Assembly (NCBI GenBank): GCA_017458125.1
Contig: JAFTGB010000019.1
Span: 1 to 36,571 of the forward strand
Reading direction: 5' to 3'
From: Prevotella sp.
GTDB taxonomy: Bacteria; Bacteroidota; Bacteroidia; Bacteroidales; Bacteroidaceae
Length of the DNA: 36,571 bases
In this document: in pieces, positions 1 through 36,571 of the stretch
Position numbering within the stretch: position 1 is the first letter of the stretch
How the letters are laid out: every line of letters begins with the position of its first letter
Translations under genes and position numbers: made by a program
The notes under the pieces: model-generated
The model's input: the letters and a program-made list of their open reading frames with translations, nothing else
What the model was told of the DNA's origin: nothing
Databases searched by the model: none

Positions 1-145
1 CTAAACCCCTTGCTGGTATATCGCTGGCCCTCGGCGAACCAATCATTAGTGTGCCAGCATAAAGTTCTTCTATATCCAATGGGCTGTCGATTATCTCGTC
101 AGCCCATTGTGATTCGTCAGCATCAACCCTGTCGTACATTGCCAT
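1..145 (-). CDS. Partial unidentified protein, N-terminal 48 residues
   Basis: A minus-strand reading frame starts at ATG 145 (a second ATG lies at 139) and stays open to the left edge, so only the N-terminus is visible. The residues are acidic and begin MAMYDRVDADESQWADEI; a later stretch reads EELYAGTLMIGSP. The frame is also open upstream of the ATG to about 330, so the true start could lie further out. No signal peptide or known domain is recognised, and no -7 promoter box for this strand was found upstream. It may be a real gene or a chance open frame. Confidence 0.35.
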   Translation of the reverse strand, partial: MAMYDRVDADESQWADEIIDSPLDIEELYAGTLMIGSPRASDIPARGL

Positions 146-347
146 ACCCTGTACCTCGTCTGCTATAGACGATGTTTTTCTTTTTGAATGTAGGGAAATT
201 GCAATGGACGGATGGACTAAAGGAGGGACAGACGTTGTGTGTTGGAGCGTTTCATCGTTCCGCTTTACTTCGTTTTTCCTCGAAATGCCTTTGTCTATGC
301 ACTTTGTTGCGTTAATTCTCCAAAATTGCTTTTCCTAAGTCAAGCTT

Positions 348-362
348 TTTTCGTAACTTTGC
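348..362 (+). promoter_or_regulatory. Upstream duplicate of a -7 promoter box
   Basis: The 15-mer TTTTCGTAACTTTGC at 348-362 recurs exactly at 465-479, where it forms the -7 box of the antitoxin promoter. This copy has a TAnnTTTGC box (354-362) but no well-spaced TTTG. It may be a second, weaker promoter or a relic of a duplication. Confidence 0.4.
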
Positions 363-432
363 GCTTAGAAAGTCGCGAAGTTCTTTGACCTAAAGATACA
401 AAGTGTTGCACAAATCCTCTGTCTCGGCAAAA

Positions 433-450
433 AAAGAAACAAGTTTCTTT
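433..450. promoter_or_regulatory. 18-nt palindrome, candidate operator
   Basis: AAAGAAAC (433-440) and GTTTCTTT (443-450) form a perfect 8-bp inverted repeat with a 2-nt centre. It overlaps the TTTG -33 element (448-451) of the promoter before the antitoxin-like gene at 508. Antitoxins commonly autorepress by binding such sites; the assignment here is inference from position. Confidence 0.4.
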
Positions 451-479
451 GTTTTGCTCTCGACTTTTCGTAACTTTGC
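448..479 (+). promoter_or_regulatory. Bacteroidetes-type promoter of the antitoxin-like gene
   Basis: TTTG at 448-451 is followed after 19 bp by TAACTTTGC at 471-479, matching the TTTG/TAnnTTTG pattern of Bacteroidetes primary sigma promoters. The predicted start of transcription near 485 gives a leader of about 20 nt to the ATG at 508. Confidence 0.65.
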
Positions 480-507
480 AGCAATAAACCCCAAATAACG
501 TTAGATT

Positions 508-741
508 ATGACGGCAATACAGAAAATGAAATCAACCCCGATGGCGCCATATATCGGGTTGATGCAGTCGATGACCCGTGAGGAGAAGCGCATTGTGGTG
601 ACTTTTCTTACAGAGTCGATGGAAGAGCCTAAGCCCAAGCGACAGGTGCCGGCAGCATTCAAAAAACTTCGTGGTATGGTGAACATCACTGAAGAAGACA
701 TAGCGAAGGACGAACATTTGGCATATATCATGGGGCGATGA
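508..741 (+). CDS. Small antitoxin-like protein (PIN/VapBC-type partner)
   Basis: A 77-residue protein with a well-placed promoter. It has no signal peptide or membrane segment and is rich in charged residues. The C-terminal part (KLRGMVNITEEDIAKDEHLAYIMGR region) resembles Bacteroidetes antitoxins paired with PIN-domain toxins, which often end with a similar LAYIL-like segment. The next ORF overlaps its stop by ATGA (738-741) and begins like a PIN toxin, which supports the toxin-antitoxin reading. Because the toxin appears truncated, this may be an orphan antitoxin kept after toxin loss. The family assignment rests on remembered resemblance and context, not on a domain search. Confidence 0.55.
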   Translation: MTAIQKMKSTPMAPYIGLMQSMTREEKRIVVTFLTESMEEPKPKRQVPAAFKKLRGMVNITEEDIAKDEHLAYIMGR

Positions 742-815
742 AACGGATATTTCTTGATACTCTGACATACCGCATTATTCCTCGGCTGTTTTCGTTGAAA
801 AAATGGATGAACTGA
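738..815 (+). pseudogene. Truncated PIN-domain toxin remnant
   Basis: This 25-codon ORF starts in an ATGA overlap with the antitoxin-like gene and reads MKRIFLDT before diverging. Bacteroidetes VapC-like PIN toxins usually start MKRIFLDTN, where the Asp is the first metal-binding catalytic residue. Here the PIN signature stops immediately after DT, and the rest (LTYRIIPRLFSLKKWMN) has no PIN features. Intact PIN toxins are about 130-140 residues. The simplest reading is a deletion that removed nearly the whole toxin and joined its 5' end to sequence just upstream of the phosphatase gene. A genuine short peptide is the alternative. Confidence 0.5.
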
Positions 816-839
816 TAGGCTGAACTATTGTTGAAAATA

Positions 840-2834
840 ATGAAATTCTGGAAGAAAAAAGACAAGGGACCTTATCCTCGGTCGTTTGCGCGGCGGCTGA
901 CGCTGCGCATCATGCTGACGCTGTTCTGCGTCATGTCCATCGTGTCGGTCATCATCTTTGTCATAGCCTGGCTTACCGTCTACGCCCAGGCCTACCTGCT
1001 GAGCGACCGCGTGTTGCAGAGCCGTTGCATGCAGATAGAGCAGACACTCACGGAGGTCTATGTGGCCTCGGTCAACACGGTGCCCGACATCGAGAACAGC
1101 CTGTCGCGCCCCGACCGCATGGCCGGCATCATGAAGCGCATAGTGGAGCTGAACCCCGACGTCCGCAGCTGCGGCATCAGCTTCCGCGAGAACTACTATC
1201 CGCAGAAGGGACGGCTGTACTGTCCGTACGCCCAGCGTGGCGACGACGACAGCACCGTTATCATGAAGACGCTGGGCCAGGGCGACAAGGACTACCTGAA
1301 GGCAGAGTGGTTTACCCAGGCCTTGAAGGCCAAGGAGGGCTACTGGTGCAAGCCGTTCTTCAGCGGCAAAGGCGGCAAGACGCCACAGGTGGCCTACCTG
1401 CTGCCCATCCGCGACGAGCGCGACAGCACCGTGGCCGTGCTGGGTGTCGACGTGGCGCTGGACAAGCTGTTCGCCCCCTTGGCGCGACAGAGTGACGCGA
1501 GCGACTTCGTCGACGGCAAGTGGTCGGCCGAGGACGCGATGTATTTCTTTGCCATCGACTCGGTCGGTACCTACCTGAGACACCCCGACAGCGTGCGCGT
1601 AGTGAAGAGCAACTTCTTAGACCTCGTCAAGCGCTCCTCAGTCCCGCAGGACGACGAGTTAGGACGTCTCATGACCAGCGGCAAGAAGGGGCACATGGTC
1701 AGTGACGACGACGATAACGATCTTGTGCTGGAGGGCGAGGAGGTGTTCGTCAGCTACCAGCCCCTGCAGCACACGCCGTGGTCGGTGGCCTTGGTGGTGC
1801 CCGTCTTCTTCATCGACCTGATAGGCTACCTGATGGGCGGTCTGATGCTGCTGTTCATCATCTCGGGCATACTCGTCGTCTTCTTTGCCGGGCGGCGCGG
1901 CATCAAAAAAGCTTCGCAGCCGTTGCGCCAGCTGGCCCAGTCGGCCGACGAGGTGGCCAAGGGAAACTTCAGTGCCCCGCTGCCTGAGATTACAACCCGC
2001 GACGAGATACACCAGCTGCGCGACTCGTTCGAGAACATGCAGCAGTCGCTGACCACATACGTCGCCGAGCTGCGCGACGCCACCGCCCAGAAGGCTGCCA
2101 TAGAGAGCGAGCTGAAGGTGGCCCACGACATCCAGATGTCGATGCTGCCCAAGACGTTCCCGCCTTTCCCCGAGCGTAGTGATGTCGACGTCTACGGCTC
2201 GCTGACCCCCGCCAAGGGAGTCGGCGGCGACCTGTTCGACTTCTTTATCCGCGACGAGAAGCTCGTCTTCTGCATTGGCGACGTCAGCGGCAAGGGCGTG
2301 CCGGCATCGTTATACATGGCCGTCACGCGCTCGCTGTTCCGCAATGTGGGCACGCATGAGACGGAGCCCGACCACATTGTGGCGGCACTGAACAAAGCGC
2401 AGTCGGAGGGCAACGACACCAACATGTTCGTCACCATCTTCGTCGGTGTGCTCGACCTGGCAACGGGTATGCTGCACTATTGCAATGCCGGCCACGACGC
2501 TCCGCTGCTCATAGGGCGCGACGTGGGTGCGCTGCCCTGCGACCCCAACCTGCCCATCGGCGTCATCAGCGACTTCAAGTTCACGAAACAGGAGATTGCG
2601 ATAGACCGCGGCACCACCATCTTCCTCTTCACCGACGGACTGAACGAGGCCGAGGATGCCACGCACGCCCAGTTCGGCGACATGCGCATCTGGACCGCGG
2701 CCCGTCGACTGATGGCCGAAGGCAACCACCAGCCGCGCAGTGTGGTGGACAGCATGACGGAGGCCGTGCGTGCCTTCGTCGGCGATGCCGAGCAGAGCGA
2801 CGACCTGACAATGCTGGCGATTCAGTTGAATTGA
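840..2834 (+). CDS. Membrane-bound PP2C/SpoIIE-type serine phosphatase with Cache-like sensor and HAMP
   Basis: The 664-residue protein from ATG 840 (an in-frame TTG at 828 is less likely) has TM1 at about residues 23-47. A periplasmic region of about 270 residues follows, with a Cache-like pattern (GYWCKPFFSG, then LLPIRDERDSTVAVLGVDV). TM2 lies at about 322-350, followed by a HAMP and coiled-coil region at about 351-430. The SpoIIE/RsbU-like PP2C domain spans about 430-664. Metal-site motifs are visible: GGDLFDFF, GDVSGKG, NAGHDAPLL, TDGLNEAED and DDLTMLAIQL. It should sense a periplasmic ligand and dephosphorylate a Ser/Thr-phosphorylated partner, probably an anti-sigma-factor antagonist; no such partner is encoded nearby. 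No promoter box is seen just upstream, so it may rely on the antitoxin promoter. Confidence 0.9.
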   Translation: MKFWKKKDKGPYPRSFARRLTLRIMLTLFCVMSIVSVIIFVIAWLTVYAQAYLLSDRVLQSRCMQIEQTLTEVYVASVNTVPDIENSLSRPDRMAGIMKRIVELNPDVRSCGISFRENYYPQKGRLYCPYAQRGDDDSTVIMKTLGQGDKDYLKAEWFTQALKAKEGYWCKPFFSGKGGKTPQVAYLLPIRDERDSTVAVLGVDVALDKLFAPLARQSDASDFVDGKWSAEDAMYFFAIDSVGTYLRHPDSVRVVKSNFLDLVKRSSVPQDDELGRLMTSGKKGHMVSDDDDNDLVLEGEEVFVSYQPLQHTPWSVALVVPVFFIDLIGYLMGGLMLLFIISGILVVFFAGRRGIKKASQPLRQLAQSADEVAKGNFSAPLPEITTRDEIHQLRDSFENMQQSLTTYVAELRDATAQKAAIESELKVAHDIQMSMLPKTFPPFPERSDVDVYGSLTPAKGVGGDLFDFFIRDEKLVFCIGDVSGKGVPASLYMAVTRSLFRNVGTHETEPDHIVAALNKAQSEGNDTNMFVTIFVGVLDLATGMLHYCNAGHDAPLLIGRDVGALPCDPNLPIGVISDFKFTKQEIAIDRGTTIFLFTDGLNEAEDATHAQFGDMRIWTAARRLMAEGNHQPRSVVDSMTEAVRAFVGDAEQSDDLTMLAIQLN

Positions 2835-2933
2835 TAATTGATAATTGACAATTGACAATTATGATTTCTCTTGCTTCTTGCCACTTGCTTCTTGCTTTCA
2901 ATAAATCGAAAATCGTAAATCGAAAATAAACCA
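2835..2933. repeat. Three short-repeat families concatenated in one gap
   Basis: The 99-bp gap is almost entirely short direct repeats. AATTGATAATTGACAATTG units (about 2832-2862) are followed by TTGCTTCTTGCCACTTGCTT units (about 2870-2900) and then AAATCGAAAATCGTAAATCG units (about 2902-2928). Each family recurs elsewhere in the window. The GTG start of the next gene follows directly. Confidence 0.8.
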
Positions 2934-4298
2934 GTGGAAACCATCGTTGAGTTTTTCGGTACGCTGAGTGCCGTGCTGTGGGACTGGCCCATGATAGTGC
3001 TGCTGTTGGGGACACACGTGTTCCTGACCCTGCGGCTGCGCGTGCCGCAGCGCAAGCTGCTGACGGGCATCCGCCTGTCGGTGACGAAGGACACTGGCGG
3101 CGCGGGTGAGGTCAGCCAGTTTGGGGCGTTGGCCACGGCGCTTGCCGCCACCATCGGTACGGGCAACATTGTGGGCGTGGCCACCGCCGTGGCCTTGGGC
3201 GGTCCGGGAGCTGTGCTGTGGTGCTGGCTGACCGGCATCTTTGGCATGGCCACCAAGTATGCTGAGGCCCTGCTGGCCGTCAAGTACCGCGTGCGCGCCA
3301 AGGACGGCCGCACTTACGGCGGTCCGATGTACGCCTTGGAGCGCGGCTTGGGCATGAAGTGGTTAGCCGTGCTCTTCGCCGTCTTCACCGCCTTGACATC
3401 GTTCGGCATAGGATGTACGGTACAGGCCAACTCCATCGCCCTGCTGGCCCACGAGACCTTCGGCGTGCCGACGTGGGTGATGGGTATCGTCATCTGCGTC
3501 TTAACGGCATGCGTCATCCTGGGCGGCGTGAAATCCATCGCACGCGTGTGTACCGTATTAGTACCTTTCATGGCCTTGCTCTATATCGCGGGCTGCATCA
3601 TCCTCCTTTGTATGAATAGTGCTTACGTGTGGCCCGCCATACAGCTCATCGTCCATGCCGCCTTCAACCCCGAGGCGGCGGGCGGCGGTTTCGTAGGAGC
3701 CACGGTGATGATGGCGGCGCGCTACGGCATAGCCCGCGGACTGTTCTCCAACGAGAGCGGCATGGGGTCGGCACCCATCGTGGCCGCCGCAGCGCAGACG
3801 CGCAACCCCGTGCGCCAGGCACTGGTCAGCAGCACGGGCACGTTCTGGGACACGGTGGTTATCTGCGCGCTGACCGGCATCGTACTGGTGTCGAGCATCC
3901 TGGCCTATCCCGACATCTCGTATGCCGACGGAGCCGCGCTGACCCAGGTGGCCTTCTCGAAGATACCCTACATCGGGGCACCGCTGCTCACCTTCGGCAT
4001 CCTCACCTTCGCCTTCAGCACCATCCTTGGCTGGAGCTACTACGGCGAGAGTGCCGTCAACTACATTGAGCACCGCAAGTCGAACCGCTTCTACCGCATA
4101 CTCTACATCACTTTCCTCTTTTTCGGCAGCATCATCAGCTTGGACATCGTCTGGAACATTGCCGACTGCATGAACGCCCTGATGGCCATTCCCAACTTAG
4201 TGGCACTGCTGTTGCTGAGCAAGGTGGCCGCTGCGGAGACCGACAAGTACCTGTGGGGCGGACGCTTAGACGAGAGCGACAGCGACGGGCAGACGTAG
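2934..4298 (+). CDS. Alanine/glycine:cation (Na+) symporter, AGCS family
   Basis: The 454-residue polytopic inner-membrane protein should import alanine or glycine with Na+ (or H+). AGCS hallmarks include the early ALAATIGTGNIVGVATA segment, GGPGAVLWCWLTGIFGMATKYAEA and the NESGMGSAPI motif. Length is normal for the family, and around ten hydrophobic segments are visible. The start is taken as GTG 2934 because the N-terminus METIVEFFGTLSAVLW before the first helix fits the family and no upstream ATG is in frame; the first internal ATG would remove part of that helix. It lies about 100 bp after the phosphatase gene, across a repeat tract, and could be cotranscribed. Substrate specificity cannot be read from the sequence. 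Confidence 0.92.
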   Translation: METIVEFFGTLSAVLWDWPMIVLLLGTHVFLTLRLRVPQRKLLTGIRLSVTKDTGGAGEVSQFGALATALAATIGTGNIVGVATAVALGGPGAVLWCWLTGIFGMATKYAEALLAVKYRVRAKDGRTYGGPMYALERGLGMKWLAVLFAVFTALTSFGIGCTVQANSIALLAHETFGVPTWVMGIVICVLTACVILGGVKSIARVCTVLVPFMALLYIAGCIILLCMNSAYVWPAIQLIVHAAFNPEAAGGGFVGATVMMAARYGIARGLFSNESGMGSAPIVAAAAQTRNPVRQALVSSTGTFWDTVVICALTGIVLVSSILAYPDISYADGAALTQVAFSKIPYIGAPLLTFGILTFAFSTILGWSYYGESAVNYIEHRKSNRFYRILYITFLFFGSIISLDIVWNIADCMNALMAIPNLVALLLLSKVAAAETDKYLWGGRLDESDSDGQT

Positions 4299-4361
4299 CG
4301 CACCAGTAAGACTTTCAGAAGTAAAAAAGGCGAAAAGATTACAATTAGTGCGTTATAGAAC

Positions 4362-4393
4362 ATTGTTATATGCGTTTTTTTTTGTAATTTTGC
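4362..4393 (+). promoter_or_regulatory. Promoter of the ten-gene acyl-lipid operon
   Basis: ATTG at 4362-4365 is followed after 19 bp by TAATTTTGC at 4385-4393. Only 7 nt separate the box from the ATG at 4401, so the mRNA is predicted to be leaderless or nearly so. Confidence 0.65.
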
Positions 4394-4400
4394 AGCCCGA

Positions 4401-5540
4401 ATGGAACATGTTCTTGTTAAAAAGGTAACGACGAAGCACGAAATGACTCATTTCGTGAAGTTTACGGAGAGTCATTATGCCTGCTGCCCACAGTTTGTCC
4501 CCGATATGGAACAGGGTGTGCGTGACTTTTTTGACCCAGAAAAAAACCCCAACCTGGAGTGTGCGGACGTACAGCCTTTCGTGGCCTACCGCAACAGTGT
4601 CCCTGTGGGACGCATAGCAGGTATTATCAACCATAAGGCAAATGAAAAATGGAACACGCGCAATGTCCGTTTCTGCCTGATAGAGTTCGTTGACGACATT
4701 GAAGTGTCGAAAGCGCTCATTGAGGCTGTCGCCCAGTGGGGACGTGAGCACGGCATGGAGCGCATACAGGGGCCGATGGGCATCATCGACTTCGACAAGG
4801 AGGGCATGCTGGTTGAGGACTTCGACATGAACGGGTCGGCGTCGTCCATCTATAACTTCGACTACTACCCCCGCCACCTTGAGGCATTAGGCTTCCAGAA
4901 GGAGGTCGACTGGGTGCAGGTGCGTATTGCCATCCCCAAGGAGGTGCCTGCCCGCTATGCCCGTGTGGCACAGTACGCCCGCGAGCAGATAGGGCTGCGC
5001 GTCAGGAAGGTGAAGCGCAGCGAAGTCGGCGGCGAAATAGGCCACAAGGCTTTCAAACTGTTCAATGCCGCCTACAGTCCGCTGTTCGGTTTCTCCGAGC
5101 TTTCCGACAGACAGATTGAACATCTGCTGCATGTGTATGCCCCCCTGCTGTATATGCCTATGGTACCCATCGTCGAAAACCAGGACGGCGAGCTGGTGGG
5201 CGTGGCCATCACGCTGCCCAGCATGGCCGACGCCCTGCGCCGTGCCCACGGCCGCCTGTGGCCGATGGGGTGGGCGCGACTGTTGGACGGACTGAAGTGG
5301 CACCGCTCAGACACGGCGGAGATGCTGCTTGTCGCCGTGCGTCCCGACTATCAGGGGATGGGTGTCAACGCTCTCTTCTTCGACGACCTGATACCGGTCT
5401 ACAACCAGTGCGGCATCAAGTGGGCCGAGACGGGACCGCAGTTGGAGAACAACGTGAGGGAGCTGAACCAGTGGAAGCCGCTGCACCCGCAGATTGTCAA
5501 GCGGCGCCGCTGCTATACAAAGGAAATTGTTAACAAATAA
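4401..5540 (+). CDS. GNAT-like acyltransferase heading the acyl-lipid operon
   Basis: The 379-residue cytoplasmic protein belongs to a widespread Bacteroidetes family annotated as GNAT N-acetyltransferase. The N-terminal half contains GRIAGIINHKANEKWNTRNV and GPMGIIDFDKEGMLVEDFD, characteristic of this family. The C-terminal half holds an acyl-CoA-binding GNAT signature (VAVRPDYQGMGVNALFF, near residues 312-328) followed by ETGPQLENNVRELNQW. It ends 8 nt before the ketosynthase start and is the promoter-proximal gene, so it is expected to be coexpressed with the acyl-carrier-protein machinery. An attractive but unproven idea is that it uses a CoA- or ACP-bound acyl chain made by the operon to N-acylate a head group. 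Some bacterial ceramide synthases are GNAT-like, but no serine palmitoyltransferase is present here. Confidence 0.75.
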   Translation: MEHVLVKKVTTKHEMTHFVKFTESHYACCPQFVPDMEQGVRDFFDPEKNPNLECADVQPFVAYRNSVPVGRIAGIINHKANEKWNTRNVRFCLIEFVDDIEVSKALIEAVAQWGREHGMERIQGPMGIIDFDKEGMLVEDFDMNGSASSIYNFDYYPRHLEALGFQKEVDWVQVRIAIPKEVPARYARVAQYAREQIGLRVRKVKRSEVGGEIGHKAFKLFNAAYSPLFGFSELSDRQIEHLLHVYAPLLYMPMVPIVENQDGELVGVAITLPSMADALRRAHGRLWPMGWARLLDGLKWHRSDTAEMLLVAVRPDYQGMGVNALFFDDLIPVYNQCGIKWAETGPQLENNVRELNQWKPLHPQIVKRRRCYTKEIVNK

Positions 5541-5548
5541 ACATTATA

Positions 5549-6775
5549 ATGGAAAAAAGAGTAGTGATTACGGGCATGGGCATCTGGTCCTGCCTGGGAA
5601 CGACATTGGACGAGGTGCGCCAGTCACTCTATGAGGGCAAGAGCGGCATCGTCTTCAGTCAGGAACGCAAGGACGCCGGTTTCAGGTCGCCCATCTGTGG
5701 CAACGTGCCTAAGGCCAACCTCAAGGCACTGCTGAGCCGCAACGTCAGACAGATGATGCCCGAGGAGGCACAGTACGCCTACTTAGCCACGCTGCAGGCC
5801 TTGGAGCAGGCCCGTCTGGACCAGGACTATATAGACCGCCACGAGGTGGGTGTCATCTATGGCAACGACTCGGTGGCCGAGGACACGATGGTGGCCATGG
5901 ACAAATTCCGTCAGGCTGGCTCGACGGCAGCCTGCGGCAGCGGTGCCATCTTCAAGTCGATGAACTCCACCGTGACCATGAACCTGGCCACGCTGTTCCA
6001 CTTGAAAGGCATCAACCTGACGGCGTCGGCAGCCTGCGCGTCAGGCTCGCAGTCGTTAGGACTGGCTTCCCTGCTCATCAAGAACGGTTTGCAGGACTGC
6101 ATCGTCTGTGGCGGTGCCGAGGAGAACAACATGTACGGCATAGCAGCCTTCGACGCCCTACAGACGTTCTCGAAGCGTGAGGACGACCCGACAAGGGCCA
6201 GCCGCCCCTTCGACCGCGACCGCGACGGACTGGTGCCCAGCGGTGGCGCTGCTACACTCATCTTAGAGAGCTACGACCATGCCGTGCAGCGTGGTGCAAC
6301 CATACTGGCCGAGGTGATGGGCTGGGGCTTCTCCGGCAACGGCGACCATATCTCGACGCCTAATGTGGCCGGGCCTGCACGTTCGTTGGAGCTGTGCTTC
6401 CAGAGCGCCGGTCTGCAGCCGCGCGACATCGGCTACGTCAATGCCCACGCCACGTCGACACCCATCGGCGACAGCCGTGAGGCACAGGCCATAGCCCAGG
6501 TGTTCGGCGACTACCGCGTTCCTGTCACGTCGACGAAAGGACAGACGGGTCACGAGATGTGGATGGCCGGAGCCAGCGAGATAGTCTACTCGATGCTGAT
6601 GATGAAGAACGGCTTCATTGCCGGTTCGCTGAACTTCGAGAACCCTGACGACGAGACGGCGTGCATCAACGTCATCCCCGAGACGCGCGAGACGCACTTC
6701 GACCTGTTCCTGAGCAACTCGTTCGGCTTCGGCGGCACCAACTCGACGCTGATAGTGCGGAATATCGGAGAATAA
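5549..6775 (+). CDS. Beta-ketoacyl-ACP synthase (FabB/FabF-like ketosynthase)
   Basis: The 408-residue thiolase-fold enzyme condenses malonyl-ACP with an acyl primer. The Cys-His-His triad is intact: Cys163 in NLTASAACASG, His300 in NAHATSTPIGD and His335 in STKGQTGHEMW, with Lys330 also present. Length and the GFGGTNSTLIV C-terminus are normal for the family. It lies in an operon with a private ACP, dehydratase and ketoreductase rather than with fab housekeeping genes, which suggests specialised acyl or polyene elongation as in aryl-polyene and flexirubin clusters. The GHEMWMAG segment differs from GHLLGAAG of housekeeping FabF, consistent with a divergent subgroup. Substrate and chain length cannot be read from the sequence. 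Confidence 0.9.
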   Translation: MEKRVVITGMGIWSCLGTTLDEVRQSLYEGKSGIVFSQERKDAGFRSPICGNVPKANLKALLSRNVRQMMPEEAQYAYLATLQALEQARLDQDYIDRHEVGVIYGNDSVAEDTMVAMDKFRQAGSTAACGSGAIFKSMNSTVTMNLATLFHLKGINLTASAACASGSQSLGLASLLIKNGLQDCIVCGGAEENNMYGIAAFDALQTFSKREDDPTRASRPFDRDRDGLVPSGGAATLILESYDHAVQRGATILAEVMGWGFSGNGDHISTPNVAGPARSLELCFQSAGLQPRDIGYVNAHATSTPIGDSREAQAIAQVFGDYRVPVTSTKGQTGHEMWMAGASEIVYSMLMMKNGFIAGSLNFENPDDETACINVIPETRETHFDLFLSNSFGFGGTNSTLIVRNIGE

Positions 6776-6776
6776 A

Positions 6777-6889
6777 AAGAGGCAAGAAGCAAGAGGCAAG
6801 AAGCAAGAGATATGTTGGTAAACAAGGAAAGAAATTATGGAAGCAGAAGAAGTAATCTCTTGCTTCTTGCTTCTTGTCTCTTGCCTCTT
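6777..6889. repeat. Large inverted repeat between ketosynthase and ACP genes
   Basis: The left arm 6777-6811 and right arm 6855-6889, each 35 nt, pair at 32 of 35 positions around a 43-nt loop. Both arms are built from the GGCAAGAAGCAAGA unit, seen as TTCTTGC repeats elsewhere. The structure lies in the only long gap (149 bp) of the operon, so in the transcript it would form a long hairpin between the ketosynthase and ACP coding regions. Confidence 0.85.
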
Positions 6890-6924
6890 AATACTAAAAA
6901 TACATTATTAATTTAAAATAAGAA

Positions 6925-7176
6925 ATGACAATGACAAGAGAAGAAATCATTGAGCAGGTCAACGGCCTGCTGGCAGAAGAGTTCGAGATTGAAGAGAGTG
7001 AGTTTGCCCCAGAGGCCAACCTGAAAGAGACCCTGCAGTTGGACAGCATCAACCTGGTTGACCTGATTGCACTGGTGCAGTTCACCTACAAAATCACCAT
7101 CCCCGTGGAGGACCTGAAGAAGATACAGACCTTCAACGACCTCTACGACTACATTGAGCAGCACATAGCCCAATGA
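6925..7176 (+). CDS. Dedicated acyl carrier protein
   Basis: This 83-residue acidic four-helix protein carries the growing acyl chain on 4'-phosphopantetheine. The attachment site is Ser41 in LQLDSINLVDLIAL; Ile replaces the usual Leu after the Ser, as often seen in specialised ACPs. ATG 6925 is chosen as the first start (a second Met lies two codons on). Its stop overlaps the dehydratase start (ATGA, 7173-7176), implying translational coupling. It is probably not the housekeeping AcpP, since it sits in a secondary-metabolism-like operon without fabF/fabD neighbours. No phosphopantetheinyl transferase is encoded here, so the cellular one must activate it. Confidence 0.92.
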   Translation: MTMTREEIIEQVNGLLAEEFEIEESEFAPEANLKETLQLDSINLVDLIALVQFTYKITIPVEDLKKIQTFNDLYDYIEQHIAQ

Positions 7177-7595
7177 TGAAAGGCGACGACATCAAGCGTC
7201 TCATCCCGCAGCGCGACCCCTTCATCATGGTGCATGAGTTCGCTCAGGGCAACGACGACGAGACAGGTTGCACGGCACTGGCCGTGCAACCTGACAACTA
7301 CTTCGTGCTGCCTGACAGCACGCTGGCCGAGACGGGACTGATGGAGCATATCGCTCAGTCGTGCTCGGCCCTTGCTGGGTGGAAGGCATTAGACCGGCAG
7401 GCGGAGCGTCCGCCTGTGGGGCTGATAGGCGAGGTGAAGCGCTTTGAGTGTCTTCGTCGTCCCAAGGTGGGCGAGACCGTCCGCACTACTGTCCACTTCG
7501 GCTTTTCCTTTGGCGGTGCTACGCTGGCCACCGGTGAGTGTCAGGTGGACGGCGAGACGATAGCCACTGCACAACTAAAGATTTTCATTCAGTGA
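7173..7595 (+). CDS. Hotdog-fold 3-hydroxyacyl-ACP dehydratase (FabZ/ApeI/ApeP-like)
   Basis: The 140-residue hotdog protein probably removes water from 3-hydroxyacyl-ACP to give enoyl-ACP. The family pattern is visible: LIPQRDPFIMV near residues 10-20 corresponds to LPHRYPFLLVD of FabZ, and LMEHIAQSCSALAG near 57-70 holds the catalytic-type Glu58 and the central hotdog helix. At the position of FabZ's catalytic His there is Gln13, so chemistry may differ or another His (for example His59) may serve. It starts in an ATGA overlap with the ACP gene and ends 1 nt before the exporter gene. A thioesterase role is the main alternative for a hotdog fold. Confidence 0.8.
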   Translation: MMKGDDIKRLIPQRDPFIMVHEFAQGNDDETGCTALAVQPDNYFVLPDSTLAETGLMEHIAQSCSALAGWKALDRQAERPPVGLIGEVKRFECLRRPKVGETVRTTVHFGFSFGGATLATGECQVDGETIATAQLKIFIQ

Positions 7596-7596
7596 T

Positions 7597-10062
7597 ATGG
7601 TAACCCGTCTGTTCATAAGCATCTACCGCTACTTCCACAACCATCGTGCCGTCTGCTGGCTGACGATGGCGGTGCTGTTCGGCTTCTTCGGCTACTTTGC
7701 CCTCAGCCTGCACTTGGAGGAGGACATCAACAAGCTGATGCCGTCATCGAAGAACGAGGACGGGACGACCAAGCTGGCCTTCGCCGACCTGCGCATCAAG
7801 GACAAGGTGTTCCTGCTCTTTGAGCGCAAGGGGGACACCACCATAGAACAGCTGACGGAGACGTGCGACGCGCTGGTGGACTCGCTGCTGGCTCAGGACA
7901 CGGACTCTGTGGTCGGCGACGTGTTCTACCGCCTGTCCGACGACCTGCTGCCCGACGCTGTCGACTACCTGTCGCAGCACCTGCCGGCCTATGTAGACAC
8001 GTCGGCGTATGCTGCCTTCGACACGCTGCTGACGCATCAGCACTTCGTCAGGCAGATGGAGCAGAACCGTGCCGACTTGGAGAGCGAGGTGGGCGAGCTG
8101 TTCCCCGAACTCATCGAGATGGACCCTATGGGCATGCGCAGCGTGTTAGCCGACCAGATGAAACCGCTGCTCAGTGCTGGTGGCAGCTACAAGACCGTCA
8201 ACGGCCATTTCATGGTGCCTGACTCGACGGTGTGCGTGGCTTTTATCACACCGCGTTTCTCGTCTACCAACACGGGACAGGGCTCAGCCTTGTTCCAACA
8301 CTTGAATGCTCTGTTGGCGCAGTTTGCCAAGACGCATCCGGGCGTCAGCATCAGCTACCACGGCACACCTGCCAGCGGCTACTACAATTCCACGCAGATT
8401 AAGCACGACCTGACGACCACCATCACCGGGGCGTTAGTGCTGGTGCTGTTGTTCTTGCTGCTGTGCTTCCGCCGTTGGGACACTATTCCCCTGCTGCTGT
8501 TGCCCGTGGCCTTCGGAACGCTGTTCGGAATGGCCATGATGTACTTCATCCGGGGACAGTTCTCGTTGTTGGCGTTAGGCATAGGGGGCGTCGTGCTGGG
8601 TGTGGCACTGAGCTACGTGCTCCATGTGCTGACGCACCATCACTATGTCAGCGACCCGGAACAGCTGCTGCGCGACCAAGTGAAGCCTGTACTGTTGGGC
8701 TGCCTGACCACTATTGGTTCCTTTGCCGGTCTGCTGTTCATACAGACTGACCTGTTGCAGGACTTCGGCCTGTTTGCAGCCTTCGCCATCCTCGGTACCA
8801 CGCTGTTCAGCCTGACGTACCTGCCGCAGCTACTGACAGGGAAGGAGAAGTCCAACAAGACTTTTGCTGCTGTTGACCGGCTGACTAACTGGCCTGCCGA
8901 CCGCAAGAAACCGCTGGTTGCTGCTATTGCGGTGATAACTGTTGTGGGTGTAGGAGCCTACTTTGTTGGTGGGACGCGCTTCGATGCCGACATGCACAAC
9001 CTGGGCTATCTGGAGGAAATGACTGAACACTCGGAGGAGTTGCTCAGACAAAAGACCTATACGGGCGACAAGCAGAAGTATTTTGCCAGTCAGGGCAAGA
9101 CCATGGAGGAAGCCATAGGACGCTTCGGCGTGCTCAGCCAGAAGCTGGACTCGCTGCAGCAGCTCGGACTGGTCAAGGACTATACGCGCACTAACCGCAT
9201 CTTCATTCCGTTAGACAAGCAGCAGGAGCGCATTGATGCGTGGAAACGCTACTGGACAACGGAGCGGCTGGCTACTGTCAGAAAGCTGATAGCCGAGACG
9301 GCACCGATGGCCGGACTGAATGCTGAAGCCTTTGCCACCTTCTTTGATGTCGCCACTGCCGACTATGAGCCGGCACCGCTTTACGAGGCGGGTCTCATAC
9401 CCGAGGGTTACCAGTCGACGCTGATGGAGCAGTCGTATGGCGGTGACTACCTGTGCTTTACCTCCGTGCGCTGCAAGAACGACTCTGTGCGCAGCGACGA
9501 GAGCGACTACATCCGCATTTGCGATGCCGTGGCTACCGAGCCCGGTCTGCTGGTGCTGGACACCTATTATTATACTACGGGTACGCTGATACAGATGAGT
9601 GAGGACTTCGACGTGCTGCAGTGGCTGTCCATGGTCTTCGTGCTGTTGGTGCTGCTGGTCAGCTTCCGCTTCAACATCGGTAATACGCTGCTAGGTTTTG
9701 CTCCCATCCTGCTCAGTTGGATGATAGTGTTAGGTGCCATGGCCATCTTCGGCATGCGCTTCAACCTGATTAACATCATCATCTCTACCTTCATATTCGG
9801 TATCGGCGTAGACTACAGCATCTTCGTGATGAACGGACTGACGGGGGGCGACCAGCGACTGTTAAGCTATCACAAGACAGCCATCTTCTTCAGTGCCGTC
9901 ACCCTGATAGTCACCGTCAGCAGCATGCTGTTAGCAGGCCACCCGGCCATCCGCTCGGTGGGCTTCTCCACGTTGGTGGGACTGCTTTCGGCTGTCATAC
10001 TGTCCTACGTACTGCAACCCGCCGTCTACCGATGGCTCAACCGGCATAAGTCCAACACATAG
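7597..10062 (+). CDS. MMPL/RND-superfamily lipid exporter
   Basis: The 821-residue inner-membrane protein has the duplicated RND layout. TM1 (about 18-38) and a large periplasmic loop are followed by a five-helix bundle (about 265-430). A second half then has a helix (about 444-465), another periplasmic loop and a final bundle (about 670-815). The conserved half-motifs are GIGGVVLGVALSYVLHV in the first bundle and FGIGVDYSIFVMNGL in the second. MMPL-type exporters move lipids or polyketides across the inner membrane by proton motive force, and homologues occur in aryl-polyene clusters. Its position between the dehydratase and the regulator suggests the operon product is an exported acyl or polyene lipid. 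Confidence 0.88.
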   Translation: MVTRLFISIYRYFHNHRAVCWLTMAVLFGFFGYFALSLHLEEDINKLMPSSKNEDGTTKLAFADLRIKDKVFLLFERKGDTTIEQLTETCDALVDSLLAQDTDSVVGDVFYRLSDDLLPDAVDYLSQHLPAYVDTSAYAAFDTLLTHQHFVRQMEQNRADLESEVGELFPELIEMDPMGMRSVLADQMKPLLSAGGSYKTVNGHFMVPDSTVCVAFITPRFSSTNTGQGSALFQHLNALLAQFAKTHPGVSISYHGTPASGYYNSTQIKHDLTTTITGALVLVLLFLLLCFRRWDTIPLLLLPVAFGTLFGMAMMYFIRGQFSLLALGIGGVVLGVALSYVLHVLTHHHYVSDPEQLLRDQVKPVLLGCLTTIGSFAGLLFIQTDLLQDFGLFAAFAILGTTLFSLTYLPQLLTGKEKSNKTFAAVDRLTNWPADRKKPLVAAIAVITVVGVGAYFVGGTRFDADMHNLGYLEEMTEHSEELLRQKTYTGDKQKYFASQGKTMEEAIGRFGVLSQKLDSLQQLGLVKDYTRTNRIFIPLDKQQERIDAWKRYWTTERLATVRKLIAETAPMAGLNAEAFATFFDVATADYEPAPLYEAGLIPEGYQSTLMEQSYGGDYLCFTSVRCKNDSVRSDESDYIRICDAVATEPGLLVLDTYYYTTGTLIQMSEDFDVLQWLSMVFVLLVLLVSFRFNIGNTLLGFAPILLSWMIVLGAMAIFGMRFNLINIIISTFIFGIGVDYSIFVMNGLTGGDQRLLSYHKTAIFFSAVTLIVTVSSMLLAGHPAIRSVGFSTLVGLLSAVILSYVLQPAVYRWLNRHKSNT

Positions 10063-10065
10063 GGA

Positions 10066-10965
10066 ATGAAACAGAAGAAAAACGTCCTACAACAGAACAA
10101 GATGTCGATATACAAGGAACTCGACGGCGAGGTCTTCGTCGTCGACAACCTCAGCGACTTGTCTGAAGGCAGCAAGCTGACCAAGACGGTCTACAACATC
10201 TTCGTCGTCTGCAACCACGGGAAGATACAGGTGGAGCTGAATGGCAGCAGCATCACGTTCAGCGAAGGCCAGCTGTGTGTGGTGCCCTCGGGCAAGATGG
10301 TGAAGGGCGTGATGGTGAGTCCCGATGTCAACGTCTCGGTGCTGTGTGTGTCGGACAAGGTGCTGAAGTCGGTGATGGGGCATCAGATAGCCATCTGGAA
10401 CAAGGCCATGTACCTGCAGAAGATCCATGTGACCGATGCCGCTTGGTGCGTGGGGATGAAATACTACATCTTCTCTATCTTCAAGGGTAAGCGGAGCAGT
10501 CTGTTCAAGGAGATTGCCTTGTCGTTTCTGCGCACCTTCATGCTGATGCTCTGCGAGCAGTTTAATCTCTCAGAGAGCGCACCGCAAAAAGAGACGGTGC
10601 CCAACAAGAGAAGCGCGCGCGACGAGGTGGTGTTCAACCAGTTCTTAGACATGCTGGCCAAAGAGCCGGCAAAACGGCAGCCTGTGACCTACTATGCCAG
10701 TGCGCTCTGCATCACGCCTAAGTATCTGGCCAGCATCTGTACCCGCGTCAGCGGCAAGTCGCCTATGAAGTGGATAATGGAGTACACGATGGAGGACATA
10801 TACAGTCTGTTGAGGCTGACGGACAAGAGCCTGAAGGAGATAGCGATGCAGACGGGATTTCCCAACACCTCCTTCTTCGGCAAATATTTCAGGGCACAGT
10901 CGGGGATGACACCCAGAATGTATAGAAACCACGAACAACGTACCTCTAAGGGACAGGCGCAATGA
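10066..10965 (+). CDS. AraC-family transcriptional regulator
   Basis: The 299-residue protein has an N-terminal cupin-like sensing region (about 15-180) and a C-terminal pair of helix-turn-helix motifs (about 195-292). The HTH region includes YYASALCITPKYLASICTR and the family hallmark LKEIAMQTGFPNTSFFGKYF, ending with SGMTPRMYR. It starts 3 nt after the exporter gene and its stop overlaps the oxidoreductase start (ATGA, 10962-10965), so it is embedded mid-operon and probably regulates the operon. The start is ATG 10066, but an internal ATG in NKMSIYKEL (codon 13) is also possible. Its binding sites were not identified. Confidence 0.9.
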   Translation: MKQKKNVLQQNKMSIYKELDGEVFVVDNLSDLSEGSKLTKTVYNIFVVCNHGKIQVELNGSSITFSEGQLCVVPSGKMVKGVMVSPDVNVSVLCVSDKVLKSVMGHQIAIWNKAMYLQKIHVTDAAWCVGMKYYIFSIFKGKRSSLFKEIALSFLRTFMLMLCEQFNLSESAPQKETVPNKRSARDEVVFNQFLDMLAKEPAKRQPVTYYASALCITPKYLASICTRVSGKSPMKWIMEYTMEDIYSLLRLTDKSLKEIAMQTGFPNTSFFGKYFRAQSGMTPRMYRNHEQRTSKGQAQ

Positions 10966-12416
10966 AGTATGACGTTGTTATCATAGGAAGCGGATGGGGC
11001 GGACTGGTTTGCGCCCGTGAACTGTCCAAGGAGGGCAGAAGCGTGCTTGTGCTGGAACAGCATGAGCAGGCGGGGGGCTGTCTGCAAAGCTACCGGCGTG
11101 GTGGGCAGACTTTCGACACGGGACTGCACTATGTCGGTGGGCTGGCTGAAGGTCAGCGCCTGCATCGTGTGTTCAGTCACTTGGGACTGATGACGCTTCC
11201 TTGGCAGCGCCTTGATGACGATGGCTTCGACCGTATCACCATAGGACAAGAGACGTACCGCTTTGCCCAAGGCTATGACCGTTTTGCCGAGACGCTGGCT
11301 GAACAGTTCCCTGCCTGTCGTCAGGCACTGAGGGAATATGCCGCTCTGTTGCAACAGGTGGACCAGTTGCCTCTTGGCTCGCCCGAGGTGCAGCGTCTTG
11401 GTGCTGTCAATGCCTATGACTATTTGTGTGAGCACTTTGCCGACCCGCTGTTAGTCAACGTGTTGGCGGGCAGTGCCATGAAGACCGAGCTGCGCCGTGA
11501 GACGCTTCCCCTGTTTACCTTCGCCCACGCCAACAGCAGCTACGTAGGCAGCAGCTGGAGACTGAGAGGCTGTGGCAGCATGATGGTGAGAAAACTGGTG
11601 GCCGACATAGAGGCTGCAGGGGGACGCATCATGACGGGAAGCGAGGTGGTGTCGCTCAAGGCAGTGGATGGCCGCATCGTTGCTGCTGTCTGTAAGAATG
11701 GCGAGTGCTACGAGGGACAGCACTTCATCAGTGACATTCATCCGACCATGACGTTCGCGCTGGTGAAGGAGGACGGTGTGCTGAGCCGTCTTTTCCGCAG
11801 GCGCATCAATGCGTTAGAGAACACGTTTGGCATGCTGACGGTGTCGTTAGCTCTGAAACCGGATACGCTGCCTTATTTCAATCACAACAAGTTCGTGTAC
11901 GATACCGCCGACGTGTGGGCACTGCATGAGCAGGCTAACGGTGTGGGGGGCGTGATGGTGAGCTGTCAGGCTCCCGCCGACGGAGCTGCCTTTGTGCAGC
12001 AGATAGACTTGTTGGCACCAGTACGTACCGACCTGTTTGCACAGTGGAAAGACACGCGGGTGGGACATAGGGGCGAGGAGTACAGGCGCTTGAAACAGCA
12101 GATGGCCGCCCGGTGTGTGGAACTGGCCGTGCGCGTGGTGCCCGGACTGGCCGGCATGGTCAGCCACACCTACGTGAGCACTCCCCTCAGTTGGCGCGAC
12201 TATACGCTTACCCCTGACGGCTCTGCCTACGGGGTGCGCAAGGACTGCCGACAGCCGCTGCTCACCATGTTGTCGCCGCGAACACCAGTCAGCAACCTGC
12301 TGCTGACGGGACAGAGCCTGATGCTGCACGGCGTTGAGGGCGTCACGATGACAGCCCTGATGACGTGTGCAGAGTTGTTAGGAACAGATTATATACAGAA
12401 AAACTTGGAAATATGA
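10962..12416 (+). CDS. FAD-dependent oxidoreductase, CrtI/carotenoid isomerase/RetSat-like
   Basis: The 484-residue flavoprotein has an N-terminal Rossmann motif, VVIIGSGWGGLVCARELSKEG, followed by VLEQHEQAGGCLQSY, typical of phytoene desaturase, carotenoid isomerase and retinol saturase relatives. The family C-terminal FAD-contact region reads LLLTGQSLMLHGVEGVTMTA. Such enzymes desaturate, saturate or isomerise conjugated polyene chains. With an ACP, ketosynthase, dehydratase and ketoreductase beside it, a role in modifying an unsaturated acyl chain is plausible, though no carotenoid genes are present. It overlaps both neighbours by ATGA, indicating translational coupling. Reaction direction cannot be inferred. 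Confidence 0.85.
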   Translation: MKYDVVIIGSGWGGLVCARELSKEGRSVLVLEQHEQAGGCLQSYRRGGQTFDTGLHYVGGLAEGQRLHRVFSHLGLMTLPWQRLDDDGFDRITIGQETYRFAQGYDRFAETLAEQFPACRQALREYAALLQQVDQLPLGSPEVQRLGAVNAYDYLCEHFADPLLVNVLAGSAMKTELRRETLPLFTFAHANSSYVGSSWRLRGCGSMMVRKLVADIEAAGGRIMTGSEVVSLKAVDGRIVAAVCKNGECYEGQHFISDIHPTMTFALVKEDGVLSRLFRRRINALENTFGMLTVSLALKPDTLPYFNHNKFVYDTADVWALHEQANGVGGVMVSCQAPADGAAFVQQIDLLAPVRTDLFAQWKDTRVGHRGEEYRRLKQQMAARCVELAVRVVPGLAGMVSHTYVSTPLSWRDYTLTPDGSAYGVRKDCRQPLLTMLSPRTPVSNLLLTGQSLMLHGVEGVTMTALMTCAELLGTDYIQKNLEI

Positions 12417-13132
12417 ACTATGCTTTAATTACTGGTGGCAGCCGTGGCATCGGCAGGGCTGTCGCCGTGAAACTGGCCCAGGAGGGCTATCAGGTCATCA
12501 TCAACTATGCCAGCAATGAGGCTGAGGCTCAGCGCACACTGGAGCTGTGCGGGGGGAAGGGCGAGCTTCTGCCTTTTGACGTCAGTGATGCCCGCCAGAG
12601 CCGTGAAGCCTTAGAGGGCTGGCAGCAGCAGCACCCGGAAGACTATATAGCCGTAGTGGTGAATAATGCTGGCATCCGTCGTGACAATGTGATGGCACTG
12701 ATGCCTGCCGACGACTGGCACCGCGTGCTGGACATCACACTGTCGGGTTTCTTCAACGTCACGCAGCCCCTGCTGCCTGCCATGCAGCTGCACAAGTTTG
12801 GGCGCATCGTCAACATGGCCAGCGTCAGCGGACTCAAGGGACTGCCCGGACAAACCAACTACTCGGCAGCCAAAGGAGGCATTATTGCTGCCACAAAAGC
12901 TTTGGCGCAGGAAGTGGCACGTCGTAACATCACTGTCAATGCCGTGGCTCCTGGCTTCATCAAGACCGACATGACGGAAGGCTTGGACGAGGCTGCACTG
13001 AAGAAGACCATACCTGCCAACCGCTTTGGCACCCCTGAGGAGGTCGCTCACTTAGTCGCCTTCCTTGTCACACCGGAAGCAGGCTATATTACAGGCAATG
13101 TCGTATCAATAAACGGAGGACTATACACATGA
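12413..13132 (+). CDS. 3-ketoacyl-ACP reductase, FabG-like SDR
   Basis: ATG 12413 gives 239 residues, the normal SDR length; the frame extends upstream to 12365 inside the previous gene, but ATGA overlap and the canonical MNYALITGG start favour 12413. The NADP-binding GGSRGIG lies at residues 8-14, NNAG at 84-87, and the catalytic Ser137, Tyr150 and Lys154 in NMASVSG and NYSAAKGG. The Asn of the usual tetrad (in TNL of FabG) is replaced by Thr in DITLSGFF. It should reduce 3-ketoacyl-ACP to 3-hydroxyacyl-ACP, completing with the ketosynthase and dehydratase an elongation cycle that lacks an enoyl reductase. Without that reductase the chain would stay unsaturated, as in polyenes. Confidence 0.88.
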   Translation: MNYALITGGSRGIGRAVAVKLAQEGYQVIINYASNEAEAQRTLELCGGKGELLPFDVSDARQSREALEGWQQQHPEDYIAVVVNNAGIRRDNVMALMPADDWHRVLDITLSGFFNVTQPLLPAMQLHKFGRIVNMASVSGLKGLPGQTNYSAAKGGIIAATKALAQEVARRNITVNAVAPGFIKTDMTEGLDEAALKKTIPANRFGTPEEVAHLVAFLVTPEAGYITGNVVSINGGLYT

Positions 13133-13629
13133 AGAAAATACTTGCATTGGCTATGGCCTGCCTGTTCGCACTGGCCATACAGGCACAGAGTGTCACCAAG
13201 ACACAGCACACGAAGGCTCTGAAGAAGGACGTGGTGACCACGGGTACGCTGACCATCCGCAAACCGGAGTACATCTGCATTAGTACCGATGGCGGCAAAG
13301 ACCAGCTCATCATGGACGGCACGCAGTTCACCATGACGATGAAAGGCAAGAAGCATGTGACGGACTCGCGTAAGAATGCCCAGTTTGCCACTTTCCAAAA
13401 GGTACTGAAGGCCGTTATCAACGGTCAGTCCATACCTGCTGCCGATGATGTCACGGTCACTAAGGATGGCGGGAAGAGCATCATCACCATTACTCCTGCC
13501 GGCAAGCAACGGCGGCAGCTGTTCACGTCGTTCGTGCTCACCATCGACACCAAAACGTCGGCATTCAAGACGCTCAGGATGAACGGTCGCCGTGAAAGCT
13601 ATACCGAGTACACATTCACTGGACTCTAA
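13129..13629 (+). CDS. Periplasmic LolA-like lipoprotein/lipid carrier
   Basis: This 166-residue secreted protein has a clear signal peptide (MKKILALAMACLFALAIQAQS) without a lipobox Cys, so it is probably soluble in the periplasm. The rest is a run of short beta-strands (GTLTIRKPEYICIS, TQFTMTMKGKKHVTDSR, KSIITITPAG, LFTSFVLTIDTKT), fitting the half-open barrel of LolA/LolB-type carriers. LolA-like proteins occur in aryl-polyene clusters beside MMPL exporters. It starts in an ATGA overlap with the ketoreductase and ends 3 nt before the outer-membrane protein gene. This placement suggests it ferries the exported product across the periplasm. Sequence-level support for the LolA family is moderate. 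Confidence 0.7.
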   Translation: MKKILALAMACLFALAIQAQSVTKTQHTKALKKDVVTTGTLTIRKPEYICISTDGGKDQLIMDGTQFTMTMKGKKHVTDSRKNAQFATFQKVLKAVINGQSIPAADDVTVTKDGGKSIITITPAGKQRRQLFTSFVLTIDTKTSAFKTLRMNGRRESYTEYTFTGL

Positions 13630-13632
13630 CGG

Positions 13633-16197
13633 ATGAAGGTAGTGCGAAGAGTTTTGCTACAGCTGATACTGCTGGCAGCATGTTGCCATGCCAGTGCCCA
13701 GCAGTTGACGGGATATGTCACCGACGCAGAGACTGGTGACAGCATCCCCTTTGCCAGCGTGGTCTACAAAGGTCACCATGTGGCCGCCGTTTCTGATGTC
13801 TATGGCCACTATGCTATAGACCGCCATGTGGGCTGGAACATCACCTTCAGTGCCGTGGGCTACAAATCGCGTATCATACCCGTCAGAGAGAAAACCAAGG
13901 AACGGCTGAACATTGCACTCAAGCCCGACAAGCAGATGCTGGCTGAGGTGACAGTGAAGGCCAAACGCGGCAAGTACAGTCGCAAGAACAACCCTGCCGT
14001 GGAGCTGATGCGGCGTGTGGTGGCTGCCAAGAAACGCACTAACCTTGGGCAAAACGACTTCTACCAGTACAACAAGTACGAGAAGATAACCTTGGCGCTC
14101 AACGACCTGACCCCCGAACAGTTAGAGCAGAAACCCTTCACCAAGCATCCGTGGCTGTTAGACCAGGTGGAGAAGAGTTCGTATACAGGCAAGCTTATCC
14201 TGCCCATCAGCGTCGACGAGACGGTGTCGCAGAAGATATACCGTCGCACTCCCCGATCGGAGAAGACCATCATACGCGGACAGTCGTCGACAGGAGTCAA
14301 CGACTTGTTCCAGACGGGTGACATCGTCAATACCGTGGTCAAAGACGTTTTTACGGATATCGACCTGTATAACGACCACATACGTCTGTTACAGTACCCG
14401 TTCATATCGCCGCTCTCCAACGAGGGCATCGGCTTCTACCGCTACTACATTGAGGACACCGTAATGGTGGCCCGTGACCGTTGTATTCACCTGCACTTCC
14501 TGCCCAACAACCAGAACGATATGGGGTTCAGGGGTGACCTGTATATCCTGGACGACTCCACGCTGCACATCCGACAGTGCCAGCTCACCATCCCGAAGCA
14601 GAGTAACGTCAACTTCGTGGAGAACATGCAGGTGAAGCAGGAGTATCAGCGTATGCCCGACGGCCAGTGGGTGCTCACACAGGACGACATGATAACAGAG
14701 CTGCGCCTGTTGAGTTTCGTGCGTAGCGTCATCGTCAGCCGTACAACCCGACTGAACGACTACACCTTCGACCCGATACCCAAGAAGTTGTTCCGAGGCA
14801 TCAAGAAGGAGGTGACAGAGGCCGACGCGCAGATGCGTGACGTTGACTTCTGGAAGGAGTACCGGCAGGTGGAGCTGACGAAGAGCGAAAGCTCTATGGA
14901 CAAGTTCATACATAACATCGAAAATGTCAAGGGCATCAAGTATGTTATCTTCGGACTGAAAGCGCTGTTTGAAAACTCCGTGGAGACCAGTACGCCAAAC
15001 TACATCGACATCTGTCCCGTCAACACCATCCTCACACGCAACTTCGTGGACGGGTGGCGCAGCAGACTGAGTGCAAAGACGACGGCAAACCTCAACAAAC
15101 ACTTCTTCCTTTCCGGTTACTATGCCCACGGATGGGGCAGCAAGCGCAACTACTACAGTATAGAAAGCACGTTCTCGCTCAATGCCAAGAAGTATCTGCC
15201 GCATGAGTTCCCGAGACGTACGCTGACCTTCCAAAGTTCGTATGACGTCTGCTCTCCCGGCGACCGCTTCATGGACACTGACAAAGACAACTTCATGGTG
15301 GCGTTGAAATGGGCCGAGACGGATAAGATGATGACCTACAACCGTCAGCAACTGACTTTTGAGTACGAGACGGACTGGGGCTTGAGAGGTACGCTGATAG
15401 GAAAGTTAGAAGAGAACGAGGCCTGTGGCAAGATGTCGTTCCGCCGGTTGGATGAGGCGCCACGCACGGAATTCCATAAGACGGGCAACAACGAGTTCAT
15501 GCGTACTACTGAAGTATCGGCCAGCCTGCGCTATGCTCCTGGTGAGACATACATCAACAACAAGCTGCGCCGCCGCGTCATTAACTTAGATGCACCGGTG
15601 TTCAAGATTACGCATACCATGGGTTTCAACGGCATACTGGGTGGCGAGTACAACTACAACTTTACAGAGGCACACATCTTCAAACGCTTCTGGTTGAGCA
15701 GTTGGGGAAAGTTCGACGTACACATCAAGGGAGGCATACAGTGGAGCCAGGTGCCCTGGCCACTGCTCATCCAACCTGCGGCCAACCAGTCGTATATCAT
15801 CCTGCCCGAGACGTTCAACCTCATCAATACCATGGAGTTCCTTAACGACAGCTATGCGTCGCTTATGGCTTCGTGGGACTTGAACGGCAAGCTCTTCAAC
15901 CGCCTGCCACTTATCAAAAAGCTGCATTGGCGCGAATATATCGGAGTGCGTTTGTTGTGGGGGCATCTGTCCGACAAGAACAACCCGATGTTGCCTGAGA
16001 ATGCTGGCAACCCTCACTTGATGTATTTCCCGGAGAACACCTACGTGATGTCAAACAAACCATACGCTGAGCTGGTTATAGGCATACATAATATTTTCAA
16101 GTTCTTCCATGTGGAGTATGTGCGACGGCTGTCATACACCGAACTGCCTTCCAGCCCCAAGTGGGGTATGCGCTATGTCATAGCCTTCAGTTTCTGA
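13633..16197 (+). CDS. DUF5686 outer-membrane protein with carboxypeptidase-regulatory-like domain
   Basis: The 854-residue protein has a signal peptide (to about residue 22, ending HASAQQ). A CarboxypepD_reg-like domain follows at about 23-110 (LTGYVTDAETGDSIPFASVVYKGHHVAAVSDVYGHY), then a large DUF5686-type region from about 120. The C-terminal half is made of alternating beta-strands and ends in Phe (MRYVIAFSF), as in outer-membrane barrels. DUF5686 proteins are Bacteroidetes-specific and functionally uncharacterised. It is the last gene of the operon, 3 nt after the LolA-like gene, so a role in receiving or placing the product at the outer membrane is a reasonable inference. A general envelope role is the alternative. 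Confidence 0.85.
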   Translation: MKVVRRVLLQLILLAACCHASAQQLTGYVTDAETGDSIPFASVVYKGHHVAAVSDVYGHYAIDRHVGWNITFSAVGYKSRIIPVREKTKERLNIALKPDKQMLAEVTVKAKRGKYSRKNNPAVELMRRVVAAKKRTNLGQNDFYQYNKYEKITLALNDLTPEQLEQKPFTKHPWLLDQVEKSSYTGKLILPISVDETVSQKIYRRTPRSEKTIIRGQSSTGVNDLFQTGDIVNTVVKDVFTDIDLYNDHIRLLQYPFISPLSNEGIGFYRYYIEDTVMVARDRCIHLHFLPNNQNDMGFRGDLYILDDSTLHIRQCQLTIPKQSNVNFVENMQVKQEYQRMPDGQWVLTQDDMITELRLLSFVRSVIVSRTTRLNDYTFDPIPKKLFRGIKKEVTEADAQMRDVDFWKEYRQVELTKSESSMDKFIHNIENVKGIKYVIFGLKALFENSVETSTPNYIDICPVNTILTRNFVDGWRSRLSAKTTANLNKHFFLSGYYAHGWGSKRNYYSIESTFSLNAKKYLPHEFPRRTLTFQSSYDVCSPGDRFMDTDKDNFMVALKWAETDKMMTYNRQQLTFEYETDWGLRGTLIGKLEENEACGKMSFRRLDEAPRTEFHKTGNNEFMRTTEVSASLRYAPGETYINNKLRRRVINLDAPVFKITHTMGFNGILGGEYNYNFTEAHIFKRFWLSSWGKFDVHIKGGIQWSQVPWPLLIQPAANQSYIILPETFNLINTMEFLNDSYASLMASWDLNGKLFNRLPLIKKLHWREYIGVRLLWGHLSDKNNPMLPENAGNPHLMYFPENTYVMSNKPYAELVIGIHNIFKFFHVEYVRRLSYTELPSSPKWGMRYVIAFSF

Positions 16198-16223
16198 ACC
16201 TTAGGGACAGTGAGGCAGATATG

Positions 16224-16286
16224 AAAAAAGGGACTCCGCTGAGTCCCAAACCTTAGTTAACCTTAAATCTAATACTATGAAAAACA
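16224..16286 (-). ncRNA. Candidate small RNA with own promoter and terminator
   Basis: On the minus strand a TATCTTTGC box (16299-16291) is followed about 45 nt later by a perfect 7-bp hairpin (GGGACTC-AGCG-GAGTCCC, 16247-16230) and a run of six U. The enclosed transcript of roughly 60 nt begins near 16286 and is AU-rich before the hairpin. It lies just beyond the 3' end of the ten-gene operon, in antisense orientation. On the plus strand a 28-codon ORF (ATG 16277, beginning MKNTLQRYNVF) overlaps it, but nothing supports its translation. Ends are approximate. Confidence 0.55.
16230..16247 (-). terminator. Intrinsic terminator of the candidate small RNA
   Basis: GGGACTC and GAGTCCC pair perfectly with a 4-nt loop. 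Read on the minus strand the hairpin is followed by TTTTTT (16229-16224). Read on the plus strand it has no U-tract, so it is a poor terminator for the upstream operon. Confidence 0.7.
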
Positions 16287-16290
16287 CGTT

Positions 16291-16299
16291 GCAAAGATA
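16291..16299 (-). promoter_or_regulatory. -7 promoter box of the candidate small RNA
   Basis: GCAAAGATA on the plus strand is TATCTTTGC on the minus strand, matching TAnnTTTGC. The -33 element is imperfect (CAAG at 16318-16321 where CAAA is expected). Confidence 0.5.
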
Positions 16300-16401
16300 C
16301 AATGTTTTTGTTTTGTGCAAGGACGAGGTTCATGAAAATGGGAGGGTAAAGAATGTTTCTTGACATAAATCAACCCAAAATGCAAGTTTTCCAACTTAAA
16401 A

Positions 16402-16434
16402 TTTGGCAGGTTGCAAAATAATTCCTACCTTTGC
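16402..16434 (+). promoter_or_regulatory. greA promoter
   Basis: TTTG (16402-16405) and TACCTTTGC (16426-16434) are separated by 20 bp, the ideal Bacteroidetes arrangement. The predicted leader to the greA ATG is about 115 nt. It contains a GGGATTC direct repeat and, just before the ATG, an AGTAAAT repeat tract. Confidence 0.75.
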
Positions 16435-16522
16435 AAACGCATTGAAACAAAGCGAGAACAGGGATTCCGGCAGAACCAGAAGGGTCGGGATTCTTTTTGT
16501 TTACTGCTTAAATCGGAAACAA

Positions 16523-16556
16523 AATTATAAATAGTAAATAGTAAATTGTAAATAAA
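16523..16556 (+). repeat. AGTAAAT-type short repeat before greA
   Basis: Units of TAAATAGTAAATAGTAAATT type fill the last 34 nt of the greA 5' leader, up to the start codon. The same family appears in-frame within the glycosidase gene at 27993-28028. Confidence 0.75.
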
Positions 16557-16557
16557 C

Positions 16558-17025
16558 ATGTCGTATATGTCACAAGAGGGCTATGACAAGCTCATAGCCG
16601 AACTGCACCGTTTAGAAGCGGTGGAACGCCCCAAGGCTTCGGCAGCAATTGCAGAGGCACGCGAGAAAGGCGACCTGAGTGAGAACAGCGAGTACGATGC
16701 CGCCAAGGAGGCTCAGGCTCATCTGGAAGATAAGATTAACCGTCTTAAAGCCACTATTGCCGAGGCAAAGATTGTGGACACCTCGCGGTTGAGTACAGAT
16801 TCTGTGCAGATTCTGACCAAAGTAGAGATGACCAATCTGACTACTAACACGACGATGTCGTACACCATTGTCAGTGAGAATGAGGCAGACCTGCGCGCCG
16901 GCAAGATTTCCATTAAGACACCTATTGCCCAGGGACTCTTAGGCAAGAAGGTTGGCGACGAGGTGGAAATCAGAATTCCTCGCGGCACCATCAAGCTACG
17001 CATTGACAACATTTCGATAGCATAA
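16558..17025 (+). CDS. greA: Transcription elongation factor GreA
   Basis: The 155-residue protein has the GreA coiled-coil N-terminal domain (AIAEAREKGDLSENSEYDAAKEAQ, residues about 26-50) with the conserved acidic tip residues. The C-terminal FKBP-like domain ends in GDEVEIRIPRGTIKLRIDNIS. It stimulates RNA cleavage by backtracked RNA polymerase. ATG 16558 follows a good promoter and gives the normal length. The HIT-family gene follows after 28 nt and is likely cotranscribed. Confidence 0.97.
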   Translation: MSYMSQEGYDKLIAELHRLEAVERPKASAAIAEAREKGDLSENSEYDAAKEAQAHLEDKINRLKATIAEAKIVDTSRLSTDSVQILTKVEMTNLTTNTTMSYTIVSENEADLRAGKISIKTPIAQGLLGKKVGDEVEIRIPRGTIKLRIDNISIA

Positions 17026-17053
17026 TTCGTTAAACCTGAAAAACAAGACACTA

Positions 17054-17443
17054 ATGGATATTTTCAGTAAGATTGCCGCTGGGGAGATACCCAGCTACAA
17101 ATGCGCCGAGAATGACGAGTTCTACGCATTCCTTGACATCAATCCGCTGGTAAAGGGACACACATTGGTCATTCCCCGCCGCGAAGTAGACTACTTCTTC
17201 GACATGGACGACGACGAGTTGGCACGCTATCAGCAGTTTGCCAAGCGTGTAGCCGTGGCCATCAAGAAGGCTTTCCCCTGCCGCAAAGTGGCTCAGGTAG
17301 TGCTTGGTTTGGAAGTGGCTCATGCCCATATTCACCTTATTCCTATGCAAAGTGAGGCTGATGCCGACTTCCGTCGTGAGAAGCTGAAGCTGACGGAAGA
17401 GGAGTTCAAGGAAATAGCTGCCAAGATACAGGCCGCTTTCTAA
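17054..17443 (+). CDS. HIT-family nucleotide-binding hydrolase
   Basis: The 129-residue protein has the histidine triad HAHIHLIP near residues 94-101 and the N-terminal IFSKIAAGEIPSYK typical of the Hint/PKCI-like branch. These enzymes hydrolyse adenosine phosphoramidates or dinucleotide substrates in the cytoplasm. It lies 28 nt after greA on the same strand, a pairing probably reflecting one transcription unit. It ends 6 nt before the convergent gtrA-like gene; no clear terminator is seen between them. Confidence 0.93.
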   Translation: MDIFSKIAAGEIPSYKCAENDEFYAFLDINPLVKGHTLVIPRREVDYFFDMDDDELARYQQFAKRVAVAIKKAFPCRKVAQVVLGLEVAHAHIHLIPMQSEADADFRREKLKLTEEEFKEIAAKIQAAF

Positions 17444-17449
17444 GGGCTG

Positions 17450-17821
17450 CTATGTGCGGCGGAACACCAGTCTCACCAGGATGAAGTTGACGGGAATGGC
17501 AATGGCATAGACCGCCAGTGGTGCTACTTCGTTGCTCAGTCCTACCCACAGGAACAGGTTCAACAGCACCATGTGCAGTCCGTAGTTCACTAAGTGAGCT
17601 CCGCCAAAGCCTACACCGTTGCTTACCGACACCTGTTTGTGGAATGTGAAGTGGGCTGACAGCCAGTAGTTGGCCAGAAAACTCAGCGCGTAGCCTATGG
17701 TGTAAGCCACGTTGACTTCTATCCAGTGTTGCAGAACCCAGTAGATGCCGTAGTGCAGGGCGGTGGAGAAAGCACCCACCATGCCGAAGCGCAGTATTTC
17801 GTAAGCAGTCTCTTTTGTCAT
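17450..17821 (-). CDS. GtrA-family membrane protein
   Basis: The 123-residue protein has four hydrophobic helices and the GtrA/DPMS-like pattern: FGMVGAFSTALHYGIYWVL near the start and IGYALSFLANYWLSAHFTF in the middle, then a C-terminal VNFILVRLVFRRT. GtrA-like proteins are thought to help flip or use polyprenyl-phosphate-linked sugars in surface polysaccharide synthesis. ATG 17821 is preceded by a -7 box only 7 nt away, so its transcript is probably leaderless. It diverges from the aminotransferase gene, whose product could belong to the same glycan pathway. Confidence 0.9.
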   Translation of the reverse strand: MTKETAYEILRFGMVGAFSTALHYGIYWVLQHWIEVNVAYTIGYALSFLANYWLSAHFTFHKQVSVSNGVGFGGAHLVNYGLHMVLLNLFLWVGLSNEVAPLAVYAIAIPVNFILVRLVFRRT

Positions 17822-17828
17822 GACGGCT

Positions 17829-17837
17829 GCAAAGGTA
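17829..17837 (-). promoter_or_regulatory. -7 promoter box of the gtrA-like gene
   Basis: GCAAAGGTA on the plus strand reads TACCTTTGC on the minus strand. The box ends 7 nt before the ATG at 17821. No clear -33 element was found at the expected spacing. Confidence 0.6.
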
Positions 17838-17842
17838 CGATT

Positions 17843-17900
17843 ATAAATTGAGAATAGAGAATTGTAAGTTGAAAATTATGACAAGTACGTCGTACTTCGT
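17843..17900. repeat. Short-repeat tract with mini-palindromes
   Basis: AATTGAGAATAGAGAATTG-like repeats (about 17846-17875) are followed by AAGTACG-T-CGTACTT (near 17882-17896) and an overlapping TAC-TTC-GTA palindrome, then TAAATAG. The tract fills the gap between the divergent gtrA-like and aminotransferase genes. Confidence 0.6.
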
Positions 17901-17917
17901 AAATAGTCCTAATAAAA

Positions 17918-19016
17918 ATGATTCCATTTAACAAGCCTTACTGCTCAGGTCGCGAGCTTGGGTATATGCAGGAAGTCTGCCATTCGACAACGATGTCGGG
18001 TAACGGACAGTTTACCAAGCTCTGTCATGGATTTTTTGAGAAACGCTACGGTTTCCGTAAGTGCCTGCTGACGACGTCGGGTACCGATGCCTTGGAGATG
18101 TGCGCCATGCTGTGTGACTTGCAGCCTGGCGACGAGGTCATCGTGCCGTCGTACACCTTTGTTTCTACAGCTATAGCCTTCCTGCGCGAGGGTGCCAAGG
18201 TGGTATTTGCTGACAGTGGTGCCCATAATCCTAATGTCACCGTGGAGCAGATAGCACCGCTCATCAATGAGCGTACCCGTGTCATCGTCGTCGTACATTA
18301 TGCGGGCGTAGCCTGCGATATGGATGCCATCATGGCGTTGGCTGCCGAGCACCATCTGCTGGTGGTCGAGGATGCGGCACATAGCGTTGACTCCTTCTAT
18401 AAAGGACGCCCGTTAGGCAGCATCGGTCATCTTGCAGCCTTCTCCTTCCACGAGACTAAGAACATCAACTGCGGTGAGGGTGGCATGCTGGTGGTCAACG
18501 ATGAGCGTTTCGTGCGCCGTTCGGAAATCATTTGGGAGAAAGGTACCAATCGTGCCGAGTTCTACCGTGGTATGGTCAACAAGTATGGCTGGTGTGACAT
18601 CGGCTCCTCTTTCCTGCCCTCTGAGTTCAATGCTGCTTTCCTGTGGGCGCAGCTGGAACAGTTAGACGACATTCAGGGGCAGCGGCGTCACATCTGGGAG
18701 CGCTACGATGCTGGTCTCAGGAACCATCTGCCCGAAGGCTTCTCGGTGGCCGAGCTGCCCGGCTATGCCACCAACAACTATCACATGTATTACCTGCTGT
18801 GTCCCTCGCTGGCTGCCCGTACCAAGCTGATGAACTACCTGAAGAACAATGGTGTTCAGGCTACTTTCCACTACCTGCCGTTACACTCCAGCAAGTATTA
18901 CGAGGAGCGTCATGACGGGCGTGAGCTGCCTAATTGTGACCGTTATGCGGACACGCTGGTTCGTCTGCCTTTGTACTATGAGCTGGCCGACGACGAGATA
19001 GATAAAATCATTAAAC

Positions 19017-19033
<17 letters not shown>
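17918..19033 (+). CDS. rffA: PLP-dependent sugar aminotransferase, RffA/WecE type (DegT/DnrJ/EryC1/StrS family)
   Basis: The 371-residue enzyme starts MIPFNKPYCSGRELGYM and contains TTSGTDALEMCAMLC, PSYTFVSTA, and VVEDAAHSVDSFYKGRPLG. The PLP lysine is Lys181 in FSFHETKNINCGEGG. These closely follow dTDP-4-amino-4,6-dideoxygalactose transaminases. It would transaminate a dTDP-4-keto-6-deoxyglucose for a surface polysaccharide or glycolipid. No dTDP-sugar synthesis genes are adjacent. The gene converges with the GT87-like gene, and their 3' ends overlap by 17 nt. The precise sugar product cannot be confirmed from sequence alone. Confidence 0.88.
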
Positions 19034-22182
<3,149 letters not shown>

Positions 22183-22192
22183 TTAATAGGTT

Positions 22193-22201
22193 GCAAAATT
22201 A
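22193..22201 (-). promoter_or_regulatory. -7 promoter box of gyrB
   Basis: GCAAAATTA on the plus strand reads TAATTTTGC on the minus strand, placing transcription start about 20 nt upstream of the gyrB ATG. The upstream -33 is only approximate (CGAAA near 22222). Confidence 0.6.
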
Positions 22202-22252
22202 CTCTTTTTTTGCGACTTAAACGAAAGAAAAGTGTTTATTTTTTATAAAAAA

Positions 22253-22289
22253 GGAAGCCGCACTCCAGCTTTTTGGAGTGCGGCTTTCC
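22253..22289 (-). terminator. Strong intrinsic terminator of rpsT
   Basis: AAGCCGCACTCCA (22255-22267) and TGGAGTGCGGCTT (22274-22286) form a 13-bp stem with a 6-nt loop, extendable by GG/CC. On the minus strand it is followed by CCTTTTTT, a classical U-tract. It separates rpsT from gyrB. Confidence 0.9.
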
Positions 22290-22315
22290 TTATGCTTATG
22301 GGGTAATTGGTGTGC

Positions 22316-22570
22316 TTATCCCAGTTTGCTGATGTGCTGAGCAAGGCTCGACTTGAGGTTGGCGGCCTTGTTCTTGTGGATGATGTTGGTCTTAGCCAGC
22401 TTGTCCAGCATCTTCTGCACCTTGGGGTACAGGGCAACAGCCTCTTCCTTGTTGGTCATGGCACGCAGCTTGCGGACGGCGTTGCGCATGGTTTTTGCAT
22501 AGTAGTGGTTGTGCTCAGCACGGGTCTTGGTCTGACGAATTCTCTTCAGAGATGATTTGTGGTTTGCCAT
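22316..22570 (-). CDS. rpsT: 30S ribosomal protein S20
   Basis: The 84-residue basic protein begins [20 protein letters not shown] and continues with NAVRKLRAM and [16 protein letters not shown], matching bacterial S20, which binds 16S rRNA in the small subunit. Length is normal. It lies downstream of tRNA-Glu on the same strand and ends at a strong terminator, so both may share the promoter at 22895-22926. A leader of about 160 nt separates the tRNA from rpsT. It contains GC-rich self-complementary stretches near 22634-22665 that could fold, possibly for autoregulation. Confidence 0.97.
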
Positions 22571-22728
22571 TTTAATTTAAATGTTTTTGTTTTTGTTGTT
22601 TAACTTAAAGCTTGTGGGTCTTGCGTCTCTTGGCGGACTGCCCTGGGCGAACCTGGCTTTTGCCCCAGATTCTCCGCCACCTTTTCCATGTTGCTGGTAG
22701 CACTTGGCTGTGCCGATGACGGATTTAA

Positions 22729-22803
22729 TGGTAGTCCCTAGGAGAGTCGAACTCCTCTTTAGAGAATGAAAATCTCTCGTCCTAACCGATAGACGAAGGG
22801 ACC
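22729..22803 (-). tRNA. tRNA-Glu (anticodon TTC), CCA encoded
   Basis: The minus-strand sequence begins GGTCCCTTCGTCTATCGGTT, has the anticodon arm GAGA-TTTTCAT-TCTC with anticodon TTC at 22770-22768, the T-arm GGAG-TTCGACT-CTCC, and the acceptor 3' strand AGGGACT followed by A and CCA. All four stems pair (one G-U closes the acceptor). Length with CCA is 75 nt. Confidence 0.96.
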
Positions 22804-22855
22804 TTGTGCTTCGCAAATGAGAAATGAGGAATGAGTAATGAGAAATGTTGTTCCC
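22804..22855. repeat. CTCATTT-type repeat tract with TTC-centred palindrome
   Basis: TGC-TTC-GCA (about 22807-22815) abuts a run of AATGAGAAATGAGGAATGAG-type units (about 22815-22846). It lies between the tRNA-Glu 5' end and its promoter, so it would be part of the tRNA precursor. Confidence 0.6.
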
Positions 22856-22894
22856 TTCAGCAGCCTCTTTTCGTCTTTCTGCACAAAAGCGGGT

Positions 22895-22926
22895 GCAAAG
22901 GTACGCTAATTTTTCCTTTTGGCAAA
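22895..22926 (-). promoter_or_regulatory. Promoter for tRNA-Glu and probably rpsT
   Basis: On the minus strand TTTG (22926-22923) precedes TACCTTTGC (22903-22895) with 19 bp between them, a near-ideal match. The predicted transcript starts near 22889, about 85 nt before the tRNA. Confidence 0.75.
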
Positions 22927-22966
22927 ATTTTCTGGTGGAAAAATGTGTTATTTCGTGTTTTTTGTT

Positions 22967-22975
22967 TAATTTTGC
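22967..22975 (+). promoter_or_regulatory. -7 promoter box of recO
   Basis: TAATTTTGC ends only 5 nt before the recO ATG at 22981, implying a leaderless mRNA. The -33 element is weak. Confidence 0.6.
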
Positions 22976-22980
22976 CTGCC

Positions 22981-23733
22981 ATGTTGGTAAAGTCCGAAGC
23001 CGTAGTGCTTCATTCCATGAAATATGGTGATACACGTGTCATCGTCGATGTTTTCACGCGTGTGTCGGGTCGGCTCTCGCTCATCGCCTCGCTGCCCCGT
23101 TCTCCCAGGGCACGGTTGAAGAAGCAGTATTTCCAGCCCATGACACTGCTCGAATTGGAGTATGACGAGCATGAGGCCGCGTCGCTGCAGCGGCTGAAGG
23201 ATGCCAGCCTGCTGTTGCCCTATGCCACCATCCCTTTCTCTCCCGAGAAGCTGGCGTTGTCGCTGTTCGTCGCCGAGTTTCTTTTCCACGCCTTGCGTTC
23301 CGAACAGCGCAACGAACCCCTCTTCTCCTATATCGCCGACTCCATGCAGTGGCTCGACGTGGCATCGGCGGGCTATGCCAATTTCCACCTGACCTTTCTC
23401 ATGCACACGTCGCGCTTCTTGGGCTTTTATCCTAATCTGGAGTTGAACAATAATGCGTCGGGCGAGGTATACTTCGACCTGCGCGAGGGCCGTTTCTGCC
23501 GAGTGGCACCGTTACACCACGACGTCCTGCAGCCTGCCGAGGCCAGTCTTATCCGGCTGATGATGCGCATGGACTTTTCTACCATGCACCTCTACCGCCT
23601 GTCGCGCACCGACCGCAACCGCATTGTGGAGGTGCTGCTCCACTACTATCGCCTGCACATTCCGCATTTTCCCGAGCTGCGCAGCTTCACGGTGCTCCGC
23701 GAACTGTATGGCGATATCAGCGGTGCCGGCTGA
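22981..23733 (+). CDS. recO: DNA repair protein RecO
   Basis: The 250-residue protein opens with MLVKSEAVVLHSMKYGDTRVIVDVFTRVSG, the OB-fold N-terminus of RecO, followed by a helical domain (KLALSLFVAEFLFHAL, FHLTFLMHTSRFLGFYPNL). RecO loads RecA with RecR at SSB-coated gaps. The frame extends upstream to 22831, but ATG 22981 matches the family start and sits 5 nt after a -7 box. The four-Cys zinc motif of some RecO proteins is absent, as is common in Bacteroidetes. The last codons overlap the first unit of the 22-nt repeat array. Confidence 0.93.
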   Translation: MLVKSEAVVLHSMKYGDTRVIVDVFTRVSGRLSLIASLPRSPRARLKKQYFQPMTLLELEYDEHEAASLQRLKDASLLLPYATIPFSPEKLALSLFVAEFLFHALRSEQRNEPLFSYIADSMQWLDVASAGYANFHLTFLMHTSRFLGFYPNLELNNNASGEVYFDLREGRFCRVAPLHHDVLQPAEASLIRLMMRMDFSTMHLYRLSRTDRNRIVEVLLHYYRLHIPHFPELRSFTVLRELYGDISGAG

Positions 23734-23913
23734 AAATATCAGTGACGCGATGGAAAAGCATCAGCCGCGGTGGTAAAAAGTATCAGCGACGGTGGCGAAT
23801 TTCATTACCGGCGCTTGCAAATTTGATTAGCCGATTTACCACAACGGATGATACTTTTTACCACCGCGGGGCATAAAATTCGGTGCCGTCAGGCATAAAA
23901 TTTCAATCCGCTG
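23716..23913. repeat. Imperfect array with 22-nt period
   Basis: Nine consecutive 22-nt units start at 23716, 23738, 23760, 23782, 23804, 23826, 23848, 23870 and 23892. The first four start ATCAG and the next three AT; the last two start GGCATAAAATT. The first unit overlaps the recO stop. Units two and six are inverted copies: CCGCGGTGGTAAAAAGTATC at 23765-23784 recurs exactly in reverse complement at 23850-23869. No gene is visible here. The gap to 23995 otherwise holds only the terminator of the next gene. Confidence 0.75.
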
Positions 23914-23942
23914 GATATCAGATGCTTAGAAACCGGAAAAAG

Positions 23943-23976
23943 AAAAGGCGCCTCCCGGTCATGGGAAGCGCCTTTT
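23943..23976 (-). terminator. Intrinsic terminator of the outer-membrane barrel gene
   Basis: AAAAGGCGC-C-TCCC and GGGA-A-GCGCCTTTT pair around a GGTCAT loop with one internal mismatch. On the minus strand it ends in TTTT. It lies 20 nt past the stop at 23996 and is nearly symmetric, so it could work in both directions. Confidence 0.8.
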
Positions 23977-23995
23977 GGAGCGTTTGATGTCTTGT

Positions 23996-24643
23996 TTAGA
24001 GTGCGAACTTGTAACCCAGCGTGAAGGTGAATGTGCTGTTGCGGCCTTGGTCAGAATCCTTCATAATCTTCGTTACACCGATGTTGTAGCGTGCGTCAAG
24101 TACGAAGCACTCATACTCGTACGAGAGGCCGACGGGGATGGAGAAATTGAAAGTCTGCACCTTGTCCTTGGGAAATACGTTGTTTATTGCGTCGTTGACA
24201 TACTTGCTTGCAACGCCGTCGTCGATAGTACCCGAGACATCCGTGCTTAACTTCTTGCGGACGTTGAAAGCGGGCTGGATACCGGCTTTAATGGCAAGAC
24301 CCTTTACAAGATAGAACTGAGCCAGAATGGGGATGTTGATATAGTCAAAGTTCAGGTTCGTGGTGGCACTGATGCCATCATGCGAATACTTAATTTTTGC
24401 ACCTTCCATGGCATACATCACGCCGGCAGTGATGCCAAAGTTCTCAGCAAGTCCGTACTCTGCCTCGAAGCCGGCCGTCAGTCCCACCTTCATCTTCTTG
24501 GAAAACGGGCTTGGCACATTTCCTGTAATGCTTGCCAGGTTCATACCCACCGTGGGTTTCAGCGTGACCTGACCCACCTCGTTTTGTGCGCTTGCGCTCA
24601 ATGTAGCCACCAGCAGGGCAGCAATCATCATAATCTTTTTCAT
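23996..24643 (-). CDS. Outer-membrane beta-barrel protein (porin-family, OMP_b-brl-like)
   Basis: The 215-residue protein has a signal peptide (MKKIMMIAALLVATLSASAQ) and then alternating beta-strands, ending FTFTLGYKFAL with aromatic-rich strands typical of small eight-stranded barrels. GLTAGFEAEYGLAENFGITAGVMYAMEGAK is characteristic of the Bacteroidetes outer-membrane beta-barrel family (PF13568-like). The function is unknown; many are structural or stress-related surface proteins. It has its own ideal promoter and a terminator, so it is a single-gene unit. Confidence 0.88.
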   Translation of the reverse strand: MKKIMMIAALLVATLSASAQNEVGQVTLKPTVGMNLASITGNVPSPFSKKMKVGLTAGFEAEYGLAENFGITAGVMYAMEGAKIKYSHDGISATTNLNFDYINIPILAQFYLVKGLAIKAGIQPAFNVRKKLSTDVSGTIDDGVASKYVNDAINNVFPKDKVQTFNFSIPVGLSYEYECFVLDARYNIGVTKIMKDSDQGRNSTFTFTLGYKFAL

Positions 24644-24682
24644 GCTTTTGTAGTTTTTTGTTAATAAAAAATTAATATCGTT

Positions 24683-24715
24683 GCAAATATATGAATTATA
24701 TCCTAAACTTCCAAA
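24683..24715 (-). promoter_or_regulatory. Promoter of the outer-membrane barrel gene
   Basis: On the minus strand TTTG (24715-24712) and TATATTTGC (24691-24683) are spaced by exactly 20 bp. The leader is about 35 nt. Confidence 0.75.
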
Positions 24716-24726
24716 TATTCAGTCAA

Positions 24727-25107
24727 TTATTTATTTTTCTGATAGTAGGCGACAGCGCGGGCAATGTTCTCCTGTATGGCTTTCGACGTGAACGTCGCTC
24801 CGGTGACAGCGTCAACCTGCTTCACGCCCTTTTTGATGTTCATGCCGTCGTACTTGGGCATCATCTCTTTTTTCACGCGGGCCGTGTACTTGGGACCCTC
24901 CTGGCTCTTGAGTACCACCACTTTTACTATCTTGTTTTTCTTGATGTGTACCTCAACGGGTGTCGGTCCGGCATATCCGTCCACGTCGTCGGCCAGCGTG
25001 GTGGTGTTAATGACGTAGGTACCATCCTTCTCTTTGTGCATCACGTCCTGTGCCGAGGCTGTCGTACTGCTTGCTATCAGCAATAAAGCAAAAATCTTTC
25101 TAAACAT
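24727..25107 (-). CDS. Secreted FMN-binding-domain protein
   Basis: The 126-residue protein has a signal peptide (MFRKIFALLLIASSTTASAQ) and a single FMN-binding domain (PF04205-like). The flavinylation motif DAVTGATFTS places covalent FMN on Thr105 by ApbE-type transfer. Such extracytosolic flavoproteins shuttle electrons across the envelope, usually with a membrane partner such as an Nqr/Rnf-like or PepSY protein; none is encoded in this window. The start is ATG 25107. No promoter box is visible in the 70-bp upstream gap, so it may be transcribed by read-through from the GH127 gene. Confidence 0.88.
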   Translation of the reverse strand: MFRKIFALLLIASSTTASAQDVMHKEKDGTYVINTTTLADDVDGYAGPTPVEVHIKKNKIVKVVVLKSQEGPKYTARVKKEMMPKYDGMNIKKGVKQVDAVTGATFTSKAIQENIARAVAYYQKNK

Positions 25108-25176
25108 AATAATTCTAAATTCTTAATTCATCATCGCGAAGCGATAACTCAAAACTCTTAACTCTTAATTCTTAAT
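25108..25176. repeat. TTCTTAA-type repeat tract with GAA-loop palindrome
   Basis: Units of CTTAATTCTTAATTC and AACTCTTAACTCTTAA flank ATCGC-GAA-GCGAT (about 25132-25144) between the GH127 and FMN-binding genes. Confidence 0.7.
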
Positions 25177-27240
25177 TCAATAATTCCCCACAGCACTCAG
25201 CGACTGAGCCAGCCATACTTCCATAAGTCCCGGGCCACGGTGGTTCCAGGCGTAGTAAGGTATCAGCGTCAGACAGGCGGGAGCCACCTGCACATGGCCT
25301 TCAGCGTCAGTGCTCAGTGCCTCGCCGTCCACCTCTATGGCTTTCACGTTGAATGCCACCTCGCGGTTGCCGCTCACCTGTCGGTCTGCCACCGTGAAGT
25401 GCGGCCGGCGCGGCATCAGGAAGTCGAAGATGTTGAAGTCGGCATTGTCAGCGCCTTCGGCGCAGTACACTAACGGGCCGCGCACCACGGCCATGCGTCC
25501 CCTGTCATCGGCCACCCTTGGGCTGGCCTTGACGGTGCGCACAGGCATGTCGAAGTGTATGGTCACCACGTCGCCCTTCTTCCACTGTCGGCTGACGGCC
25601 ATGAAGCCCTTCTGCACTTCAGCCTTCACCGGTTGCCCGTTCACCTTGACGCTGTAGCCTCCCAGCACGTCGTCGCTGTAGCGGTAGAGTCCTCCGGGCA
25701 CAGGAGCGTTCTCCGTTGCCCATCCCGGTATGCGTATGTTCAGGCAGAATGTCTTAGTCTGATTCTTCTTGATTTTCAGTGTGATGTCGCCGCTCCACGG
25801 GTAGTCGGTGCTTTGTTCCAGCACCATCTGCCTGCCCTCTACGTTGATGGCTGCCGTGCTTCCGGCAAAGAGGTTGACGTAGACGTTGCGGTCTTTGACG
25901 GCATACATGTATCCGGGGAACGACGGAATGAAGCGGCACAGGTTGCTCGGGCAGCAGGCGCAGCCGAACCACGGCTGTCGCTCCACGGTGTTGTCGGCAT
26001 TGAAGGCGTAACGCCCGTCGGCAGCTAACGGGTTGGGGTAGAAGAATCGTCCGCCGTCCACGCTCATGCCGCTGATGACGCCGTTGTATAGCGTGCGCTC
26101 CAGACAGTCAATGTAGCGTGCGTCGCCGTGCAGCAGGAACATGCGCTGAAACAGGTACACCATGGAGATAGCGGCACACGTCTCGTTGTACGCCGTCAGG
26201 TTGGGCAGCTCGTAGTCGGCACCGAAGGCCTCGCCCTCATGCCGTGCCCCTACGCCTCCTGTGATGTAGTATTTGCGAGTGATGATGTTGTTGCAGATGG
26301 CATCAATGGCCTTCAGGTACGTTGTGTCGCCGGTCAGCGCAGCCACGTCGGCCATGCCGGCATACATGTATCCGGCCCGCACGGCATGTCCCCATGCCTC
26401 CGTCTGCTCTATTACTGGCTTGTCGCTCTGCGAGTAGACGTCCCTGCGCCCCGTCTTGCCGCGGTAGTCCAACAGAAACTTCGCCTCGTCTAAGTATTTC
26501 TGCTCGCCAGTGAGCACATACAGCCGGGCCAGTGCCATCTCGGCTATCTGGTGCCCCGGCACCACACAGGCCTGTCCCTGCTTGTCGCCCACCTCGCGTA
26601 TGACGCAGTCGGCGTAGCGGCGTGCTATGTTCAGAAATTTGTCGCTGCCCGTAGCCTGGTAGTGCGCGCAGGCGGCATCCACCATGTGCCCAAGGTTATA
26701 CAGCTCGTGGCTCAGCACCTCCTCCTTCTCCCAGCGCTTCTTGCCCGACCAGTGGTGCGGCTTCTCGGGGTTGATGGTGCGTGCCGTATAGAGGTAGCCG
26801 TCCTTCTCCTGTGCTGCCGCCACGATGTCGAGCACCGAGTCGATGTAGTTTTGCAGCTTGCGGTCCGGGTAGGTCTGCAACAGGTAGCTGGCACCCTCGA
26901 TGGTTTTGTAGACATCGGTGTCGTCGAACGAGAACCCCATGAATGTCGACACATCCCACTGGCGGGTCTTCAGCCCGTCGTGTCCCGGGTGCTGCAGCGT
27001 GTATGCTGCCATGTTGAAGTTCTCGTAGCGGTGTGTCTCCTCACACTTCTGGAAGGCCAGAGGCACGGTAACCTCGCGTGCCGCCTTGATGCGGTCGCCC
27101 CAGAACGTGTTTGCCGTCACCTTGACAGCGGTAAAAGGTACTTGACTGATGGGGTATCCGTTTCCCCTCACGTCTTGTTTGCGGGCGCTGGCACTCATCG
27201 TCACCAGCAGTCCCAGAATGACATATGTCTTTTTCATCAT
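25177..27240 (-). CDS. GH127 glycoside hydrolase (beta-L-arabinofuranosidase/aceric acid hydrolase family)
   Basis: The 687-residue secreted enzyme starts at ATG 27240 (or 27237) with signal peptide MMKKTYVILGLLVTMSASA. The 16 further upstream codons in frame come from a TCGATTT repeat tract and are not counted. The (alpha/alpha)6 domain carries the GH127 zinc/nucleophile set: Glu353 and Cys355 in YNETCAA, and Cys429-Cys430 in FGCACCPSN, aligning with Glu338, Cys340, Cys417 and Cys418 of HypBA1. Other motifs are HELYNLGHMVDAA and YITGGVGARHEGEAFG. Known members release beta-L-Araf; one Bacteroides member acts on aceric acid of rhamnogalacturonan-II. The divergent neighbour also suggests RG-II side-chain breakdown. 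Confidence 0.9.
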   Translation of the reverse strand: MMKKTYVILGLLVTMSASARKQDVRGNGYPISQVPFTAVKVTANTFWGDRIKAAREVTVPLAFQKCEETHRYENFNMAAYTLQHPGHDGLKTRQWDVSTFMGFSFDDTDVYKTIEGASYLLQTYPDRKLQNYIDSVLDIVAAAQEKDGYLYTARTINPEKPHHWSGKKRWEKEEVLSHELYNLGHMVDAACAHYQATGSDKFLNIARRYADCVIREVGDKQGQACVVPGHQIAEMALARLYVLTGEQKYLDEAKFLLDYRGKTGRRDVYSQSDKPVIEQTEAWGHAVRAGYMYAGMADVAALTGDTTYLKAIDAICNNIITRKYYITGGVGARHEGEAFGADYELPNLTAYNETCAAISMVYLFQRMFLLHGDARYIDCLERTLYNGVISGMSVDGGRFFYPNPLAADGRYAFNADNTVERQPWFGCACCPSNLCRFIPSFPGYMYAVKDRNVYVNLFAGSTAAINVEGRQMVLEQSTDYPWSGDITLKIKKNQTKTFCLNIRIPGWATENAPVPGGLYRYSDDVLGGYSVKVNGQPVKAEVQKGFMAVSRQWKKGDVVTIHFDMPVRTVKASPRVADDRGRMAVVRGPLVYCAEGADNADFNIFDFLMPRRPHFTVADRQVSGNREVAFNVKAIEVDGEALSTDAEGHVQVAPACLTLIPYYAWNHRGPGLMEVWLAQSLSAVGNY

Positions 27241-27337
27241 CTGTATTTTCGATTTACGAATTTTCGATTTTCGATTTGTTGGAAGCAAGAGTAATCATAT
27301 CTCTCAGTTCTCACCTCTCAGTTCTCACCTCTCAACT
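27241..27337. repeat. Two short-repeat families in the GH127 5' leader
   Basis: ATTTTCGATTTACGAATTTT-type units (about 27244-27280) and TCTCACCTCTCAGTTCTCAC-type units (about 27298-27336) fill the predicted GH127 leader. Both families also occur inside the neighbouring glycosidase gene. Confidence 0.8.
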
Positions 27338-27342
27338 CGCCT

Positions 27343-27375
27343 GCAAAGGTAGGTATTTAGTTACAAATGCCCAAA
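27343..27375 (-). promoter_or_regulatory. Promoter of the GH127 gene
   Basis: On the minus strand TTTG (27375-27372) and TACCTTTGC (27351-27343) are spaced 20 bp. The predicted leader of about 95 nt is mostly short repeats. No equally good promoter is visible for the divergent gene at 27409. Confidence 0.75.
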
Positions 27376-27408
27376 ATTTTCGTCTTAATATAAATTAAGG
27401 TATGTAAC

Positions 27409-30400
27409 ATGAAGCAACGTTTTTGTATCTTTTTCCTCCTGCTCTTGACCACGCTGACGGTCACGGCACAACAAAAAGTGTTTATCTCCACCTCGTTCCA
27501 CGAACCCGCTACCGACGGTTTGCGCTTCATCTACAGCTACGACGGATGGACGTGGCAGCAGGTCGACGGCGTATGGCTGCGTCCCGAGGTGGGACGGCAG
27601 CGCGTCATGCGCGACCCCAGCATCGTGCGCACACCCGACGGCACCTTCCACTTAGTGTGGACCAGCTCGTGGCGCGGCGACCGCGGCTTCGGCTATGCGT
27701 CAAGCAAAGACCTCGTCCACTGGAGCGAGCAGCGCTTCATCGAAGTCATGCCCGACACGTCGACGGTCAACGTATGGGCTCCCGAACTCTTCTGGGACTC
27801 CGACCGCCGTCAGGTTGTCATCATGTGGGCGTCGTGCATCCCCGGCCGCTTCCCTGACGGACAGGAAGAGCATAAGAACAACCACCGCCTCTACTACACC
27901 ACCACGCGCGACTTCCGCACCTTCGCCCCCACGCGACTGATGATAGAACCCGGCTTCTCCTGCATCGACGCCACCATTGTCGACACAAAAACAATAGTAA
28001 ATAGTAAATCGTCAAATAGTAAATATAGATATGTGATGGTGCTCAAAGACAACACGCGCCCGGAGCGCAACATCAAGGTGTCTTTCGCCTCGTCGCCCTA
28101 CGGTCCGTGGTCAAAACCCTCTGAACCCTTCACCGGTCACATGATGGAAGGCCCCACCGTGCTGTGTCTGAATAACGATAACGAAAACGAAAACGTAAAA
28201 CGAAAATCGAAAATCGAAAATGGTAAATCGAAAATCGAAAATCGAAAATATCTCATCTACTACGACCGCTATGAGCTGAAAGACTTTGGTGCTCACCTCA
28301 CCACCGACTTTGTCAACTTCGAGGATGTTTCCGACAAGGTCACCGTCCCTGCACTCCACAAGCACGGCACCATCTTCGAGGCCGACGAGCATATCCTGCA
28401 AGGACTGCTCCATGCACGCAAGGTGCACTATAGCGGTACTACCCTCAGCAACCCCAACCGCCACGACGGCGCCCTGTCGCCCGTCGTCGGCGTGCATAAC
28501 ATCCAGCTGCTGCGTGCCAACCGCGAGGCACCTTCTGCCGACAATGGCGACGGCTGGACCTACAACCACCAACCCATGATGGCCTACTGGCACGACCGCT
28601 TCTATCTGCACTACCTCAGCGACCCCAAGGACGAGCATGTGCCGCCTTCGCGCACCATGCTCCAAACCTCGTCCGACGGCTACACGTGGAGCCAGCCGCA
28701 AGTGCTGTTCCCTGAAGTGCAGGTGCCTGAAGGCTTCCAGAAACCCGGTCGTCCCGACCGTGCCCACAACCTCATAGCCATCATGCACCAGCGTGTGGGG
28801 TGGTATGTCTCCAAGAGCGGACAACTCTACGCCCTTGGCAACTACGGCGTAGCCTTCGACCGCAAGGACGACCCTAACGACGGCAACGGTCTGGGACGTG
28901 TCATCCGCGAGGTTAAGGCCGACGGCACCTTCGGCCCCATCTATTTCCTCTATCGTAACTCCGGATATTCTAAATATTCTGGTAATTCTACCCCAATCTT
29001 CCCCCTTTACACTAAAGCCGACAAAGCTACGCGCCGCGCCTGTCAGGAACTGCTGGCCAACCCGCGCTACCGCATGCAATGGGTTGAAGAGGCCGACCGC
29101 AACGACCCTCTCATCCCGCTGCATAAGGAGTATAAGGCTTACTGCGACTACACGCTGCCCGACGGCCAGATAGCCGCACTGTGGAAGCATGCCCTCACCT
29201 CCACTTCCGCCGATGGCGGGTTCACGTGGGCACAGCCTGTAGAGCGCGCACGGGGCTTTGTCAACAGCAATGCCAAAATCTGGGGACAGCGACTCTCCGA
29301 CGGCACCTATGCCACCGTCTACAATCCCTCCGAATACCGCTGGCCGTTGGCCATCAGCCTCTCTGCCGACGGCTACGACTACACCACCCTCAACCTCGTT
29401 CAGGGTGAGGTGCCGCCCATGCGTTATGGTGGCAACTACAAAAGCTACGGACCGCAGTATGTGCGCGGCATACAGGAGGGCAACGGCATACCCCGCGACT
29501 CTGACCTGTGGGTGGCCTACTCCATGAACAAGGAAGACATGTGGGTGGCTCATATTCCCGTGCCCGTGCTCACCCGTGCCCATAGCCATGCCGACGGCAC
29601 CGAGTTCCGACAGGCTCCTGACGGTGCTGCCGTCACCAGCCTCGCCCAGCTCGCCACATGGAACATCCATTCACCGCTCTACGCTCCTGTCACCGTTGCT
29701 GACGGCAGTCTCACGCTGTCCGACAGCGACCCCTTCGACTATGCCCGCGTCGAGCGGCTCATTCCTGCTACTACCGAACTGCGTGTCAGCTTCGACGTGC
29801 AAGCGTCCCAAAACGACCACGGCCTGCTGCAGGTTGAATTTCTCGATGCCCACGGCACGGCATGCTCGCGTCTTGAGTTCACTGCCGACGGCGTGCTGCG
29901 CTGCAAGGGTGGTGCCCGCTATGCCACGTTAAGCAAGTATGAGCCGCGCCGCACCTATCATGTAGAAGCTGTCCTCAGCGTCAGCCGTCGCATGATAGAG
30001 GTCTTCGTCGATGGTCGCAAGGCAGGCCAGCGCATGTTCTTCGCCCCGGTCAGCGCCATCGAGCGCGTCATGTTCCGCACCGGCTCCGAGCGTCACCATC
30101 CCGATGTCGACACTCCCGCCGACTGGGACGGCACGCTGCCCGACGCCGGCCGTCGTGACCCCGAGGCCCGCTACGCCCTCTCCAATGTCAAAACCCAAGA
30201 TGCATTTCTCACTTCTCATTTCTCATTTCTCATTCCGGAAGAATTCCGGCATTACGTCGACTACTTCAATACCATGGAGCCCGAAGGCATCCGTCAGGCC
30301 ATACCCAACAGCGACGCCTGGCAGTGGATGACAGAGAACATACCACTCTTCGACTGTCCTGACCGCGGCTTCGAAGAACTCTGGTACTTCCGCTGGTGGA

Positions 30401-31692
30401 CGCTGCGCAAACACATCCGCCATACACCAGTGGGCTACGCCATGACCGAGTTCCTCGTGCAGCGCTCATACGCTGACAAGTATAACCTCATCTCCTCCGG
30501 TGTCGGCCATCACATCATGGAAAGCCGCTGGCTGCGCGATACCACTTACCTCGACCAGATTATGAACACCTGGTATCACGGCAACGGAGGAAAGCCCATG
30601 CAGAAAATTGCCAACTACTCCTCATGGATGCCTCACGCCCTATGGCAGCGTTACCTTGTCGACCACCGCACTCAGTGGATTACCGGCATGCTGCCTTCCT
30701 TGGAGTGGGAGTACAACCACTGGGAAACCACGCATACCCGCGAGGGAGGACTCTACTGGCAAGCCGACGTTCAGGACGCCATGGAGGAGACCATCAGCGG
30801 CGGACGTAAGAAGAAGTACCTGCGTCCCTCCATCAACAGCTATATGTATGGCAATGCCATGGCCATTGCCAACATCGCAAGCCTCAGTGGCGACAGCGTC
30901 AAGGCACGGCACTATGCCGACAAGGCCACCACGCTGCGCCGCCTGATGCACCAGAAGCTGTGGAACCCCCGTCACCAGTTCTTCGAGACGCATCGCATCG
31001 ACTCCTCAGCCAACGTGCGCGAAGCCATTGGCTTCCTGCCCTGGTACACCCATGCTGCCTACGACGAGCCGCAGTATGCTGTTGCTTGGCAACAGCTCGG
31101 CGACCCGAAGGGCTTCTGCGCTCCCTATGGCATCACTACTGCTGAGCGTCGCCACCCCCTCTTCCGCACTCACGGCGTAGGTCGCTGCGAGTGGGACGGT
31201 GCCGTGTGGCCTTTCGCTACCAGCCAGACCCTTACTGCCCTTGCCAACTTCATCAATGATTATTCTCACCTCTCACCTCTCACCTCTCAATTTTTCGATG
31301 AAATAGAAAAATACATGCAGTCGCAGCACATGCGTGGGAAACCCTACATCGGCGAATATCTCGACGAGACCACTGGCTACTGGCTCAAGGGCGACCAGGA
31401 GCGTTCGCGCTACTACAACCACTCCACTTTCTGCGACCTCATCATCACCGGTGTCTGCGGCCTCCGTCCCCGTGCCGACAACACCATAGAGGTCAACCCC
31501 CTGTTGCCTCCCGACCGTTGGGCTTCGTTCTGTCTTGACGGCGTGCCTTATCACGGCCATTTCCTCACCATCCTCTGGGACCGTGACGGCTCCCGCTACC
31601 ATGCCGGCTCTGGCTTCCGCCTCTTCCTTGACGGCAAGCTCATAGCACACCGCAAAGACCTCGGGCGGGTTGTGGTGCCTGCTGCTTTGTAG
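27409..31692 (+). CDS. Three-module secreted glycosidase: GH43-like, GH143-like propeller, GH142-like barrel
   Basis: The 1427-residue protein has a signal peptide (to about residue 21). Residues about 22-310 form a GH43-like five-bladed propeller with candidate catalytic Asp69 (MRDPS), Asp187 (CIDATIV) and Glu247 (MMEGPTV). Residues about 320-745 form a second, BNR/sialidase-like propeller (NHQPMMAYWHDRFYLHYLSD, WVEEADRNDPLIPLHKEY, VNSNAKIWGQ). About 745-925 is a concanavalin-like beta region, and about 940-1427 an (alpha/alpha)6 barrel (SSWMPHALWQRY, RCEWDGAVWPFATSQT). The last three resemble BT1020 of Bacteroides, whose GH143 and GH142 domains act on DHA and beta-L-Araf in RG-II. The extra GH43-like module is unusual. 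Five AT-rich repeat tracts lie in frame at loop positions. Confidence 0.8.
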   Translation: MKQRFCIFFLLLLTTLTVTAQQKVFISTSFHEPATDGLRFIYSYDGWTWQQVDGVWLRPEVGRQRVMRDPSIVRTPDGTFHLVWTSSWRGDRGFGYASSKDLVHWSEQRFIEVMPDTSTVNVWAPELFWDSDRRQVVIMWASCIPGRFPDGQEEHKNNHRLYYTTTRDFRTFAPTRLMIEPGFSCIDATIVDTKTIVNSKSSNSKYRYVMVLKDNTRPERNIKVSFASSPYGPWSKPSEPFTGHMMEGPTVLCLNNDNENENVKRKSKIENGKSKIENRKYLIYYDRYELKDFGAHLTTDFVNFEDVSDKVTVPALHKHGTIFEADEHILQGLLHARKVHYSGTTLSNPNRHDGALSPVVGVHNIQLLRANREAPSADNGDGWTYNHQPMMAYWHDRFYLHYLSDPKDEHVPPSRTMLQTSSDGYTWSQPQVLFPEVQVPEGFQKPGRPDRAHNLIAIMHQRVGWYVSKSGQLYALGNYGVAFDRKDDPNDGNGLGRVIREVKADGTFGPIYFLYRNSGYSKYSGNSTPIFPLYTKADKATRRACQELLANPRYRMQWVEEADRNDPLIPLHKEYKAYCDYTLPDGQIAALWKHALTSTSADGGFTWAQPVERARGFVNSNAKIWGQRLSDGTYATVYNPSEYRWPLAISLSADGYDYTTLNLVQGEVPPMRYGGNYKSYGPQYVRGIQEGNGIPRDSDLWVAYSMNKEDMWVAHIPVPVLTRAHSHADGTEFRQAPDGAAVTSLAQLATWNIHSPLYAPVTVADGSLTLSDSDPFDYARVERLIPATTELRVSFDVQASQNDHGLLQVEFLDAHGTACSRLEFTADGVLRCKGGARYATLSKYEPRRTYHVEAVLSVSRRMIEVFVDGRKAGQRMFFAPVSAIERVMFRTGSERHHPDVDTPADWDGTLPDAGRRDPEARYALSNVKTQDAFLTSHFSFLIPEEFRHYVDYFNTMEPEGIRQAIPNSDAWQWMTENIPLFDCPDRGFEELWYFRWWTLRKHIRHTPVGYAMTEFLVQRSYADKYNLISSGVGHHIMESRWLRDTTYLDQIMNTWYHGNGGKPMQKIANYSSWMPHALWQRYLVDHRTQWITGMLPSLEWEYNHWETTHTREGGLYWQADVQDAMEETISGGRKKKYLRPSINSYMYGNAMAIANIASLSGDSVKARHYADKATTLRRLMHQKLWNPRHQFFETHRIDSSANVREAIGFLPWYTHAAYDEPQYAVAWQQLGDPKGFCAPYGITTAERRHPLFRTHGVGRCEWDGAVWPFATSQTLTALANFINDYSHLSPLTSQFFDEIEKYMQSQHMRGKPYIGEYLDETTGYWLKGDQERSRYYNHSTFCDLIITGVCGLRPRADNTIEVNPLLPPDRWASFCLDGVPYHGHFLTILWDRDGSRYHAGSGFRLFLDGKLIAHRKDLGRVVVPAAL
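27993..28028 (+). repeat. In-frame AGTAAAT repeat inside the GH43-like module
   Basis: AATAGTAAATAGTAAATCG-type units encode about residues 195-206 (IVNSKSSNSKY), between the CIDATIV strand and the YRYVMVLKD strand, a turn in GH43 propellers. The family matches the tract before greA. Confidence 0.75.
28171..28250 (+). repeat. In-frame TCGAAAA repeat inside the GH43-like module
   Basis: About 80 nt of AACGAAAACGAAAAC and ATCGAAAATCGAAAA units encode residues about 255-281, rich in Lys, Asn, Glu and Ile (KRKSKIENGKSKIENRK). The insertion splits the family-like EGPTVLCLN and YLIYYDRYE strands at a hairpin turn next to candidate acid Glu247. Confidence 0.85.
28962..28991 (+). repeat. In-frame ATTCTAA-type repeat in the second propeller
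   Basis: ATATTCTAAATATTCTGGTA units encode NSGYSKYSGNST near residues 519-530, in a loop between IYFLYR and FPLYTKADK. Confidence 0.6.
30204..30235 (+). repeat. In-frame CTCATTT repeat at the module junction
   Basis: ATTTCTCACTTCTCATTTCT units encode AFLTSHFSFLIP (about 932-943), between the concanavalin-like region and the (alpha/alpha)6 barrel. The same family occupies the gap between the two chromate transporter genes. Confidence 0.8.
31263..31295 (+). repeat. In-frame CACCTCT repeat in the (alpha/alpha)6 barrel
   Basis: TCTCACCTCTCACCTCTCAC units encode YSHLSPLTSQF (about 1286-1296), between helices ALANFIND and FDEIEKYMQ. The same family lies in the GH127 leader at about 27298-27336. 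Confidence 0.8.
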
Positions 31693-31701
31693 TTCTGGCT
31701 G

Positions 31702-31866
31702 CTATAGCAGGTCTTCCTCTCGGCTGATGCCGTCCTCCTCCTCCGAGTTCAAGTTCAGTGTTCTCGTTGACGGGGAGGGTGGTCCTATGGGCGACCCTGT
31801 CATCAGTAGATGATCATCTGACTTCAGAACTACCAAGTCAGGCCGCATGTACGTGCGCTTACTCAT
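31702..31866 (-). CDS. Small hypothetical protein, 54 residues
   Basis: The ORF from ATG 31866 to TAG 31702 encodes MSKRTYMRPDLVVLKSDDHL and then LMTGSPIGPPSP, ending in an acidic tail (SEEEDGISREEDLL). It resembles a class of short Prevotella proteins that start with a K/R-x-Y-x-x-P segment and contain LM-x-GS, of unknown function. It has no signal peptide or transmembrane segment. It begins 22 nt after the stop of the secreted DUF6359-like gene on the same strand, so the two are probably cotranscribed. It converges with the large glycosidase gene 9 nt away. Coding status is supported by context and composition only. Confidence 0.55.
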   Translation of the reverse strand: MSKRTYMRPDLVVLKSDDHLLMTGSPIGPPSPSTRTLNLNSEEEDGISREEDLL

Positions 31867-31888
31867 AACACAATCTATTTTATCATTG

Positions 31889-33574
31889 TTATTTTACTAA
31901 AACTTTCTTACCGTCTACGATATAGATACCTTTAGTTTTGGGTTTCCCGCTGAGACGGCGACCACTGAGGTCTGTCCAGCAACCGTCTGTCAGGGACTGG
32001 TCAGCGTGTGGCGCCTCTATGCCTGACGGCTCTTCGCTAAAGACGAAGGTCAGGAAGTCGCGGGCTCCTTGTGATGGGGTCAGGTAGACCCTGCCCGCTG
32101 ACAAGGACGCAGCGCCTATCCAGCGGTAGAAACCTACGTTCCCGTCTTTATGCCCTAACACGTAGGTATTGTTTTCCTTGGTGGCTGTTGAACCGTCAGA
32201 GATATTCAAGCCTGTTTCGTTCACCGACGCAGTGGCTGTAGTCACGGGGATGTCGTAAGTGGCAGCAGTCTCGCTATACAGTACAACGCCATGGTTTGCC
32301 GGTACTATGCCGTCTTCTATCTCCGACAGAACTACATTGCCTCCCGACACGGCTGCCGTATAGGCAGAGATGCCCGTGTCGCTGAAATCCAGTGTCGCCA
32401 GCGTCCTATACGTTGCATACTTATAGGACGTAATAGTTATCGGATAGTCTGTGGTGGTGATGGAACTCACATTGTGTATGGATGTCTTCTGCCTGATAGG
32501 CCAAATCGTCCCATTCGCTATGACTCGTGTTCCTATAAGTTCAGGGTGTCCCATCAAGCCATAGCTGCTTTTTAATACTTCTGTCGACAATTCAACTAAT
32601 GCGATGTCGTTACTTGTTACTCCGTCTACGACATCAGCTAATGCTATAAAGTCGTTGGCTTCAGCCTCCGGCTGTAGATTTGATGATGACGTATAATAGC
32701 CAACGATATAGCCCTGAATATAGACATTACTGTTCCAAGTCATATAGCCGGACATGACATCACTGATGCAATAAGGCGATGATGACGTGCCGTAGCCGCC
32801 CATGACCAACAGGGTGTAGGTGGCTTCGCCGGCATCATAGCTGGCTGTGGCAGCTGACGATGCCGTAATCAATGTCCGTCCCGCTCCAACTATCGTGACA
32901 TGGCCTGTTGCAGCATCCACCGTAGCCACGCTGCTGTTGCTTGAGGTGTACGTCACCGTTCCGTCAAAACCTTCGGCCGTTGTGACTGTGGGGGCAACGA
33001 ACGCTGCCCCTTTCGTTACCTTGAAAAAGGTTTCGCCAAAATGCATGCCAGCACTGGTCTTCGTTTCTTCCACTAACTTGTAGACAACAATGGAGTGGGG
33101 TTCATAGCCCATCTCACCAGCAGCATTGTAACATTTGTATGCGGTGGACGTAGCACTGGTGTAGCCCAAGAAACTTCCACCCGTATTATTGTTCCCGATG
33201 ATGGCTGTGCCGTCAGACTGAAAACTGAAAGTCCAGACTCCTTTGGTGCCGCTCAGTGCCAAGTTGGTACTGCTTGGATTGTTCAAATAATTACTGCTGT
33301 TCTTGTAGATGTAAAAACCTCCTGTAGCAGAGCTGACATTCCAGACATAATTCTCGGAACCGTTAAGACCAAAGGTGGAAAAAGTGTTTGTGGTTTGTAA
33401 AGCATTGCTACTGATGCTGTGAATCATCACTCTCCCGCCTTGTTCAAAGACATACATGCTGCCTGCCTCTACACTTGTAACACGCTGTAGACGGTAAGTC
33501 GCAGCACCCGTGACTTCTGTGGTCATGAACAGCAGGAACAAAAAAGTTAACACCAACTGAATAATCTTTTTCAT
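31889..33574 (-). CDS. Secreted protein with Ig-like and DUF6359-like domains and T9SS-like C-terminus
   Basis: ATG 33574 gives 561 residues with signal peptide MKKIIQLVLTFLFLLFMTTE; the frame extends to 33628 but those codons lie in the promoter region. About 30-170 is a beta-rich region. About 180-265 is a Big_2-like Ig fold (TVTYTSSNSSVATVDAATGH). About 265-380 is DUF6359-like (GTSSSPYCISDVMSGYMTWN, YIQGYIVGYYT, NDFIALAD). The C-terminus has WTDLSGRRLSGKPKTKGIYI then VDGKKVLVK, resembling degenerate type A T9SS sorting signals of Prevotella. It is likely a surface-exposed or secreted protein of unknown function, possibly carbohydrate- or matrix-binding. No catalytic motif was recognised. 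Confidence 0.8.
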   Translation of the reverse strand: MKKIIQLVLTFLFLLFMTTEVTGAATYRLQRVTSVEAGSMYVFEQGGRVMIHSISSNALQTTNTFSTFGLNGSENYVWNVSSATGGFYIYKNSSNYLNNPSSTNLALSGTKGVWTFSFQSDGTAIIGNNNTGGSFLGYTSATSTAYKCYNAAGEMGYEPHSIVVYKLVEETKTSAGMHFGETFFKVTKGAAFVAPTVTTAEGFDGTVTYTSSNSSVATVDAATGHVTIVGAGRTLITASSAATASYDAGEATYTLLVMGGYGTSSSPYCISDVMSGYMTWNSNVYIQGYIVGYYTSSSNLQPEAEANDFIALADVVDGVTSNDIALVELSTEVLKSSYGLMGHPELIGTRVIANGTIWPIRQKTSIHNVSSITTTDYPITITSYKYATYRTLATLDFSDTGISAYTAAVSGGNVVLSEIEDGIVPANHGVVLYSETAATYDIPVTTATASVNETGLNISDGSTATKENNTYVLGHKDGNVGFYRWIGAASLSAGRVYLTPSQGARDFLTFVFSEEPSGIEAPHADQSLTDGCWTDLSGRRLSGKPKTKGIYIVDGKKVLVK

Positions 33575-33597
33575 AGAATGTGTCTTAAAATTTCCGC

Positions 33598-33629
33598 GCA
33601 AAAATAATAATTTGTTGTTAAAATTCAAA
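33598..33629 (-). promoter_or_regulatory. Promoter of the DUF6359-like gene
   Basis: On the minus strand TTTG (33629-33626) and TATTTTTGC (33606-33598) are spaced 19 bp. It stands back to back with the murF promoter, the two -33 elements being about 15 bp apart. Confidence 0.65.
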
Positions 33630-33644
33630 CAAAATCAGCTTTTT

Positions 33645-33677
33645 TTTGCTTTTCTACCCTTTATTTTGTACTTTTGC
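33645..33677 (+). promoter_or_regulatory. murF promoter
   Basis: TTTG (33645-33648) and TACTTTTGC (33669-33677) are spaced by exactly 20 bp. The predicted leader is about 20 nt. Confidence 0.75.
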
Positions 33678-33702
33678 AGCCGTTATATAGGAAAAAAGTA
33701 GT

Positions 33703-35073
33703 ATGATGAACATTAAAGAGATATACGCATTGTATGAGAAACACCCGGTGGTGACGACGGACTCGCGGGACTGTCCGGAGGACAGCATCTTCGTGGCACT
33801 GAAAGGGACGTCGTTCAACGGCAACAGGTTTGCACTGCAGGCCTTGGAGGCTGGGTGCAGCTATGCCATAGTGGACGAGATGAACGACGGGCTGCGTGAG
33901 GGCGCTGCGGCACTGGCAGCACGCCGTGGCTATGCACCGCTGATAGTGGTGGACGACGCATTACAGACGCTGAAGGACCTGGCGCGCGAGCATCGCCGCC
34001 GCTTTGCCGGTCCGGTGGTGGGCATCACAGGCACTAACGGCAAGACGACAACCAAAGAACTGATACGTGCCGTGCTCTCGGCTCAGTACCGGGTGATGGC
34101 CACGGAGGGTAACTACAATAATGACGTGGGTGTGCCCAAGACGCTGTTCAGACTGAATGACGACTACGACATCGGCGTGGTGGAAATGGGGGCTTCGCAC
34201 CCTGGCGACATCAAAACACTGGTAGAGACGGCGGAGCCGACATGCGGACTGATAACAAATGTGGGACGGGCCCACCTGCAGGGCTTCGGCTCGTTTGAGG
34301 GAGTATGCCGGACGAAGGGTGAACTGTACGACTACCTGTTGGCGCACGACTGTCCGCTCTTCGTAAACCGCGACAACGAACACCTGATGGCGATGCTGAA
34401 AGAAAGAGACGCACTTAGTCCGTCCCCCGACATTTACTACTACGGTCAGGGCGACAGCGACGACATACTGATAAAGGGCGAGGTGGTGCGCTGCGACCCG
34501 TTCCTGACGTTCCGCTGGCGCGAACAGGATAGCGACGCAGGGTGGACGAGTGAATGGATGGAGGTAAAGACGCAACTCATTGGGGCGTATAACATCGACA
34601 ACATGCTGGCGGCTATCACCGTGGGCTACGTCAATGGGGTGCCCTTCGAGGACATCAGCAAGGCACTGGAGGGCTACCGCCCCACGAACAACCGGTCGCA
34701 GCTGACGACGACGGAGCATAACAGGCTGGTGGTGGATGCGTATAATGCCAACCCGTCGAGCATGAAGGCGGCAATAGACAACTTCAAACTGATGATGGCA
34801 CCGCGCAAGATGGTGATACTGGGCCAGATGGGTGAGCTGGGCGACGTGTCGGAGGAGGAGCACCGCAGGGTGGTGGACATGTTGCAGGAGGCGGCCTTCG
34901 ACGAGGTATGGCTGGTGGGTGAGGCTTTCCAGCGTGTGCCGTCGCCGTTCCGCACCTTCGCCGACACAACGGCGGTGAAGGAGGCGTTGCGCAGCGAGCG
35001 TCCCGAAGGCATGACCATCCTCATCAAAGGCAGCAACAGCAACCGCCTGTATGAACTGACGGAGCTGCTGTGA
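33703..35073 (+). CDS. murF: UDP-N-acetylmuramoyl-tripeptide--D-alanyl-D-alanine ligase
   Basis: The 456-residue Mur ligase adds D-Ala-D-Ala to UDP-MurNAc-tripeptide in the cytoplasm, the last cytoplasmic step of peptidoglycan precursor synthesis. The N-terminal domain has VTTDSRDCPEDSIFVALKGTSFNGN. The central ATPase domain has GITGTNGKTTTKEL (about 108-121), GNYNNDVGVPKTLFRL and VVEMGASHPGDIK. The C-terminal domain has DAYNANPSSMKAA and MVILGQMGELG, all MurF-specific. It stands alone with its own promoter rather than in a dcw cluster. It converges with the chromate-type transporter genes, 14 nt apart. Confidence 0.96.
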   Translation: MMNIKEIYALYEKHPVVTTDSRDCPEDSIFVALKGTSFNGNRFALQALEAGCSYAIVDEMNDGLREGAAALAARRGYAPLIVVDDALQTLKDLAREHRRRFAGPVVGITGTNGKTTTKELIRAVLSAQYRVMATEGNYNNDVGVPKTLFRLNDDYDIGVVEMGASHPGDIKTLVETAEPTCGLITNVGRAHLQGFGSFEGVCRTKGELYDYLLAHDCPLFVNRDNEHLMAMLKERDALSPSPDIYYYGQGDSDDILIKGEVVRCDPFLTFRWREQDSDAGWTSEWMEVKTQLIGAYNIDNMLAAITVGYVNGVPFEDISKALEGYRPTNNRSQLTTTEHNRLVVDAYNANPSSMKAAIDNFKLMMAPRKMVILGQMGELGDVSEEEHRRVVDMLQEAAFDEVWLVGEAFQRVPSPFRTFADTTAVKEALRSERPEGMTILIKGSNSNRLYELTELL

Positions 35074-35087
35074 GAAATGTGGAGTGC

Positions 35088-35663
35088 TTAATACAGCAGT
35101 ACAAGGCCTGCAAAGGCACAGTAGAGTATCATGCGGATGGGGTTGATGTGCATGACTTTGACTCCGATGAAGGCAGCGACGAAGAGGAAGCAGCTGACAC
35201 CGAACTGCCACGGGTCGCTGGTGGGTGTCGAGAAGTTGTCGGGAGTCATCAGCAGCAGGGTGGCGGCTGCTAAGAGGCCGACGACGGCAGGGCGCAGTGT
35301 GCGGAAGACACCCTCGACGACGGGGTGGTGCATGTAGCGCATGAACAGGCGGCTGATGAGCACCATAAGGATGAGCGAGGGCAGCACAAGGGCCACGGTG
35401 GAAGTCAGCGAACCCAGCATGGCCATGGGCATGGAGTAACCGGCGTTCTTGACGGCGGTATATCCGCAGTAGGTGGCTGAGTTGATGCCGATGGGACCGG
35501 GCGTCATCTGCGAGATGGCTACGATGTCGGTAAACTCTGCCGCTGTTATCCAGTGCCAGTGTTCTACGGTCTCATGCTGTATGAGCGACAGCATGCCGTA
35601 GCCTCCGCCGAACCCGAACAGTCCTATCTCGAAGAATGTGAGAAACAAATAAAAGAATATCAA
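35088..35663 (-). CDS. Short chromate-type transporter subunit, second of pair
   Basis: The 191-residue inner-membrane protein carries a single CHR domain: FFEIGLFGFGGGYGMLSLIQHE, then ISQMTPGPIGINSATYCGY and GSLTSTVALVLPSLILM. Short CHR proteins work as heterodimeric pairs of oppositely oriented subunits and export chromate (or import sulfate-like anions); here the physiological ion is unknown. The family N-terminus is reached only with a non-ATG start, taken as TTG 35663. The next ATG would lose the conserved first helix. It pairs with the gene at 36018, but a 354-bp repeat tract separates them. Confidence 0.85.
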   Translation of the reverse strand: MIFFYLFLTFFEIGLFGFGGGYGMLSLIQHETVEHWHWITAAEFTDIVAISQMTPGPIGINSATYCGYTAVKNAGYSMPMAMLGSLTSTVALVLPSLILMVLISRLFMRYMHHPVVEGVFRTLRPAVVGLLAAATLLLMTPDNFSTPTSDPWQFGVSCFLFVAAFIGVKVMHINPIRMILYCAFAGLVLLY

Positions 35664-36017
35664 GACCTTTGACGATTTTACTATTTGACTATTTCACTAT
35701 TTGACTATTTCGCGATTTATTTACGATTTACGGATTTTCGATTTTCGATTTAATACCTTATCCGCTTCGTCATTTCTTCATTTTTCATTTACATTTCTCT
35801 TATTGCGATTTATTTACGATTTACGGATTTTCGATTTTCGATTTAATACTTTATCCGCTTCTTCATTTCTTCATTTTTCATTTACATTTCTCATTATTGC
35901 GATTTATTTACGATTTACGGATTTTCGATTTAATACCTTATCCGCTTCGTCATTTCTTCATTTTTCATTTACATTTCTCATTACTCATTTCTCATTACTC
36001 ATTTGGAACGAAGTTCC
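35664..36017. repeat. Composite repeat tract with a 93-nt unit in tandem
   Basis: The 354-bp gap between the two transporter genes is wholly repetitive. TTTGACTATTTCACTATTTG-type units occur at about 35674-35711. A unit of about 93 nt then repeats three times: 35712-35804, 35805-35898 and 35899 to about 35983. Each copy combines ATTTACGATTTACGGATTTT, TATCCGCTTC and CATTTCTTCATTTTTCATTT blocks; the third lacks one 7-nt TTTTCGA step. CTCATTT units and a GGAAC-GAA-GTTCC palindrome (about 36003-36015) end the tract. No promoter or credible gene is seen. Confidence 0.9.
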
Positions 36018-36560
36018 TCATTTCTCATTTCTCATTTTGGAAACCAAAACTCCTCCAAGTCCGGCGGCAATGATAATCCAGATGGGACTGACGCCGAGGA
36101 GCCAGATGAGCAGTGCCGACACAATGGGAATCCAGAGCGTGTAGCGGTTCAGCCGTGCCTGGCGGGCTAAGTTGAACGTGGGAACGGCAATCAGGGCCAC
36201 CACGGCAGGGCGTATGCCACGGAAGAGGGCGGCCACGATGCGGTTGTCCTCAAATTGGTGGAAAAACATGGCAATGGCCAGAATGATGAGAAACGAGGGT
36301 AGGGCAGTGCCCAGGGCACACATCATGGCTCCGCGTACCTTATTTAATTTATAGCCCACGAAGATGCTGATGTTAATGGCAAAGACCCCCGGACAGCTCT
36401 GCGCGATGGCAATGAGGTCGAGCATCTCTTCCTTACCAATCCAGCGGTGTCGGTTCACCACCTCTTCCTCGATAATCGGTATCATGGCATATCCACCCCC
36501 GAGGGTGAACATGCCAATCTTGAAGAACGTGCGGAACGACTCCCAGTAGAGATTACTCAT
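36018..36560 (-). CDS. Short chromate-type transporter subunit, first of pair
   Basis: The 180-residue CHR-domain membrane protein starts MSNLYWESFRTFFKIGMFTLGGGYAMIPII and has IAIAQSCPGVFAINISIFVGYKL, the counterpart of the PGP motif region in its partner. About five or six hydrophobic segments are visible. It is the promoter-proximal member of the pair; its own promoter lies beyond the right edge. The last six codons (KMRNEK) and the stop come from the CTCATTT repeat tract, so the C-terminus appears to have been set by the repeat. Confidence 0.85.
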   Translation of the reverse strand: MSNLYWESFRTFFKIGMFTLGGGYAMIPIIEEEVVNRHRWIGKEEMLDLIAIAQSCPGVFAINISIFVGYKLNKVRGAMMCALGTALPSFLIILAIAMFFHQFEDNRIVAALFRGIRPAVVALIAVPTFNLARQARLNRYTLWIPIVSALLIWLLGVSPIWIIIAAGLGGVLVSKMRNEK

Positions 36561-36571
36561 AAAGTGCGGTA

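Follow-up and report, generated by a model that had tools for sequence, protein, structure and literature searches.

Seven-base repeat arrays in frame inside Prevotella genes and their probable relation to intergenic repeat DNA

The STRR sequences of cyanobacteria are heptamer arrays that are largely intergenic and variable between relatives. The GGGAATC and GGGGA(C/T)T heptamers of Xanthomonas and Nostoc are likewise largely intergenic and vary between relatives (PMC4692102). TAACTGA and other heptamer direct repeats are found in Beggiatoaceae, cyanobacteria, and some Bacteroidetes, where they lie in gaps between genes, often before start codons, and in some ORFs, and their author states that insertions seem to be successful mostly at the protein periphery (PMC4679880). 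Furthermore, the Rickettsia palindromic elements are dispersed repeats that lie in frame in many unrelated metabolic and housekeeping genes, in unstructured protein segments (PMC10969869; PMC2996958). This report concerns heptamer arrays in frame inside Prevotella genes and starts from a 36,571-base stretch of DNA of a Prevotella sp. (the window), of which an initial annotation had held that no formal description of such behavior was known. Heptamers in ORFs and in-frame palindromes of Rickettsia have been described (PMC4679880; PMC10969869), whereas neither the combination nor any paper on heptamer arrays in Prevotella genes was found in the open-licence literature. The occurrence of such arrays in Prevotella genes is well supported as an observation, and the route of spread is unproven.

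The gene at the center of this report encodes a glycosidase in which an N-terminal domain (residues 1-335, with BT_3657-like_N at 25-120) is joined to a BT_1020-like part comprising a beta-propeller, a sialidase-like CBM, and an MGH1-like GH (Pfam names), and residues 329-1426 match PDB 5mqr/5mqs, the solved BT_1020 enzyme. The N-terminal domain and the BT_1020-like part are fused in the window (27409-28425) and are separate ORFs in L017, L032, L033, and L034. The gene and its five tracts are as follows.

27409..31692, forward strand: glycosidase ORF of 1427 aa, N-terminal domain fused to a BT_1020-like enzyme.
27993..28025, forward strand: T1, AGTAAAT array with one 8-base unit, CGTCAAAT; residues 195-207; TRF period 7.
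28174..28249, forward strand: T2, CGAAAAT array; residues 255-281; TRF period 7.
28962..28991, forward strand: T3, variable loop without heptamers; TRF lists nothing; 9-base CTAG- or GCTAATAAG-type repeats in orthologues.
30204..30235, forward strand: T4, CTCATTT array between the CBM and the GH domain; TRF period 7 at 30203-30234; apparent equal-length replacement.
31263..31289, forward strand: T5, TCTCACC array in a variable GH-domain stretch; TRF period 7 at 31264-31289; apparent equal-length replacement.

All five stretches that had been claimed as in-frame repeat tracts are present, four of them as heptamer arrays; T3 was rejected as a member of the heptamer phenomenon in this gene because it is not heptameric and the loops of orthologues contain codon-phased nine-base repeats. 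As a separate observation, the T3 loop is expanded by such codon-phased repeats (NCTAGNNNN, GCTAATAAG) in L104-L183, the longest T3 tract seen is that of L134, and L164 has an array resembling the T3 repeats, TCTAGAAAG, outside the main ORF. A predicted model (residues 21-340, 34 sequences, mean pLDDT 78) has T1 flanked by strands 167-177 and 185-193 and T2 by strands 225-234 and 260-267 (model numbering), the core of each having a pLDDT below 50. The T1 site is thus a predicted beta-hairpin loop, and T2 is predicted to lie between two strands after the EGP motif (Glu247). T3 adjoins gaps in the alignment to 5mqr, and T4 and T5 align to 5mqr gap-free. The earlier placement of all tracts in loops or module junctions accordingly holds for T1 and T2 in the predicted model, whereas T3, together with the GuaA sites described below, lies only beside gaps in structure alignments, so that a loop position is presumptive beyond T1 and T2.

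Further arrays lie between genes or at gene edges of the window; those given without a strand are unstranded.

2829..2927: gap or edge arrays AATTGAC, CTTGCTT, and AAATCGA/T, preceding the next gene.
6777..6889: inverted heptamer-array pair, AAGAAGC ... CTTCTTG.
16528..16554, forward strand: intergenic AGTAAAT array of the T1 family, directly 5' of a start codon.
22815..22847: AAATGAG array, the T4 family on the other strand, in a gap according to the gene calls used here (a longer ORF using an upstream start would overlap it).
27245..27338: gap arrays of the T2 family (ATTTTCG/ATTTACG) and of the T5 family (CTCTCAGTTCTCAC), upstream of the glycosidase gene.
35668..36037: compound gap array of TTTGACTA, ATTTTCG, and CATTTCT/CTCATTT units, touching a gene edge at 36018.

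In agreement with the initial annotation, four of the five tracts use families that recur elsewhere in the window, between genes or at their edges: T1 as AGTAAAT (16528), T2 as CGAAAAT (2903, 27245, 35733), T4 as CTCATTT (35972, 36017), and T5 as CTCTCAC/CTCAGTT (27301). At 35712-35983 the heptamer units also form a 93-base higher-order tandem repeat of about three copies. The tetramers CTAG (15 vs 18.6 in shuffles) and CCGG (31 vs 31.8) show no excess in the window.

The arrays resemble the TAACTGA repeats in lying in gaps, directly upstream of starts, and in some cases inside ORFs, and they agree with simple sequence repeats of the heptamer class in having tandem seven-base units above chance. 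A TAACTGA dimer has 0 matches in the source genome, and, unlike the TAACTGA repeats, the arrays belong to many unit families, occupy internal places of conserved enzymes, and correspond to empty or differently filled sites in orthologues. They also differ from the GGGAATC and GGGGA(C/T)T heptamers and from STRR in that they are not G-rich and lie in frame within genes as well. With the Rickettsia palindromic elements, which have similar coding palindromes in Wolbachia, they share in-frame insertion in unrelated conserved genes; however, those elements are palindromes of about 150 bp, whereas T1-T5 are 26-76 nt long without a significant fold (z 0.17, -0.66, -0.60, n/a, n/a), T1, T2, T4, and T5 consist of seven-base units of several families, and the host belongs to the rumen Bacteroidota.

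The extent of the phenomenon was examined in 20 stretches of the source genome (400,000 of 3,372,008 bases) taken at fixed places on eight contigs bearing AGTAAAT matches, which give 436,571 bp together with the window; since the contigs were chosen with such matches, the density of arrays may be overestimated. Gene calling used a simple codon score made for this analysis, and a run was defined as 11 or more matches at a given lag. The window contains 12 runs at lag 7, 8 at lag 14, 2 at lag 15, and none at lags 4-6 and 8-13. Over the 436,571 bases, lag 7 has 56 runs, lag 14 has 36, lag 22 has 33, lags 21 and 8 have 16 each, and lag 15 has 13, with 0 to 9 at each of the other lags among 4-30. 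The 335 called coding sequences of sample and window hold 15 lag-7 runs, four of them in the glycosidase gene, against a mean of 0.03 and a largest value of 1 over 30 codon shuffles, and further 7 runs at lag 14, 3 at lag 22, and none at the eleven further lags tested that are not divisible by 3. Selection acting on a repeated peptide cannot give rise to the lag-7 signal, because seven is not divisible by three. In total, 112 arrays were found, namely 76 intergenic (an upper count for heptamers, because the lag-22 arrays outside genes are partly another palindromic repeat), 18 across a gene edge, and 18 wholly within coding sequences; since coding sequence makes up 83.5% of the sampled DNA, arrays are depleted in genes. 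Among neighboring arrays, 12 of 34 have inverted partners only and 7 of 34 direct partners only, compared with about 8% each for random pairs. The idea of one invaded coding sequence therefore gives way to many: beyond the four in the glycosidase gene, the arrays in coding sequences lie in Mfd (3), RsgA, MnmA, GuaA (2), NspC, a LacZ-type GH2 (3), a GH13-type enzyme, and a GlmM-like enzyme, and one is doubtful. One of the 18, L088:12331, is a 15-base codon-phased repeat and probably not of the heptamer kind.

The reading that we consider probable is that gap arrays are copied into genes illegitimately and that selection keeps the in-frame, stop-free copies in tolerant loops. In these genomes the gaps hold a lexicon of tandem arrays with seven-base units, and pieces of such arrays, about 20-75 bases long, would be copied or recombined elsewhere, genes included, by illegitimate recombination or template switching without target-site duplication. 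Purifying selection would clear most insertions in genes, acting as a filter on frame, stops, and structure, and the survivors would be found in tolerant loops, hairpin turns, and domain junctions, with the loop lengthened or replaced and enzyme function presumably unaffected. The same permissive places are struck more than once, by other families in other species. Once in place, arrays may be shortened or lengthened by slippage, and allele exchange may aid their spread. Because old arrays would decay to ordinary loop sequence, the process would supply new loop residues.

Orthologues of the glycosidase gene were compared between species, with one genome per species, in a set of 43 distinct sequences of at least 66% identity, 38 of them with the N-terminal part (own sequence included). 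The T1 loop has 16 residues, ten more than the common loop of 6 (35 of 37 loops, own included), and is short in 36 of the 37 other orthologues; the sole exception, L112, has a similar flank (VDTK...KYRYVM) without the repeat, so that either the repeat has decayed there or the insert came first. The T2 loop, with 31 residues, is the longest among the 38 measured, against a mode of 8, which is found in 18 of the 37 other orthologues (18 of 38 with our own). Many of the rest have other arrays or decayed ones: by eye, arrays of AGTAAAT type that include an odd unit, CGTCAAAT or TGTCAAAT, occupy T2 in L109, L115, L117, L119, L123, L124, L130, and L179 (CGTCAAAT in L109 and L115), the repeat looks decayed in L112, L126, and L137, and L104 has CTCACCT. 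Encoding of the T1 or T2 residues of this gene by unrelated codons, which would have marked conserved protein sequence, was seen in none of the aligned orthologues. T1 and T2 lengthen their loops, as expected of the insertions originally proposed, whereas 17 residues separate the anchors at both T4 and T5, a length more frequent than any other (in 19 of 33 and 20 of 39 measured loops, counting our own); T4 and T5 would thus be replacements and not added length, an order of events that we infer. Lag-7 arrays lie inside the main ORF in 8 of 80 loci, at T2 (L104, L109, L115), at T1 (L153), at residue 468 (L166, L167, L169), and at residue 693 (L168, L169); a few sites are thus hit repeatedly, by different families.

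It is possible, though doubtful, that ready-made loop alleles instead spread between species by homologous recombination, the original insertions being rare. A VL-type T2 flank occurs in 14 of the 38 orthologues (own included), 13 of them with a repeat or a remnant insert and one, L120, with none, and this allele is scattered on a tree made with the loop columns left out, where it needs 10 changes, 6 of them forced by strongly supported branches. A single shared T2 insertion with plain vertical descent is rejected by these 10 changes; one deep origin of the allele with many losses is possible. However, the codons of the VL flank vary among carriers, different families occupy one site, and in the closest pair, L104 and L136, which differ by 10% of DNA over the gene, the T2 change is limited to the loop and its edge, with the flanks intact. 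By eye, no target-site duplication was seen at T2 in this only near pair. The gain in L104 also favors the active process put forward by the initial annotation, on the basis of a comparison between species. Separately, a change of the T2 flank from TTVKV to TVLKL accompanies the insert in scattered species; it is perhaps structural compensation or allele exchange, and the VL flank common to these inserts hints at a part for allele exchange or at inserts that select their flank.

GuaA and Mfd were compared in the best 30 matches each (own included), of 126 matching genomes out of 150 for GuaA and of 57 out of 60 for Mfd. GuaA of the source genome has two filled sites, and when it is aligned with solved structures, the extra residues at both coincide with gaps or adjoin them. 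The second site is short in 25 of the 29 other orthologues among the best 30 of 126, and the first is variable in length; arrays at the two sites were found in 5 of the 29 others by run scan (L185, L195, L197, L205, L208) and in L213 by eye, and L205 has an identical composite string at both. In 11 genomes that consist of one to four contigs (G045, G117, G016, G024, G122, G132, G010, G061, G084, G137, and G146), inspection of GuaA by eye showed no heptamer array at either site. L256 and L259 have, by eye, long palindrome-like in-frame inserts at both GuaA sites, in frames of 656 and 639 codons, and one portion of the L256 insert, AGAGGGGTTGGGGGTGAGG, was present in 7 of the 9 genomes examined, with 10 copies in L256's own. 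The T5 loop of relatives similarly holds a REP-like palindrome, CCCAGCGG-N5-CCGCTGGG in L115, whose genome has 20 copies at no more than 2 mismatches vs 3 for the control. REP/MITE-type palindromes, which are hairpin elements unlike the tandem heptamers, thus fill the same places in related species. The Mfd insert at L084:10960-11058 is in frame and folds (z -3.2), its two heptamer arms being inverted relative to each other; at this site the arm family varies between species, and by eye both arms seem matched to each other (own, L215, L218, L222). The glycosidase orthologue in L168 also has an in-frame hairpin module (3519-3659) of two inverted heptamer arms, which folds (z -5.4). These Mfd and L168 modules and the GuaA elements of L256 and L259 are nearer in form to the Rickettsia elements. 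In samples of seven other genomes of the genus, lag-7 runs in coding sequences number 2 in G081, 4 in G083, and 1 each in G059 and G117, the last a single contig rated 99% complete with the array in frame in a gene; none were found in the samples of G007, G082, and G019, G082 and G019 having 1 and 2 lag-8 runs instead. Four-fold AAATNGN is patchy: of 151 genomes of the family, 26 have a match, and none of the 9 other genomes of the genus drawn in that set has one.

Ten of the 15 coding-sequence arrays scored share a unit with non-coding arrays of the sample, compared with a mean of 3.0 and a maximum of 8 in 1000 rounds with the unit letters permuted; the other five, T5 included by the strict test, share none, and 3 of the 18 arrays in coding sequences have no seven-base unit by the strict unit test. 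The exact 31-base core of T1 occurs at 15 places in 5 of 100 genomes, against 0 for the reversed control, and three of these fall within open frames longer than 400 codons, namely T1 itself, T2 in the orthologue from G081, and a gene in G071 (L080) whose frame has 410 codons. Nine of the remaining 12 are in arrays with an ATG within 7 bases downstream, three of the nine being overlapping copies in one G051 array; the L075 copy precedes an ATG, and those of L072-L074 are without such an ATG. When non-coding arrays were scored against both neighbors, those within 500 bases of a stretch end being dropped, AAAT-type arrays located no more than 30 bases upstream of a start had the A-rich strand as sense in 14 cases and the opposite in 1. 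CGAAAAT, CTCATTT, and TCTCACC are open in all phases, as worked out from the code, and suited to coding DNA; AGTAAAT includes TAA and TAG and, in the arrays that were read, is held to one frame, giving IVNSKS or close. By eye, the peptide IVN[SG]KSxN[SR]K is common to GuaA (twice), RsgA, MnmA, and T1, and SHLSPLT to T5, L104, and genes of G081, G083, and G117. Each family thus encodes a conserved peptide, as in the Rickettsia elements, here because the heptamer unit dictates it.

Local replication slippage, in which a seed within the gene would grow donor-free by seven-base steps because the polymerase favors seven, is unlikely. Slippage at seven bases is a published guess (PMC4692102), the excess lies mainly at lag 7 and at lags combining 7 with 8, L130 has a duplicated 15-base unit, and the AAAAT present in many empty GuaA G2 sites fits a seed; yet unrelated genes share units, even a 31-mer with an odd 8-base unit, the long composite string of L205 is the same at two GuaA sites, and the odd unit CGTCAAAT in filled sites points to a donor-specific marker. 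Quite improbable, in our judgment, is an unknown dedicated enzyme that writes seven-base units (templated, telomerase-like, or template-switching), seeds genome-wide arrays, and keeps creating loops, the families being species-specific lexicons that turn over jointly in both arms of the hairpin modules. Still less is to be said for directed or selected diversification, in which a dedicated system would write repeats into loops of surface or glycan-active proteins: a few sites are used recurrently and T2 adjoins the EGP motif, but housekeeping enzymes such as GuaA and Mfd are also struck and the majority of arrays lie outside genes, and the purposeful loop diversity once suggested for this gene finds no support beyond the recurrence at a few sites. 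Ordinary conserved or low-complexity protein sequence is hardly credible, since it fits T3, with its codon-phased nine-base repeats in orthologues, whereas a conserved protein repeat is rejected for the arrays by their period of seven, not a multiple of three, and by orthologous sites empty of the residues. An assembly artefact of metagenome bins can be dismissed almost entirely: the source genome is in 86 contigs, but an in-frame gene array occurs in the single-contig G117, the T2 loop of Prevotella sp. tc2-28 (L117; record title not marked as a MAG) is array-derived, and the same sites are filled in independent genomes of other species.

Illegitimate copying from gaps, kept by selection in tolerant loops, would mean that repeat DNA of gaps comes to encode parts of core enzymes in a gut genus, and relatives show empty, filled, and apparently decayed stages of this process. 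Loop inserts in Prevotella enzymes consequently call for caution, as they need not signal function. The finding makes testable both the spread of bacterial heptamer arrays and the evolution of loops in essential enzymes by capture of selfish DNA.
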